A DNA stretch of 64,000 nt, from contig DAIDMQ010000035.1 of assembly GCA_027448945.1 (NCBI GenBank), positions 1 through 64,000 of the forward strand. The letters are read 5' to 3'. This DNA comes from Gallionellaceae bacterium. Lineage in GTDB: Bacteria; Pseudomonadota; Gammaproteobacteria; Burkholderiales; Gallionellaceae. The translations under genes were made by a program, and so were the position numbers. Under the pieces are notes generated by a model. It was given only the letters and a program-made list of their open reading frames with translations. It made no database searches and was not told the origin of the DNA. Positions within the stretch are counted from its first letter, which is position 1. Each line of letters opens with the position of its first letter. This document shows, in pieces, positions 1 through 64,000 of the stretch.

Positions 1-232
1 ACGCCCCCATGGCCAGGCGCGCACCCTCGGGCGTGTCGAACGCCTGCGCCCACAGCGCCTGCTCGGCCCCCGCCTGCACCGCATGGGGTTGCAGGCGCCA
101 CCATGCTAGGCCGGCGCCGCCAACGGCGGCAGCTGCAGCCACACCCGCATACAGCGCCCAGCGTCGGCTAACGGGGGTTGCAGGATTAGCGGACAAAGAA
201 GCAACAGAAGATTCAGTGGTAGGAGCGGTCAT
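1..232 (-). CDS. TlpA-like thioredoxin-fold protein, N-terminal part (runs off window)
   Basis: Only the first 77 codons are present; the gene continues past the left edge. The start ATG (232-230) overlaps the stop of the upstream gene as ATGA, so translation is probably coupled. The visible protein has a Ser/Thr/Pro-rich start, then a twin-Arg and an Ala/Gly-rich membrane anchor (about residues 24-45), followed by WWRLQPHA and a segment ending FDTPEGARLAM. From memory this matches membrane-anchored TlpA/redoxin proteins of Comamonadaceae, which reduce periplasmic disulfides. The CXXC site would lie beyond the window, so the function is inferred. The DNA is much richer in GC than the rest of the window. 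Confidence 0.6.
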   Translation of the reverse strand, partial: MTAPTTESSVASLSANPATPVSRRWALYAGVAAAAAVGGAGLAWWRLQPHAVQAGAEQALWAQAFDTPEGARLAMGA

Positions 233-825
233 GGAACATTTTCCTGGAGCAGCCGCCGCACGGCAGTGATGTCACCGCGTGGCGACCGTCCTTTGGCATC
301 AGGGCGCAAGGCCCCGCGCAAATCGTCGAGATCGTAAATCAGCAAATGCACGCCGATCATCTCACCCAGTTCAGGGCACATGCTGCCCACGCTCAAGGCC
401 TCGACAGAATCGCCGTGGAAGCCCGGGACGGTGCGGGGTTCGTAGTCAACGTTATGGTCTATCAACGCGATCTCGGCCGATTTGGAGTCATCACAGAACA
501 ACTGCAAATAAATATCCGACAACCGGGTGGCCGTGCCACGCCATACCGCCCCCCCAAGGTGGGGCCGAAAGGCAGCCATGCGTTCCATCCAGACCAGGGC
601 CAGCTGGCGCAGGGCGCGCAATTCGCGGGGTTGGGTGTCGGCGCAAAAGAGCGCGATGTATTCGCGCACCGCGTCTTCCACCGCGTCATTGTCGGGCAGA
701 GGGGTGCGCGCTGGCAGCCCGAGCTCACGCAGGGCGCGGCGCTTGGCGGGGCCCCATTCCAGCCCCTCTTCCACGACCAGGCGGGCGGTGGTGCTGGCGA
801 TTTCGGCGCTCAATGGTGTTGGCAT
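229..825 (-). CDS. Conserved protein of unknown function, next to mpl and tlpA-like gene
   Basis: A 198-residue soluble protein without signal peptide or membrane segment. I chose the ATG at 825 (MPTPLSAEIA), since the longer in-frame extension to 918 is Pro/Gly-rich and looks like untranslated DNA. It has a helical N-terminal half (VEEGLEWGPAKRRALRELGL, then DAVREYIALFC) and an acidic C-terminal half with DHNVDYE and LLIYDLDD. I do not recognise a named family. Similar proteins occur, to my memory, beside mpl in Comamonadaceae. Its stop overlaps the start of the tlpA-like gene (ATGA), so the two form an operon divergent from mpl. GC content is high, as in its neighbours up to about 1400. Confidence 0.7.
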   Translation of the reverse strand: MPTPLSAEIASTTARLVVEEGLEWGPAKRRALRELGLPARTPLPDNDAVEDAVREYIALFCADTQPRELRALRQLALVWMERMAAFRPHLGGAVWRGTATRLSDIYLQLFCDDSKSAEIALIDHNVDYEPRTVPGFHGDSVEALSVGSMCPELGEMIGVHLLIYDLDDLRGALRPDAKGRSPRGDITAVRRLLQENVP

Positions 826-943
826 GGCAGAACCGGATGGCGTTGGAGGAGCTATTGTGGCGCCAACCCATGACAGGCAAGGTCGCCAGCCCACATGCCC
901 CGGCGCAGGCATGGCCATTGCACGCCCGCCGCCGCGACAGACA

Positions 944-985
944 CTATGTTTTTCATAGCTCTTTGCGCTTACTGTTCAAGCGTCG
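944..985 (+). repeat. Short inverted repeat with tail, Comamonadaceae-type intergenic repeat
   Basis: CTATG (944-948) and CATAG (954-958) flank a T5 loop, followed by a tail containing TTTGCGCTTACTG. This hairpin plus 'GCTNNTTGCGCTTA' tail resembles a dispersed intergenic repeat I remember from Acidovorax/Rhodoferax-type genomes. No second copy was seen in the window. It lies between the divergent unknown gene and mpl. Confidence 0.4.
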
Positions 986-1022
986 CAGGTCATTTTTTGG
1001 TTGAACCTTAGAATCTGCGCCC

Positions 1023-2372
1023 ATGCACATACACATACTCGGGATCTGCGGCACGTTCATGGGGGGCTTGGCCGCGCTGGCGCGGGAAGCAGGGCACAAG
1101 GTTACTGGCTGCGACGCCGGTGTTTACCCACCCATGAGCGATCAGCTGCGCGCCTTGGGCATCGAGCTGATCGAAGGGTTCGGAGCAGACCAGCTGGCGC
1201 TGCGCCCCGATGTGTTCGTGGTGGGCAATGTGGTCAGCCGCGCCCGGCTGGCCGACGGCAGCCCCAAGTTTCCGCTCATGGAAGCCATTCTGGACGCCGG
1301 CCTGCCCTACACCAGCGGCCCGCAGTGGCTGGCCGAGCAGGTCCTGCAAGGCCGGCATGTGCTGGCCGTTGCCGGAACCCACGGCAAGACCACCACCACG
1401 TCGATGCTGGCGTGGATATTGGAATACGCGAGCTTAAATCCCGGCTTCCTGATCGGCGGTGTACCGCAGAATTTCGGCATCTCGGCGCGCATCACCGAGT
1501 CACCGTTTTTCGTTATCGAGGCGGACGAATACGACACAGCGTTTTTCGACAAACGCTCCAAGTTCGTGCATTACCATCCACGCACCGCGATTTTGAATAA
1601 TCTGGAATTCGACCACGCCGATATTTTCGCCGATTTGAACGCCATCGAGACGCAATTCCATCATTTGGTGCGCACCATTCCCGGCGACGGATTGGTGGTG
1701 TGCAACGGGCGCGAGGAATCGCTACAACGCGTGATCAAGCGCGGGTGCTGGACGCCGGTGGAAAAATTCGGCAGCGATGACGGTTGGAATATCGACGACG
1801 GCGATATGGTGTCTCTGAACGGCAAAGCACAAGGCAGGCTGGAATGGGACTTGATGGGTGAGCATAATCGCATGAATGCGCTGGCCGCCATATCCGCCGC
1901 ACGCCATGTCGGTGTGCCTGTCGCGCAGTGCTTGGCGGCATTGACCGAATTCAAGAATGTCAAACGCCGCATGGAAGTCAAGGGTACCGTTAACGGCATT
2001 ACTGTCTATGACGACTTCGCACACCATCCGACCGCCATAGACACTACGGTTGAGGGTCTGCGTCGCAAGGTGGGTCGGGCACGTATCCTGGCGGTGCTAG
2101 AACCGCGCTCCAACACCATGAAACTGGGTGTGATGAAAGACGCCCTACCGGCAAGCTTGAAGGATGCCGATCTGGTGTTCTGTTATGCGGGCAATCTGGG
2201 GTGGGATGCGCAAGCTGCACTGGCGCCTATGGGTAACAAGGCCGTCGTGATGAGTGACCTGAATGAATTAATCTCAGCCATCACAGCGGCGGCAAAATCT
2301 GGCGATCAGATTCTGGTGATGAGTAACGGCGGCTTCGGCGGCATACATGACAAGCTGCTGAAGTCACTGTAG
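1023..2372 (+). CDS. mpl: UDP-N-acetylmuramate:L-alanyl-gamma-D-glutamyl-meso-diaminopimelate ligase
   Basis: Cytoplasmic Mur-ligase-family enzyme that re-attaches the recycled murein tripeptide to UDP-MurNAc using ATP. The 449-residue protein has the expected length. It begins with the Rossmann-like MHIHILGICGTFMGG, carries the P-loop AGTHGKTTTT at residues 117-126, then the family motifs EADEYDTAFFDKRSKF, NNLEFDHADIF and DDFAHHPTA. Codon use changes inside the gene. Up to about 1410 it is strongly GC-ending with CTG-dominated leucines; after WILEYASLN it becomes mixed, like the rest of the window. The reading frame stays intact across this point. The gene therefore looks like an in-frame fusion of two related mpl alleles, natural or from assembly. 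Confidence 0.93.
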   Translation: MHIHILGICGTFMGGLAALAREAGHKVTGCDAGVYPPMSDQLRALGIELIEGFGADQLALRPDVFVVGNVVSRARLADGSPKFPLMEAILDAGLPYTSGPQWLAEQVLQGRHVLAVAGTHGKTTTTSMLAWILEYASLNPGFLIGGVPQNFGISARITESPFFVIEADEYDTAFFDKRSKFVHYHPRTAILNNLEFDHADIFADLNAIETQFHHLVRTIPGDGLVVCNGREESLQRVIKRGCWTPVEKFGSDDGWNIDDGDMVSLNGKAQGRLEWDLMGEHNRMNALAAISAARHVGVPVAQCLAALTEFKNVKRRMEVKGTVNGITVYDDFAHHPTAIDTTVEGLRRKVGRARILAVLEPRSNTMKLGVMKDALPASLKDADLVFCYAGNLGWDAQAALAPMGNKAVVMSDLNELISAITAAAKSGDQILVMSNGGFGGIHDKLLKSL

Positions 2373-2381
2373 CCCGCGACC

Positions 2382-3785
2382 TTACTCTTCTTCTTGGTGA
2401 TCCAGACCCAGCTCCTGTATCTTGCGGGTCAGGGTATTGCGGCCCAAGCCCAATAGATTCGCGGCTTCTATGCGTCTGCCGTGGGTGAATTGCAACGCTT
2501 GCAGGATCAATACCCGCTCGAACTGCTGCGTCAGCGTATCCATGATGCGCTCGTCACCACGTTGCAATGCAGTCGCCGCATGTTGCGCCAGTGCCGTACT
2601 CCAATCCGCATCACCGCCCTTGGATCCAGAACCCTCGCCGCGCCATTCTGGCGGCAAGTCGGCGATTTCGACAATCTTGGATGGCGTCATCACAATCAGC
2701 CAGTGACACAAATTCTCCAGTTGTCTGACGTTACCCGGAAAATCTTGGGCGGCGAGATGCCGCAGCGTGGCCGCGCTTAATTGCTTTTGATCGACCGCCA
2801 GTTCGCGTGCGCTTTTCTGCAAAAAATAGGTCGCCAATAACGGGATATCTTCGCGTCGTTCGCGCAAGGGTGGCAAGCGCAAGCGGATGACGTTCAAACG
2901 ATGAAATAAGTCTTCACGGAACAAGCCCTGTTTGACACGCTCTTCCAAGTCCTGATGCGTTGCGGTGATGATGCGCACATTGGCCTTGATAGGCAGATGA
3001 CCGCCGACGCGATAGAAGTTGCCGTCAGACAATACACGCAGCAAACGTGTCTGCAATTCCGATGGCATGTCACCGATCTCATCCAGAAACAGCGTGCCGC
3101 CCTCTGCCTGCTCAAAACGTCCTCGGCGCATCGTCGCCGCACCGGTGAATGCACCGCGTTCGTGACCGAACAGTTCCGACTCCAACAAGTCCTTGGGAAT
3201 CGCTGCGGTATTGATCGCAACGAACATCTTCTCGGCACGCAGACTGTGTCGGTGCAAGGCACGGGCAACCAGCTCCTTGCCGGTACCGGATTCACCATTG
3301 ATCAACACCGTCGCGTGCGATTGCGACAATCGGCCGATGGCACGGAATACTTCCTGCATCGCGGGTGCATGGCCCAAGATGTCGGCAGCGACTTCTTGTG
3401 GCTCAACTTCGCTCGATTTGCGTTTGCTTTGCTCCAGCGCACGACCTATCAATTCGACCGCATGGTTGATATCGAAAGGCTTGGGTAGATACTCGAATGC
3501 ACCACCCTGAAACGCCGCCACGGCACTTTCCAAATCGGAGTATGCCGTCATGATGATGACGGGTATCAATGGATGGCGCTCGTGCAAGACTTGCAGGAAA
3601 TCCAAACCACTACTGCCCGGCATACGGATGTCGCTGACGACCACCTGCGGTATCTCTGTACTCAGCGCACGCAGGGCATCATCTGCCGTCGCGAAGCTCT
3701 TGAACTCGATGTCCGCACGCGCCAAGGATTTCTCCAGCACCCAACGTATGGAACGGTCATCATCTATGATCCAAACAGGTTTCAT
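2382..3785 (-). CDS. ntrC: Nitrogen regulation response regulator NtrC
   Basis: Sigma-54-dependent activator of nitrogen-assimilation promoters; phosphorylated by NtrB, it remodels RNA polymerase with ATP. The 467 residues show a receiver domain with phospho-acceptor Asp52 ([13 protein letters not shown]), an AAA+ domain with Walker A GESGTGKE at 164-171 and the sigma-54 contact loop GAFTGA at 211-216, and a C-terminal Fis-type helix-turn-helix ([20 protein letters not shown]). A GAGGA ribosome site precedes the ATG, 25 bases after ntrB. Likely target sites and a sigma-54 promoter lie upstream of glnA about 3 kb away. The gene converges on mpl with a 9-base gap. Confidence 0.95.
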
Positions 3786-3810
3786 GTATTCCTCAAATCT
3801 ACTAACTGGA

Positions 3811-4863
3811 TTAATTCGGTAAAGGCAACATCACGCTAAAACATGTTTTGCCGGGCTCGCTCTCGAACTCTATGCTGCCGTGATGCTGGCTGACAAAATC
3901 CTGGGCCAGTGTAAGCCCCAAACCATGTCCATCGGCATGACCCGACACCAATGGATAAAAGATCTTGTCGCGTAACTCTGCCGGTATGCCGGGACCGTTA
4001 TCGATGATTTGCACCAATATCGCGAGTCTATGTCGACGTCGTATCAAAGTAATCTGGCGCGCGATACGGGTGCGCAAGATGATGCGCCCCTTACCCTGCA
4101 TCGCCTGCGTCGCATTACGCACGATATTGAGCATCACCTGGATCAATTGCTCCTTGTCGCCAATCAAGTCGGGCAAGCTCAAATCATAATCGCGCTGTAT
4201 GTGCAGGCCTTCCGGCAGTTCAGCGAGAACGACACTGCGCACTCGTTCCAACACTTCATGGATATTGACTGCACTATGTCGCGTGCCGCTCTGCGGTGTG
4301 AGTAATTTCTCCATCAGGCTGCGCAAACGGTCCGCTTCCTGAATGATGACTTGCGTGTATTCACGCAAGCCCGGCTTTTCCAATTCTTGCTCCAACAACT
4401 GTGCGGCACCGCGTATACCCCCCAAGGGATTTTTGATCTCATGAGCTAAATTACGCAACAGCAATCGATTGGCCTGCGTCTGATCCAACATCTGCTCTTC
4501 GCGTGCGAGCTTGAGCGTACGATCTATAAGATGAAACTCCAACATCAAACCGGGTTGCTCAAACTGCAGTGGCGTCGCCGCACAGCGCAGGTGCAATTTG
4601 CCGTGTGCATGTGTGCCCAAGATCATGTCGTGCTCTATATAGCTGGCATTACTGGCAACCGCTTGTTGCATCGCGCAGGCCAGTTGGTCGGTGTGCACAA
4701 AGACTTGCTGCACATTGAGTCCGATAAGGTTCTTGCTGCCGACTTCGAACAAATTTTCAGCTGCCGGATTGAGGTAGACAATGCGTAGATCTACATCCAG
4801 CAGCAAGACTGCTGTGGAAAGATATTCTAGGCTAAGGATGGGAGCATCTGACATTGGTATCAT
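3811..4863 (-). CDS. ntrB: Nitrogen regulation sensor histidine kinase NtrB
   Basis: Cytoplasmic two-component kinase/phosphatase that sets NtrC phosphorylation in response to PII. It has 350 residues: an N-terminal PAS domain (LLLDVDLRIVYLNPAAENLFEVG), a HisKA domain with the H-box NLAHEIKNPLGGIRGAAQLL near residue 140, and an HATPase domain with N-box NIVRNATQAM, DNGPGIP and GHGLGL. There is no membrane segment, as expected. Two ATGs (4863 and 4854) are possible starts, with no clear ribosome site for either. It lies immediately upstream of ntrC in the same operon. Confidence 0.93.
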   Translation of the reverse strand: MIPMSDAPILSLEYLSTAVLLLDVDLRIVYLNPAAENLFEVGSKNLIGLNVQQVFVHTDQLACAMQQAVASNASYIEHDMILGTHAHGKLHLRCAATPLQFEQPGLMLEFHLIDRTLKLAREEQMLDQTQANRLLLRNLAHEIKNPLGGIRGAAQLLEQELEKPGLREYTQVIIQEADRLRSLMEKLLTPQSGTRHSAVNIHEVLERVRSVVLAELPEGLHIQRDYDLSLPDLIGDKEQLIQVMLNIVRNATQAMQGKGRIILRTRIARQITLIRRRHRLAILVQIIDNGPGIPAELRDKIFYPLVSGHADGHGLGLTLAQDFVSQHHGSIEFESEPGKTCFSVMLPLPN

Positions 4864-4899
4864 GTAATTTATAAAGCATGAACCATGCCAGATGTAGGC

Positions 4900-5373
4900 C
4901 TACTGTAATTTTGATAATTCAGCGTTCAATGCATCAATGTTTTTTTGGTGCATGCTGACATCGTCACTTTGTTTTGCAACCTCAGCCTCATACTCTTGAG
5001 CACGTGCTTCGTTGACATGCGCCTTGCCATTAGTCACAAATACCCCACGATTCTGATCTTTAGCTTCCCCCAGATTCGCCTTGGCCGTCTCGAGTAACTT
5101 CTGCTCAGCCGCCAACTCATCGAGCAGTATCTTTCTACGCGTATCGTCACGTCCCTTTTGTGTCTCTTCATCCACTCTTGGGAAGTTGGCGGGACTGCGT
5201 GTCTTGGCCAACGGCACCATAGTGGGCAAAGGCTCCAGATTGAGCTTCTTGCTGCCTTTGATTGGCGAGCTTGAATATGTGACATGACCATCAGCATCTA
5301 CTGCTTTATACAACTCTGCATGTGCCACCAGAGGAGATAAACAAATCATGGCGAGCAAATATCTAATCTTCAT
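4900..5373 (-). CDS. DUF4124-domain periplasmic protein
   Basis: A 157-residue secreted protein. The ATG at 5373 follows an AGGGAAA ribosome site and gives a clean signal peptide (MKIRYLLAMICLSPLVAHA). The DUF4124 signature follows immediately: ELYKAVDADGHVTYSSSP, a short beta-strand motif found at the N-terminus of many proteobacterial envelope proteins. The rest (residues 75-157) is a predicted coiled coil rich in Glu, Ala and Lys. The function of the family is unknown. It sits between glnA and ntrB and could be in one transcript with ntrBC. A second DUF4124 protein of the same plan is at 10284-10892. Confidence 0.8.
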   Translation of the reverse strand: MKIRYLLAMICLSPLVAHAELYKAVDADGHVTYSSSPIKGSKKLNLEPLPTMVPLAKTRSPANFPRVDEETQKGRDDTRRKILLDELAAEQKLLETAKANLGEAKDQNRGVFVTNGKAHVNEARAQEYEAEVAKQSDDVSMHQKNIDALNAELSKLQ

Positions 5374-5454
5374 AATGTTTCCCTGCGATCGAATGTCGCG
5401 TGAGTATAGGTCAAGCATCTGACTGCGACAATTGCTTTACAGTTCCTTGGCAAT

Positions 5455-5479
5455 AAAAAACGGGGCTTGCGCCCCGTTT
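5455..5479 (-). terminator. Rho-independent terminator of glnA
   Basis: A 9-bp stem (5458-5466 with 5471-5479) around a TTGC/GCAA loop is followed, reading the minus strand, by a run of T (complement of A5455-5460). It lies 23 bases past the glnA stop. Confidence 0.85.
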
Positions 5480-5501
5480 AGCTTTACACCTTCAACCTTG
5501 A

Positions 5502-6917
5502 TTACAGACTGTAATACATATCGAACTCAACTGGATGAGTCGTCATGCGCATACGTGTCACTTCTTCCATCTTCAAAGTGATGTAAGCATCAATGAAGTC
5601 GTTAGAGAACACACCACCACGCGTCAGGAACTCGCGGTCCTTGTCCAAAGCATTCAGTGCTTCGTCCAAAGATGTACATACTGTTGGGATCTTTGCATCT
5701 TCTTCCGGTGGCAGATCGTACAAGTTCTTGTCCGCCGGGTCGCCAGGGTGGATCTTGTTCTGGATACCGTCCAGACCCGCCATCATCAGTGCGGAGAAGC
5801 ACAGGTATGGATTGGAAGATGGATCAGGGAAACGTGTCTCAATACGGCGTGCCTTGTCGCTGGCAACGTGAGGGATACGGATCGAAGCAGAGCGGTTCTT
5901 AGCCGAGTAAGCCAACTTTGTCGGTGCCTCATAGTGAGGAACCAAACGCTTGTAGGAGTTCGTACCCGGATTGGTGATCGCGTTCAATGCTTTCGCGTGC
6001 TTGATGATACCGCCGATGTAATACAGGGCAGTTTCAGACAAACCTGCGTAGCCATTGCCCGCGAAGGAGTTCTTGCCGTCTTTCCAGATGGATTGATGGA
6101 CGTGCATCCCCGAACCATTGTCACCAACGATAGGTTTAGGCATAAAAGTAGCTGTCTTGCCGTACTGATGCGCAACGTTGAACACAACATATTTCAATGC
6201 TTGAGTTTGATCAGCGCGACGTACCAATGTATTGAACTTGGTTCCAATCTCGCATTGACCCGCGTTCGCTACTTCGTGGTGATGCACTTCAACTTCGATG
6301 CCAATATCTTCCAAGGCCAAGCACATCGCGGCACGGATGTCGTTCAAACTATCGACCGGAGGAACCGGGAAGTAACCCCCTTTAACTGTAGGACGATGCC
6401 CTGTATTGCCTCCTTCGATCTTGTCGCCTGTTGACCAAGCGGCTTCTTCGGAGTTGATCTTACTCATGCAACCGGACATATCAATGTTCCATTGCACAGA
6501 ATCAAAGATGAAGAATTCTGGTTCAGGACCGAAGAATGCTGTGTCGCCGATACCTGTTGATTTCAAATATGCTTCAGCTCGCTTAGCGATGGAGCGTGGA
6601 TCACGATCGTAGCCCTTGCCATCAGTTGGATCAACCACGTCGCAAGTAACAACCAATGTCACTTCGTCCATGAATGGATCGATGTAAGCAGTGTCAGCCT
6701 GTGGCATCAACAACATATCAGATGCTTGAATACCCTTCCAGCCAGCGATAGATGAGCCATCGAATGCATGACCATCTTCGAACTTATCCATGGCTACATA
6801 TTTGGCCGGAACACCTACGTGGTGCTCTTTACCGCGTGTATCGGTAAAACGAAAATCGACGAACTTAACATCGCGATCTTTAATCAACTGCAATACATCT
6901 TTAGCCGTCATCGCCAT
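5502..6917 (-). CDS. glnA: Glutamine synthetase type I
   Basis: Makes glutamine from glutamate, ammonia and ATP in the cytoplasm; a dodecamer and the main ammonia-assimilating enzyme. The 471-residue length fits GSI-beta. Visible motifs are [16 protein letters not shown] near the N-terminus, DGSSIAGW, the metal and glutamate-site block [15 protein letters not shown], the ATP-site block [16 protein letters not shown], and NLYDLPPEE, whose Tyr is the adenylylation site of GSI-beta. I chose ATG 6917, 5 bases after GGGAGA; another ATG lies 6 bases downstream. A sigma-54 promoter and two NtrC-like sites upstream indicate nitrogen control. Confidence 0.98.
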
Positions 6918-6975
6918 CACACTCTCCCTAAGAAAAATCGAAAAATAGTTTGTAGGAATATCCTGCCTTTTTTCT

Positions 6976-6992
6976 AAGCAGTAACCGTGCCA
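6976..6992 (-). promoter_or_regulatory. Sigma-54 promoter of glnA
   Basis: The minus strand reads TGGCACGGTTACTGCTT, with the invariant GG and GC separated by 10 bases. It differs from the usual TGGCACG-N4-TTGCT by one base. It lies about 60 bases upstream of the glnA ATG. Confidence 0.85.
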
Positions 6993-7056
6993 GCAGTTTT
7001 CCTATCTAACAATCGCGCATTCTGCCATAAGGCTGTGCACTGGCGAAGCAAATCTT

Positions 7057-7073
7057 TGCACCAAACAAATGCG
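7057..7073 (-). promoter_or_regulatory. NtrC-like enhancer site, proximal
   Basis: The plus strand has TGCACC, four bases, then AAATGCG. This keeps one full half-site of the NtrC consensus (TGCACC-N4-GGTGCA) and part of the other. It is about 65 bases upstream of the sigma-54 promoter. Confidence 0.55.
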
Positions 7074-7087
7074 CGCTTTATCATTTA

Positions 7088-7104
7088 TGCATTATTTTGG
7101 TGCG
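7088..7104 (-). promoter_or_regulatory. NtrC-like enhancer site, distal
   Basis: The minus strand reads CGCACCAAAATAATGCA, close to the NtrC consensus TGCACCAAAATGGTGCA. It overlaps the last codons of the metal-efflux gene, about 31 bases upstream of the proximal site, i.e. three helical turns. Confidence 0.6.
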
Positions 7105-8285
7105 ATGCGTCTCATCACCAGGATGCTGCGGAATATCTTGTCTGTCTTCAGCAGCTCCACGCACTGTTGCTGCAATGATTCCGCTTCTTGCTGACTGCCG
7201 TTTAAATAGATCTCGGCATCCACCTTGCCATCCAAATAATGAAATACCAGACGATGCCGTTCCAGGTCTTCCCGACTCAATCCGGTGGAGAGGTGTTGAA
7301 TCAGACTCAATCTGTTGGGCAAATGCGCATTGGGCTTGGCCTGCCTGTCATCTTCAGGGTCTATGTGTACCATCACATCCAACACATGGTGCGCCTTCAG
7401 CACTGCGGCGCGAGCTGCCTCGGCGATATAGTGTCCCTCAGAGACACTCACTTTGGGGTCGACGATAATGTGGGCATCCACTAAGGCGTTGTCAGCCATC
7501 TTACGTGTACGCAAATCATGCAAGCTACATACGCCGGGAGTGTTCAATAATGTCTGCCGTATCGCATCGACTTCTTCCGGTGCCAATCCCGTGTCTATCA
7601 GTTCCGCCAATGCCTCGAAGGCCAGCCTCCCACCCATATGGCCTATCATCACGCCAACCACTGCTGCCGCCAGCAGATCGAAGAAGGTATAGCCCATCAA
7701 GTTGCCGATTACACCAATGACCACGACCAAGGACGAAGCCGCGTCTGAACGTGCATGCCATGCATTGGCGATCAGCATCTGCGAACGCACACGCTTAGCC
7801 ACAGCCAGCATGTAGCGGAACATGCCTTCCTTGGCCACCAGTGCTATGACAGCTATACCCAGTGCAACCGGATTAACCGATTGCAAGGCGGCAGGATGTT
7901 GCAATCTCAATGCAGCTGCCACCAACAAGCCCACGCCAAGAGCCGCAAGGAACACACCCAACACCAGCGTCGCTGCCGTTTCAACACGCGCATGTCCGTA
8001 AGGATGATTTGCGTCTGCATGCCTATTGCCATGGCGATTCGCAAACAACACGAGAATGTCCGACATCAGGTCAGACATTGAATGTAGGCCATCTGCCATC
8101 AAGGCTTGCGAATGAGCAAAGAATCCGCCCACGACTTGTAAAAATGTCAGTATCAAATTGATGAGTATACTCACCCAAGTACTGCGTTTAGCCGCTTCAA
8201 AGCGTTCAGGATGTGCGGGTTCGAAAGCGACTTTGTGTGAGTGCACATGCGAGTGATTGTGATTAGAGTGACTGTGATTTTTCAT
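7092..8285 (-). CDS. Cation diffusion facilitator (metal efflux) transporter
   Basis: Inner-membrane metal/proton antiporter, probably exporting Zn, Fe or another divalent metal. The ATG at 8285 gives 397 residues. The N-terminus is a His-rich metal-binding stretch (MKNHSHSNHNHSHVHSHK). About six membrane helices follow, with the transport-site motifs LHSMSDLMSD in helix 2 and HARSDAASS in helix 5. An HPYGHARVETAATL loop lies between helices 2 and 3. The cytoplasmic dimerisation domain follows, plus a C-terminal extension of about 90 residues beyond the usual 300-residue length. Metal specificity cannot be read with confidence. Its 3' end contains the distal NtrC-like site for glnA. Confidence 0.9.
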   Translation of the reverse strand: MKNHSHSNHNHSHVHSHKVAFEPAHPERFEAAKRSTWVSILINLILTFLQVVGGFFAHSQALMADGLHSMSDLMSDILVLFANRHGNRHADANHPYGHARVETAATLVLGVFLAALGVGLLVAAALRLQHPAALQSVNPVALGIAVIALVAKEGMFRYMLAVAKRVRSQMLIANAWHARSDAASSLVVVIGVIGNLMGYTFFDLLAAAVVGVMIGHMGGRLAFEALAELIDTGLAPEEVDAIRQTLLNTPGVCSLHDLRTRKMADNALVDAHIIVDPKVSVSEGHYIAEAARAAVLKAHHVLDVMVHIDPEDDRQAKPNAHLPNRLSLIQHLSTGLSREDLERHRLVFHYLDGKVDAEIYLNGSQQEAESLQQQCVELLKTDKIFRSILVMRRIAPK

Positions 8286-8365
8286 CTTTATTGCGCTAGT
8301 ATGTAAATCAGCCGCGCAGCATAACACCTGCGCATTACTGATAAAAGAATCCCCAAGAGGTCGCC

Positions 8366-8812
8366 ATGATTACAACCATACTAGAAACAGCACAACAACG
8401 CGCCAAGGATGCCAAGTTCCCCTATCAAGGTGCGCTAACGCCCCAAGAGGCTCACGAGTTATTGCAATCCGCACCCGGCACCAAGTTGGTTGATGTTCGC
8501 ACACGTGCCGAACTCGACTGGGTTGGTCGTATCGAAGGTGCGGTTGAAATCGAGTGGATGACCTATCCTGGCATGAAAGCCAATCCCTACTTCTTGCCTC
8601 ATTTAGTGCAACAAGTTGAGAAAGAGGCTTTGGTACTATTCATCTGCCGTAGTGGCGGAAGGTCTCATGCGGCTGCAGTCGCTGCCAGTCAAGCCGGTTA
8701 CACCACATGCTACAACGTACTCGAAGGTTTTGAAGGCGATCTCAGTACTTCCAAACATCGCAATGTCTCTACTGGTTGGCGTGCCGCAGGACTGCCCTGG
8801 CTACAGAGTTAA
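8366..8812 (+). CDS. Rhodanese-like domain protein
   Basis: Single rhodanese domain of 148 residues. It shows LVDVRTRAELDWVGRIEGAV and the active-site loop CRSGGRS with catalytic Cys94, so sulfurtransferase activity is plausible. No signal peptide or membrane segment is present, so it is likely cytoplasmic. The start has a clear AAGAGG ribosome site. The gene is divergent from the metal-efflux gene and converges on xth with a 4-base overlap of the two stops. The physiological substrate is unknown. Confidence 0.88.
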   Translation: MITTILETAQQRAKDAKFPYQGALTPQEAHELLQSAPGTKLVDVRTRAELDWVGRIEGAVEIEWMTYPGMKANPYFLPHLVQQVEKEALVLFICRSGGRSHAAAVAASQAGYTTCYNVLEGFEGDLSTSKHRNVSTGWRAAGLPWLQS

Positions 8813-9576
8813 TCTTTGTAGTCGATGATGAGGGGTGCATGGTCGGAGAATCTTTCAGCCTTGTAGATGCTTGCAGATTGCGCTTTATGCGCTATCACAG
8901 GTGTCGCGATTTGATAATCAATGCGCCACCCCACGTTCTTAGCCCACGCTTGGCCCCGGTTGGACCACCATGTATAAGCCTCCAATTCCGGATATAGTTT
9001 GCGAAACACATCCACATAACCTATCTCATCAAACAGCTGGCTGAGCCAGGCACGTTCCTCTGGTAAAAATCCGGAGTTCTTCTTGTTTCCCCGCCAGTTC
9101 TTCAAATCAATTTCGCGATGTGCGATATTCCAATCACCGCATATGATTACTTCCTTGCCCCTATCCCGTAATGCCTGCAACGTCGGCAGAAAAGCCTGCA
9201 TGAAGCTGAATTTGACTGCCTGACGCTCTTCCCCGCTAGAGCCAGATGGCAGATACAGCGAAACCACACTATATTCATCGTAATCTGCACGGATATAACG
9301 CCCCTCGGCATCAAACTCCTTTATGCCCAATCCAATCTCGACATGTGCTGGTTTACGGCGGCTGTATATACCAACACCGCTATAACCCTTTTTTTCTGCG
9401 TAATGGAAGTCCCCGTGGTAACCCAAGGGCGACAACATCTGCGCTGTCATGTCTGCGGCTTGAGCTTTCAATTCCTGCAAACAGATTACATCCGCATCTT
9501 GCAAGGCTAGCCATTCGAACAAACCCTTGGTGGCGGCAGAGCGGATTCCGTTCAGATTTATAGAAATGATACGCAT
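8809..9576 (-). CDS. xth: Exodeoxyribonuclease III
   Basis: Base-excision-repair enzyme: AP endonuclease and 3'-5' exonuclease of the EEP fold. The family start MRIISINLNGIRSAATKG is at ATG 9576, giving 255 residues; longer in-frame extensions into the pyrE promoter are not supported. Conserved blocks seen are DVICLQELKA (catalytic Glu), GYSGVGIYSR, the GDWNIAH metal and catalytic site, WWSNRG, WRIDY and the terminal SDHAPLIIDY. It is divergent from pyrE. Confidence 0.93.
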   Translation of the reverse strand: MRIISINLNGIRSAATKGLFEWLALQDADVICLQELKAQAADMTAQMLSPLGYHGDFHYAEKKGYSGVGIYSRRKPAHVEIGLGIKEFDAEGRYIRADYDEYSVVSLYLPSGSSGEERQAVKFSFMQAFLPTLQALRDRGKEVIICGDWNIAHREIDLKNWRGNKKNSGFLPEERAWLSQLFDEIGYVDVFRKLYPELEAYTWWSNRGQAWAKNVGWRIDYQIATPVIAHKAQSASIYKAERFSDHAPLIIDYKD

Positions 9577-9583
9577 GAAATTC

Positions 9584-9612
9584 TTAGATGTTTTCTGACG
9601 CGCCATTATAAT
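9584..9612 (+). promoter_or_regulatory. Probable sigma-70 promoter of pyrE
   Basis: A perfect TATAAT (9607-9612) lies 17 bases after TTAGAT (9584-9589). It sits in the gap between divergent xth and pyrE and supports the pyrE start at 9644 rather than the earlier in-frame ATG at 9611, which overlaps the -10 box. Confidence 0.5.
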
Positions 9613-9643
9613 GGCCATAGTCACCTCACCTACACTCAGTGCC

Positions 9644-10297
9644 ATGTTTAATTTCCGACACGACTTCATACGCTTTGCCGTACAACAAAAAGTTCTTTGC
9701 TTTGGTGAGTTTCAAACCAAAGCTGGCAGATTGTCGCCTTATTTTTTCAACGCTGGCCTTTTTAATGACGGCGCATCTTTGCACAAGCTGACGCAATTCT
9801 ATGCCCAAGCCATATTGTCTTCAGGCCTGCCCTTCGACATGCTGTTCGGCCCTGCATATAAGGGAATACCCTTGGCTGCCGGAACCGCCATCGCGCTAGC
9901 CGAACAGGGTCGTAATGTTCCTTATGCTTACAACCGTAAAGAAGCCAAGGACCATGGTGAAGGTGGCACCATCGTCGGCGCGAAGTTACAAGGTCGTGTG
10001 CTGATTATTGATGATGTAATCTCCGCTGGTACATCGGTGCGCGAGTCCATAGAACTAATTCGCGCAGCCGGTGCCGAACCTTGCGCTGTAGTGATAGCCC
10101 TGGATCGCATGGAACGTGGCCTGGGTGAACTTTCCGCCGTGCAAGAAGTACAAAAGAGTTATGGTATCCCTGTGATCGCCATAGCAACTTTGAATGATTT
10201 GTTGTCTTATCTACAGGGCGAAGCTGAAATGATGAAGAACCTTATGGCAACCCAGCAATATCGTGATCAATACGGAGTCCAATATGCACAATCGTAA
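9644..10297 (+). CDS. pyrE: Orotate phosphoribosyltransferase
   Basis: Pyrimidine biosynthesis: orotate plus PRPP gives OMP. The 217-residue form starting [15 protein letters not shown] fits family length. Motifs are [44 protein letters not shown] (catalytic flexible loop) and the PRPP-binding [14 protein letters not shown] possible promoter lies just upstream. The 3' end overlaps the start of the next gene by 14 bases, indicating co-transcription. Confidence 0.95.
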
Positions 10298-10892
10298 AAT
10301 CTTATGCTTGCTTTTGATCAGCGGATTCTTTTCCGCTTCTGCTGAAGCAAAGCTCTACAAATGGGTAGACGACAGAGGTGTCACACACTATGGCGAGACG
10401 ATTCCGGCAGAGTACGCGAATAAAGATCGCTCAGAGTTAAGTCAAACTGGACGTGTCGTCAAAAAGACCGATGTGCTAACCCCAGAAGAGCACCGCGAAA
10501 AAGAGGCTGCCGAGATCAAACATCGCGCTGATCTTGAGGTCGAGCGCAATATTAAACTGCATGACAATTCCTTGCTCAGTACCTATAGCAACGTTCAAGA
10601 GATTGACTTGGCAAAGGCGCGCAATCTACAACAGATAGATTCACGCGGCCAGATTTCAAACAAGCAATTGATAGGGGCAGTCAAGACTCTTGAAACGCTG
10701 AAAGCCAAAGCCGAAGTGCAAACCAAAGCCGGCAAACCTGTTCCAGCCGATCTGAAAGATGACATCGATGATGCACAGCTAACTGTGAACAAATTGAACA
10801 AAGAGAACGATGCGATCACTACCGAAAGAAGTGCTTTGGAAGCGCGTTATGACGCGGATAGAGCCCGCTACAAATTGCTCACGGGTAAGTAA
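10284..10892 (+). CDS. DUF4124-domain periplasmic protein
   Basis: A 202-residue secreted protein starting inside the end of pyrE (ATG 10284, with CGGAG upstream). A signal peptide ends near SASAEA, then comes the DUF4124 strand [19 protein letters not shown]. The remainder is charged and helical, probably a coiled coil (residues 60-200). It has the same architecture as the protein at 4900-5373, so the two are likely paralogues. The function is unknown. It converges on the carbonic anhydrase gene with no gap. Confidence 0.8.
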
Positions 10893-11525
10893 TCATAGTT
10901 TAATGAAGCTCTGGGTGTCTGCGTCATAACCCAGTAGCTGACCCTCGTCGATATCAAAGTACCAACCGTGTAAAGTCAGGCTACCTTGATCGACCCGCTC
11001 GCTGATCCAGGAAAAGGTTTGCAGATTCTTCAATGACACCAGGATGGCCTGTTGCTCGCAAGCACGCTGTTGTTTATCTTTGCTTGCTTCCGGCATATTC
11101 AGCATCACACTTGTACGCGCGGTCTCCACCAGCTTCATCCAGTCATCTATGAATGAATCTGCCTGATTCAGCCTTTCAGCCTGCATCAGGTTACGTATAC
11201 CACCGCATTGCGCATGTCCTAATACCACGATGTGGGCTACATCAAGGTTGCGCACGCCATACTCCAATGCCGCTGTCGTACCGTGATGCCCTACTCTGTC
11301 TTCTGCTGGCGGAACCAGATTCGCCACATTACGAATGACAAACAGATCCCCCGGCGCGCAATCAAATATCAATGCAGGATCGACTCGCGAGTCGCAACAA
11401 CCAACGATGAGCACTTTGGGTGTTTGTCCATTCTCAACCAGTTTGCGATACATCGCATCCTCGCTGGAAAAATGATTCCTGCGAAACCTCGCAAACCCCT
11501 CTATAAGCTGGAGTGGCGCTGCCAT
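10893..11525 (-). CDS. Beta-class carbonic anhydrase
   Basis: Interconverts CO2 and bicarbonate in the cytoplasm. The 210 residues carry the beta-class zinc ligands: Cys43 and Asp45-Arg47 in CCDSR, and His104 and Cys107 in GHAQCGG. The C-terminal WYFDIDEGQLLGYD block is also typical. The start abuts the purC stop, so it is at the end of a purE/purC/can-type run downstream of the RuBisCO genes. It may supply CO2 to RuBisCO and bicarbonate to carboxylases; the link is inferred from position. Confidence 0.93.
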   Translation of the reverse strand: MAAPLQLIEGFARFRRNHFSSEDAMYRKLVENGQTPKVLIVGCCDSRVDPALIFDCAPGDLFVIRNVANLVPPAEDRVGHHGTTAALEYGVRNLDVAHIVVLGHAQCGGIRNLMQAERLNQADSFIDDWMKLVETARTSVMLNMPEASKDKQQRACEQQAILVSLKNLQTFSWISERVDQGSLTLHGWYFDIDEGQLLGYDADTQSFIKL

Positions 11526-12406
11526 TAACCGATCAAGCGCTGTTGTGCTTCACGGTATTTCGCAGCAGTTTTTTCCAACACATCTTGTGGAATACGTGGT
11601 GCTGGCGCCTGCTTGTTCCAACCCGATGACTCCAGCCAATCGCGCACAAACTGTTTGTCAAAACTCGGCGGATTACTACCCACTTGGTATTGATCCGCAG
11701 GCCAAAAGCGCGAGGAATCCGGTGTCAGTGCTTCGTCGATCAGGTATAACTTACCTGCCTCATCCACGCCGAACTCGAACTTGGTATCCGCAATGATAAT
11801 GCCACGGGTCGCCGCATAGTTCGCTGCCTCGGTATACAAAGCCAGCGTGGCTGCACGCACTTTCCCAGCCATCTCCTTACCCAGCAACTCGACTGCTTGT
11901 GCATAGGAAATGTTCTCATCATGATCACCCACTGCCGCCTTGGTCGAAGGCGTGAATAACGGCTCGGGTAATTTCTCTGCCTCACGCAAGCCTTTAGGCA
12001 ACGCTATGCCGCAGACAGCGCCAGTCTTCTGATAATCTTTCCAGCCCGAACCCACCAGATAGCCCCGAACAATAGCTTCTATGGGCAGGGGTTTTAGCTT
12101 TTTGGTCACAAAGGCGCGACCATGCACCTGTGCCTTTTCCGCATCACCTTGCACCACGGTTTCCGGTGCTATACCGCTCAAGTGATTTGGAATGACATGC
12201 TGTAACTTGTCAAACCAGAAGTTGGACACGGCGGTCAATACCTCACCTTTACCCGGAATCGGATCATCCAATATCACGTCGAATGCAGATAGGCGGTCCG
12301 TTTGTACGATCAGCAGATGCCGGGCATCGACCTCATATAGATCGCGCACTTTGCCTCTATGCAGGAACTTCAAACTTTGAAGGTTGGATTCGTGTAATGC
12401 ACTCAT
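11525..12406 (-). CDS. purC: Phosphoribosylaminoimidazole-succinocarboxamide synthase (SAICAR synthetase)
   Basis: Purine biosynthesis: joins CAIR and aspartate with ATP. The 293-residue protein starts at [10 protein letters not shown] (ATG 12406, AAGGAC ribosome site). Motifs are [37 protein letters not shown] and [12 protein letters not shown] followed by [14 protein letters not shown]. The length matches the longer betaproteobacterial form. A strong hairpin separates it from purE upstream. Confidence 0.95.
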
Positions 12407-12426
12407 GTTCTGTCCTTTGTTCACTA

Positions 12427-12463
12427 CAAAGCAAAAGCGAGGTGTGACCTCGCTTTTGCTTTG
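12427..12463 (-). terminator. Perfect 17-bp hairpin between purE and purC
   Basis: Arms 12427-12443 and 12447-12463 are fully complementary around a 3-base loop. On the minus strand the stem ends in CTTTTGCTTTG, so a T-rich tract is part of the stem; there is no extra T run. It probably terminates or attenuates transcription after purE. Confidence 0.6.
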
Positions 12464-12486
12464 CCACAGTTGTAACTATTACTTGT

Positions 12487-12984
12487 TTACTGCAATTCAG
12501 GAAGTGTCGTCGCTGCAATCTGCTCTGCCTGCTTCTTACGATAGGCTACTAACTTCTCCGCAATCTGCTTATCTCCCGCCGCCAGCATGGACACTGCGAA
12601 CAATCCCGCATTCGCCGCGCCGGCCTCACCGATTGCAAACGTCGCAACCGGTATACCCTTGGGCATCTGCACGATGGACAACAACGAGTCCATGCCCTTC
12701 AGATACTTGGAAGGGATAGGCACACCTAACACCGGTAGCGTGGTCTTACCTGCAATCACACCAGCAAGGTGGGCTGCCCCGCCCGCACCGGCGATAAAGC
12801 ATTGCACACCTTGTGCGCTGACTTCCTTGATGTAGTCGAACAATAGATCAGGTGAACGATGTGCCGAAATCACACGCGCGTCATACTCGATACCAAAGTC
12901 TTTCAAAGCACGAGCCGACTGTTGCATAACCTCCCAGTCGTTGGCACTACCCATGATGATGGATACCAGCGGCTTGGCACTCAT
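12487..12984 (-). CDS. purE: N5-carboxyaminoimidazole ribonucleotide mutase
   Basis: Purine biosynthesis: converts N5-CAIR to CAIR. The 165 residues have the class I PurE signature SIIMGSANDWEVM near the N-terminus, then VISAHRSPDLLFDY, IAGAGGAAHLAGV and TTLPVLGVPIP. PurK, the partner that makes N5-CAIR, is not in this window. It lies 3 bases after fbp and is probably transcribed with it. Confidence 0.94.
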   Translation of the reverse strand: MSAKPLVSIIMGSANDWEVMQQSARALKDFGIEYDARVISAHRSPDLLFDYIKEVSAQGVQCFIAGAGGAAHLAGVIAGKTTLPVLGVPIPSKYLKGMDSLLSIVQMPKGIPVATFAIGEAGAANAGLFAVSMLAAGDKQIAEKLVAYRKKQAEQIAATTLPELQ

Positions 12985-12986
12985 AT

Positions 12987-13988
12987 TTACTTACCCTTGT
13001 GGTAGCTAACGACGCGATCCACTTCGTTCTTGGAGCCCAAGATGACCGGCACACGCTGATGCAGACCTTGTGGCTTCAATTCCATGATGCGTTCACGGCC
13101 TGTGGAACATACACCACCTGCCTGCTCAACGATAAAGGACATGGGATTTGCTTCGTACAACAGGCGCAACTTACCCGCTTTACCAGCTTCCTTGTTGTCG
13201 AATGGGTACATAAAAATACCGCCGCGTGTCAGGATACGGTGAACTTCCGCAACCATGGAAGCAACCCAACGCATGTTGAAGTTTTTATCACGCGTGCCTG
13301 TCTTGCCCTTCATGCATTCGTCGACATAGCGCTGTACCGGCTCTTCCCAGTAACGCTGATTAGACATGTTGATCGCGAACTCTTGTGTATCCGCAGGAAT
13401 TTCCATCTTGGGGTGAGTCAGGAAAAAGTCGCCTACGTCGCGATCCAATGTAAAACCGTTCACGCCGCTACCAGTCGTGATGACCATCATGGTGTTGGGG
13501 CCGTACAGTGCGTAACCGGCACAAACTTGCTTGGTACCCGGCTGCAGGAAGTCTTCCGCTGTTGGAATCTCCACGCCTTCCGGGCAACGCAAGATGGAGA
13601 AGATCGTACCTACAGAGATATTCACGTCAATATTGGATGAACCATCCAAAGGATCGAAAGTAATCAGGTATTTGCCGCGCGGGTACTGCTTAGGGATGTG
13701 GTAGATCTCATCCATTTCTTCGGAAGCCATCGCAGCCAAGTGACCGCCCCACTCTGTGGATTTGATAAAAACTTCGTTAGTAATGATGTCGAGTTTCTTC
13801 TGTGTCTCGCCTTGCACGTTCTCGCTACCCGCGCTACCCAGAACACCGATCAATGCACCTTTATTTACATCGTGCGCAATCTGTTTACATGCTGATATGA
13901 CATCGCTCAACAAACCGGTGAAATCACCACTGGCATTAGGAATAGCGCGTTGTTCTTCGATGATAAATTGGATCAGGCTCTTGCTCAT
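12987..13988 (-). CDS. fbp: Fructose-1,6-bisphosphatase class I
   Basis: Hydrolyses fructose-1,6-bisphosphate in gluconeogenesis and the Calvin cycle. The 333 residues show the metal-binding blocks ASEEMDE and [20 protein letters not shown], and the C-terminal [21 protein letters not shown]. It lies downstream of cbbO in the same orientation and may be part of the cbb operon, with an 83-base gap and no evident terminator. The sedoheptulose-bisphosphatase step may also rely on it or a homologue elsewhere. Confidence 0.95.
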
Positions 13989-14071
13989 GTTCTCTCCTCG
14001 TTTTATTTAAATTCGCTGCAAAAACTTCAATAACGCGTGATTCTACCGCTTTTCAGGCTTGCCCTCTATGA

Positions 14072-16330
14072 CTATTTAGTCAATGAAATGAACAATTCCG
14101 GCAGTTTCTCGGGCAATTGCGCCACCTTGTCGATGATGGTGTATTGCTTGCCAAAAATATCAGACACGTATTCATCGGCCTTGGGATCCAAGTTAATACA
14201 GTAACTGTAGATACCCTGTTGATCCAACTCCTTCACCGCCATACGCGCATCTTCGATGAGGATGCGACCATCTTTAGTATCGATATCCGCAGGTTCTCCG
14301 TCAGTCAAAATCAGCATCAATTTCTTGTCCGCCTGCTGCTGCTCCAAGTAGTGGGCTGCATGACGCATCGCTGCCCCCATACGGGTCGAATAACTCGCCT
14401 CCATCGCGGCCAATCTGCCCTTCACCTCGTCATCCCAATGCTCGCTATAACCCTTGATGTGCATATACCGGACATCGTGTCGGGTGTTGGAATGAAAACC
14501 TGCGATAGCAAATGGGTCACCCAATTTCTCTACCGCCCAGGCGAGCAGTGAAACCGCTTCCTGACTCAATTCAAGGATGGTCTGGTTGCTGCCAGATGCT
14601 TTCTCGTTCAAGGAATGCGACAAGTCCAACAACACCATCACCGCAATATTACGGCCATCATTTCTATGGCTCATATTAATGCGCGGGTCGGGTGCGGATC
14701 CGCCTTTGAAGTCAATCAAGGAACGCAATGCCACATCCAGATCAAGTTCGCTACCCTCTTCCTGATAGCGGATACGTACCTTGTCTTGAGGCTTGAGCAT
14801 GTCCAGCATCTTCTTCAGACGCTTGGCGAGTGCCGAATGTTTTTCCAACAGCTTGTCGATGTCTGATGCTTTACCTTTAGGGTGCAAACTCTCGTAGACG
14901 CTCACCCAATCGGGACGGTAGCTCTGATTGTTGTAGTCCCACTCGTGGTAATGCCGTGGAGGCAAACCCTGCGTCAACTCTTCTGCAGCTTGCTGGCGCT
15001 TTTCGTCGAACATCTCTTCATCATCGCTATCTTCATAGAACAGCCACATATGACGATTGTCATCGCGATAGTCTATCTCGGTATCTTTAAAGTGAGTCTT
15101 GGGTAACTGATCGCTTTGACGGCGTGTCCGCGCGACGAAAGACACAGCCAGATCAGCCATCTCCTCCATGCTCGAATCACCCTTTTGCATCAAATCATTA
15201 AAACGCTGCGCATAATTTTTGATGTGCTGATTCTGATAAACATGGTTCGGGTCTAGTAGTGCGCGTGACATCATCGTCAGACGATGGCGCACCCCGGATT
15301 CCTTTTCGGGATCACAGGCAAACTCGTCTGGCGTAGGGTGCAAAGCCAAGAAGATACGGCGAAGCCCCGGATATTCCCGCATTGCAAGATACTCAACCCG
15401 GCTGTCTTCAAAGCACTCTACCGACATGCGCTGAAACGGACTCATATTGTCCGCGTGTACGGGTGTCGTCCAACGGCGATGCGCCACAATATGCGCCAAG
15501 ACTGCCCGGTATCGATCTATTCCCGTCACACCGCGAGCGTCGTCATATACGTCCGGGACACGTATTCCCAACTTATCAAAGTAAGGAATGACTTTGTGTA
15601 ATTCTTCACCAGTATTTGAATACGGTATGAGCAGATCTTCCTCTTGCCACAAACTGCGCAGATACATATCCAACTTGCGTTCGTTATCCATCAGCAATGT
15701 ACCGTGACGCTCACGCTGCAATACGGCACGGCTATCTGCCGATTGTAAACTGAAGTATTCGACTTGACGTTCCGGATGGTCACCGTAGTAACGCACACCG
15801 TAATCGACCCATGCCGTTAATCCGCCCAAAGAAAGTTGCGCCAACAACACCGGAATCTGCTTGAACATTTCCGGCAAGCCGGGGCTGGGGAACGTCTGAT
15901 GTATGCCATGCACAGAACCCGTGGTGCGCTCCATAAAGTCGAGCAGCAGCGTTAGATATTCTTGCAACTGCGGCTGTGTAGGCAGGCGGCGCGCCACACT
16001 GGGCAAGGACTGCAAAAAAGGCGTAATGGCTTTGCCATTCGGCGACTTGTACATTCTGCGTACGCATTCGATCACCGCCGGCAATGCGTCTTCGCCCAAT
16101 ATCTTGGCAACGCCCGGCCATTCTTCCAAGAAAATCAGTATGGGTTCTGCGCCGCGGCCCATCTTGCCCAAGAAGCGCGCATATTCCAAATACGCATCGA
16201 TGCCATCATTACTGAGCTTAGTCAGTGCCTCCTTCATGCAGTCTTCAAAGACAGGCTGCACGCGCGGAAAGCCGCAATCTAACGCTTTCCAATAGGCCTC
16301 AAGTTCGGGGGGTATGGTTACTGTTTCCAT
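14072..16330 (-). CDS. cbbO: CbbO-type RuBisCO activase subunit (von Willebrand factor A domain)
   Basis: Partner of the AAA+ protein CbbQ. In known CbbQO systems the pair removes inhibitory sugar phosphates from RuBisCO, with CbbO as the adaptor. The 752 residues have a long helical N-terminal region and an acidic middle (EDSDDEEMFDEKRQ). A C-terminal VWA domain starts near residue 560 with the MIDAS motif DLSHS in VMVLLDLSHSLNEK, and LILTDGEPADIDTKDGR further on. It is related to NorD. It sits 43 bases after cbbQ; form II RuBisCO lies just upstream, so it is likely the Q2O2 type. The operon position and the intact MIDAS suggest it is functional. Confidence 0.9.
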   Translation of the reverse strand: METVTIPPELEAYWKALDCGFPRVQPVFEDCMKEALTKLSNDGIDAYLEYARFLGKMGRGAEPILIFLEEWPGVAKILGEDALPAVIECVRRMYKSPNGKAITPFLQSLPSVARRLPTQPQLQEYLTLLLDFMERTTGSVHGIHQTFPSPGLPEMFKQIPVLLAQLSLGGLTAWVDYGVRYYGDHPERQVEYFSLQSADSRAVLQRERHGTLLMDNERKLDMYLRSLWQEEDLLIPYSNTGEELHKVIPYFDKLGIRVPDVYDDARGVTGIDRYRAVLAHIVAHRRWTTPVHADNMSPFQRMSVECFEDSRVEYLAMREYPGLRRIFLALHPTPDEFACDPEKESGVRHRLTMMSRALLDPNHVYQNQHIKNYAQRFNDLMQKGDSSMEEMADLAVSFVARTRRQSDQLPKTHFKDTEIDYRDDNRHMWLFYEDSDDEEMFDEKRQQAAEELTQGLPPRHYHEWDYNNQSYRPDWVSVYESLHPKGKASDIDKLLEKHSALAKRLKKMLDMLKPQDKVRIRYQEEGSELDLDVALRSLIDFKGGSAPDPRINMSHRNDGRNIAVMVLLDLSHSLNEKASGSNQTILELSQEAVSLLAWAVEKLGDPFAIAGFHSNTRHDVRYMHIKGYSEHWDDEVKGRLAAMEASYSTRMGAAMRHAAHYLEQQQADKKLMLILTDGEPADIDTKDGRILIEDARMAVKELDQQGIYSYCINLDPKADEYVSDIFGKQYTIIDKVAQLPEKLPELFISLTK

Positions 16331-16373
16331 GTTTCTATTCCCTTAGTCCGCGTGACTTCCGTATCCGGGCACT

Positions 16374-17180
16374 TTACGCAAAGGTTGCGTCGATCGCGTG
16401 ATCCAATGTATCGCGGATGTCCGCATCGTCGGTGATAGGACGAACTAGGGCCATACGGCATGCTGCTTTTGCATCGACACCGCCCTTGATCAAGGTCGCT
16501 GCGTAGACCAATAAGCGAGTAGAAATACCCTCGTCCAAACCATGTCCTTTAAGGTTGCGCGCCGCTTGGCCTATCTTAACCAATTTGCCTGCCAACTCTT
16601 TTTCGATACCAGTCTCTTTGCTCAAGATTTCAGTCTCGATTGCATTGCTAGGGTAGTCGAAATCAAACGCAGTAAATCGCTGCTTGGTCGATTGCTTCAA
16701 ATCCTTCATCAAACTCTGATAACCGGGGTTATATGAAATCACCAATTGGAAATCCGGATGCGCTTTGATCAATTCGCCTTTTTTATCCAAAGGCAAAGTG
16801 CGGCGGTGATCGGTCAACGGGTGAATGACGACAGTCGTGTCTTGGCGTGCTTCGACGATCTCATCGAGGTAGCAAATCGCACCGATACGCGCGGCTGTCG
16901 TGAGCGGGCCATCCAGCCAGCGTGTGCCGTTCGCATCCAACAAATATCGTCCAACCAGATCGCTGGCGGTCATGTCTTCGTTACACGCAACCGTGATGAG
17001 CGGCTTGTTTAATTTCCACGCCATATATTCGACGAAACGCGACTTGCCGCAACCCGTGGGACCCTTCACCATCACCGGCAAACGCGCCGCGTAAGCCGCT
17101 TCGTACAGCGTCACTTCATCACCCTGTGCCTGATAGAAAGGTTGGTTGCTTACTTTGTATTGATCTTTATCCATAGTCAT
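16374..17180 (-). CDS. cbbQ: CbbQ-type MoxR AAA+ ATPase, RuBisCO activase motor
   Basis: Hexameric AAA+ ATPase that, with CbbO, reactivates inhibited RuBisCO. The 268 residues show Walker A GPTGCGKSRFVEYMAW near residue 40, Walker B ICYLDEIVEAR, a sensor-type block YNPGYQSLMKDLKQSTKQRF typical of CbbQ/NirQ/NorQ, and the C-terminal CbbQ_C segment (GISTRLLVYAATLI). Two ATGs 6 bases apart are possible (MTMDKDQ). It is separated from cbbM by 160 bases containing a strong terminator and REP-like hairpins, so it is probably expressed by read-through at a lower level. Confidence 0.92.
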   Translation of the reverse strand: MTMDKDQYKVSNQPFYQAQGDEVTLYEAAYAARLPVMVKGPTGCGKSRFVEYMAWKLNKPLITVACNEDMTASDLVGRYLLDANGTRWLDGPLTTAARIGAICYLDEIVEARQDTTVVIHPLTDHRRTLPLDKKGELIKAHPDFQLVISYNPGYQSLMKDLKQSTKQRFTAFDFDYPSNAIETEILSKETGIEKELAGKLVKIGQAARNLKGHGLDEGISTRLLVYAATLIKGGVDAKAACRMALVRPITDDADIRDTLDHAIDATFA

Positions 17181-17208
17181 TGCGTACTCCTCGAAATAAT
17201 CAAAAATA

Positions 17209-17253
17209 TGCAGGAGCGAAGTCGCTCAAGATGCGAGGCTGCTCGCTGCTACA
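17209..17253 (-). repeat. REP-like double hairpin between cbbM and cbbQ
   Basis: Two small perfect hairpins in tandem: GAGCGA-AG-TCGCTC (17214-17227) and GCGAG-GCTG... CTCGC (17233-17246). The whole begins TGCAGGAGCGA and ends GCTACA. The outline resembles REP elements of Proteobacteria (TGTAGGAGCG...CTACA). A related structure is at 32358-32391. Confidence 0.45.
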
Positions 17254-17282
17254 CATTCACTTGTGCCTATTTAAACTTTCGG

Positions 17283-17311
17283 AAAAAAACGCCCCCAACG
17301 AGTGGGGGCGT
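17283..17311 (-). terminator. Rho-independent terminator after cbbM
   Basis: An 8-bp GC-rich stem ACGCCCCC (17289-17296) / GGGGGCGT (17304-17311) is followed on the minus strand by seven T. It lies 32 bases past the cbbM stop and before cbbQ, so it should reduce cbbQO expression relative to cbbM. Confidence 0.88.
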
Positions 17312-17342
17312 AGTTCACTGCGTTTTTACATCTGCGTCGAGC

Positions 17343-18722
17343 TTACTTGTGTACGCCCAACTTTTCGCGCCAACCCGGGAATATCTTGTCGGCATCTTTG
17401 GGGAACGATTCGAATGCGCGAGCAAATTCTTTGTGCTCTTTCGCAAATTCGATAGGATCCGCACCAGACTTCCAGCACTCATACGATTGACGCAGAGAGA
17501 TCGCGCCAGCTGCTGGGGAGTCGATGTGACCGTAAGAACCGCCACCCGATGTGTTGATCACGTTGCCATGACCCAAGTTTTCGAAGAAGCCTGGCAAACG
17601 CAAGGCATTCATACCACCGGAGATGATAGGAGTGGTTGGCTTCATGCCGTGCCATTCCTGATGGTAGTAAGGACCTGTCGCCGAATCACGCTCAATCATG
17701 TAAGCGATACCACGATCATCTGCGCCGCCTTCCATCTTACCGAAGCCCATCGTACCCACGTGGATACCAGAAGCACCTTGCAAGCGTGACATCTTGGCCA
17801 AACAGAACGCGGTATAGCCACGAACTGCCGAAGGCGATGTAATCGCACCGTGACCTGCGCGGTGGTAGTGCAGATATTGTTTTGGATACTGGCGACGGGC
17901 AGTTGTAATCATGCCTGGACCACCAACATAACCGTCAACCAAGAACGCCAATTTGTTTGCATCCGGACCAAATGTTTCCAGTGCGAAATCAGCACGAGCC
18001 AACATTTCGTAATGGTCATCTGCCGTGATGTTCATCGAGAACAATTTTGCTTCGCCAGTTTCGTCCATCGCACGCTTCATTGAGTCGTAGACCAAAGGCA
18101 ACACTTTTTTAAGTGGGCAGAAAGTTTGATTACCCTGTGGCTCATCGTTCTTGATAAAGTCGCCACCCAACCAGAATTGGTAAGCCGCTTTAGCGAATGG
18201 CTCGGGACGCAGACCCAACTTAGGCTTGATGATCGTGCCGGAAATGTAGCCGCCGTTAACACGCGGACGTCCCAAAATGTCCCACATGTCGGTTATGTCA
18301 ATTGCCGGGCCATCGAACAGGCGCAGCATCGACCAAGGCACGTAGAAATCCTGCATCTGCAACTGTTTCACGTCGCCCATACCCTGGTTATTACCAACCA
18401 CCAGTGTCAAGAAGGATACGATCATCGCGCGACCATCGGTCACGTTACGGTCAAACAATTCATTCGGATAAGCCACCTTCATGATGCCCTTGGCTTCGTC
18501 GATGAAGTAAACCAGCGCGTCTACGCCCTTGGTGAAATCATCAGTCGTACTAACTTCTACGTTGGTACCTGTTGAAGATTCAGCAGCGATGTGCGCCGCG
18601 ACTTCCAAGTAACCGTAGCCAGCCATAGGCTGCATGTGATAAGCAACAAGAATGTGCTTATCACCTTTAATCAGATCTTCTTCTTTCAAGCTCAGATCTG
18701 CATAACGATTCGATTGATCCAT
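17343..18722 (-). CDS. cbbM: Ribulose-1,5-bisphosphate carboxylase, form II
   Basis: Fixes CO2 onto RuBP; homodimer-based form II enzyme adapted to high CO2 and low O2. ATG 18722 follows GGGAG and gives 459 residues. Numbering from [10 protein letters not shown] matches Rhodospirillum rubrum: catalytic Lys166 in [13 protein letters not shown], and carbamylated Lys191 with metal ligands Asp193 and Glu194 in [14 protein letters not shown]. Further sites are HYHRAGHGA and the loop-6 region [12 protein letters not shown]. It has no small subunit gene, as expected. It is divergent from cbbR, with a 10-bp inverted repeat in between, and leads the cbbMQO genes. Confidence 0.98.
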
Positions 18723-18836
18723 TACGTATTCTCCCAATAAATTTACGTTGATTTTGTTTTTTACTGCTACAGCGACTTGCTACGGATGAAACTATAGGGT
18801 TCTTGCTCTATAAGCGATAGTCAATTATTTTTATAA

Positions 18837-18861
18837 AAACCATAAGAAATGCTTATGGTTT
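18837..18861. promoter_or_regulatory. Probable CbbR operator in the cbbM-cbbR gap
   Basis: A perfect 10-bp inverted repeat, AAACCATAAG (18837-18846) and CTTATGGTTT (18852-18861), with a 5-base spacer. It contains TAAG-N5-CTTA, i.e. the T-N11-A LysR recognition pattern. It lies between divergent cbbM and cbbR, 43 bases upstream of the cbbR ATG. Confidence 0.7.
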
Positions 18862-18903
18862 AATATATTGCCTACTTTAACCCCGGAAATTACTGCTTAA
18901 GCC

Positions 18904-19788
18904 ATGCTGCACTTCACATTGCGTCAACTCCAAGTATTCGAAAAAGTGGCTAGCCACCTAAACTACTCTCGCGCAGCCGAGGAACTATACCTCTCACAAC
19001 CAGCGGTGTCGATGCAAATTAAACAATTAGAAGGCCACATTGGACTGCCCTTGTTCGAGCAGATGGGGAAAAAAATATTTCTGACGGAGGCGGGCAAAGA
19101 GCTATTTCATTACGCACGCAACATCGCGCAGCAGTTGGGTGAAATGGAGGCCATGTTTGACGAGATGAAGGGATTGGGTCAAGGTAAACTGACCCTATCC
19201 GTGGTAAATACTGCAAACTATTTCACGCCCAAATTGCTTGCGACCTTTTGCCAACAACATCCCAATATCAACGTCATCCTGCAAGTCGCCAATCGGGACG
19301 CTGTTCTAAAACAGCTCGCCGACAACAACACCGATCTTGCAATCATGGGTAAACCGCCCACGGAGCTGGACATCAGCTCGAAACAGTTCATGGATAACCC
19401 CCTGGTTGTCATTGCCCCCCCCGACCACCCTTTGGCCGTTCGGCAGCAGATTGATTTGGCTGAGTTAGCTTTGTACCCCTTTGTGTCGCGCGAAAAGGGC
19501 TCAGGGACACGAAGTGCCATGGAACGCGTATTTGAACAACACCATATACAACCGCGTATCAGCATGGAAATGGAAACCAACGAGGCCATCAAACAATCGG
19601 TACAAGCAGGAATGGGCCTGGGGATATTATCGCTGCACTCAATTGAGTTGGAACTGGAAACAAAACGGCTGATCATGTTGGACGTAGAACATTTCCCGCT
19701 CATGCGACACTGGTATGTGGCGCACAGGAAATCAAAACGACTGTCTAGTTCTGCTATTGCATTCAAGCATTTTCTTGTCAGCCAATAA
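18904..19788 (+). CDS. cbbR: LysR-type regulator CbbR
   Basis: Transcription activator of Calvin-cycle genes, responding to metabolites such as RuBP or NADPH. The 294 residues have an N-terminal winged helix (LRQLQVFEKVASHLNYSRAAEELYLSQPAVSMQIKQLEGHIG region, residues 5-46) and a LysR substrate-binding domain (TANYFTPKLLATFCQQHPNI; residues 90-290). It is divergent from cbbM with a shared operator candidate, the standard cbbR arrangement. A strong terminator follows directly. Confidence 0.93.
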   Translation: MLHFTLRQLQVFEKVASHLNYSRAAEELYLSQPAVSMQIKQLEGHIGLPLFEQMGKKIFLTEAGKELFHYARNIAQQLGEMEAMFDEMKGLGQGKLTLSVVNTANYFTPKLLATFCQQHPNINVILQVANRDAVLKQLADNNTDLAIMGKPPTELDISSKQFMDNPLVVIAPPDHPLAVRQQIDLAELALYPFVSREKGSGTRSAMERVFEQHHIQPRISMEMETNEAIKQSVQAGMGLGILSLHSIELELETKRLIMLDVEHFPLMRHWYVAHRKSKRLSSSAIAFKHFLVSQ

Positions 19789-19818
19789 AAAGGCCTCCCA
19801 AAATTCGGGAGGCCTTTT
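19788..19818. terminator. Bidirectional terminator between cbbR and pilE
   Basis: A 12-bp perfect stem AAAAGGCCTCCC (19788-19799) / GGGAGGCCTTTT (19807-19818). T runs in both directions allow it to serve cbbR and the convergent pilin operon. Confidence 0.85.
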
Positions 19819-19834
19819 GGTCAGCGACCTGAAA

Positions 19835-20248
19835 TCACCAGGTCGGCTTACTTCCACCCGTCCAAAGTCTTTGACCCGTTGAGTTTATAGATAGCGTTCC
19901 ATTGCTTGCCTGGGTTGAACCCGCCACAGGCGTGGCTGCGATGGTAAAGCTATTCGCAACGCAATTGGCACACGAAAACGTGTACTTACCGTCCTTGGTG
20001 TTGGCAGCCCAACCCATACCCCCAGTAGACTGTCCGTTATATGCCCCGGTTATGCTGGTCGTGTATGCATTTGAATTCAAATAAATTCTCTCCTGCATTG
20101 CAGCCATTTGCATCAACTCCGTTTGTGCCGCTTCCCGGCTGGCAGTGACTATATGACTTTGGTAACTCGGGACCGCAATGGTTGCCAATATTCCTATGAT
20201 GGCAACCACTATCATTAACTCGATCAAATTAAATCCGCGCTGTTTCAT
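19835..20248 (-). CDS. pilE: Type IV pilin PilE-like protein
   Basis: A 137-residue type IV pilin-like protein. It has a short leader MKQRG, cleaved before FNLIELMIVVAIIGILATIAVPSY, with the essential Glu5. The rest is a small globular domain with a Cys pair (FSCANCVAN) and the PilE end GTLSINSTGQRLW. Its place at the end of the fimT-pilVWXY1 operon is usual for this PilE-like minor pilin, which joins the initiating tip complex rather than forming the fibre. The ribosome site is AAAGGAT. A hairpin separates it from pilY1. Confidence 0.88.
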   Translation of the reverse strand: MKQRGFNLIELMIVVAIIGILATIAVPSYQSHIVTASREAAQTELMQMAAMQERIYLNSNAYTTSITGAYNGQSTGGMGWAANTKDGKYTFSCANCVANSFTIAATPVAGSTQASNGTLSINSTGQRLWTGGSKPTW

Positions 20249-20264
20249 AACCTATCCTTTCAAG

Positions 20265-20299
20265 AGTTGGGCTGCATCAAAGCTTAATACAACCCAACT
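20265..20299 (-). other. Hairpin in the pilY1-pilE gap
   Basis: Arms AGTTGGGCTG (20265-20274) and CAACCCAACT (20290-20299) pair over 10 positions with one G-U, around a 15-base loop. There is no T run, so it may be an mRNA processing or stability element rather than a terminator. Confidence 0.5.
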
Positions 20300-20305
20300 G
20301 CCTCA

Positions 20306-23300
20306 TTATTCACCAATCAACTCATGCCAAGACACTCGTCCTGTTTGCCCCGACTTGGTCAGTTCTACAGGTGTTTTGGCAATAGGACAACCCGGTGTAC
20401 CAGGCGTACAAATTGTATTAGTTGGGGGTACACCTGACGTACCTGTTGTACCCGTTGTACCCGTTGTACCTGTAGTACCGGGCGTACCGGGCACAGTGAC
20501 CGTCGTGGTCGTCGTTACGGTGGTCGGTGGGACATAAGCCGACAAGAAGCTAAAGTCCTTGGGATCCGCACTACCCGGCGGGGATTGTAGATTTACGCTT
20601 GGGTCAGAGGGTGTGGTATCCAAAGGAGGTGACATGGTCCAACCGCTATCACCATCACACAAACCACTGGGATGGTGCCAATAGACCACAAACTCGCCCA
20701 ATACATAGTCTTTAATCAGGGCTGCTTTGACTCTGCTGCCATTGGAATAATCCGTCGCGGTACTCGAATTGGCTTCCAGTGCGCTCAAAGGCGTGTTTGC
20801 TTTAACCAGCTGGAATGTAAACGACCTATCGTTACGCTCACCGGTTGAACCTGTGTACTTCTGCCCGCCCCCCCCATTGGCTTTTTCTTGAGTGGGTTGC
20901 GGATTGACAATGCCGTTTTTTCCCGGTGCGATGGTATTGACTACACACCAAGGGGTTAATGGCGCCACCCCTGTTTGGGTCGTTCCGTCTGACCACCAAT
21001 CCTTGACCTGGAAGGCATCAGAAGGCATATGCATCACCAAGTTCTTAATCTGCTCTTGCCCCGGCCCCGGCGTACCGCTGGTCGGCGAATTGCCCACATA
21101 CACCGGCAAAGCCGCCCAGGTAGTCGCGTCGAAAGCCACTTGCTGATATCCGTGCAAAGCAGTCCAGCCCAGGTTACCGATGTTCACCTCCATAGATCGA
21201 TTCCAATTTTGATTCAACACCAGAACTTTGAACGGTGTAGTCGCATTTATCGTACGACTCAAGTTCAATACTGGGTCACTGGCATTCAAGAAGTTCACCC
21301 CATTGGTGTCATATATCTTGTCATATTCGTGGAAGTGAATTTGACAGTCATACGCACCCGTTTGGTTCGAAAGAGGCGGACAGTTGGAGCGTTTGTTACT
21401 GACCAAAACCGTACTCGCTGTCGCACCCGAACCGCCGCCACCCGAGAAGCTAACCGTTGGTTTACCTGTATAACCGGTGCCGGCATTTGTGATGGTCACG
21501 CTGGTCACCGCACCCGCAGGAACAACAGTGGCACTGGCACTGGCACCCGAACCGCCGCCGCCCGTAAGCGTGATGGTGGGTCTACTGGTGTATCCGGTAC
21601 CGCCATTATCCAAGGTGATCGTCAGGCTGGTATTGACGCGGGCCGTCGCTGTCGCGCCCGAGCCGCCACCGCCCGAGATGCTCACGGTGGGCGCACATGC
21701 GTAACCGCTACCACCGTTGGTCAAATTCAGATTCAAACTTGGCGGGGTAAAGTTCACCGTGTAATCAGCACCCGAGCCGCCACCGCCGGAAAACGTCAAG
21801 GTGGGCGCGCTGGTATATCCCCCGCCATTACCCGGCAAGGTAATCTTAACTGCTGTCACCTTTTTCTTTTTTACGGTAGCAACGGCGGTTGCACCAGATC
21901 CACCCCCACCGTTTACCGTCACAGCCGGTGTGCTTGTATAGTTACTACCGGTACTCACTTTGGATGTTGTCATCGATGCACCTGTAAGCGATGCATTCGC
22001 CGCCGCACCCGTACCGCCACACCCGGTGAAACTCACTGTCGGGTTACTTGAGTAACCCGTGCCTGAATTAAGCAATGTCAAGCCGGCAACCGGGCCGGGT
22101 GTGACTGATACGGTTGCCGCTGCACCGGTTCCGCCGCCACCGCTGAATGTGGCTATGGGTGCACTCGTATATCCGCTGCCCGAACTACTCATGCTAACGG
22201 CAGTCACCGCACCGGTTGAGATATTCGCAACTGCGGCCAAACCCGTTCCGCCGCCGCCGCTAAAGGACACCGTAGGCGCGGAGGAATACCCGCTACCGCC
22301 ATTCGATACGTTTACATCCATTACAGGACCACCCGTTGGAGGCGTCGGTGCTAACGCCGGATCATAGAAGTTATCAACGTCGAAGTGACCGCCACCAATA
22401 CCACGCGTTGGCGTCGATACGGTTGTAGTCGTGGTGGTTGGCGGAACCCCCGATGTTGCAGGGACACCTGGCGTGCCGGTTGTGCTCAGTGTGGAAGCCG
22501 TACCGCCCGCACTTGTGTTGGAGTTGTAGTTAAATATCACAACACCATTCAAGGTACTTAGGGTCATGAAAGTTGGCTGAGATTGCGCACCAACCACGGT
22601 TGCCAATCCCACCACGATGCCTTCTTGCGTGGCGATAGGGTCGCCTACCACGGTCGCCGGATTGGTGACCGGCAAGGTATCGGTGGCCTCATATTTGAAG
22701 CGATCGGTTGTTTCATCAACGACGCCATCTCCGTTCATGTCTATGAATGAGGTGATCTGGCTACCGCCGGTTAGGAAATCCAATTCCATCAACCAGTTTT
22801 GATTTGCGACTGCAGGCGATGTCGCGATTGGATTGTATGTGCTGAAATAGAATCTTCCGTTCGCGATGAATGGACTTTCGCCTATCACACGCTCGCCGGC
22901 TACCGGCAACGCTACCCGCCATCCTTGATGTCCGGTCACTGCTGGATTGGTTGTAGTGGCGCCCCAATTCGGCTGATTTGCAGTGCTGTTCCTGCCTTGC
23001 AAGGTCACCGTGCTACCGCCTTGGGAACGGTAAACTTTTTCTGCGATCGTTTGGCTGAGCAGATTGCCCGCATTGGCTGCGGGTGCACCATCCCAAATAC
23101 CGTAGACATAATATGTACCGTTATCGGTGGTATCGGTCGATGAGAGTACGCGACCTGTAGCAAAGTCAACCATGAAACCCCCGCTGGGGTGTGAAGACAC
23201 GGCTGGTTTGCTTGTTATTGCCTGGGCTGGACTTGTTGTAAACAGTAGCGAACTCGTCCACATGCTAGGATTTGTATTTCTGATATCAAATTTCCACATG

Positions 23301-24529
23301 TGGCCATCAATATCGCCGGCATATACGTAGTCAAATTTACCGTCACCGTTGATATCCACCGCTCTCGGACTGGACAGTCCGTTTGGCGATGTTGTAGAAC
23401 CCGACCCCGTATCGATTTCGCGGATCAAACTACCGTCGCTCAAATTTATTACATATAGAGTTGCGTTACCGTTTCCCGTGTTGTTATAGCCGTTACCCAC
23501 GATGACCGCATTGCTGCCATTGCTGATTTTTCCCAACACCGGACTGGCAAAGGTGTCGCCAAGATTCACATATCCACCCGCACTTCTGCTTGTATTGGTG
23601 AGCGTGGTATTCGTCACTTCCCAGAGGATTTTATCCGCAGCCGCTTGATCGCTGGCAGCTGACATTGTTGAGACATCAAGTGCAAATATTCCTTTGCCGC
23701 CCGCACCCAGCGTGCCTACCAATACATTCTTCTTAACACCGCCTATCGTCACCCCCGTAGCAACTTCCAAGCCGCCATCTACATAATAACGATGGGTATA
23801 TGCCGCATTGGTTAGCGTTCTGAGTTGGCTTACCAACATTGAGGGTACGTATGCCCAACGCTCCTCACCCGTCGCTGCGTTTATCGCGTGCAACATGCCG
23901 TCGTTGGCACCGACAAATACGGTGGGCTGGGGTGTGGCAATGGTTGTTCCGTCTGCCGCGACTTTATCCGCCATATATACGGGACGCGCATGAACCACAT
24001 CGCCGAAAATGCTATTTCTGGTTCTTAAAGTTCCCACCGGAGGTTCGTTGGCCTGACTACCGCGCAGATAATCCACTTCGTTGGTGTTGATCGTGGCTTG
24101 TTGAGCTGCCGCCAAACTCGCGAATTGGAACGGTACTCTGCTGGCTGTTGTGTCCAGTGTGCCTACCACTGAATTGTCTGCAATCGTCCCGATCATTCTT
24201 CCCGCAGTACCTTGTGCGGCAATATGCGGCTCTGCACCGCCCGCTCCCCAGCATGGATTGGCCAAGTCCATATTTCCTAACGCATCTATTGGGAAACAGG
24301 AAATATTTCCCGACCAGTCGGTGTTGTTATATTCCCCGATGAATATCTTTTCAGCACCCGAAGACACGTCATAGTTGGTCAAAATGGGTTGGCCAACATT
24401 TGCAACGGGTTGCAAGTTGGGAGAGAAAACACTCGCCGCCCCCACAAAATTCCATATCGCGGCGGATATCCCCACTACGGCCAATATGCTCACAATGCGG
24501 ACTTTTTTGCTTGGAATATGCTTTAACAT
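20306..24529 (-). CDS. pilY1: PilY1-type pilus tip/adhesin protein with eight Gly-rich repeats
   Basis: Large secreted protein that caps type IV pili and acts in adhesion, assembly and retraction control. ATG 24529 has GGAG upstream and gives 1407 residues. After a signal-anchor (VRIVSILAVVGISAAIWNF) the protein reaches the PilY1 beta-propeller quickly, near residue 165 (RNSIFGDVVHARPVY, VFVGANDGMLHAINAATGEERWAYVPS). The calcium-loop motif DINGDGKFDYVYAGDIDGHMWKFD is present, and DMNGDGVVDETTD follows. The long N-terminal VWA region of classical PilY1 is missing. Residues about 732-1045 are eight repeats of GGSGYTSAPTVSFSGGGGSGA type. A further domain then starts with CQIHFHEYDKIYDTNGVN. The C-terminus has PGTTGTTGTTGTTG and ends SWHELIGE. 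Confidence 0.9.
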   Translation of the reverse strand: MLKHIPSKKVRIVSILAVVGISAAIWNFVGAASVFSPNLQPVANVGQPILTNYDVSSGAEKIFIGEYNNTDWSGNISCFPIDALGNMDLANPCWGAGGAEPHIAAQGTAGRMIGTIADNSVVGTLDTTASRVPFQFASLAAAQQATINTNEVDYLRGSQANEPPVGTLRTRNSIFGDVVHARPVYMADKVAADGTTIATPQPTVFVGANDGMLHAINAATGEERWAYVPSMLVSQLRTLTNAAYTHRYYVDGGLEVATGVTIGGVKKNVLVGTLGAGGKGIFALDVSTMSAASDQAAADKILWEVTNTTLTNTSRSAGGYVNLGDTFASPVLGKISNGSNAVIVGNGYNNTGNGNATLYVINLSDGSLIREIDTGSGSTTSPNGLSSPRAVDINGDGKFDYVYAGDIDGHMWKFDIRNTNPSMWTSSLLFTTSPAQAITSKPAVSSHPSGGFMVDFATGRVLSSTDTTDNGTYYVYGIWDGAPAANAGNLLSQTIAEKVYRSQGGSTVTLQGRNSTANQPNWGATTTNPAVTGHQGWRVALPVAGERVIGESPFIANGRFYFSTYNPIATSPAVANQNWLMELDFLTGGSQITSFIDMNGDGVVDETTDRFKYEATDTLPVTNPATVVGDPIATQEGIVVGLATVVGAQSQPTFMTLSTLNGVVIFNYNSNTSAGGTASTLSTTGTPGVPATSGVPPTTTTTTVSTPTRGIGGGHFDVDNFYDPALAPTPPTGGPVMDVNVSNGGSGYSSAPTVSFSGGGGTGLAAVANISTGAVTAVSMSSSGSGYTSAPIATFSGGGGTGAAATVSVTPGPVAGLTLLNSGTGYSSNPTVSFTGCGGTGAAANASLTGASMTTSKVSTGSNYTSTPAVTVNGGGGSGATAVATVKKKKVTAVKITLPGNGGGYTSAPTLTFSGGGGSGADYTVNFTPPSLNLNLTNGGSGYACAPTVSISGGGGSGATATARVNTSLTITLDNGGTGYTSRPTITLTGGGGSGASASATVVPAGAVTSVTITNAGTGYTGKPTVSFSGGGGSGATASTVLVSNKRSNCPPLSNQTGAYDCQIHFHEYDKIYDTNGVNFLNASDPVLNLSRTINATTPFKVLVLNQNWNRSMEVNIGNLGWTALHGYQQVAFDATTWAALPVYVGNSPTSGTPGPGQEQIKNLVMHMPSDAFQVKDWWSDGTTQTGVAPLTPWCVVNTIAPGKNGIVNPQPTQEKANGGGGQKYTGSTGERNDRSFTFQLVKANTPLSALEANSSTATDYSNGSRVKAALIKDYVLGEFVVYWHHPSGLCDGDSGWTMSPPLDTTPSDPSVNLQSPPGSADPKDFSFLSAYVPPTTVTTTTTVTVPGTPGTTGTTGTTGTTGTSGVPPTNTICTPGTPGCPIAKTPVELTKSGQTGRVSWHELIGE
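20427..20492 (-). repeat. Short tandem repeats near the end of pilY1
   Basis: Imperfect 9-base units of the type GTTGTACCC/GTTGTACCT encode Gly-Thr-Thr/Gly-Thr-Pro triplets (PGTTGTTGTTGTTG). The unit is a multiple of three, so copy-number change would alter length, not frame. Confidence 0.75.
21395..22335 (-). repeat. Eight tandem protein repeats of about 37-39 residues in PilY1
   Basis: Each unit reads roughly V..V.ltNGGSGYTSAPTVSFSGGGGSGATA.A.V. Eight units are seen in the translation; the fourth is the most divergent (GSNYTSTPAVTVNGGGGSGA). At DNA level the units are diverged, so the array is old or under selection against recombination. Confidence 0.88.
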
Positions 24530-24598
24530 TTTCGACTCCTTCAACTTTTTGACTCTTTTAAATTACGGGGACTTCTTTTCAACCAGTACTGATTCATA

Positions 24599-25156
24599 TT
24601 AAGCAGGTAGGGATGCGCTAGGCACACCTCCACCGGCAGGTACCGAACCACAAGGGATTCTGGTTTGAAATACGGACTGTATATATCTAGTTGCGCCTCT
24701 TGCATCTGTACCCACTGTAGTGATGCGGTACAAATTCAAATCGAAGGCGATCCCGGGTGAGCCGCACACATCGCCCAACCCCGCACCCGGTGGTGCGATT
24801 TTTTCTCCGATCAACTCGACCATGTAATCGTTACTGCTATCTATGATATTTCTCGGGTCTGGCACCGTGGAGAACTGCCCTATCGGATAAACCTTGCCAC
24901 ACCCCGACCCATACGTTGTAAAGCAAGCGTTCAGCGCATTACCGGGCTCAGACAGCCAATCCTCTATGCGAGCGATTTCATTTTCAGCCTTGTTTTTTGC
25001 CGCATTCTGGAATTGCAGATTGCCTGCCAATTTGAATTGCGTGTTGGATGTCATAACGGCCGCAATGCCGAGCAACATCAGCACTATCATGATGATTAAC
25101 GCAACGATCAGTGTCGCACCGCGTTGATTGTTCCTAATTTTCAGATTTTTCTGCAT
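24599..25156 (-). CDS. pilX: Minor pilin assembly protein PilX
   Basis: A 185-residue minor pilin-like protein of the tip complex. The N-terminus MQKNLKIRNNQRGATLIVAL has the PilX-type Gly-Ala processing site followed by a hydrophobic helix (LIVALIIMIVLMLLGIAAVM), then SNTQFKLAGNLQFQNAAKNKAENEIARIE, a hallmark of PilX. Cys residues in the C-terminal half could form disulfides. It lies 8 bases after pilW and upstream of pilY1, in the usual order. Confidence 0.87.
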   Translation of the reverse strand: MQKNLKIRNNQRGATLIVALIIMIVLMLLGIAAVMTSNTQFKLAGNLQFQNAAKNKAENEIARIEDWLSEPGNALNACFTTYGSGCGKVYPIGQFSTVPDPRNIIDSSNDYMVELIGEKIAPPGAGLGDVCGSPGIAFDLNLYRITTVGTDARGATRYIQSVFQTRIPCGSVPAGGGVPSASLPA

Positions 25157-25164
25157 GGCGATTC

Positions 25165-26163
25165 CTAGTTACGCATCTGTATGGTTGAAGTAAACATTTG
25201 CCTGCGGAAGTGCGATGTTCCATTCGCTACCGATGCTGCTGCATTTATATCGCCCATATCATTGCCCGAATAAACATAAGCATTTTCTTCAGCTCTGTTG
25301 CTTCTTGCCGTCAACCATAATTGAACAGCCCGCACCCGATCCCAGTTGTTGGCGGTTGTTGTCGCCCCGTTTGCGGCAGCATCAACCGCATTGGCATCCA
25401 AATATTGCAAAGTACCGTCTGCATTTAATACGCCGTATCTTAACTGTAGCTGATCTATGCCACTGGCGATTACCTCCGGCGAATTTGGATTGGTCATAGT
25501 TCCATCTTTATCCAAAATCACCCTGCAGAGCGCAGGAATCAAGGGGCTCTCGGTTGCAGATACTGTAAACGGCCGGATGTAATAGACATGCGTTTCCACG
25601 GTGTGATCTTGTTGCGGTTCTTGCGTCATGCTAGTGGGTGCTGCCGTGCCCTGATATATCGTTCCCACCCCGTATGCCGACCTGAAAAAATAGGTGTTTG
25701 CAGTCAGTGGTGCCGATATTGTTGGTGCAACGCCCGGTGTCGATGGCGTTGAGTTAAGTGATACATATCTTACGACCAGGATGTCCGTATTCGGTTCGTG
25801 AGCGGGGATGCAAGTTGCCGCATATGGATTGGTGGCATTTGCCCCGAATATACTTTGTCTCAGGTTTAACGCAAACCCCGCAACGCATTCATTAGTTACA
25901 GTCTGTGTTGACGAAATAATCTCTGCACCCGTTAAACCATGATGGCCTGCATGTTGTATGTCACGCTTCAATACATCCATGGCATAGCGACCGCCATTTT
26001 GCATATCTGCGGTTCTATCATTACTTTTGGAGCTGCGTGATCCGCTTATCACCACGCCGGTCAACGCGGCTATCACCAATAATCCTATCGTTAGCGCAAT
26101 CATCATTTCGATCAAGCTAAACCCGGATACATCCATTCTGGTTTTAGGAGTCATTTTTTTCAT
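25165..26163 (-). CDS. pilW: Minor pilin assembly protein PilW
   Basis: A 332-residue minor pilin-like protein. A prepilin leader ends in G before FSLIEMMIALTIGLLVIAALTGVVI, with Glu5. The PilW-type blocks follow: NGGRYAMDVLKRDIQHAGHHG, and a C-terminal IDQLQLRYG and WDRVRAVQLWLTARSNR. Its ATG overlaps the pilV stop as ATGA, showing translational coupling. Confidence 0.9.
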   Translation of the reverse strand: MKKMTPKTRMDVSGFSLIEMMIALTIGLLVIAALTGVVISGSRSSKSNDRTADMQNGGRYAMDVLKRDIQHAGHHGLTGAEIISSTQTVTNECVAGFALNLRQSIFGANATNPYAATCIPAHEPNTDILVVRYVSLNSTPSTPGVAPTISAPLTANTYFFRSAYGVGTIYQGTAAPTSMTQEPQQDHTVETHVYYIRPFTVSATESPLIPALCRVILDKDGTMTNPNSPEVIASGIDQLQLRYGVLNADGTLQYLDANAVDAAANGATTTANNWDRVRAVQLWLTARSNRAEENAYVYSGNDMGDINAAASVANGTSHFRRQMFTSTIQMRN

Positions 26164-26711
26164 ATCAAACCTCTTACTGTTTTGGTGGTCGTAACCGACA
26201 GCCGCGTGCCGCCGGCGGCAGTTACATCCTCACCCGCAGAGGTACCGGCTACCGCAGAGCCTGCTGCAGCCGCATAATTCACATCGGTGTGCCTGTCCAG
26301 CCAACTAACGACCACTGTGTAGGTATAAAGATTGCCACTTACCGCACGCGTTATTGTTCCCTGCCCGCTTGGCAGTAGATTGTTAATCGCAATATTCCAG
26401 TTATTGATGTCTCTCGTAGCCAAATCAGCACTTGTACATGCCGCTGCAGAACAGTTCACGGGGGCGGCCACCACTGCCTCATACCCCGCCACGCCGCTCG
26501 CCGCCGAAAATGGTTTATTCGCTTCGATACGTTCGGCCATGTCTGCCGCAAGGTATACCGCTTGATTCCTAAATTGCCCACCCTGTCCGAGTTTCAATGC
26601 GTATGCTTGCATACCCGCCGTACCAAGCAATGCAATTGCAACGACTATCAGGGTGATCAATATTTCAAGCATTGAAAAACCGTCTTGATTCTGTAGTTTC
26701 TTAGTAGACAT
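26160..26711 (-). CDS. pilV: Minor pilin assembly protein PilV
   Basis: A 183-residue minor pilin. ATG 26711 follows AGGTG at good spacing, and the ribosome site overlaps the fimT stop. A leader MSTKKLQNQDG precedes FSMLEILITLIVVAIALLGTAGMQ, with Glu5. QFRNQAVYLAADMAERIEANK is the typical PilV segment. The C-terminal half is Ala/Thr-rich with a VVVSWLDRH strand. Confidence 0.9.
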   Translation of the reverse strand: MSTKKLQNQDGFSMLEILITLIVVAIALLGTAGMQAYALKLGQGGQFRNQAVYLAADMAERIEANKPFSAASGVAGYEAVVAAPVNCSAAACTSADLATRDINNWNIAINNLLPSGQGTITRAVSGNLYTYTVVVSWLDRHTDVNYAAAAGSAVAGTSAGEDVTAAGGTRLSVTTTKTVRGLI

Positions 26712-26720
26712 AACTTGCAC

Positions 26721-27254
26721 CTAGTTTGAGGTTATGCTTCCTGAGCCTGCAACGCTGATCGTTCTGCTTTTCGCGCCCGCCCAAGTACCTGTTACTGTCA
26801 ATGTCACACCCGTGTTTCCTACAACACCTTGTGACCCTATCGGATTGAATCTAACGGCAACCGCCGGTCCCGTCACCGTGACTGTCGGATCTGTTGCCGA
26901 TCTAATCTGTATCGGATTGGGATTTGCCGTACTTGTCGCATCACAATTATCTGTGGCATCGTTAGTATTGTCATAACAAACCAACCATCCTGCTGTAGAC
27001 CAGCTCGCTGTTGCATTACAGTCTGTATTTGTATTGTTTGCCGGGCAAATCAATACTCTGGTATTTCGTTTTACAGCTTCACTTTTGGCAAAATTCATAT
27101 CACTGTTAAGTTGTGATGTGACAGATGTGATGCGTGTAGTTCTCACGAAATCGGTCATCGAAGGAATCGCAATTACAGCAAAAATCGCCGCTATTGCTAT
27201 CACTATCATGAGCTCTACAAGTGTCACACCACGCTGTTTTCTACTGTTACTCAT
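26721..27254 (-). CDS. fimT: FimT/GspH-type minor pilin
   Basis: First gene of the minor-pilin operon; 177 residues from ATG 27254 with a GAGGTGAGG ribosome site. The leader MSNSRKQRG precedes VTLVELMIVIAIAAIFAVIAIPSM (Glu5). The GspH/FimT core follows: LNSDMNFAKSEAVKRNTRVLICPANN, then GWLVCYDN. FimT-like minor pilins can bind DNA in some competent bacteria; nothing here proves this. The operon promoter must lie in the 199-base gap upstream. Confidence 0.87.
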   Translation of the reverse strand: MSNSRKQRGVTLVELMIVIAIAAIFAVIAIPSMTDFVRTTRITSVTSQLNSDMNFAKSEAVKRNTRVLICPANNTNTDCNATASWSTAGWLVCYDNTNDATDNCDATSTANPNPIQIRSATDPTVTVTGPAVAVRFNPIGSQGVVGNTGVTLTVTGTWAGAKSRTISVAGSGSITSN

Positions 27255-27275
27255 TGCCTCACCTCTCATCTACTT

Positions 27276-27295
27276 AGTTGGCATACTAGCCAACT
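27276..27295. promoter_or_regulatory. Inverted repeat upstream of fimT
   Basis: AGTTGGC (27276-27282) and GCCAACT (27289-27295) form a perfect 7-bp inverted repeat with a 6-base spacer, 22 bases upstream of the fimT ATG. It could be an operator or a leader hairpin near the ribosome site. No convincing promoter boxes were identified. Confidence 0.35.
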
Positions 27296-27404
27296 GTGCA
27301 TCTACCGCAAGCTAGTGACCGATATTAGGTTATTTTCCTCACACTAACGGCTAAGTTATATTCCCAACGGTTATTTGTTAGGCATTTGCGTTGACGCCAT
27401 CAAA

Positions 27405-27433
27405 CAAAAAAGCGGCCTCGGGCCGCTTTTTTG
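27405..27433. terminator. Terminator downstream of fba
   Basis: A 13-bp perfect stem CAAAAAAGCGGCC (27405-27417) / GGCCGCTTTTTTG (27421-27433) with a TCG loop and flanking T/A tracts. It ends the tkt-gap-pgk-pyk-fba transcription unit. Confidence 0.88.
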
Positions 27434-27453
27434 TTGCTGCTTATCACTAATGC

Positions 27454-28518
27454 TTACTTAACAATCGCGTTCAGTTCGCCTTTGATATAACGCATTGCCA
27501 TCGCATCCAATGCGATGGGCTTGATCTTGCCGGCTTGGCCAGCAGCGCCAAATGCTTCATAGCGTGCTTTGCAGATCGCCTTCATTGCCTTGGTTGTTTC
27601 CGCCAAGAATTTACGCGGGTCGAAGTCCTTGGGATTGTTCGCCAAGTAACGACGTGTTGCGCCTGTGGAAGCCATACGCAGGTCGGTATCGATGTTCACT
27701 TTACGAACGCCATGTTTGATACCTTCTACGATTTCTTCAACTGGCACGCCGTAAGTCTGTGGCATCGCGCCGCCGTATTGGTTAATGATCTCCAGCCATT
27801 CTTGGGGAACTGAGGAAGATCCGTGCATAACCAAGTGGGTGTTGGGGATACGTGCGTGAATTTCTTTGATACGGCTGATCGCCAATGTGTCACCCGTAGG
27901 TGGCTTGGTGAACTTGTAAGCGCCGTGTGAGGTACCGATCGCGATAGCCAAAGCATCAACTTGTGTTGCTTTGACGAATTCAGCCGCTTCGTTGGGGTCG
28001 GTCAACAGTTGGTCGTGGCTCAATACGCCTTCAGCGCCGTGGCCGTCTTCCTTTTCACCGTGACCCGATTCCAAAGAACCCAAGCAACCCAATTCACCTT
28101 CGACAGAAACGCCAACCGCGTGAGACATCTCAACAACTGAGCGAGTCACGTTCACGTTGTATTCAAATGATGAAGGAGTCTTGCCGTCAGTCATCAGGGA
28201 ACCGTCCATCATCACGCTGGAGAAGCCGGACTTGATCGCGTTGATACATACTGCCGGAGATGCGCCGTGATCTTGGTGCATTACGACTGGGATATGCGGG
28301 TACATTTCAACAGCAGCCTCGATCAGATGACGCAGGAATGGTTCGCCTGCGTACTTACGGGCGCCTGCTGAACCTTGCATGATGACCGGACTGTTGCATT
28401 CATCAGCCGCTTCCATGATTGCTTTGACTTGTTCCAGGTTGTTCACGTTGAACGCTGGCAAGCCATAGCTATGTTCTGCTGCATGATCGAGCAGTTGACG
28501 CAAAGATACTAAAGCCAT
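27454..28518 (-). CDS. fba: Fructose-bisphosphate aldolase class II
   Basis: Zn-dependent aldolase condensing DHAP with glyceraldehyde-3-phosphate, or with erythrose-4-phosphate in the Calvin cycle. The 354 residues match the Calvin-cycle subtype (CbbA-like). Motifs are [24 protein letters not shown] (zinc His and catalytic Asp region), [13 protein letters not shown] and [11 protein letters not shown], and [14 protein letters not shown] for phosphate binding. Last gene of its operon, followed by a strong terminator. Confidence 0.96.
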
Positions 28519-28566
28519 TTTCTTCTCCTATTGTTGTTAAATCTTAAACTGCGGGTATTTCAGTCA

Positions 28567-30003
28567 TTACTTGTGGTGATCTCCGACTTTGACGATCTTC
28601 ATGGTGTTGGTGTGGCCAGTTTGGCCGACTGCTTCACCTACTGTCATCACGATCAGATCGCCGTCACGTACTAATTTCAGTTTAACCAACTCGTCTTCCG
28701 CTGCACGCAAGGTTTGCGAGTGATCTGTTGAAGTATCGGTGAAAGCGATAGGATGCACACCACCGAACAATGTCACCTTGCTGAGTGTCTCAGCAACAGG
28801 TGTCATCGCATAGATAGGTACGCCACCGTTGATACGAGACATCCAAAGTGCTGTGGAACCTGATTGTGTTAGGGCGATAATCGCCTTCACCTTCAAATGA
28901 GTCGCAGCATAGAGTGCCGACATCGCGATAGCTTGATCCACGCGTGTGAATTTCTCGTGTTGCACACGGCGCTCACCAGCATGCACATCGAATTCCTTCT
29001 CGGCACTAAGACAGATACGTGCCATCGCTTCAATTGTTTCGATAGGATAATCACCCACCGCCGTCTCAGCTGAGAGCATCACCGCATCTGTGCCATCCAA
29101 CACCGCATTCGCCACGTCCGAAACTTCCGCTCTTGTCGGAATGGGCGCTGTAATCATGGACTCCATCATCTGGGTCGCGGTGATGACCAAACGATTTTTG
29201 GCACGCGCCATCTTGATCATGCGCTTCTGCAATCCCGGCACTGCAGCATCGCCAACTTCAACAGACAGATCGCCACGCGCTACCATGATTGCATCGGAGG
29301 CATCGATGATGTCGCCCAATACTGGAATCGCTTCAGCACGTTCGATCTTGGCCATCAACATACTTTTACCACCCGCCGCAACCATCAGCTCACGCGCCAA
29401 ACGCATGTCGTCGCCGGTACGCGGGAAAGAGACCGCGAGATAGTCAGCCTGAATCAGCGCAGCAGTCTTGATGTCCTCTTTGTCCTTCTCGGTCAAAGCC
29501 GGAGCGGTCAGACCACCACCCTTGCGATTGATACCCTTGTTGTTGGACAAGACACCGCCACGTACAACCACACAATGGACTTCATTGCCTTTCACACCGG
29601 TGACATGAAATTCCAGCATGCCATCGTTGAGTAACAACACTGTCCCGATGTCCACATCCCTTGGCAGTTCTTTGTAATCAAGACCTACACGCTCCTGATT
29701 TCCCAAACCGTCCATGCTTGCATCGAGTATGAATGCATCACCCTTATTCAGAATGATTTTGTCGTTCTCGAATTTACGCACACGAATCTTTGGGCCTTGC
29801 AAATCTGCAAGGATACCAACCGTGCGTCCAACTGCTCGTGCAGCTGCACGAACTGTCTCTGCACGCTTCATGTGATCTTGCGCCGAACCGTGCGAGAAGT
29901 TCATACGCACCAGGTCTACCCCGGCACGTATCATATCTTCCAACACTTTTTGGCTGCTTGATGCAGGTCCTAAGGTTGCTACTATTTTGGTTCTACGCAG
30001 CAT
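28567..30003 (-). CDS. pyk: Pyruvate kinase
   Basis: Makes pyruvate and ATP from PEP. The 478 residues start RRTKIVATLGPASSS and include MNFSHGS, LADLQGPKIRVR, the active-site block MLMAKIERAEA, and MVARGDLSVEVG followed by ATQMMESM and AEVSDVANAVLDGTDAVMLS. It lies between pgk and fba, an order seen in autotrophic betaproteobacteria. It links the Calvin cycle to central metabolism. Confidence 0.96.
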   Translation of the reverse strand: MLRRTKIVATLGPASSSQKVLEDMIRAGVDLVRMNFSHGSAQDHMKRAETVRAAARAVGRTVGILADLQGPKIRVRKFENDKIILNKGDAFILDASMDGLGNQERVGLDYKELPRDVDIGTVLLLNDGMLEFHVTGVKGNEVHCVVVRGGVLSNNKGINRKGGGLTAPALTEKDKEDIKTAALIQADYLAVSFPRTGDDMRLARELMVAAGGKSMLMAKIERAEAIPVLGDIIDASDAIMVARGDLSVEVGDAAVPGLQKRMIKMARAKNRLVITATQMMESMITAPIPTRAEVSDVANAVLDGTDAVMLSAETAVGDYPIETIEAMARICLSAEKEFDVHAGERRVQHEKFTRVDQAIAMSALYAATHLKVKAIIALTQSGSTALWMSRINGGVPIYAMTPVAETLSKVTLFGGVHPIAFTDTSTDHSQTLRAAEDELVKLKLVRDGDLIVMTVGEAVGQTGHTNTMKIVKVGDHHK

Positions 30004-30018
30004 GTGATTCCTATCTAA

Positions 30019-31215
30019 TTATTTACTGGCACGTTGCTCAAGAATCTCTACAGCGGGCAATGTTTTGCCTTCGAGAAACTCCAAGAACGCGCCCCCAGCG
30101 GTAGAGACATAAGACACTTTATCGTAAATGTCGTACTTCTGAATCGCTGCAATGGTATCGCCGCCACCCGCAAGGGTGAAAGCTTTGGTGTTAGCAATCG
30201 CTAGCGCAATAGCCTTGGTACCTTCACCGAATTGGTCATACTCAAACACACCTACAGGACCATTCCAAACGACCGTGCCTGCATTCATGATGATGTCCAC
30301 AATCTCTTGTGCCGACTTGGGACCGATGTCGAAAATCATTTCTTCATCAGCCACATCCTTGGCATCTTTCAAGATTGCCGGTGTGTTTTCATTACCCGGC
30401 AAGAAGGGAGCAGCCGTGCCAACCACAACATCGGTTGCGATAGGAATGATCGCGCCACGTGCGGTCATTTTTGCAATCAGTGCTTGTGCGGTAGGCACGA
30501 GATCATTTTCGCAAAGTGATTTGCCGACCGGGTGTCCGGTTGCTTTCAAGAAGGTGTTGGCGATACCGCCGCCTACAACCAATTGTTCGCATTTTTCTGA
30601 TAACGATTCCAACACTGTCAGCTTGGTCGAAACCTTGGAGCCGCCAACGATAGCAACCATGGGACGCGCCGGGCTCAACAGGGCCTTAGTCAACGCCTCC
30701 AATTCTTCGGTCAGCAACACGCCTGCTGCCGCAACGGGTGCGAACTTCGCTACGCCATGCGTAGAGGCTTCAGCACGGTGGGCCGTGCCAAAAGCATCCA
30801 TCACGAACACGTCGCACAAAGCTGCGTATTTCTTCGCCAATTCGTCGGTGCTTTTCTTTTCGCCCTTATTGAAACGGCAGTTCTCCAGCAATACCAATTC
30901 GCCATCGGCAACACTGAAGCCACCATCGGTCCAGTCTTTGATAAGACGCACAGGCTTGCCCAATTTGTCAGCGATGACATTGGCTACCGGCTTGAGCGAG
31001 TTCTCTTCCGAGTAAACACCTTCTTCCGGACGGCCCAAGTGGGAAGTCACCATCACTTTTGCGCCTGCTTTCATCGCAAAAGTGATGGTTGCCATTGAAG
31101 CGGTGATACGTGCATCGGAAGTTACTTTGCCGTCTTTGACAGGCACATTCAAATCGGAACGGATCAGGACACGTTTTCCCTTGAGATCCAAATCAGTCAT
31201 TTTGATTACAGACAT
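30019..31215 (-). CDS. pgk: Phosphoglycerate kinase
   Basis: Phosphorylates 3-phosphoglycerate, the direct product of RuBisCO, with ATP. The 398 residues contain the N-terminal [36 protein letters not shown], the hinge block [10 protein letters not shown] and the C-terminal nucleotide site [13 protein letters not shown] and AGGGDTIAA. It follows gap, with a long nested hairpin in the gap between them, and is 15 bases upstream of pyk. Confidence 0.97.
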
Positions 31216-31247
31216 TTTTATTTTCCCTAAATATTATATGAAAGTAC

Positions 31248-31307
31248 AAAGTGGATAGCTAAAAGTGAGCTGTGAAATTCACTGCCTCACTCCCGACTAT
31301 CCACTTT
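31248..31307. repeat. Long nested hairpin between gap and pgk
   Basis: Three nested inverted repeats share one centre: AAAGTGGATAG / CTATCCACTTT (31248-31258, 31297-31307), AGTGAG / CTCACT (31264-31269, 31286-31291) and GTGAA / TTCAC (31272-31276, 31278-31282). Together they form a 60-base imperfect hairpin in the gap between the two genes. There is no T run. It could process or stabilise the mRNA, or be a small mobile palindrome. Confidence 0.7.
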
Positions 31308-31318
31308 AAACAGCCTAA

Positions 31319-32335
<1,017 letters not shown>

Positions 32336-32357
32336 CTAATTAAAAAATCGATTTTTA

Positions 32358-32391
32358 TGTAGGTGCGGCGACATTCTTCGCGTCGCCTACA
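32358..32391. repeat. REP-like palindrome between tkt and gap
   Basis: TGTAGG (32358-32363) pairs with CCTACA (32386-32391), and CGAC (32369-32372) pairs with GTCG (32382-32385), with a 5-base bulge. The outline TGTAGG.GCG...CTACA is shared with 17209-17253, so both may belong to one REP family. Confidence 0.45.
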
Positions 32392-32405
32392 CCCGGTGTT
32401 AAAAA

Positions 32406-34418
32406 TTACAGAACGCTCTTAACTGTCTTTACGACATTCTCTACTGTAAAGCCGAAGTGCTTAAACAACTCCGGAGCCGGTGCAGATTCGCCAAAACAAT
32501 CCATACCTACTACCGCGCCATCCAGACCAACATACTTATACCAACCATGCGTTACACCTGCTTCTACCGAAATACGCTTCACGCCCTTAGGCAATACACT
32601 GTCCTTATATGCTTGAGTTTGGTTGTCAAACACATTAGTCGAAGGCATAGACACCACGCGTACGTTGATGCCTTCTGCTGCCAAGACTGCTTGCGCCTTG
32701 ATTGCCAGATCGACTTCGGATCCTGTAGCAATGATGATCGCTTGCACTTTACCGGCAGCTTCGGACAACACGTAACCACCCTTACGAATGTTAGCAATCT
32801 GGGCGGCATCACGTTTTTGGAATTGCAGATTTTGACGGCTGAAAATCAAAGATGACGGGCCATCTTTGCGCTCAACCGCCGCAACCCAGCTCACTGCAGA
32901 TTCAACGGTGTCGCATGGGCGCCAAACTTCCATGTTGGGGATGTATCGCAATGTCGCAGTTTGCTCAACCGGTTGGTGGGTAGGACCATCCTCGCCCAGA
33001 CCGATAGAGTCGTGAGTAAAGACATAGATTACGCGCTGCTTCATCAGTGCAGACATACGCAAAGCGTTACGTGCGTATTCCGAGAACATCAGGAAGGTAC
33101 CGCCGAATGGCAACAAGCCACCATGCAATGCCATACCGTTCATGATGTGAGACATACCGAATTCGCGCACACCGTAGCTGATGTAGTTACCTGTCGATTT
33201 GCCCTTAACGTGCTTGCAACCCACCCAGTTAGTCAGGTTGGAGCCGGTCAAGTCAGCCGAACCGCCCAAGAATTCTGGCAGTGCTGGTGCCAGTGCGTTG
33301 ATCGCATTTTGAGAAGCTTTACGTGTGGCGATAGTCTCGCCCTTGGCATTGATCTCGGCGATTGCCTTAGCAGCATGGTCCGCCCAATTAGCAGACAATT
33401 CACCATTCATACGGCGTACGAATTCAGCAGCTTCTGCCGGGAACGCGGCGCGGTATGCAGCGAATGTTTCGTTCCAAGATTTTTCTGCAGCCGCGCCCTT
33501 GGCCTTAGCATCCCAAGCCGCATAAACATGTGCCGGGATTTCGAAAGGTGGGTAATTCCAACCGATGTGCGCGCGAGTCGCGGCAACTTCAGCGTCACCC
33601 AATGCAGCACCGTGCACATCGTGACTGTCAGCTTTGTTGGGGGAGCCCATACCGATGATGGTCTTGCAGCAGATCAACGACGGCTTGTCTGTCACTGCTT
33701 TGGCAGCTTGGATCGCGGCTTCGATTGCAACCGGATCGTGACCTTGCACGTCAGCAATCACATGCCAGCCGTAAGCTTCGAAACGTTTGGCCGTATCATC
33801 TGTGAACCACCCGTTAGTATGACCATCGATAGAGATTTCATTGTCATCCCAGAATGCTGTCAACTTGCCCAGACCCCAAGTACCAGCCAGAGCACATGCT
33901 TCGTGGGAGATACCTTCCATCATGCAACCGTCACCCATGAACACATATGTGTTGTGATCAACGATTTCGTGGCCTGGCTTATTGAATTCGGCAGCCAATA
34001 ATTTTTCAGCCATCGCAAAACCAACAGCATTGGTGATACCTTGACCCAATGGACCTGTCGTTGTTTCAACGCCTACTGTGTAACCATACTCCGGGTGACC
34101 AGGCGTCTTGGAATGCATTTGACGGAAACGCTTCAATTCGTCCATAGGCAGGTCATAGCCTGTCAAGTGCAGCAAAGCATAGATCAACATAGAACCGTGG
34201 CCGTTAGACTGAACAAAACGGTCGCGGTTAGCCCACTTAGGATTCGCAGGATTATGGCGCATGTGGCGATTCCACAATACGTCAGCGATCTCAGCCATAC
34301 CCATAGGTGCGCCCGGGTGACCGGAGTTCGCTTTTTGTACGGCATCCACCGCCAGCATACGAATTGCGCCAGTGATGTCATTGAATTTTGGTGGGGTGAT
34401 ATTACGTGCGGCTGACAT
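32406..34418 (-). CDS. tkt: Transketolase
   Basis: Thiamine-diphosphate enzyme moving two-carbon units in the Calvin and pentose phosphate cycles. The 670 residues contain [19 protein letters not shown], the ThDP motif [13 protein letters not shown] to [10 protein letters not shown], the pyrimidine-domain block [19 protein letters not shown] and the C-terminal [12 protein letters not shown]. It starts at a strong TAGGAGGA ribosome site, is first in the tkt-gap-pgk-pyk-fba unit, and has a candidate promoter upstream. Confidence 0.97.
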
Positions 34419-34481
34419 ACTTACTTCCTCCTAGTCATCCCATGAGGGACGGTTCATGTTTTAAAGCTTATAAAGTGGGCG

Positions 34482-34510
34482 ATTATGCCGCAGCCACATG
34501 TTTAGGGCAA
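34482..34510 (-). promoter_or_regulatory. Candidate sigma-70 promoter of tkt
   Basis: Minus strand TTGCCC (34510-34505), a 17-base spacer, then CATAAT (34487-34482), 64 bases upstream of the tkt ATG. No CbbR-type palindrome was noticed here. Confidence 0.5.
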
Positions 34511-34545
34511 CTGCCGCGTCTTTATTGGCTTGCAGGCTGTTTCTT

Positions 34546-35190
34546 TTAATGCTCTGTATGGCTGCGTTTGGTCAATTTAATGCCCAATTGTTTTAGTTTA
34601 CGATATAGGTGTGTACGCTCCACCCCTATTTTTTCTGCGACACGAGTGATGTTTTCATCCTCTTTTTGTAAATGATATTGCAAATAGATCGCGTCAAAAT
34701 AGTCGCGTGCTTGGCGCAGCGGCATATCCAATGGCAGAGCGTATTGCTTTTCAACCCCAGCGATTTCTATCGTCAGATTTTTCGGCGGCTCAATGACCGT
34801 CTCTTCTGCATGTATCACCTCGGTATTGATGGCATTCGCCACTGTGGCCAGTAATTTTTGCAAGCCTATCGGTTTCTCTAAAAAATCCACCGCACCTATA
34901 CGTGTTGCCTCTACCGCAGTCTCTATGGTGCCGTGACCGGACATCATCACCACCGGCATGGTCAACAAATCTTGAGCTGCCCACTCTTTTAGTAATTCCA
35001 CACCATCCGTTTCGGGCATCCAAATATCCAGTAAAACCAGATCCGGCTCATGCTGGTTGCGATAGGTCCTGGCCTGCTCGGCATTTTCAGCCAGATGAAC
35101 CTGATAGCCTTCGTCATACAGAATTTCAGCCAGCAATTCGCGGATACCTATTTCGTCATCTACAACGAGAATTTGTTTGGTCATCATCAT
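34546..35190 (-). CDS. NtrX-like response regulator lacking the AAA+ domain
   Basis: A 214-residue two-component regulator, partner of the adjacent NtrY-like kinase. The N-terminal receiver shows ILVVDDE, the phospho-acceptor in LVLLDIWMPETDG and the conserved Lys in FLEKPI. A linker of about 45 residues follows, then a Fis-type helix-turn-helix (ENITRVAEKIGVERTHLYRKLKQLGI). NtrX normally has a sigma-54 AAA+ domain between them; here it is absent, so it should work with sigma-70 as an ordinary DNA binder or repressor. It starts inside the end of ntrY. Targets are unknown. Confidence 0.88.
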   Translation of the reverse strand: MMMTKQILVVDDEIGIRELLAEILYDEGYQVHLAENAEQARTYRNQHEPDLVLLDIWMPETDGVELLKEWAAQDLLTMPVVMMSGHGTIETAVEATRIGAVDFLEKPIGLQKLLATVANAINTEVIHAEETVIEPPKNLTIEIAGVEKQYALPLDMPLRQARDYFDAIYLQYHLQKEDENITRVAEKIGVERTHLYRKLKQLGIKLTKRSHTEH

Positions 35191-37307
35191 GCCTCCTCTA
35201 TGATGGGGAAAGAGATCGTGATGGCTGCCCCGCCTTGCGACTCATTCTCGATCTGTATCACACCATTGTGTTCTTCCACGATCTTCTTCACGATCGCCAG
35301 TCCAAGGCCGGTACCTTTGGCCTTGGTCGTCATATAAGGCTCAAAAGCTTTAGCAAGTACATTGGTTGCAAATCCCGTTCCATTGTCCTTAACTTGCAAC
35401 TTAATTTGACCTGCTTCATTCCAGGTGCAAATTTCTATCTTCGGCACAGTGATGTCTATCAATGCGTCTTGCGCGTTTTGCAACAGGTTATGCAGGACTT
35501 GACGCAGCCTGGTTGCATCACCCTGAATCTGTACCTGTTTGGCTTGAAGATCCAGCGTGACGACCACCGAATTTGATTCATACAAGGCCCACATTTCTTC
35601 AATTAACTGGTGCAGATTCAACACGACCATCTTTAATATGGGACCACGTGCATAGTTCGCAAAATCACTCACCATATTCTTCATCGCCCCGACTTGATTG
35701 ACGATGGTCAAAGTTGCACGCTGCAACAACTCTGCATCACTGCCCGATAGTTTTCCACTTAGCTTGTGCTGCAAACGCTCTGCGGAAAGTTGGATGGGTG
35801 TGAGTGGATTTTTAATCTCATGTGCCAGTCTGCGGGCGACTTCACCCCACGCCGCTTGCCGCTCAGTCTGCAGCAAATGGCTGATGTCATCGAACACAAC
35901 GACGAAGCCGCCACCCGATAGCTTGGGAAGCTGCGTTCCTCGCATCAGCAGTATCTGGTTACCCTGCTTGCTCAATCTTTGTATCTGCCGTTGCCATTCG
36001 CCATTGGTCGTCTCTATAAAGGCGTCTTTGATCGTGCTACAAAAAGAGTTCAGCAAACTATATTTCTCGGCCAGCTGTACCAAGGAGATGCGCTGCATCT
36101 CTTGTAAGGGGACGGCCAAAATCTGTGCGGCACTGGTATTCACTGATCGCAACTTGAACTCTTCATCCAAGCCTATCACCCCCGAGGACAGGTGAGTCAA
36201 CACACTTTCAAGATAGCCCTTGGCACTTTCAACTTGATGTTGCTGCAACTCACTCGCTTGTTTTGCGTCATACAACTGCCGCGTCATCTGGTTGAACAAT
36301 CCCGTTAATGCACCCAGCTCATCGCTACTAAGGATGGGATATTGACCCGTAAAATCCCCTTGAGCGACGGCCTTAGTCCCTTCCGCCAAAGACTCCAACG
36401 AAGAACCCAATTTTTCACTGATGAAGAAGGCCGCCGATATAGCCGTCAACAACACCACTAGCAATGACAAGGTGAGGGTGATGCCATAAAGACGCTTCAA
36501 TCCCAGTCGGGATAACACCAATGCCTGATAATCCCGATATACAGACTGAACTGTCTCCGCATCGGCTTCGATCTGTTTTTCTACCGGCTGTGTGAATTGC
36601 AGAATAAAGCGCGGTGCTTCGGGCGTATTCAGGGTAACCAAGGAAAGCGCCCGCAGGGTCAGCCCTTTGCTAATGGTCGTGTCTATCACGGCGTAATGAC
36701 CATTTTTTAGAGTCTCGGCCAAGATATCGTTATCGGGTATGGCGGGTAGCATTGCATTACTGTTGGTGGCAAATGCTAGCGGCCGGCCTGACAAGGAGAA
36801 TATCGCAGCCTCTTGTGTCGTACCTTCTTCTATCAAGCGGTGCAGATCGACTTGATATTGTCTGGGCGATTTTTCGGCAAGGATGAGCGCAACGAATTGC
36901 GTCTTCTTGCTCAACTCTTTGAGACTGTTATCCAAGCCGTTTTTGCCGAGATTCAAACCACCTTCTAGCGCTTTTTCAACTCGCACATCGAACCAAGACT
37001 CTATGCTTTTCCCAAGGAAGTCTACTGAAACCGCATAGACTAAAACACCCGGCACTACCGCGATGCCGATGAAGAACAAGGTCAGCCTCAAGGTCAAGCG
37101 AGCGCCGAATACTTTGCGTTTTATCTTTACCTTAAGTCGCCAGAATTGAAATGCCACCAGCACTGCAAGCGCGATTGCCAACGAACCCGTCAATATCAGT
37201 GCGCCGTAATAGTTGGCGGAAAATAACTGTGTGTTCACGCTGTTGCTGGATAGCAGATACAACAACACACTGCCCACCAAAACGCTGACGGAGATGATGT
37301 ACTTCAC
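35187..37307 (-). CDS. NtrY-like membrane sensor histidine kinase
   Basis: A 706-residue inner-membrane kinase. Two N-terminal helices are followed by a third near residue 75 (LTLRLTLFFIGIAVVPGVLVYAVS region), an extracytoplasmic sensor of about 190 residues, and a fourth helix (LLVVLLTAISAAFFI). HAMP, PAS, HisKA with H-box RRLAHEIKNPLTPIQLSAERL, and HATPase with N-box NLLQNAQDAL, DNGTGFA and GTGLGLAIVKK complete it. Topology matches NtrY, which in other bacteria responds to redox or nitrogen cues. The start overlaps the upstream DUF4390 gene by 4 bases, so the two may be functionally linked. Confidence 0.9.
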   Translation of the reverse strand: MKYIISVSVLVGSVLLYLLSSNSVNTQLFSANYYGALILTGSLAIALAVLVAFQFWRLKVKIKRKVFGARLTLRLTLFFIGIAVVPGVLVYAVSVDFLGKSIESWFDVRVEKALEGGLNLGKNGLDNSLKELSKKTQFVALILAEKSPRQYQVDLHRLIEEGTTQEAAIFSLSGRPLAFATNSNAMLPAIPDNDILAETLKNGHYAVIDTTISKGLTLRALSLVTLNTPEAPRFILQFTQPVEKQIEADAETVQSVYRDYQALVLSRLGLKRLYGITLTLSLLVVLLTAISAAFFISEKLGSSLESLAEGTKAVAQGDFTGQYPILSSDELGALTGLFNQMTRQLYDAKQASELQQHQVESAKGYLESVLTHLSSGVIGLDEEFKLRSVNTSAAQILAVPLQEMQRISLVQLAEKYSLLNSFCSTIKDAFIETTNGEWQRQIQRLSKQGNQILLMRGTQLPKLSGGGFVVVFDDISHLLQTERQAAWGEVARRLAHEIKNPLTPIQLSAERLQHKLSGKLSGSDAELLQRATLTIVNQVGAMKNMVSDFANYARGPILKMVVLNLHQLIEEMWALYESNSVVVTLDLQAKQVQIQGDATRLRQVLHNLLQNAQDALIDITVPKIEICTWNEAGQIKLQVKDNGTGFATNVLAKAFEPYMTTKAKGTGLGLAIVKKIVEEHNGVIQIENESQGGAAITISFPIIEEA

Positions 37308-37909
37308 CGCCCACCCTCACGTATCTCTTGTTGGCGTTGCGCCATCTCTGCGGGATGGATTACCCAGCGGTACCAGTCAGAATCCAAGTCCCAGTCTTTA
37401 CCTGTGAAGGCATTGACCTGCAACAGTTTAGGTAATTGATCGATGTCCAAACGCAATCGTGCACCTGCCAAATAACTACCTTCGTTGGCCAACAACTCAG
37501 GCTGGATAAGGGGCGAATATTGCCTTTGAATCACGGCTAGCGCATCTTCCAGTGAGGCAAAGCTCTGAAACAAACTGCCCCGCGATATCCGATATTGTCT
37601 GGTCAAGACATTGTAGTAAAGCTTGGTGATTTGCTCGCTTTTGGTGATCTGCTCATCGAACCAATACCAGCGTGAGCGTGTCAGACTGAATTCACCAATA
37701 AAGTAGATCGGCACACCATGGGACAAGGCTTGCTGCACCGTAAAATTCAAGTTGATTGAGAAATCCGCTTTGAGTTGATATCCCTCTTCTGTCAACTTTG
37801 CGTCAGTCCTATTGACCGATACACCATCCGCATATGCCGGGACTGCCAGCAAGCCCAATAACAATAAAACATAGCTTATAAGCTTAAGCAGTTTTATGTA
37901 GCAATGCAT
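37304..37909 (-). CDS. DUF4390 protein, probable periplasmic protein
   Basis: ATG 37909 gives 201 residues with a signal peptide (LISYVLLLLGLLAVPAYA). The DUF4390 core follows: YQLKADFSINLNFTVQQALSHGVPIYFIGEFSLTRSRWYWFDE and LYYNVLTRQYRISRGSLFQSFASLEDAL. It overlaps the rsmB end by 26 bases and the ntrY start by 4, so translation is coupled across rsmB-DUF4390-ntrY. The function is unknown; conserved linkage to NtrY suggests it modulates the sensor. Confidence 0.85.
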   Translation of the reverse strand: MHCYIKLLKLISYVLLLLGLLAVPAYADGVSVNRTDAKLTEEGYQLKADFSINLNFTVQQALSHGVPIYFIGEFSLTRSRWYWFDEQITKSEQITKLYYNVLTRQYRISRGSLFQSFASLEDALAVIQRQYSPLIQPELLANEGSYLAGARLRLDIDQLPKLLQVNAFTGKDWDLDSDWYRWVIHPAEMAQRQQEIREGGR

Positions 37910-39161
37910 AGAAGAATCCGTCGTGCTGTGCATCTGGAAGTAACTGACCCGCACTATGCTCCGGTTGCGTAAGCGCAACACGCTGAACGTCACGATGACC
38001 CGCCAAGAACTTAGTAACCACCTGTTCATTCTCTTGCTTGAATACCGAACATGTCGCATACAGCAATTTGCCATCCGGCTTGAGCAAGGGCCACAAGGCT
38101 TGCAGTATTTCCAACTGTTGCTGTGCAAAACTGTCTATGTCATCTCGCCTGCGCAACCATTTAATATCCGGATGCCTGCGCACGACACCAGATGCGGAGC
38201 ACGGCACATCCGCAAGGATGCGGTCGAACAGTTTTCCGTTCCACCAATCTTGCGGCTTCGCCGCATCACCCACTATTAGTTGCGCACGTAATTGCAGACG
38301 TGCCAGATTGTCTTCTACGCGTCGCAGTCGTTTTGCATCCTTATCGACTGCCACCATGTCCACATCGACAGCCTCCAACATATGTGCGGTTTTGCCGCCC
38401 GGGGCCGAACAAGCGTCAAGTACGCGCATCCCCCATTTCAAGTCGAGCAATTTGGCAGCGTATTGCGCACCCGCATCTTGGACAGATACCCAACCGTCTG
38501 CGAATCCCGGCAATCTGTCCACATTGACGGGCTTTTCCAACAACAGCGCATCCGGAGCGATACGTTCTGCCTTCATACCTTGTTCAGCCAGCAGTGCCTG
38601 ATACTCCAGCGTGGTACCGCAATGTTGGTTGACTCGCAAAGTCATAGGCGGATGTTGGTTGCCAACATCCAAGATTGTTGCGCCGACCTCTTGGCCATAT
38701 TGGGCATTCAGTTCGGTGATCCACCACAGTGGATGATTGAATCTCGCCTCACGCTTGGCGGCGACCTTGTCCAGCAACTCATTTTGTTGGCGCAGGAAGC
38801 TTCTCAGAATGGCGTTTACCAAGCCACCCACATGTGGCTGTATTGTTCGAGCGGCGCTTACTGCTTGATCGACTATCGTGTGCTGTGTCGCCTTGGTGTG
38901 TTGTAACTGGTACAACGTCACTAACAGCAGATAACCTATGTGTTGTTCTTCGAGGGGCTTGTGTAATAGCAAATCTAATATCGCTTTTAGCTGGCCATAG
39001 AATCGCAGCGTCCCATAACAAATATCTTGTATCGCGCCACGCTCAGACGCAGTCCAGGCAGGCTTTACATTCAATGCATTCTCAAGGACCTGGTTCAGGT
39101 TCTTGCCATTCATCATCACTTGGCTGATGACCTGACTGGAAGCGAGTTGTACTTTTTGCAT
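37884..39161 (-). CDS. rsmB: 16S rRNA (cytosine-967-C5) methyltransferase
   Basis: Methylates C967 of 16S rRNA using SAM. The 425 residues have an N-terminal NusB-like RNA-binding domain (residues 1-140, ALNVKPAWTASERGAIQDICYGTLR) and a Rossmann methyltransferase with LDACSAPGGKTAHMLE, DVPCSASGVVRRHPDIKW (first catalytic Cys) and LLYATCSVFKQENE (second catalytic Cys). It is one base after fmt in the def-fmt-rsmB order. Confidence 0.95.
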   Translation of the reverse strand: MQKVQLASSQVISQVMMNGKNLNQVLENALNVKPAWTASERGAIQDICYGTLRFYGQLKAILDLLLHKPLEEQHIGYLLLVTLYQLQHTKATQHTIVDQAVSAARTIQPHVGGLVNAILRSFLRQQNELLDKVAAKREARFNHPLWWITELNAQYGQEVGATILDVGNQHPPMTLRVNQHCGTTLEYQALLAEQGMKAERIAPDALLLEKPVNVDRLPGFADGWVSVQDAGAQYAAKLLDLKWGMRVLDACSAPGGKTAHMLEAVDVDMVAVDKDAKRLRRVEDNLARLQLRAQLIVGDAAKPQDWWNGKLFDRILADVPCSASGVVRRHPDIKWLRRRDDIDSFAQQQLEILQALWPLLKPDGKLLYATCSVFKQENEQVVTKFLAGHRDVQRVALTQPEHSAGQLLPDAQHDGFFYALLHKTA

Positions 39162-39162
39162 C

Positions 39163-40086
39163 TTAGTTCACCGACAACTCATCACCGATCTTGATCGGCA
39201 TGGCTTGTAAAAATTGCACCGCGGCCTGGGCTTTACCACCCGGTCTCTGTAAAACTTCCAATCGTATCGACTGCTGACCACAGGCGACGACTATACCGTG
39301 TTTATCCACTGACAAAACTTTACCCGGCGTCCCTTGTGCCGATTGCAGACTGGCTTGCCATACTTTTATCTGCGCATCCTGATAACTGAAGTTGGCCAGC
39401 GGAAAAGGATTGTATGCGCGTATGGTCCGCTCGATATTCTCGGCATCCAAATTCCAATCTATCGGCGCTTCACTTTTAAGCAGTTTGGCGGCATAGGTGG
39501 CGGCCTCATTATCCTGCGAGACGGGCGTTAATCCATCAGGCAACTGCCTCAAAACCTGCACAATTGCTTGTGCGCCCAACTCTGCCAGCTTGTCGTGCAG
39601 GGTATTTGCATTGTCACTTCCCAAAATAGGACACTCTACACACATAAGCATCGCACCAGTATCCAAGCCGACATCCATTTGCATGATGGTGATGCCAGTA
39701 GCGCTATCGCCAGCCTGTATTGCTCTTTGTATTGGGGCAGCACCGCGCCATCTAGGTAGCAAGGAGGCATGGATGTTTAAACAACCAAAACGTGGCATCT
39801 CTAGCACTGCTTTGGGTAAAATCAATCCATATGCCGCGACCACCATCACATCTGCAGCCAATTCGGCAATCATTTGTTGTGATTCTGGGGTTTTAAGACT
39901 TATGGGCTGCAACACCTTTATGCCATGTTGCATCGCGAGTTGTTTTACTGGACTGGCCATCAGCTGCATACCCCGCCCTGCCGGACGGTCAGGCTGAGTC
40001 AATACTGCGACTACTGTATGTTCTATTAGCAATCCAGCCAACGCTTCTGCTGCAAATTGTGGTGTACCTGCAAAGATAATTTTCAC
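39163..40086 (-). CDS. fmt: Methionyl-tRNA formyltransferase
   Basis: Formylates initiator Met-tRNA using 10-formyl-THF. The 307 residues show KIIFAGTPQFAAEALAGL, TQPDRPAGRGM, LPKAVLEMPRFGCLNIHASLLPRWRGAAPIQRAI (the SLLP catalytic loop with its Asn and His) and ITIMQMDVGLDTGAML. The C-terminal OB-like domain ends at about 300. Co-transcribed with def. Confidence 0.96.
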   Translation of the reverse strand: MKIIFAGTPQFAAEALAGLLIEHTVVAVLTQPDRPAGRGMQLMASPVKQLAMQHGIKVLQPISLKTPESQQMIAELAADVMVVAAYGLILPKAVLEMPRFGCLNIHASLLPRWRGAAPIQRAIQAGDSATGITIMQMDVGLDTGAMLMCVECPILGSDNANTLHDKLAELGAQAIVQVLRQLPDGLTPVSQDNEAATYAAKLLKSEAPIDWNLDAENIERTIRAYNPFPLANFSYQDAQIKVWQASLQSAQGTPGKVLSVDKHGIVVACGQQSIRLEVLQRPGGKAQAAVQFLQAMPIKIGDELSVN

Positions 40087-40099
40087 GCGTGTTTCCTGA

Positions 40100-40603
40100 T
40101 TATAAGGTTTCGCGTTGGCGTTTTTTTATTTTCGCCCGAATCCTGCTCTGTTTAAGTGATGATAAGTACTCAACAAATACCTTGCCCTTCAAATGATCCA
40201 TTTCATGTTGTATGCACACGGCTAGGAAACCATCAGCCTCCAACCTGAACGGTTTACCATTTTTATCTAGCGCCTCTACTATGATGCGTTCACAACGTTT
40301 TACAGTCTCATATACGCCGGGAACCGATAAACACCCTTCCTCGCATTCCTCTTCCCCGCTGCTCGATATGAGCTTGGGATTTATAAACACTTGCAGTTGG
40401 TTGTGTTCTTCAGAGATATCGGCGATGAAAATCTGTTCGTGAACATTCACTTGAGTGGCTGCCAAACCGACTCCAGGTGCGGCATACATGGTTTCAGCCA
40501 TGTCTTTGATCAAGCTGCGTGTCTTTTCAGTTACTTCAATGACAGGCTTGGCAATTTTATGCAATCGCTCATCAGGATAATGCAGGATATTTAATAGCGC
40601 CAT
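40100..40603 (-). CDS. def: Peptide deformylase
   Basis: Removes the formyl group from nascent proteins. The 167 residues carry the three family motifs [16 protein letters not shown] (metal Cys) and [12 protein letters not shown] (metal His pair and catalytic Glu). First gene of the def-fmt-rsmB-DUF4390-ntrY-ntrX unit, divergent from the LysM gene. Confidence 0.97.
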
Positions 40604-40702
40604 ACGAATTCCATAAATGCTTGCTAATTTAGATAACTAGATGCAGAATTTAAAGCAACACAGTAACTTCGTGTTCTTTTTTAGACTCTGTTGGAGTTTC
40701 TT

Positions 40703-41725
40703 ATGCGCAAGATTATATCGCTGATTTGTTTTTTACTCCCTGTCTTGGCTTATGCTGACGTCGTTCAGATTCGTCCAGATGCACCTGATCGTCATGTTGT
40801 TGTTAAGGGAGATACTCTTTGGGATATCTCTGCGATGTTCTTCAAAGACCCATGGAAATGGCCCAGCATTTGGAATCTCAATAAAGACACCATCAAGGAT
40901 CCTCATTGGATCTATCCAGGCGATGTGGTCGTGCTTGACCGTAGCACGGGCTCCCTTTCTGTCAATGGTAAAGGGCTAGCCACTAGTTCGGATACAACTG
41001 ATAAATATGAACCCCGCATACGTTATGGCTTGAGTCAGCATGATGCTATTGCTTCAATTCCTTACAAGGATATACAGGCTTTTATCAGTCAGCCCCTTGT
41101 TGTTGAAGAGGAAAGTTTGGCTACGGCTCCAAAGCTGATTGCGTTGCAAGAAGGTCGCGTCATACTCGGTGATAATCAAATTGGCTATGTTAGCAATCTC
41201 CCTGCAGACAAAGGTACTAAGTTTCAAGCGTTTCGACCCGGCAAATTGTTTGTAGATCCTGAAACTGATGAAGTCTTGGGACGTGAAGCAATTTATCTGG
41301 GGGATGTCGAAGCCACTAAATTTGGCGAAGTAAGCACAGTGATGGCTACTAAAACTAAGCTTGAAATCAATCGTGGTGATCGGCTAACTCTAACTTCTGT
41401 CGCATCCTCTGACAGCCTCATCCCACATGTTCCTTCGAACAATATCAAAGCTCAAATTCTTTCTGTTTATGGCGGCGTTTCTCAGGCCGGTCAAAATACC
41501 GTTGTAACCATCAACAAAGGAACACGTGAAGGTTTAGAGGTGGGTAATGTGCTTGCCCTCTACAGCAAGGGAATCAATACCAAATTTGAAGGTGAGACCT
41601 ACACACTTCCGAATGAACGTTATGGTCTTATGATTGTATTCCGAGTATTTAACAAGGTTTCGTACGGCTTGGTCATGCAAACCAAGCTGCCTGTTCAGCT
41701 ATTGGATGTTGCACAAACGCCCTAG
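40703..41725 (+). CDS. LysM-domain secreted protein
   Basis: ATG 40703 has GGAG upstream and gives 340 residues with a signal peptide (MRKIISLICFLLPVLAYA). A LysM domain follows (HVVVKGDTLWDISAMFFKDPWKWPSIWNLN), which binds peptidoglycan. The remaining 270 residues are beta-rich with no recognised catalytic residues. Proteins of this type are commonly found upstream of dprA in betaproteobacteria. It is likely a periplasmic cell-wall protein of unknown role. It is followed 9 bases later by dprA. Confidence 0.88.
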   Translation: MRKIISLICFLLPVLAYADVVQIRPDAPDRHVVVKGDTLWDISAMFFKDPWKWPSIWNLNKDTIKDPHWIYPGDVVVLDRSTGSLSVNGKGLATSSDTTDKYEPRIRYGLSQHDAIASIPYKDIQAFISQPLVVEEESLATAPKLIALQEGRVILGDNQIGYVSNLPADKGTKFQAFRPGKLFVDPETDEVLGREAIYLGDVEATKFGEVSTVMATKTKLEINRGDRLTLTSVASSDSLIPHVPSNNIKAQILSVYGGVSQAGQNTVVTINKGTREGLEVGNVLALYSKGINTKFEGETYTLPNERYGLMIVFRVFNKVSYGLVMQTKLPVQLLDVAQTP

Positions 41726-41734
41726 TTACCCGAA

Positions 41735-42865
41735 ATGAACAGGCAAAATTCAGATAGCACCGAAAACATCGACCGCAAGGTCGATGTTTTCATTGATGCT
41801 TCACTAAAGTCCTGGCTTTCCCTCACTTTGATACGCGGCTTGGGTAACGAATCACTACGCACCCTGCTAAGAGAGTTCGGCTCGCCAGAAGCTGTCCTGT
41901 CTGCTTCTGCTTCATCACTTTCGCTTTACGTTAAACCTGAGCTTGCCCGTGCCATCCTATCTGGTGCTGATGAAGCACAGCTCACTGCTACATTTCAGTG
42001 GCTGGCAGATACTAACAATGCCATCGTTACTTTGGCAGATTCCGACTATCCTCAAGCCTTGTTGAATATTGCTGATCCCCCAGTGTTGCTTTATATCAAA
42101 GGGGATAGGCGTTTGTTAAATCACGCAACGATATCTATCGTTGGTAGCCGTCATGCCACGCATCAAGGTATTAATAATGCAGAGTCCTTTGCTGAATCAC
42201 TTAGCAACTCGGGCTTTAGTATCATCAGTGGGCTGGCTCACGGCATTGATGCCGCCGCACATCGCGGTGGCTTAAAGGGTAAAGGCAGAAGTATCGCGGT
42301 TGTAGGTACAGGTTTGGATAAAGTATATCCAGCGGCCAATCACGACCTTGCCCATGATATGGCAAAACAGGGACTCATTATTTCTGAATTCCCCATCGGT
42401 ACTCCGCCCTTAGCCGCTAACTTCCCGCGTAGAAATCGTTTGATCAGCGGCATGGGTATGGGTTGCTTAGTAGTCGAAGCTTCTTTGAAGAGCGGATCAC
42501 TTATTACTGCTAGACTCGCTATGGAGCAGGGTCGGGATGTGTTTGCTATTCCTGGTTCCATACATTCGCCACAGAGCAAAGGCTGTCATGCCTTAATCAA
42601 ACAGGGCGCAAAACTTGTTGAAGCTGCTCAAGATGTATTGGAAGAACTGGGTTCAGTCATTGTCAGTTCTAGCATCGTTCCAGACGATACATGTATTGAC
42701 TCCGAATTATTTCAATTCATGGGCGATGAAGCAGTTGATTTAGACACTTTGCAGTCTCGCAGTGGCTTGACGGTCAGCGAGCTATCCGCCATGCTACTCT
42801 CGCTTGAACTTGATGGTCTAGTCTGTACTCTACCTGGCGGTTTATTCCAACGAATTTATAAGTAA
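41735..42865 (+). CDS. dprA: DNA-processing protein DprA
   Basis: Loads RecA on incoming single-stranded DNA in natural transformation. The 376 residues have an N-terminal SAM-like region (LSLTLIRGLGNESLRTLLREFG), the Rossmann core ISIVGSRHATHQGINNAESF, ISGLAHGIDAAAHRGGL, AVVGTGLDKVYPAANHDLA, FPRRNRLISGMG and EQGRDVFAIPGSI, and a C-terminal winged helix (residues 320-376). The first 20 codons form a perfect 13-bp hairpin. ATG 41735 has only a weak ribosome site; no other good start was seen downstream. Confidence 0.93.
   Translation: MNRQNSDSTENIDRKVDVFIDASLKSWLSLTLIRGLGNESLRTLLREFGSPEAVLSASASSLSLYVKPELARAILSGADEAQLTATFQWLADTNNAIVTLADSDYPQALLNIADPPVLLYIKGDRRLLNHATISIVGSRHATHQGINNAESFAESLSNSGFSIISGLAHGIDAAAHRGGLKGKGRSIAVVGTGLDKVYPAANHDLAHDMAKQGLIISEFPIGTPPLAANFPRRNRLISGMGMGCLVVEASLKSGSLITARLAMEQGRDVFAIPGSIHSPQSKGCHALIKQGAKLVEAAQDVLEELGSVIVSSSIVPDDTCIDSELFQFMGDEAVDLDTLQSRSGLTVSELSAMLLSLELDGLVCTLPGGLFQRIYK
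41762..41791 (+). other. Perfect hairpin with GCAA tetraloop at the start of dprA
   Basis: GAAAACATCGACC (41762-41774) and GGTCGATGTTTTC (41779-41791) flank a GCAA (GNRA-type) loop. It lies in codons 10-19 of dprA, 37 bases after the LysM gene stop. The 3' arm ends in TTTTC, terminator-like, so it may attenuate transcription into dprA or control its translation. Confidence 0.75.
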
Positions 42866-42875
42866 GACCCTTAAC

Positions 42876-43331
42876 ATGTTTGAAATCCTAATGTACCTTT
42901 TTGAAAGTTATTTCGATGCTGGTAGCTATCCTGAAGCGGATAAGTTGACCCGTAAACTTACTGCTGCGGGTTTTGAAGATGAGGAAATCTCTGAAGCCCT
43001 CACTTGGCTATCCGCTTTACAGCATCAAGATCTGGATGGTTATCCAGGTACGATAGAGCACTCAGGCATACGTCATTTTGCTGCTTTAGAGCTCGATGCC
43101 ATCAGTATTGAAGCGCGTGATTTTCTTTTTTTGACTCATGCCCAGGGTTTGATTACGACTGTTGAACGGGAAATGATAATTGACCGTGCTGTTGCGCTTC
43201 AACAGAAGAATCTGGGATTAGATAAACTCAAACTGATCATGCTCATGGTATTGTGGAACCGTCACAAAGATCTGGATGCGCTCCTCATTGAGGAATTGCT
43301 CACCCCCTTGCATACCAAGCAACTACATTAA
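42876..43331 (+). CDS. smg: Smg protein (DUF494)
   Basis: A 151-residue member of the Smg/DUF494 family, commonly found between dprA and topA. It starts MFEILMYLFESYFDAG and includes LTAAGFEDEEISEALTWL and YPGTIEHSGIRHFAALEL. It is acidic and soluble. The molecular function is not known. It sits in a tight operon, 10 bases after dprA and 9 before topA. Confidence 0.92.
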   Translation: MFEILMYLFESYFDAGSYPEADKLTRKLTAAGFEDEEISEALTWLSALQHQDLDGYPGTIEHSGIRHFAALELDAISIEARDFLFLTHAQGLITTVEREMIIDRAVALQQKNLGLDKLKLIMLMVLWNRHKDLDALLIEELLTPLHTKQLH

Positions 43332-43340
43332 TCGGCACTC

Positions 43341-45917
43341 ATGGCAACTAATTTACTGATCGTCGAATCACCGGCAAAGGCTAAGACTCTCAAAAAGTAT
43401 CTGGGTAAGGACTTTGATGTTCTTGCTTCTTATGGCCACGTCCGTGACCTAGTACCTAAATCCGGCGCTGTTGACACCGACAACGGTTATGTCATGAATT
43501 ACGAGACCATCGCTCGTAATAGTAAACATGTTGATGCCATTGCAAAGGCTGCCGCATTAGCGGACAACATCCTGCTCGCACCCGATCCGGATCGCGAAGG
43601 TGAAGCTATCGCTTGGCATATTTCCGAGCTACTCAAAGCTAAGCGTGGTATGAAGGGCAAGAATATGAAGCGTGTGGTCTTCTATGAGATCACGCAGTCT
43701 GCGGTACAAGAAGCGGTTGCTCACCCACGCGAAATCTCTATGCCGCTAGTGAATGCTCAGCAAGCCAGACGTGCCCTGGATTACTTGGTTGGTTTCAATC
43801 TTTCGCCCTTGTTATGGCGCAAGATACGTCCGGGATTGTCTGCCGGTCGTGTACAAAGTCCTGCTCTGCGTATGATCGTTGAACGTGAATTGGAAATTGA
43901 GGCATTCAAAACTCAAGAATATTGGTCCGTACACTTAGACAGTCAAAAGAACCATATCCCTTTCAAGGCCAAATTATTCCAGTATCAAGGGAAGAAACTC
44001 GATCAACTTAGCATTGGTAGCCAATCAGAGTATGAAACTATTCATGCCAAGTTAAACGATGCCAAGCTGCCTCCCAAGGTCGTTCGTATTGAGAAGAAGG
44101 CTAAGCAACGTTACGCGGCGGCCCCCTTCACTACGTCTACGCTACAACAGGAAGCTGTACGTAAGCTAGGCATGACTTCTGATCGCACCATGCGTACAGC
44201 TCAATCGCTTTATGAAGGTGTGGACATCGGAGGTCAATCCATAGGTCTGATCTCCTACATGCGTACTGACTCTGTTTCTCTTGCTAAAGAAGCCATTGAA
44301 GAGATTCGTGCCTATATCTCCGATAATTTTTCTAGTGAATATTTGCCCAGCAAGCAACCTGTATACAAGAGTAAAACTAAAAATGCGCAGGAATCGCATG
44401 AAGCTATAAGACCTACCTCTATACTCAGGACACCTGATTCGATCAGAGATTTTTTAACTGCCGATCAGGCTCGCCTTTATGAAATGATTTGGAAGCGAAC
44501 ACTTGCTTGTCAGATGTCGCCCGCCAGGTTTGATACAGTCAGTGCAGATATACGTTTGGGCGGAGATGACACCTTGTTCCGGGCCAACGGTCAAACCTTG
44601 GTTTTCCCGGGCTTCATCGGTGTATACATGGAAGATATCGATGATGCTGAAGAAGAGGATAACGCCAAGCTGCCTCCACTTGTCGAAGGCGATGTTTTAC
44701 AGATCGACAAACTCTACGGTGAACAGCATTTTACTCTGCCGCCACCACGATTTTCTGAAGCGAGTTTGGTTAAGTCATTGGAAGAGTATGGTATAGGTCG
44801 CCCTTCAACTTACGCCACTATTATCTCTACGCTGCAAGCTCGAGAGTACGCGATACTCGATAAAAAGCGCTTCGTTCCTACCGATGTGGGTCGTGTAGTG
44901 ACGCGCTTCCTCACGGATCACTTTACACGTTATGTTGACTATGATTTCACGGCTAATCTTGAAGATGAGCTAGATGAAGTCTCTGAAGGTAAGCGTGACT
45001 GGATACCCGTGCTTGATTCATTCTGGAAAGGGTTTGACGCCCTTATTAAGGAGAAGACCAACATAGATAGGCCTGTCGAACTGTTGGATGAAGCTTGTCC
45101 CGAGTGCGGTAAACCTTTGGCCAAAAAGCTTAGTCGTTATGGTAGCTTTATCAGTTGTACCGACTATCCAACTTGCAAATACAAACGCAGCCTGAGCGGT
45201 GAAACTGCTGATGATCTATCTGCCCGTGTCGAGTTAGGTTTACATCCTGAAACTCAGCAAGCAATATTGTTACTTAAAGGCCCCTACGGTCACTATGTAC
45301 AATTGGGTGAAGTAATAGAAGGCGAGAAGGCAAAGCCCAAGCGTGTCTCCTGGCCAAAAGAAATGGCCATGGATCAAGCAGACTTGGCCAGTGCACTTAA
45401 ACTTTTATCTTTGCCTAAGGACTTGGGTTTACATCCTGAAACCAATAAAAAGGTGATCGTTAATATCGGTCGATTCGGCCCTTATATCGGCCACGATGGT
45501 AAATTCAAATCTATACCGCGCACTGATAGTATCTTTGATGTAACTTTAGCCCGTGCTGTAGAGCTCCTTGCCCAAGCTAAAGATAACAACACCGTCCTAC
45601 GTGTACTGGGTGATCATCCTGAGGATAAAGCTAGCGTGGAGGTATGTAGTGGTCGGTATGGGCCTTATGCACGTCATGGGAAGATCAACGCCACATTGCC
45701 TAAGGACATCTCACCTGATGACATCACTTTGGAACAGGCGCTTGAACTAATCGCAGCTAAGGCAGCTAAGTTGCCTGCTAGCAAAACCAAGGCTATTAAG
45801 AAGACGGCTGCGCCGAAGAAAGTTGCAAAGGTTGCTAAACCAACAACCAAGAAACCCGCACTTAAAAAAGTTGCAGCCAAGGCTAAAGTCGTCGCTAAAA
45901 AGATCAGCAAAAAATAG
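43341..45917 (+). CDS. topA: DNA topoisomerase I
   Basis: Type IA topoisomerase that relaxes negative supercoils. The 858 residues start with the Toprim domain (LLIVESPAKAKTLKKYLG; DPDREGEAIAWH). The active-site Tyr306 lies in SYMRTDSVSL. One four-Cys zinc ribbon is present (CPECGKPLAKK, then CTDYPTCKYK), followed by three repeat-like C-terminal domains with GPYGHYVQLG, GRFGPYIGHDGK and GRYGPYARHGK. A Lys/Ala-rich tail (about residues 815-858) is typical of the nonspecific DNA-binding ends seen in GC-rich or beta species. Last gene of the LysM-dprA-smg-topA unit. Confidence 0.97.
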   Translation: MATNLLIVESPAKAKTLKKYLGKDFDVLASYGHVRDLVPKSGAVDTDNGYVMNYETIARNSKHVDAIAKAAALADNILLAPDPDREGEAIAWHISELLKAKRGMKGKNMKRVVFYEITQSAVQEAVAHPREISMPLVNAQQARRALDYLVGFNLSPLLWRKIRPGLSAGRVQSPALRMIVERELEIEAFKTQEYWSVHLDSQKNHIPFKAKLFQYQGKKLDQLSIGSQSEYETIHAKLNDAKLPPKVVRIEKKAKQRYAAAPFTTSTLQQEAVRKLGMTSDRTMRTAQSLYEGVDIGGQSIGLISYMRTDSVSLAKEAIEEIRAYISDNFSSEYLPSKQPVYKSKTKNAQESHEAIRPTSILRTPDSIRDFLTADQARLYEMIWKRTLACQMSPARFDTVSADIRLGGDDTLFRANGQTLVFPGFIGVYMEDIDDAEEEDNAKLPPLVEGDVLQIDKLYGEQHFTLPPPRFSEASLVKSLEEYGIGRPSTYATIISTLQAREYAILDKKRFVPTDVGRVVTRFLTDHFTRYVDYDFTANLEDELDEVSEGKRDWIPVLDSFWKGFDALIKEKTNIDRPVELLDEACPECGKPLAKKLSRYGSFISCTDYPTCKYKRSLSGETADDLSARVELGLHPETQQAILLLKGPYGHYVQLGEVIEGEKAKPKRVSWPKEMAMDQADLASALKLLSLPKDLGLHPETNKKVIVNIGRFGPYIGHDGKFKSIPRTDSIFDVTLARAVELLAQAKDNNTVLRVLGDHPEDKASVEVCSGRYGPYARHGKINATLPKDISPDDITLEQALELIAAKAAKLPASKTKAIKKTAAPKKVAKVAKPTTKKPALKKVAAKAKVVAKKISKK

Positions 45918-45937
45918 TTGATGTAATTATTTTCAGC

Positions 45938-45972
45938 AAGAAAAAAGGCAGCCTAGGCTGCCTTTTTTCTTG
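45938..45972. terminator. Bidirectional terminator between topA and atpC
   Basis: A palindrome AAGAAAAAAGGCAGC..GCTGCCTTTTTTCTT (45938-45972) with a CTAG loop. It has T runs in both directions and lies between the two convergent units. Confidence 0.88.
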
Positions 45973-45984
45973 GGTCACTATTAA

Positions 45985-46413
45985 TTAGTGGCCTGTATGC
46001 TTACGCAGTTGCTTGATGGCTGCCAACTGTGCAATCGCTTCAGCCAATTCAGCCTGTGCTTGTGCGTAGTCGATATCCGAAGTGCGATTACGCATCGCTT
46101 CTTCTGCATCTTGCTTAGCCTTCAATGAACGTGCTTCATCAAGATCGGCACCACGGGTAGCAGTGTCAGCCAAGATTGTTACCACGTTCGGTTGTACCTC
46201 AAGCATTCCACCTGAAACATAGATCAGTTCTTCTTGCACCTGATCTGGCAGTTTCAAACGAACTGAACCAGGTTTAATGCGGGTCAGCAATGCGGCGTGG
46301 CGTGGATAGATACCCAACTCACCAGCTTCACCAGGAACAATGACCAGTTCCGCGAGGCCAGAGAATATCGAAGCTTCAGCGCTTACGATGTCTACATGAA
46401 CAGTCATTGCCAT
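45985..46413 (-). CDS. atpC: ATP synthase epsilon subunit
   Basis: Central-stalk subunit of F1. The 142 residues have the beta-sandwich ([45 protein letters not shown]) and a C-terminal helical hairpin (RADLDEARS onward, residues 85-138). A GAGGG ribosome site is best spaced for ATG 46413; a second ATG lies 6 bases on. Last gene of the atp operon. Confidence 0.95.
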
Positions 46414-46426
46414 GATTTCCCTCTAC

Positions 46427-47842
<1,416 letters not shown>

Positions 47843-47878
47843 CTAAATTAATTCTGTTAATTAATCGTATGTACGTCG

Positions 47879-48745
47879 TTAACCGACCGCTGCTGCACCG
47901 CTACAGATTTCCGAAATTTCACGGGTAATCGCGGCTTGACGTGCTTTGTTGTAAACCAATTTCAGGTCTGCAATGACGCTCTTCGCATTATCCGAAGCAG
48001 CCTTCATCGCCACCATACGAGAACTTTGCTCTGAAGCCATGTTCTCGACCACACCTTGGTATACCAACGATTCGATGTAACGCAACAATAATTCGTCAAT
48101 TACCAGCTTGGCATCAGGTTCGTAGATGTAATCCCAGCTGCCTTGAGCTTCGCCCAGCTTCTCATCTGTGAGAGGCAACAACTGTTCCATACATGGTTCT
48201 TGCTTCATGGTGTTGACAAAGTGGTTATAGCTGATGTGTATCGCATCGATCTCGCCCGAGACATATGCATCCAACATCACCTTGACCGCACCTATCAAAC
48301 TTTCAACGTGGGGCACGTCTCCCAAACCAACGATGTGTGACTTCACTTCAGCACCCACACGGTTCATGAAACCAAAACCTTTGTTACCAATGGCACTAAC
48401 CGCTACTGCTTTGCCTTCAGCTTCCCATTGTTTCATCTGGTTAATCGCCAGACGCAGAACATTGGTGTTCAAGCCACCACACAGACCTTTGTCTGAAGTG
48501 ATGATAATCACGCCTACCTTCTTAATGCCTTCACGCTTAATCAGGAATGGATGCTTGTATTCCGGATTAGCACGGGACAAATGGGCTGCAACGGCACGAA
48601 TCTTTTCCGCATAGGGACGAGCTGCACGCATACGTTCCTGCGCTTTACGCATCTTGGCTGCGGCGACCATTTCCATGGCGCGCGTGATCTTACGTGTATT
48701 TTCTACACTCTTGATCTTTGCGCGTATCTCTTTACTGCCAGCCAT
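47879..48745 (-). CDS. atpG: ATP synthase gamma subunit
   Basis: Rotor shaft of F1. The 288 residues start [32 protein letters not shown], have [12 protein letters not shown] in the middle, and end with the coiled coil [44 protein letters not shown]. Fully standard. Confidence 0.97.
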
Positions 48746-48758
48746 GTGTCACCTCGAC

Positions 48759-50300
48759 TTAGTAAACTGCAGATGCTTTGAACTTCTCAATCGCAGCGGA
48801 CAACAGCTTTTCATTGTCAGCGTTCAGATCTTTAGTCGTTTCAACCGCATCCATCAATTCCTTGTTGTTGGACTTCAGGTAAGCATGGATCGCCGATTCG
48901 AATGCCAAGGCTTTGTTAACCGGCACATCATCAAAGTAACCCTTGTTAACGCAGAACAATGTCACAGCCATTTCAGCAACAGACAGCGGGCAGTATTGCA
49001 ACTGTTTCATCAATTCTGTTACCAACTTACCGCGTTCCAACTGCTTACGTGTCGCTTCATCCAGATCGGAAGCGAACTGCGCGAACGCAGCCAATTCACG
49101 ATACTGAGCAAGCGCCAGACGCACACCGCCACCCAATTTCTTGATGACTTTAGTCTGAGCAGCACCACCAACGCGGGATACCGAAATACCGGCGTGACAC
49201 GCAGGACGGATACCAGCATTGAACAAGTCTGTTTCCAAGAAGATCTGACCGTCGGTGATAGAAATCACGTTAGTCGGAACGAATGCGGAAACGTCACCCG
49301 CTTGGGTTTCAATAATAGGCAAAGCTGTCAATGAACCTGTCTTACCTTTAACTGCACCCTTGGTGAAAGCTTCAACGTAGTCAGCATTCACACGAGCTGC
49401 ACGCTCCAACAAACGGGAGTGCAGGTAGAAAACGTCACCTGGGTAAGCTTCACGACCAGGAGGACGGCGCAACAGCAAAGAGATCTGACGGTATGCCCAA
49501 GCTTGCTTGGTCAAATCATCATATACGATCAAGGCGTCTTCACCGCGATCGCGGAAGTATTCGCCCATCGTGCAACCTGCGTATGGTGCCAAGAACTGCA
49601 TCGCTGCAGAATCAGAAGCAGTCGCCGCGACTACTATGGTGTAACCTAAAGCGCCGTGCTCTTCCAATTTGCGAACCACGTTAGCGATAGTCGAAGCCTT
49701 TTGGCCGATCGCCACATAGATACAAGTGATACCTTGACCTTTTTGGTTGATGATCGCATCAATCGCAACCGCTGTCTTACCAGTCTGACGGTCACCGATG
49801 ATCAGTTCGCGCTGACCGCGACCAACTGGAACCATGGAGTCGATAGACTTCAAACCAGTCTGTACTGGTTGATCAACTGACTTACGAGCGATAACGCCAG
49901 GCGCCACTTTTTCGATTTTGTCTGTCAATTTTGCATTGATAGGACCTTTACCATCGATAGGCTGACCCAAAGCATTCACAACACGACCGCACAATTCTGG
50001 ACCGACCGGAACTTCCAGGATACGACCTGTGCACTTAACTGTGTCGCCTTCCTTGATGTGTTCGTATTCACCCAGAATAACCGCGCCAACTGAATCGCGC
50101 TCCAAGTTCAACGCCAAACCAAATGTATTGCCTGGGAATTCCAACATTTCACCTTGCATCACATCCGACAACCCATGAACGCGAACGATACCGTCTGTCA
50201 CGCTGACAACGGTACCCTCGGTGCGGGCTTGAGTTGCCGTATCGAAGTTTTCGATACGGCTACGAATCAAATTGCTAATTTCAGAAGGGTTGAGCTTCAT
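48759..50300 (-). CDS. atpA: ATP synthase alpha subunit
   Basis: Regulatory F1 subunit. The 513 residues include [15 protein letters not shown], the P-loop [20 protein letters not shown] near residue 170, [47 protein letters not shown] and the C-terminal helical domain. Length and order in the operon are standard. Confidence 0.98.
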
Positions 50301-50331
50301 CTGAGTTTTCCTTATTTCGATTATTCGATCA

Positions 50332-50862
50332 TTAAGCTAGTGCGTATGCCAATTCAGCCAGACGGGTGTTGGCAGAGCCATCAATCACCTTATCGCCCAT
50401 GCGAATCACAATCCCACCTAGCAAGGCCTTGTCTACTGTACAGCTGAGCTTAATGTCGCGACCCAAGCGTGCTTTCAAAGCAACACCAATCTTTTGCTGC
50501 TGATCCGCATTCAATTCGAATGCAGAAATTACAGTGATTTGTGCGGACTTTTCAGCTTCGGCACGAAGCGCTTCAAACATCGCCGCGATTTCTGCAACTA
50601 CAACCAAACGGCCACTCTGTGCCAACACACGCACAAAATTGCTTTGCTCTTTATTAAGCGTTCCAGCCAATTGCAGGATCAAAGACTCTATTTGGCTAAT
50701 CTGTACGCGCGGGCTAGAAACAACGGCGCGAACTTCTGCATTATCCAAAAGCTTCTTTAATGCTTGCATTACGGCAGACCAACCTTTGAGGTCAGTTTGT
50801 TTTTGTGCTACCTCAAACGCCGCATTGGCGTAGGGGCGAGCAATAGTATTGGCTTCAGACAT
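50332..50862 (-). CDS. atpH: ATP synthase delta subunit
   Basis: Peripheral-stalk subunit joining F1 to b. The 176 residues begin [15 protein letters not shown] and end with the delta signature [44 protein letters not shown]. It is 3 bases after atpF. Confidence 0.96.
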
Positions 50863-50865
50863 GGC

Positions 50866-51336
50866 TTAGATTTCCGCAACGAGTTTATCGAGCAGATCAT
50901 TGTGTGCTTTAGCATCAATTTCACGACCCAATATCTTACCTGCGCCAGCCAATGCAATAGCCGATACTTGGCCACGCAATTGCTCTTTAGCACGGAAGAC
51001 TTCCTGATCGATTTCTGCTTTAGCACCAGCAACCAAACGATCACCCTCTGCTTTAGCTTGAAGCTTTGCTGCTTCGATAATTTCGCTAGCACGCTTTTCG
51101 CTGTTGGCGATGATCTCACCTGCTTGCTCTTTCGCCTCACGGATAACCTCCGCTGAGCGTTTTGCAGCCAACTCGAGGTCGTGCTTTGCACGTTCACCAG
51201 CTGCCAGGCCATCAGCGATGGTCTTAGCACGTTCTTCCATGGCCGACATCAGTGGCGGCCATACGAACTTCATGGTGAACCAGATGAGAATGGCGAATGT
51301 TATTGCCTGTCCCAGTAAGGTTGCATTGATATTCAC
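50866..51336 (-). CDS. atpF: ATP synthase b subunit
   Basis: Membrane-anchored stator. The 156 residues have one N-terminal helix ([26 protein letters not shown]) and then a long coiled coil rich in Ala, Glu and Lys. In the membrane with the coil reaching up to delta. Confidence 0.96.
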
Positions 51337-51375
51337 AGTGATCCCTTTCGGTCAATTACAGGGGTTAATTAAAAA

Positions 51376-51657
<282 letters not shown>

Positions 51658-51706
51658 TTAGTTAAAACAAGTTAAAAAACAATACACAAAACAACTTACA
51701 AAACTT

Positions 51707-52836
<1,130 letters not shown>

Positions 52837-52861
52837 CTTTGCCTCTTCTCAAACCCGCCGC

Positions 52862-52891
52862 ATTCTAACGAAACCCATGTCATCGCGTCAA
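52862..52891 (-). promoter_or_regulatory. Sigma-70 promoter of the atp operon
   Basis: Minus strand TTGACG (52891-52886), 18-base spacer, TAGAAT (52867-52862), 26 bases from the atpI ATG. It lies in the gap between parB and atpI. Confidence 0.6.
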
Positions 52892-52895
52892 CGAT

Positions 52896-53750
52896 TTATT
52901 TGATTCGCGAAATAAGCTCCTCCAAGTGATCATTGCTGGTGTACGAAATAACCAATTTGCCAGAACCTTTGATACTGTGTTTTATTTCTACCGATGTCCC
53001 TATAGAATCAGATAGTTGCTCCTGCAAACGCAGCACATCACGATTTACGGGCTTGTTGTTACTTGCAACAGGTTTTTCGGCTGCCACCTTACTCCAATTG
53101 TGTGCGAGTTTTTCAGCATCTCTAACTGACATTTGTTCCAGCACAATCTGATTTGCGGCTGCAATCTGTTGGGCGCCATCCAAAACCAGCAAGGCACGTG
53201 CGTGCCCCATATCCAATTTACCTTCCATCAGCATGGTTTGGACGGGCTGGGATAGCTTCAACAATCTCAATAGATTACTTGCCGCACTGCGTGAACGACC
53301 CACTGCATCGGCTGCAGTTTGATGTGTCATTTCAAATTCGTCGATCAAGCGCTGTATACCTATTGCTTCTTCCAAAGGATTAAGATTCTCGCGTTGTATG
53401 TTTTCTATCAAGGCCATCGCCAGCGCTACGTTATCTTTGACCGACCGTACTAAAACTGGCACGTGAGTCAAACCCGCAATCTGAGAAGCTCTCCAGCGTC
53501 TTTCACCGGCGATGATTTCGTAACTTTCGTCTTCCAGTTGCCGCACCAAGATGGGTTGCATCACACCTTGCGACTTAATAGAAGCTGCCAATTCTTCTAG
53601 TGATGCCGGATCCATATAGGAACGCGGTTGATATTTTCCCGGCTTCAGCAAGGTCACACTCAAATCACGCAACACATCGTCTTTTTCGCTTTTGCTGCCG
53701 GACAACAAAGCGTCCAAGCCTCGTCCCAGCCCTTTATTAGGTTTTGCCAT
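52896..53750 (-). CDS. parB: Chromosome-partitioning protein ParB
   Basis: Binds parS, spreads along DNA with CTP, and acts with ParA to segregate the origin. The 284 residues show KGLGRGLDALLSG at the N-terminus, the CTP-binding box IIAGERRWRASQIAGL, LALIENIQRENLNPLEEA, a helix-turn-helix (HQTAADAVGRSRSAASNLLRLL) and a C-terminal dimer domain. Two parS-like sites exist in the window (57128 and 63641). Confidence 0.96.
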   Translation of the reverse strand: MAKPNKGLGRGLDALLSGSKSEKDDVLRDLSVTLLKPGKYQPRSYMDPASLEELAASIKSQGVMQPILVRQLEDESYEIIAGERRWRASQIAGLTHVPVLVRSVKDNVALAMALIENIQRENLNPLEEAIGIQRLIDEFEMTHQTAADAVGRSRSAASNLLRLLKLSQPVQTMLMEGKLDMGHARALLVLDGAQQIAAANQIVLEQMSVRDAEKLAHNWSKVAAEKPVASNNKPVNRDVLRLQEQLSDSIGTSVEIKHSIKGSGKLVISYTSNDHLEELISRIK

Positions 53751-53760
53751 TATCTTTCCT

Positions 53761-54540
53761 TTATTCCGCTACAGTTTTTTGGGGGATGCCCTGCATCTCT
53801 GCAGCTAATGCTAAATATGCCTGTGTGCCTTTGGAGCCTTTATCGTGAAACAGTACTGGCACGCCATAACTGGGCGCCTCAGCCAGTCTGATGTTCCTGG
53901 GAATAACCGTACGGTAGACCTTGTCGCCAAAGTGATCTTCTAGTTGTGCCGATACTTGTTGCGCCAATGCGTTTCTTGGATCGAACATAGTGCGCAACAA
54001 ACCCTCAATCTCCAAGATTGGATTTAGGTTCGCCCTGACTTTACGTATGGTATTGACCAGATCACTCAAGCCTTCCAAAGCATAGTATTCACACTGCATT
54101 GGTATCATGACCGTCTTGGCCGCACACAGTCCGTTCAGCGTCAACAAATTCAATGCGGGCGGACAATCAATCAGCACATAGTCATACTCTTCCGCTACCG
54201 CCGCCAAACTTTCCTGTAGTCGCATTTCGCGCCTGGGCATATCGACCAGTTCGATCTCTGCGCCGGCCAATTCTCGGTTTGACGGCAACACGTCGTAGCC
54301 ACCCATTGCGGCCGGCTTGCGCGCTTGGGCGATAGTCTTATTTCCCAACAAAACGTCATAAACGCTGCACTGAAGGTCTCGCTTTTCCACACCACTGCCC
54401 ATGGTTGCGTTGCCTTGCGGATCCAGATCGATCAACAATACTCTTTGCTTGATTGCGGCCAAACTCGCAGCAAGATTGACGGTAGTCGTGGTCTTCCCCA
54501 CCCCGCCTTTTTGATTGGTTACTGCCAAGATCTTAATCAT
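53761..54540 (-). CDS. parA: Chromosome-partitioning ATPase ParA (Soj)
   Basis: Deviant Walker-A ATPase that forms a DNA-bound gradient to move ParB-parS. The 259 residues have AVTNQKGGVGKTTTTVNLAA, LLIDLDPQGNATMGSG and DYVLIDCPPALNLLTLNGL. It is 10 bases upstream of parB, in the standard rsmG-parA-parB order. Confidence 0.97.
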   Translation of the reverse strand: MIKILAVTNQKGGVGKTTTTVNLAASLAAIKQRVLLIDLDPQGNATMGSGVEKRDLQCSVYDVLLGNKTIAQARKPAAMGGYDVLPSNRELAGAEIELVDMPRREMRLQESLAAVAEEYDYVLIDCPPALNLLTLNGLCAAKTVMIPMQCEYYALEGLSDLVNTIRKVRANLNPILEIEGLLRTMFDPRNALAQQVSAQLEDHFGDKVYRTVIPRNIRLAEAPSYGVPVLFHDKGSKGTQAYLALAAEMQGIPQKTVAE

Positions 54541-54544
54541 CTAG

Positions 54545-55171
54545 TTATGCTCCCTTACGCGACACAACAACCAAACTCCGTGCCGCTTCCAATCCAGGCA
54601 CTTGCAATGGAACAACCTGCTCGATTTCATAATCCGCAGGAACATTATCCAACTCTTTTTCTGCCCAACCCTTCATCGCAGCCCACTTCCCCTTAGGCGC
54701 GATGAGATGATCGGTAACCTTGATAAAATCCCCCAGCTCGGTAAAGGCGCGTGAAGTGATGCCATCGAACAATGCGTCGCAAGTATAGCTCTCTACCCTT
54801 GCGCAGATTACCGTTGCATTCTTTAAACCCAAGGCAATAATGGCCTGCTGCACAAAACCGGTTTTCTTGCTGTTGCTGTCCATCAAAACAAATTGCCAAT
54901 CTGGTCTCATAATCGCCAAAACCAAGCCCGGCAGACCAGCACCGCAACCCACATCTAACCACAGGCCAGGCCATAAGTGTGGCAAAATCACTAGGCTATC
55001 CAGTAAGTGATGACTTACCATTTCCTGCGGATTGCGAATCGCTGTGAGGTTGTAAACCTTATTCCATTTATGCAGCAGAGCAACATATTCCAGCAGTTTT
55101 TCCTGCTGCATCACATTCACATCCAAGCCTAGTTTTTCTATGCCTGCCGACAGAATCTGCGCATTACTCAT
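54545..55171 (-). CDS. rsmG: 16S rRNA (guanine-527-N7) methyltransferase
   Basis: Methylates G527 in 16S rRNA with SAM. The 208 residues contain [37 protein letters not shown] (SAM site), [14 protein letters not shown] and [11 protein letters not shown]. It overlaps the mnmG end by 4 bases and precedes parA. Confidence 0.95.
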
Positions 55172-57069
55172 GGGACTATTTGCTGAGCCACGTTATCGCG
55201 AAAGCCACGTTTTAAGTGCACCAACAACAAGGAGATTGCTGCCGGCGTCACGCCAGAAATACGCGCTGCCTGGGCAACAGTCTGCGGCTTGAACTGGTTA
55301 AGCTTTTGTTGTACCTCTTTAGATAAGCCGGGCACTTCTGAGTAATTCATAACGTCAGGTAGATTCAACGTCTCGTATTGCTGCGCACGGTCTATTTCAT
55401 CTCTCTGACGATCTATATAACCCTGATACTTCGCGGTGATTTCAACTTGTTCGGCGACCTTTTCGTCCTCTACCGCGACGCCCGCGCCCGGCAAACTCAT
55501 CAAAGAAGTGTAATTAACATCTGGACGTCGCAGCAATTCGTAGAAGGAATATTCGCGTTCTATGGGTTTACCTAACACGCGAGTCGCGTCTTCATTCGAC
55601 AAAATGCGTGGATTGACCCAAGTCTGGCGCAAGCGCTGCTCTTCAAGCGCGATTGCTTCTCGCTTCTTGTCAAATGCTGCCCACCGTATATCGTCGACCA
55701 CGCCCAATTTTCTGCCGATCTCTGTCAGTCGTAAGTCGGCGTTATCTTCACGCAATTGCAAACGATACTCAGCACGACTGGTGAACATGCGATATGGCTC
55801 AGTTACCCCACTGGTAATCAAGTCATCCACCAACACACCAAGATAAGCTTCATCGCGACGTGGACACCATGCATCTTGCTCGCGTACTTGCAATGCCGCG
55901 TTCAGACCAGCCAACAAACCTTGCGCAGCAGCCTCCTCGTAACCCGTCGTACCGTTGATCTGACCAGCAAAGAATAGCGACTTTATTGCCTTGGTTTCCA
56001 AGGAGTTTTTCAACCCTATTGGATTGAAGTAATCGTATTCAATGGCATAGCCTGGGCGCAATATATGTGCGTTTTCCAAGCCTTTGATTGAGCGTACCAA
56101 CTCCCACTGCACATCAAAAGGCAGACTGGTCGAGATACCGTTTGGGTAGACTTCATGCGTCGTAAGACCTTCTGGCTCCAAAAATATCTGGTGAGAGTCT
56201 TTGTCTGCGAATCGCGTGATCTTGTCTTCTATGGATGGGCAGTAGCGCGGGCCTACACCTTCGATGACACCCGTGAACAAGGGCGATCTATCCAGACCGC
56301 CGCGTATGATGTCGTGCGTACGCCGACTCGTCTCAGTGATCCAGCAAGGAAGCTGCTTCGGATGTTGGGCGACATTCCCTATAAAGGAAAACACTGGCAC
56401 CGGATCATCACCCGGCTGCTCTTGCATCACAGAATAATTAATGGTGCGGCCGTCGATGCGCGGTGGCGTTCCTGTCTTCAATCTACCGACTGGCAGATTC
56501 ATCTCGCGCAATCTATGCGCCAAACTCACGGATGGCGGATCACCCGCTCTACCCGCAGCATAATTGGCTTGTCCTACATGTATCAGTCCCGACAAGAATG
56601 TACCAGTGGTGAGCACGACGGATTTTGCGTTGAAACGCAGGCCCAATTGAGTGATGACCCCAACGACCTTATCTTGTTCGAGCAAGAGGTCATCAACAGC
56701 CTGCTGAAATAACCAAAGATTGGGCTGATTTTCCAAACGACTGCGTATCGCCTGCTTATATAACATGCGATCTGCCTGAGCGCGGGTTGCGCGCACCGCG
56801 TGACCTTTGCTGGAATTCAAAATACGAAATTGAATACCACCCTCATCGGTGGCCGCAGCCATCGCACCACCAAGCGCATCCAATTCTTTGACCAGATGAC
56901 CTTTACCAATGCCGCCTATGGATGGGTTGCACGACATTTGCCCCAAGGTTTCAATATTATGACTTAATAACAATGTGTTACAGCCCGCACGAGCACTCGC
57001 GAGCGCGGCTTCGGTGCCGGCGTGACCGCCACCCACCACTATCACATCGAATGTCTTTGGAAAATTCAT
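55168..57069 (-). CDS. mnmG: tRNA uridine-5-carboxymethylaminomethyl synthase subunit MnmG
   Basis: FAD protein that with MnmE modifies the wobble U of several tRNAs. The 633 residues show the FAD site [58 protein letters not shown] and [25 protein letters not shown], plus the C-terminal helical domain with [11 protein letters not shown] parS-like site lies in the gap between mnmE and this gene. Confidence 0.97.
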
Positions 57070-57127
57070 AAGCTAACCTCTGAGGGACGCGCATCATACA
57101 ACAGCCTCTGCGCAATCCCAAACGCAG

Positions 57128-57143
57128 TGTTTCACGTGAAACG
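57128..57143. other. parS-like centromere site 1
   Basis: TGTTTCACGTGAAACG differs from the parS consensus TGTTTCACGTGAAACA only at the last base. It is in the mnmE-mnmG gap, about 3.8 kb from dnaA and near parAB. Confidence 0.9.
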
Positions 57144-57147
57144 TTGC

Positions 57148-58479
57148 TTATTTACCGATACAGAAGCGGCTAAATATTTCACCCAACAAATCATCGGCCG
57201 AAAACTGCCCTGTAATGCTTTTAAGTGCAACTTGTGCAAGGCGCAGCTCTTCAGCAAATAATTCGGGGAAATTAAGGTGTTCCGCTGCATTGTTTAGACT
57301 TATATCTGCCTGTTGTAGCGCCAACAGATGGCGCTCTCTGGCCATGAAGATGCCACTTTCGATATTGGTCCAACCTATGGATTGCAACAATTTGTCGCGT
57401 AGTGCCTGTATGCCCACGCCCGTCTTTGCTGAAACATAAATTTCTTTCGCAGATGGTAGTGGTTGTGTCTCCATTAGGTCGACTTTATTGCACACGTGCA
57501 GTCTTGGAATTTCGGCTGGAAGAGCGGCAAGTATGGCTATATCTTCTGGACTTTCCACTTGCTTGGCTGATCGTAGCACAATGATTAAATCTGCTTTGAG
57601 CACCGTCTGATGCGTGAGCGCAATGCCCATTTTTTCTATCACATCTTCAGATGCACGCAATCCCGCCGTATCCATGATGTGCAAGGGAATTCCGTTGATT
57701 TGTATTTCTTTGCGGATGACATCTCTGGTCGTGCCAGGGACATCGCTGACCAAAGCGACCTGTTCACCGGCCAGACAGTTTAACAAACTTGACTTACCAA
57801 CATTGGGCTGACCGACCAAAGCAACATAAGCGCCTTCGCGCAATAAACTGCCTTGTTTGGCTGTTGCCAAAGTTTGCTTCAATTTGCTTTGTATCTGCAT
57901 TAACTGACGATTACGCTTTTCCACATCTATGCTGTCGATGTCTTCTTCGGGGAAATCCAACATTGCTTCAACCAGCATGCGCAGATTAATTAAACCGGCG
58001 ACCAACTCATTGATGACCGTGGAAAAGTCGCCGTGCAAAGAGCGCATCGCACTGCGTGCCGCTTGTGTGGTGGTTGCCTCTATCAGATCTGCAACACCTT
58101 CCGCTTGCGCCAAATCCATCTTGTCATTCAGATAAGCGCGACGCGTGAATTCACCGGGCTCGGCCAGTCTGGCGCCCAAAGATAAGCATCGTTGTAACAG
58201 CAGTTGAAGTACCGCAGAGCCGCCATGACCTTGCAGCTCGACGACATCCTCACCCGTGTAGGAGTGGGGTGCCACGAAATAAATGACTAAACCCTGATCT
58301 ATTGCCTGACCTTGTTCATCAACGAACTCGGTGTAATAAGCATGTCTAGGCTTGGGTGTCTTGCCTAGGATAGTTTCAGCGATTGCAAGAGACTTACTAC
58401 CGGAAACACGTATCACCCCTACCCCGCCGCGCCCTTGTGCAGTAGCAACAGCGGCGATGGTATCAATGTTTGGCAGCAA
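57148..58479 (-). CDS. mnmE: tRNA modification GTPase MnmE
   Basis: GTPase partner of MnmG. The 443 residues have an N-terminal formyl-THF-like domain, DTIAAVATAQGRGGVGVIRVSG and ELQGHGGSAVLQLLL, a G domain with VALVGQPNVGKSSLLNCLAG, VPGTTRDVI, DTAG and NKVDL, and the C-terminal CIGK motif. Its start lies 17 bases inside the yidC end. Confidence 0.97.
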   Translation of the reverse strand: MLPNIDTIAAVATAQGRGGVGVIRVSGSKSLAIAETILGKTPKPRHAYYTEFVDEQGQAIDQGLVIYFVAPHSYTGEDVVELQGHGGSAVLQLLLQRCLSLGARLAEPGEFTRRAYLNDKMDLAQAEGVADLIEATTTQAARSAMRSLHGDFSTVINELVAGLINLRMLVEAMLDFPEEDIDSIDVEKRNRQLMQIQSKLKQTLATAKQGSLLREGAYVALVGQPNVGKSSLLNCLAGEQVALVSDVPGTTRDVIRKEIQINGIPLHIMDTAGLRASEDVIEKMGIALTHQTVLKADLIIVLRSAKQVESPEDIAILAALPAEIPRLHVCNKVDLMETQPLPSAKEIYVSAKTGVGIQALRDKLLQSIGWTNIESGIFMARERHLLALQQADISLNNAAEHLNFPELFAEELRLAQVALKSITGQFSADDLLGEIFSRFCIGK

Positions 58480-60097
58480 GGCTTTCTGCCTCTAAGCCGC
58501 GAGTGATATACCACTGTTGAGCGATAGACAATGCGTTATTGACGACCGAGTACAGCACCAAACCCGCCGGGAAGAAGAAGAATACAACGCTGAACACGAT
58601 AGGCATGATTTGCATCAGCTTGGCTTGCATAGGGTCCGGTGGCGTTGGATTCAACTTGCTTTGCAACAGCATGCTCGCACCCATAATGAGGGGCAATATG
58701 TAGTATGGATCAGCAACCGAAAGGTTCTGTATCCAGCCAAAGAAAGGTGCGTAACGCATTTCCACACTTTCCAAGATAGACCAATACAAAGCGATAAATA
58801 CCGGAATCTGGATCAGCATCGGCAAACAGCCGCCCAAAGGATTAATCTTCTCTGTTTTATACAGATCCATCATGGCGCGATTCAGTTTTTCCCTGTCATC
58901 ACCAAATTGCTTCTTGATCTTTTCCAGCTTAGGCGCGACGACACGCATCTTAGCCATAGAGCGATAACTTGCTGCAGATAGTGGGAAAAACAACAGCTTG
59001 ATCAACACGGTCAGCAAGATGATTGCAACACCCCAGTTCTGTACGATGGAATGCAGGAATGTCATCATCCAGAACATGGGTTTAGCGATGACCGTGAGCC
59101 AGCCGTAATCCACCGTCAAACCAAGTCCTGGTGCTATCGCGTCAAGATTTGATTGTGCAGGACCCGCATAGAGTGACACTTTCACTTCTGCTTTTGCGCT
59201 TGGCTCTACGGTCTTTACGGGAAGAATCGTGCCTACTGCGAACAAACCGTTATCCAGTTTGCGCGTAAAGTATTCACGCTTAGTATGCTCGTCAGGTACC
59301 CAAGCCGAAACGAAGTAGTGTTGCAAGATGGCAATCCAGCCGTTGTCGTCTTCTTTAGGAAAATCGGTTTTGCCCTTCTCTATAGCCGAGAAATCGACCT
59401 TCTTCAATTTTTCCTTATCGGTATAAATGGCTGCGCCGGTATAAGTAGGCACAAACTTCGTTGCACCAGCAGGTGCCTCTTCATCTCTAACTAATTGAAA
59501 ATAGGCAGAAGTATTTAGCGCAGTCTTGCTGCCGTTTTCGATTTCATAAGCCACATCGATCAAATAACCGGTCTTATGAAAAGTCAGCACCTTAACAACT
59601 TTTACACCCTCACTTGTTGTTGTCGACAAACGTACATCGACCTTTTCAGCAGTGCCAGTTATAGCGTAACTGTCGTTTTCCGCTGTAAACAGAGTGTTGT
59701 GGTTAGGCATATCAGCGCCCAACAAGCCTGATTGTGCTGTGTAGTTATGTGTGCCCGCACCCTTATCGAACAACACAAATGATTTATTCTTATCTTCAGC
59801 AGATGGGTGCTTCAAAAGCGACAACTTCTGTATACCACCGCCAACTGTGTTGATCTCTACATCCAACGTGTCTGTTTTAATGGTGATAATCTTTCCCTGA
59901 ACTGCCGGGTTAGCCTGCTCTACGTTTGCAACTTGATTTGCGCTGTTAATCGAAGCGACAGCGGTCGGCGTGGTCGCCGCGATAGTCGCTACTTGTTGAA
60001 CCGCTGCTTCAGGGTGTTGATAACGTTGCCAGCCATCCCAAACCAAGACGCACGAGAACGAAAAAATTAGAAACAGGAATAATCTCTGAGTATCCAT
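58463..60097 (-). CDS. yidC: Membrane protein insertase YidC
   Basis: Inserts and folds inner-membrane proteins alone or with Sec. The 544 residues start with a signal-anchor helix (RLFLFLIFSFSCVLVWDGWQ), have a periplasmic beta-domain of about 300 residues, and five C-terminal helices including WGVAIILLTVLIKLLFFPLSAASYRSMAKMR with its conserved Arg, INPLGGCLPMLIQIPVFIALYW and VVNNALSIAQQWYI. Standard gram-negative form. Confidence 0.97.
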   Translation of the reverse strand: MDTQRLFLFLIFSFSCVLVWDGWQRYQHPEAAVQQVATIAATTPTAVASINSANQVANVEQANPAVQGKIITIKTDTLDVEINTVGGGIQKLSLLKHPSAEDKNKSFVLFDKGAGTHNYTAQSGLLGADMPNHNTLFTAENDSYAITGTAEKVDVRLSTTTSEGVKVVKVLTFHKTGYLIDVAYEIENGSKTALNTSAYFQLVRDEEAPAGATKFVPTYTGAAIYTDKEKLKKVDFSAIEKGKTDFPKEDDNGWIAILQHYFVSAWVPDEHTKREYFTRKLDNGLFAVGTILPVKTVEPSAKAEVKVSLYAGPAQSNLDAIAPGLGLTVDYGWLTVIAKPMFWMMTFLHSIVQNWGVAIILLTVLIKLLFFPLSAASYRSMAKMRVVAPKLEKIKKQFGDDREKLNRAMMDLYKTEKINPLGGCLPMLIQIPVFIALYWSILESVEMRYAPFFGWIQNLSVADPYYILPLIMGASMLLQSKLNPTPPDPMQAKLMQIMPIVFSVVFFFFPAGLVLYSVVNNALSIAQQWYITRGLEAESLAAKH

Positions 60098-60115
60098 AGT
60101 GATATTTGTCTTGTT

Positions 60116-60325
60116 TTAAGGGATAGGATCGTAACCGCCAGCGTTCCAGGGGTTACAACGAGCAATACGTTTGATAGTTAACCAGAAGCCCATTACAACA
60201 CCGTGACGTTCAAATGCTTCACAGGCGTAATGAGAACAAGTAGGGGTGAAGCGACAACTGGGCGGACTAAGCGGACTTATAACGTACTGATAACCGTGAA
60301 TAAGTTTGATAAAGATTATGCGCAT
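60116..60325 (-). CDS. yidD: Membrane protein insertion efficiency factor YidD
   Basis: A 69-residue protein with [38 protein letters not shown], including the conserved Cys pair, and the [13 protein letters not shown] end. It overlaps rnpA by 10 bases and sits 18 bases before yidC. It helps YidC-dependent insertion. Confidence 0.95.
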
Positions 60326-60681
60326 CTTGTTTCAAACTTACTGAATAGATTGGCCAATTCAACACGCTGCGTACTGAAAGTTGCCGGATTCGTTTGACGC
60401 ACCAAAACCACCAAATCAAATTGCTTCGACTTGATGGAATGTGAACGGAAGACTTCCCGCACCAACCTTTTGTTTGCATTTCGCTCTACAGCTTTATGCA
60501 TACATTTTTTAGTAGCGATTATTCCCAACCTAGCTGCATCCTTTTGGTTCGGAACAAAGAAGAGCTTGTAATAATGATTGGCTATACTTTTTGCTTTGAG
60601 GGTATTTGAAAAACCTTCGCTAGTGGGTATACGCCTATCAGGGCCTAAGCAATTAGGTTTGTTATACAGCGAGTCTTGCAC
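60316..60681 (-). CDS. rnpA: Ribonuclease P protein component
   Basis: Protein subunit of RNase P, which matures tRNA 5' ends. Its core is clear: [32 protein letters not shown] carries the RNR-type motif, and F.LVVLVR follows. The start is uncertain. There is no ATG; in-frame GTGs at 60681 and 60693 both lie inside the end of rpmH (stop at 60662), and no ATG, GTG or TTG occurs between that stop and the conserved core. I chose GTG 60681 (121 residues), preceded by AAAGG. The two genes thus overlap by about 20-30 bases, which is unusual. Confidence 0.88.
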
Positions 60682-60796
60682 GGCCTTTGGCACGACGTGC
60701 GCGGATAACTGCGCGGCCGCCGCGTGTTTTCATGCGAACCAAGAAACCGTGTGTGCGTTTTCTCTTGGTAACGGAAGGTTGATAAGTACGTTTCAT
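60662..60796 (-). CDS. rpmH: 50S ribosomal protein L34
   Basis: A 44-residue ribosomal protein read directly from the minus strand: [17 protein letters not shown], then [22 protein letters not shown] and LAV. The family is essentially invariant, so the call is safe. A strong promoter lies upstream at 60830-60858, and the 3' end overlaps rnpA. Confidence 0.97.
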
Positions 60797-60829
60797 GTTA
60801 AAAATCCCAGGTAAGTCGTAAAACGCGGC

Positions 60830-60858
60830 ATTACAATGCCTAACGCCCTATGTGTCAA
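60830..60858 (-). promoter_or_regulatory. Sigma-70 promoter of rpmH
   Basis: Minus strand TTGACA (60858-60853), a 17-base spacer and TGTAAT (60835-60830). A near-perfect -35 and a good -10, 34 bases upstream of the rpmH ATG. Confidence 0.8.
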
Positions 60859-60878
60859 GTAAAATTTACTATTTTGCT

Positions 60879-60887
60879 TGTGGATAA
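60879..60887 (-). other. DnaA box in the rpmH-dnaA gap
   Basis: TGTGGATAA is the exact reverse complement of the DnaA box TTATCCACA. A second weaker match, TTATTCGCA, lies at 60918-60926. Together they suggest the origin or dnaA autoregulation. Confidence 0.7.
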
Positions 60888-60949
60888 GTTTCCCTATGAA
60901 CGGTAGAATGCGTTCCGTTATTCGCAAGCCAAATTAGATCAATATTGTT

Positions 60950-62311
60950 ATGCAGGAAAACACACTTTGGGATACATGCTTGCTTGCTTTCGAAAAGAGT
61001 CTATCCCCACAACAATTCAAGGCTTGGATCAAACCCCTGCGACTTATCAAAGAAAACGGTTCATTGGTATTGACTGCGCCGAATAGTTTCACGCTAAAAC
61101 TAGTACAAGATCGATTTTTCCGCGAAATCAGCAAACAAGCTAGTTTGATTTATTCGGCTGTGCCTAATTTTGAGTTCCGTGTGCAAGAAGCGACTACTCC
61201 TGAAAAAAATGGTCATGAAGTTAAGCCTGTCGAAGTAAAGATTGAAGCCAAACCCACCGGCAAACCCAAGATCGAAACCTCGTTTCGTGGTTATGGCAAA
61301 TTAAATTCCAGCCTTACTTTCGATAATTTTGTCATCGGAAAGGCAAACCAACTGGCCTTCGCTGCCGCGACCCAGGTCGCCGATCTACCCGGCGCTTCCT
61401 ACAACCCGCTCTTCATTTATGGCGGCGTAGGTTTAGGTAAAACCCATTTGGCGCAGGCTATCGGTAACCAGATTAAACTTAACAAACCAGAAGCTAAGAT
61501 CTGCTATATGCACGCTGAACGCTACGTTGCAGACGTGGTGCGCGCTTACCAAAGCAATAAATTCGAAGAATTCAAGCAGTACTACCATTCCCTGGATATC
61601 CTGCTAATCGATGATATCCAGTTTTTCGCGGGTAAAAACAAGACTCAGGAAGAATTTTTTTACGCTTTCAACACCTTGATCGACTCACACAAGCAAGTGA
61701 TTCTAACCAGCGACACCTTTCCCAAGGAAATCACAGGGTTAGAGACCCGCTTAGTGTCGCGTTTTGGTTGGGGTTTGACCATTTGCATAGAACCGCCAGA
61801 ATTGGAAATGCGCGTAGCTATCTTGCTAAAGAAAGCCGATTTGGGTGGTTATAAATTGGACGACACCGTAGCTTTCTTCATTGCCAAGCATGTGAATTCC
61901 AATGTACGTGAACTGGAAGGTGCGCTAAAACGTGTGGAAGCCTATGCAAAGTTCCACAAGCGCCCTATCTCGGTCGAAACAGCCAAGGAATCATTAAAAG
62001 ATATCTTGGTAGCACAAAGTCGGCAAATATCAATTGAGAATATCCAAAAGACCGTATGTGATTTTTACCGATTAAAACTTTCTGAACTGCTTTCCAAAAA
62101 ACGTACTCGGAATATTGCTAGGCCTAGACAGATTGCAATGACTTTAACCCGTGAACTCACTAGCATGAGCCTACCCGAGATAGGCGCATCATTCGGTGGT
62201 AGAGATCACTCGACGGTGATTCATGCATGTAAAACCATGGAAGAATTGAAAAGAACAGATACAACCATCAATTCTGATTACAAAATTCTATTGCAAACGT
62301 TAAAAGGATAA
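60950..62311 (+). CDS. dnaA: Chromosomal replication initiator DnaA
   Basis: ATP-dependent initiator that opens the origin. The 453 residues have domain I (LWDTCLLAFEKSLSPQQFKAWIKPL), a short linker with Lys/Pro, and an AAA+ domain with FIYGGVGLGKTHLAQAIGN (P-loop residues 158-165) and LLIDDIQFFAGK. Domain IV has the DnaA signature GGRDHSTVIHACK. No strong ribosome site was seen before the ATG. Confidence 0.97.
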   Translation: MQENTLWDTCLLAFEKSLSPQQFKAWIKPLRLIKENGSLVLTAPNSFTLKLVQDRFFREISKQASLIYSAVPNFEFRVQEATTPEKNGHEVKPVEVKIEAKPTGKPKIETSFRGYGKLNSSLTFDNFVIGKANQLAFAAATQVADLPGASYNPLFIYGGVGLGKTHLAQAIGNQIKLNKPEAKICYMHAERYVADVVRAYQSNKFEEFKQYYHSLDILLIDDIQFFAGKNKTQEEFFYAFNTLIDSHKQVILTSDTFPKEITGLETRLVSRFGWGLTICIEPPELEMRVAILLKKADLGGYKLDDTVAFFIAKHVNSNVRELEGALKRVEAYAKFHKRPISVETAKESLKDILVAQSRQISIENIQKTVCDFYRLKLSELLSKKRTRNIARPRQIAMTLTRELTSMSLPEIGASFGGRDHSTVIHACKTMEELKRTDTTINSDYKILLQTLKG

Positions 62312-62506
62312 CTTGGTTGAAAAGCTGTTGATAGTTTGTTGGTAAAGTGGGTGTTAAAGTTGAAGCTTAAAATTATTAACAAGTGCCAACATTTAATACA
62401 GAATTACATAACAGTAAAATTAGTAGTTAATTTGATGTTTAATAAATGAATTTTTAAGAGATAACAAAATCGGCCTCCTTTATTAGTCTTATTAGGTATA
62501 TATATT
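62312..62506. other. AT-rich dnaA-dnaN gap, possible part of the origin
   Basis: 195 bases, strongly AT-rich from about 62390 to 62505, suitable for an unwinding element. I found no exact DnaA box here; only poor matches such as TGTTGATAG near 62324. The origin placement is inferred from gene order. Confidence 0.45.
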
Positions 62507-63613
62507 ATGTTTATTAAAAAAACAGACAAACAAACTGTATTGAAACCTCTGCAGGTCGTAATCGGTATTGTTGAACGTAAACAGACCTTACCTATCCTGT
62601 CCAACGTATTGATGGAAAAGGAAGCTGGCAAGATACGTTTCACTGCAACTGACCTTGAAATACAAATCACCACAACCGTTGAAACTAATGACGAAGATCA
62701 CACTCCTGCTTCTATTACTGTAGGAGGTAAGAAGCTGCAAGAAATTCTGCGTATCCTGCCCGAGCAAAGCGAGATATCTATAGAAATTTCTGAAAACAAA
62801 GCTCAGATTAAAGCTAACAAAAGCAAATTCAGTTTGCAGACATTGCCTTCGCAAGACTTTCCTAAACTGAGCAACCAGTTGATGGACCCGAAGAAAATTA
62901 TCCTGTCACAATCCAGACTCAAAGCGTTGTTGCAATCAGTGCAATACGCGATGGCACAACAAGACGTGCGTTACTACTTGAATGGCGTATTGCTGATCAT
63001 AGAAAGAAATAAACTGAAGGCGGTTGCCACTGACGGACACCGTTTGGCATACAACGTTGTAGAGATTGAAGGTAGCTTTGAAAAGCACGACATTATCTTG
63101 CCGCGTAAAGCCATCATCGAACTATGTAAGCTACTCAATGACAACGATGACTCAATCGAAATTGAGTTTTCAACACAGCAAGTAAAAGCTGAATTTTCTG
63201 GTATCACATTGATTACAAAAGTAATAGACGGGAAATTTCCGGATTATGAGCGCGTAATACCTAAATACAGCAATCATTTATTAATGAACCGCATTCAGGT
63301 TCAACAAGCTTTGCAACGTGCGGCCATCCTTTCAAATGAGAAATTCCGTGGTGTACGTTTTGTACTAACTGAAAAGAAATTAACCATCATCAGTAGTAAT
63401 AGCGAACAAGAAGAAGCACAAGAAGAGATAGAGACCGATTATCACGGTGAAGCAATCGATATAGGTTTTAACGTTAATTATCTATTGGATGGACTAAACA
63501 ACATCTCAGGTGAGGTTGCGACCTTCTCGTTTGGTGATCCTAATAGTTCTATCCTAATCACTACGGGTGACACTTCAGACTTCCGTTATGTTGTGATGCC
63601 AATGCGTATTTAG
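62507..63613 (+). CDS. dnaN: DNA polymerase III beta sliding clamp
   Basis: Ring-shaped clamp that holds the polymerase on DNA. The 368 residues form three repeated domains. Seen are QTVLKPLQVVIGIVERKQTLPILSNVL, FTATDLEIQI, KLKAVATDGHRLAYN, GKFPDYERVIP and the C-terminal SSILITTGDTSDFRYVVMPMRI. Standard. Confidence 0.97.
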   Translation: MFIKKTDKQTVLKPLQVVIGIVERKQTLPILSNVLMEKEAGKIRFTATDLEIQITTTVETNDEDHTPASITVGGKKLQEILRILPEQSEISIEISENKAQIKANKSKFSLQTLPSQDFPKLSNQLMDPKKIILSQSRLKALLQSVQYAMAQQDVRYYLNGVLLIIERNKLKAVATDGHRLAYNVVEIEGSFEKHDIILPRKAIIELCKLLNDNDDSIEIEFSTQQVKAEFSGITLITKVIDGKFPDYERVIPKYSNHLLMNRIQVQQALQRAAILSNEKFRGVRFVLTEKKLTIISSNSEQEEAQEEIETDYHGEAIDIGFNVNYLLDGLNNISGEVATFSFGDPNSSILITTGDTSDFRYVVMPMRI

Positions 63614-63640
63614 GTAAACAAGTTATACTCAAGCAGTATC

Positions 63641-63656
63641 TGTTCCACGTGAAACA
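63641..63656. other. parS-like centromere site 2
   Basis: TGTTCCACGTGAAACA differs from the parS consensus TGTTTCACGTGAAACA at one base (position 5). It lies in the dnaN-gyrB gap, 21 bases before the gyrB start, close to the origin. Confidence 0.85.
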
Positions 63657-63676
63657 AAAAGTCAGGAAAGTAAAAA

Positions 63677-64000
63677 ATGAGTGATTACGATTCAACGAGC
63701 ATCAAAGTTCTAAAGGGCTTAGAAGCTGTTAGAAAACGTCCCGGTATGTACATTGGTGATACCAATGACGGTACCGGTTTACATCACATGGTTTTTGAAG
63801 CTGTAGATAATGCAGTTGATGAAGCTTTGGCGGGCCATTGCGACGAGATCAATGTGATCATTCATGCGGATAATTCCATTAGCGTTAGTGATAACGGCCG
63901 TGGTATCCCAACTGATATTCATAAGGAAGAGAATCGTTCAGCGGCAGAAGTCATTATGACTATCTTGCATGCTGGCGGTAAATTTGACAGCAACTCATAT
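63677..64000 (+). CDS. gyrB: DNA gyrase subunit B, N-terminal part (runs off window)
   Basis: The first 108 codons of gyrase B, the ATPase subunit that powers negative supercoiling. The translation shows [29 protein letters not shown], the GHKL ATP-site blocks [20 protein letters not shown] and [14 protein letters not shown], and [11 protein letters not shown]. An AGGA ribosome site precedes the ATG. The rest of the gene lies past the right edge. Confidence 0.97.

Follow-up and report, generated by a model that had tools for sequence, protein, structure and literature searches.

Interspecies chimeric scaffolds, with differing phylogenetic profiles on either side of the join, have been described in metagenome assemblies (PMC7111523). 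Chimeric genes are also reported from pangenome catalogues, with regions that match divergent taxa and a small overlap that matches both, and their authors present them as possible misassemblies (PMC12108083, mSphere 2025). We report that contig C35 of the Gallionellaceae genome G000 likewise has sequences of two organisms joined; the likeness to what PMC7111523 describes, where paired-read support and coverage serve as further tests, lies in the phylogenetic profile. The two-taxon pattern is also the one described in PMC12108083, with Lachnospiraceae and Veillonella there, and with Gallionellaceae and Comamonadaceae in the mpl gene of C35. Compared with the ligase modelled by TIGR01081, the C35 frame is matched over the full range of residues 2-449 and is a composite of two families' genes. 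Almost certainly, nothing new in kind is present and the locus represents a data-quality problem, not new biology. Specifically, one housekeeping gene is chimeric and two genes are foreign in a genome rated as 99.98% complete and 1.21% contaminated (42 contigs, 2,451,482 bases). Using the C35 mpl in a phylogeny, or reading the TlpA-like gene as a Gallionellaceae gene, would mislead, and when such signals appear at contig ends a misjoin should be suspected first.

The window, i.e. the whole stretch of 64,000 nucleotides that was analysed, corresponds to bases 1-64000 of contig C35 (76,602 bp), and its base 1 is the first base of the contig. Towards the right end of the window (61500-64000) the GC content goes down to 0.37-0.40, which is below the rest. 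The foreign piece forms the tip of the contig; a single junction is seen and the contig ends inside the foreign piece (Table 1).

Table 1. Features at the left end of contig C35
Feature	Position	Strand	Basis
Foreign tip, Comamonadaceae type, GC 0.65, Comamonadaceae gene order	1..1378		blastn, collinear genomes
TlpA-like thioredoxin-family protein, N-terminal part (77 aa), cut by the contig end	2..232	-	similarity to L056 and L059
Conserved protein, no assigned family, divergent from mpl	229..825	-	start at 825 inferred from the L056 homologue; the listed open reading frame extends to 918
mpl open frame, chimeric	1023..2372	+	TIGR01081 match
Junction interval in P-loop codons	1379..1411	+	breakpoint scan
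Native Gallionellaceae-type sequence: mpl C-terminal part, then four genes on the minus strand	1412..6920		gene order as in L003; identity

Two family affinities within one mpl frame

The mpl frame has no stop and its product is UDP-N-acetylmuramate:L-alanyl-gamma-D-glutamyl-meso-diaminopimelate ligase (TIGR01081, 703.9 bits at a cut-off of 388.7), which acts in murein peptide recycling. The original prediction placed a switch in composition near 1410 inside mpl with the frame kept, and this was borne out: the GC content of bases 1-1400 is 0.647, whereas 306 overlapping windows of 1.4 kb across 1401-64000 average 0.490 (sd 0.030) and peak at 0.574, and the best breakpoint (see below) is close to the predicted position. 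Within mpl, GC3 is 0.824 over residues 1-125 and 0.672 over residues 136-449. Among 112 mpl genes of other genomes a drop as large is present in two, L113 and L106, both from the same genus; by itself it is uncommon, not unique, and composition alone is insufficient. The case for two origins is made by family affinity, not by composition.

For the comparison, 80 of the 584 loci coding for a relative of the full-length Mpl protein were kept, and 21 of the 80 constitute the Comamonadaceae-type list (one, L009, is titled only Burkholderiales). The original prediction suggested that the two halves of mpl be compared separately, with a shared best family counting against a chimera, and the halves go to different families. 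Over the N-terminal 125 residues of Mpl, identity reaches 93.6% with Comamonadaceae and no more than 70.7% with Gallionellaceae; over the C-terminal 314 residues, it reaches 86.9% with Gallionellaceae (the best being L001, a Sideroxydans MAG) and no more than 64.5% with the 21 Comamonadaceae-type loci. The same swap is seen at the DNA level. With blastn, the best match to 1023-1406 is from Comamonadaceae (84.1%) and the best by score to 1420-2372 is the Gallionellaceae locus L001 (77.4%). Upstream of mpl, bases 1-1022 match 26 of the 80 loci, i.e. all 21 of the Comamonadaceae type (65.7-77.7%) and five others (L026, L076, L037, L022 over 101 bases and L066 over 50 bases), and give no match in any of L001-L006. 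Downstream, bases 2373-3900 match two of the 80 loci, L003 and L006; the former, a Gallionella sp. MAG, has the gene order of the native part in Table 1, where the minus-strand genes after mpl are presumably NtrC-like, NtrB-like, DUF4124-like and GlnA-like. Eight plasmid records gave a match, every one inside 1022-1410.

None of 28 same-genus mpl loci has a Comamonadaceae-type N-terminus and none is hybrid, and the longest match of bases 1-1000 to 36 same-genus genomes is 41 bases (up to six candidates per genome were scored). This lack of a counterpart in the other species compared would also be compatible with a recent event in this one. A search of G000 for a second native mpl gave none; the other three matches are 26-33% identical and located on contig C16, and we infer that they are Mur-ligase-like paralogues.

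The rows of the phylogenetic trees were selected from the collected loci: 21 of the Comamonadaceae type, 17 of the Gallionellaceae type and 13 others. In the left-half tree the window sequence is positioned inside the Comamonadaceae group with SH-aLRT support of 95 (protein) and 98 (DNA), and forcing it among the Gallionellaceae is rejected (AU p = 2e-5 for protein and 3e-5 for DNA). In the right-half tree it belongs to a supported set of 19 rows, comprising the 17 Gallionellaceae, one other row and the window itself (support 99 for protein and 98 for DNA). Placing the right half with Comamonadaceae gave AU p = 0.118 (protein) and 0.067 (DNA), i.e. no formal rejection, and holding it strictly with the 17 Gallionellaceae (DNA) costs 28 log units with p = 0.212 and is not rejected either. 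Judged by identity, the Gallionellaceae affinity of the right half is clear, although the AU test is non-significant.

The breakpoint was scanned per base against the 21 Comamonadaceae-type and 17 Gallionellaceae-type mpl genes. The best break is after base 1400, with all positions of the junction interval within 3 log units, and none of 5000 permutations reached the observed statistic. In 75-base bins, all five left ones favour Comamonadaceae, while every bin from 1398 on favours Gallionellaceae. The break interval is inside GTHGKTTTTSMLAW, the GTHGKTTTT codons, which we take to be the P-loop, in agreement with the predicted closeness of the switch to these codons. Through base 1400, the longest exact run to a Comamonadaceae mpl is 1374-1408 (L059, Acidovorax) and the longest to a Gallionellaceae mpl is 1389-1418 (L095 and L004). 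Consequently, an exact run of 20 bases, 1389-1408, is common to the proxies of both parents (stand-ins, not the true parents), and the best break is inside this run. At the protein level the break corresponds to residues 119-130; the Mur ligase N-terminal domain covers residues 2-107 and the middle domain starts at 116. Taken together, bases 1 to approximately 1400 are of Comamonadaceae type, the rest of mpl and the next genes are of Gallionellaceae type, and there is a single breakpoint.

The left flank and the expected native neighbour of mpl

The genes to the left of mpl had been described as TlpA-like and unknown, and as Comamonadaceae-like; both descriptions agree with our data, given the match of all 21 Comamonadaceae-type loci to this part and the gene order shared with them. 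At the corresponding place, L056 and L059 have sequence with 77% and 68% identity, respectively, to the truncated TlpA-like fragment, and the L056 protein is 194 amino acids long with a CPPC motif; the fragment itself gave no Pfam match. The neighbouring protein matched neither Pfam nor NCBIfam. All 19 Comamonadaceae-type loci that were compared (of the 21) have a homologue of its gene, 63-80% identical, located upstream of mpl and on the minus strand, at a distance from mpl of 2.5 kb in L024 and at most 0.6 kb in the other loci. In three of these 19 (L056, L059 and L018) a TlpA-like gene is the next one after this homologue. Among 399 genomes drawn from the order (G000 included), 15 gave a match at E 1e-60. 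Apart from G000, the two best both belong to genus g112 of family f49 and show collinearity across 295-1400 and 307-1400 with 75-76% identity, in a set that did not include the donor itself. The left mpl piece differs by at least approximately 16% at the DNA level from every Comamonadaceae mpl compared.

To describe what normally precedes mpl, we used a Gallionellaceae-side set of 35 loci (L001-L006 and L095-L123; a few are of other families or untitled), with at most 1.5 kb of upstream DNA for most of them. In 29 of the 35, a DUF486 gene precedes mpl at a distance of at most 0.6 kb, often after an FKBP-type gene; the other six have no DUF486 beside mpl. The metH gene is upstream of mpl in six of the 35, ahead of DUF486 in L003, L004, L107, L108 and L120, and alone in L005. 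In G000, a protein search for DUF486 was empty; the same search was positive in 22 of 24 same-genus genomes (in one of them by a 37-residue piece), and the two that lack it, G011 and G015, are not chimeric at mpl. Since DUF486 is missing from these two genomes and from beside mpl in six of the 35 loci, its absence in G000 could be real. A protein search for the FKBP gene, run without a positive control, was also empty in G000, and a DNA search for a native mpl start elsewhere in the genome, using the L003 upstream genes and N-terminus, returned only the C35 copy (68%).

On contig C1, metH runs off the 3' end inside an open frame of 793 codons. The point matching this cut is located 2.8 kb (L003) and 1.6 kb (L005) before mpl, and the gene preceding metH on C1, presumably polyphosphate-kinase-like, is directly upstream of mpl in L099. 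The gene order in these relatives makes C1 the probable native neighbour to the left of mpl, with a gap in between.

Contig ends and the origin of the join

Of the 80 readable contig ends of G000, 79 were compared. Thirty pairs of ends have identical terminal runs of 139-141 bases (exactly 141 in 14 pairs), and five more pairs overlap end-to-start by 19, 19, 126, 141 and 141 bases; the terminal run of the C35 left end is common to no other compared end. Overlaps of 139-141 bases are what a de Bruijn assembler leaves behind when k is close to 141; MEGAHIT, for example, starts from k 21 and has 141 as its default final k. Fourteen of the 30 pairs were inspected by eye and have the appearance of repeats or intergenic stretches, save the C35/C4 pair. 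Here, the C4 5' end (L132:1-141) is the exact reverse complement of the last 141 bases of C35 (L202:2860-3000), and the two contigs split leuS, such that C35 stops at model position 302 and C4 resumes at 334, approximately 32 codons on. No second copy of the C4 part of leuS was found in G000. As leuS is essential, a fold-back interrupting it is very unlikely to be biology and very likely an artefact, and for this reason one contig end or more in this assembly has a false join, with C35 itself involved.

The predicted recombinant or chimeric nature of the left end is accordingly supported, and of these two options a misjoined assembly agrees better with the evidence than recombination does. Given the two-family origin, the single breakpoint, the position at a contig end, the native flank that was not found, the end overlaps and the other nonsense join, we are highly confident that the join is artificial and was made by the assembler or through chimeric reads or a chimeric library, most likely as the product of a de Bruijn assembler. 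An artificial join accounts for all observations, whereas recombination needs several coincidences. We suggest that a Comamonadaceae organism was present in the same sample and that the mpl copies of both organisms would have had a short stretch of identical bases within the P-loop codons. Through this stretch, the assembler path could have passed from the Gallionellaceae mpl into the Comamonadaceae mpl, run on for approximately 1.4 kb of Comamonadaceae sequence, and ended there; in this reading the join would have arisen outside a cell. That the frame is kept counts against an artefact, but a misjoin at a conserved motif would keep the frame too. Because the shared run, of at least 20 bases in the parents' proxies, is shorter than the final k of approximately 141, the join would have had to form at a smaller k or through local extension, or else come from a chimeric read. 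The latter fits a variant of the artificial join in which the template was switched at the shared run while the library was being prepared or amplified, and the resulting molecule or read was then assembled faithfully. Fold-back joins such as that at the C35/C4 leuS boundary are of the sort made by amplification, and the persistence of the join despite the long final k would be accounted for by a read that contains it; however, the chimeric molecules would have to be present at a coverage sufficient to be kept, and we consider this variant possible but rather unlikely.

Real homologous recombination would mean that the Gallionellaceae lineage acquired a Comamonadaceae fragment reaching from the upstream genes through the first third of mpl, with a crossover at the P-loop, and thereby a working hybrid Mpl. 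The hybrid is in frame, the junction is where the two genes have an identical base run, and the break is just past the N-terminal domain, at the start of the middle domain, so the hybrid could fold; the product also fits TIGR01081 from residue 2 to 449. Moreover, the lack of DUF486 in two of the 24 same-genus genomes, both non-chimeric, means that a missing neighbour alone proves nothing. Against recombination, the contig stops within the foreign piece and thus shows no second crossover; neither DUF486 nor a native mpl start was found elsewhere in G000, metH ends at a contig break on C1, and the mosaic is seen in none of the 28 same-genus mpl loci. The divergence of at least approximately 16% from the compared Comamonadaceae mpl genes gives no age for a transfer. 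Overall, we find recombination very improbable, and there is equally little reason to expect a natural hybrid Mpl, with a Comamonadaceae N-terminal domain fused in frame to the native ATPase and ligase part. An ordinary swing in composition within an mpl of single origin has a precedent in the equal GC3 drop of the two genes among 112; it is contradicted by the swap in family identity, the left-half tree, the breakpoint statistic and the gene order, and its probability is close to nil.

Two further observations concern other contig ends of G000. Families of ends with a common terminus of 139-141 bases comprise C13, C19, C20, C21 and C22, on the one hand, and C8, C9, C18 and C25, on the other, suggesting dispersed repeats that break the assembly. 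The C33 5' end (L161:1-2375) has a GC content of 0.61-0.65 and an open gene of the filamentous-haemagglutinin type; this end could be a native adhesin or a further foreign tip, and its terminal 3 kb gave some match in 10 of 37 genomes (G000 included).
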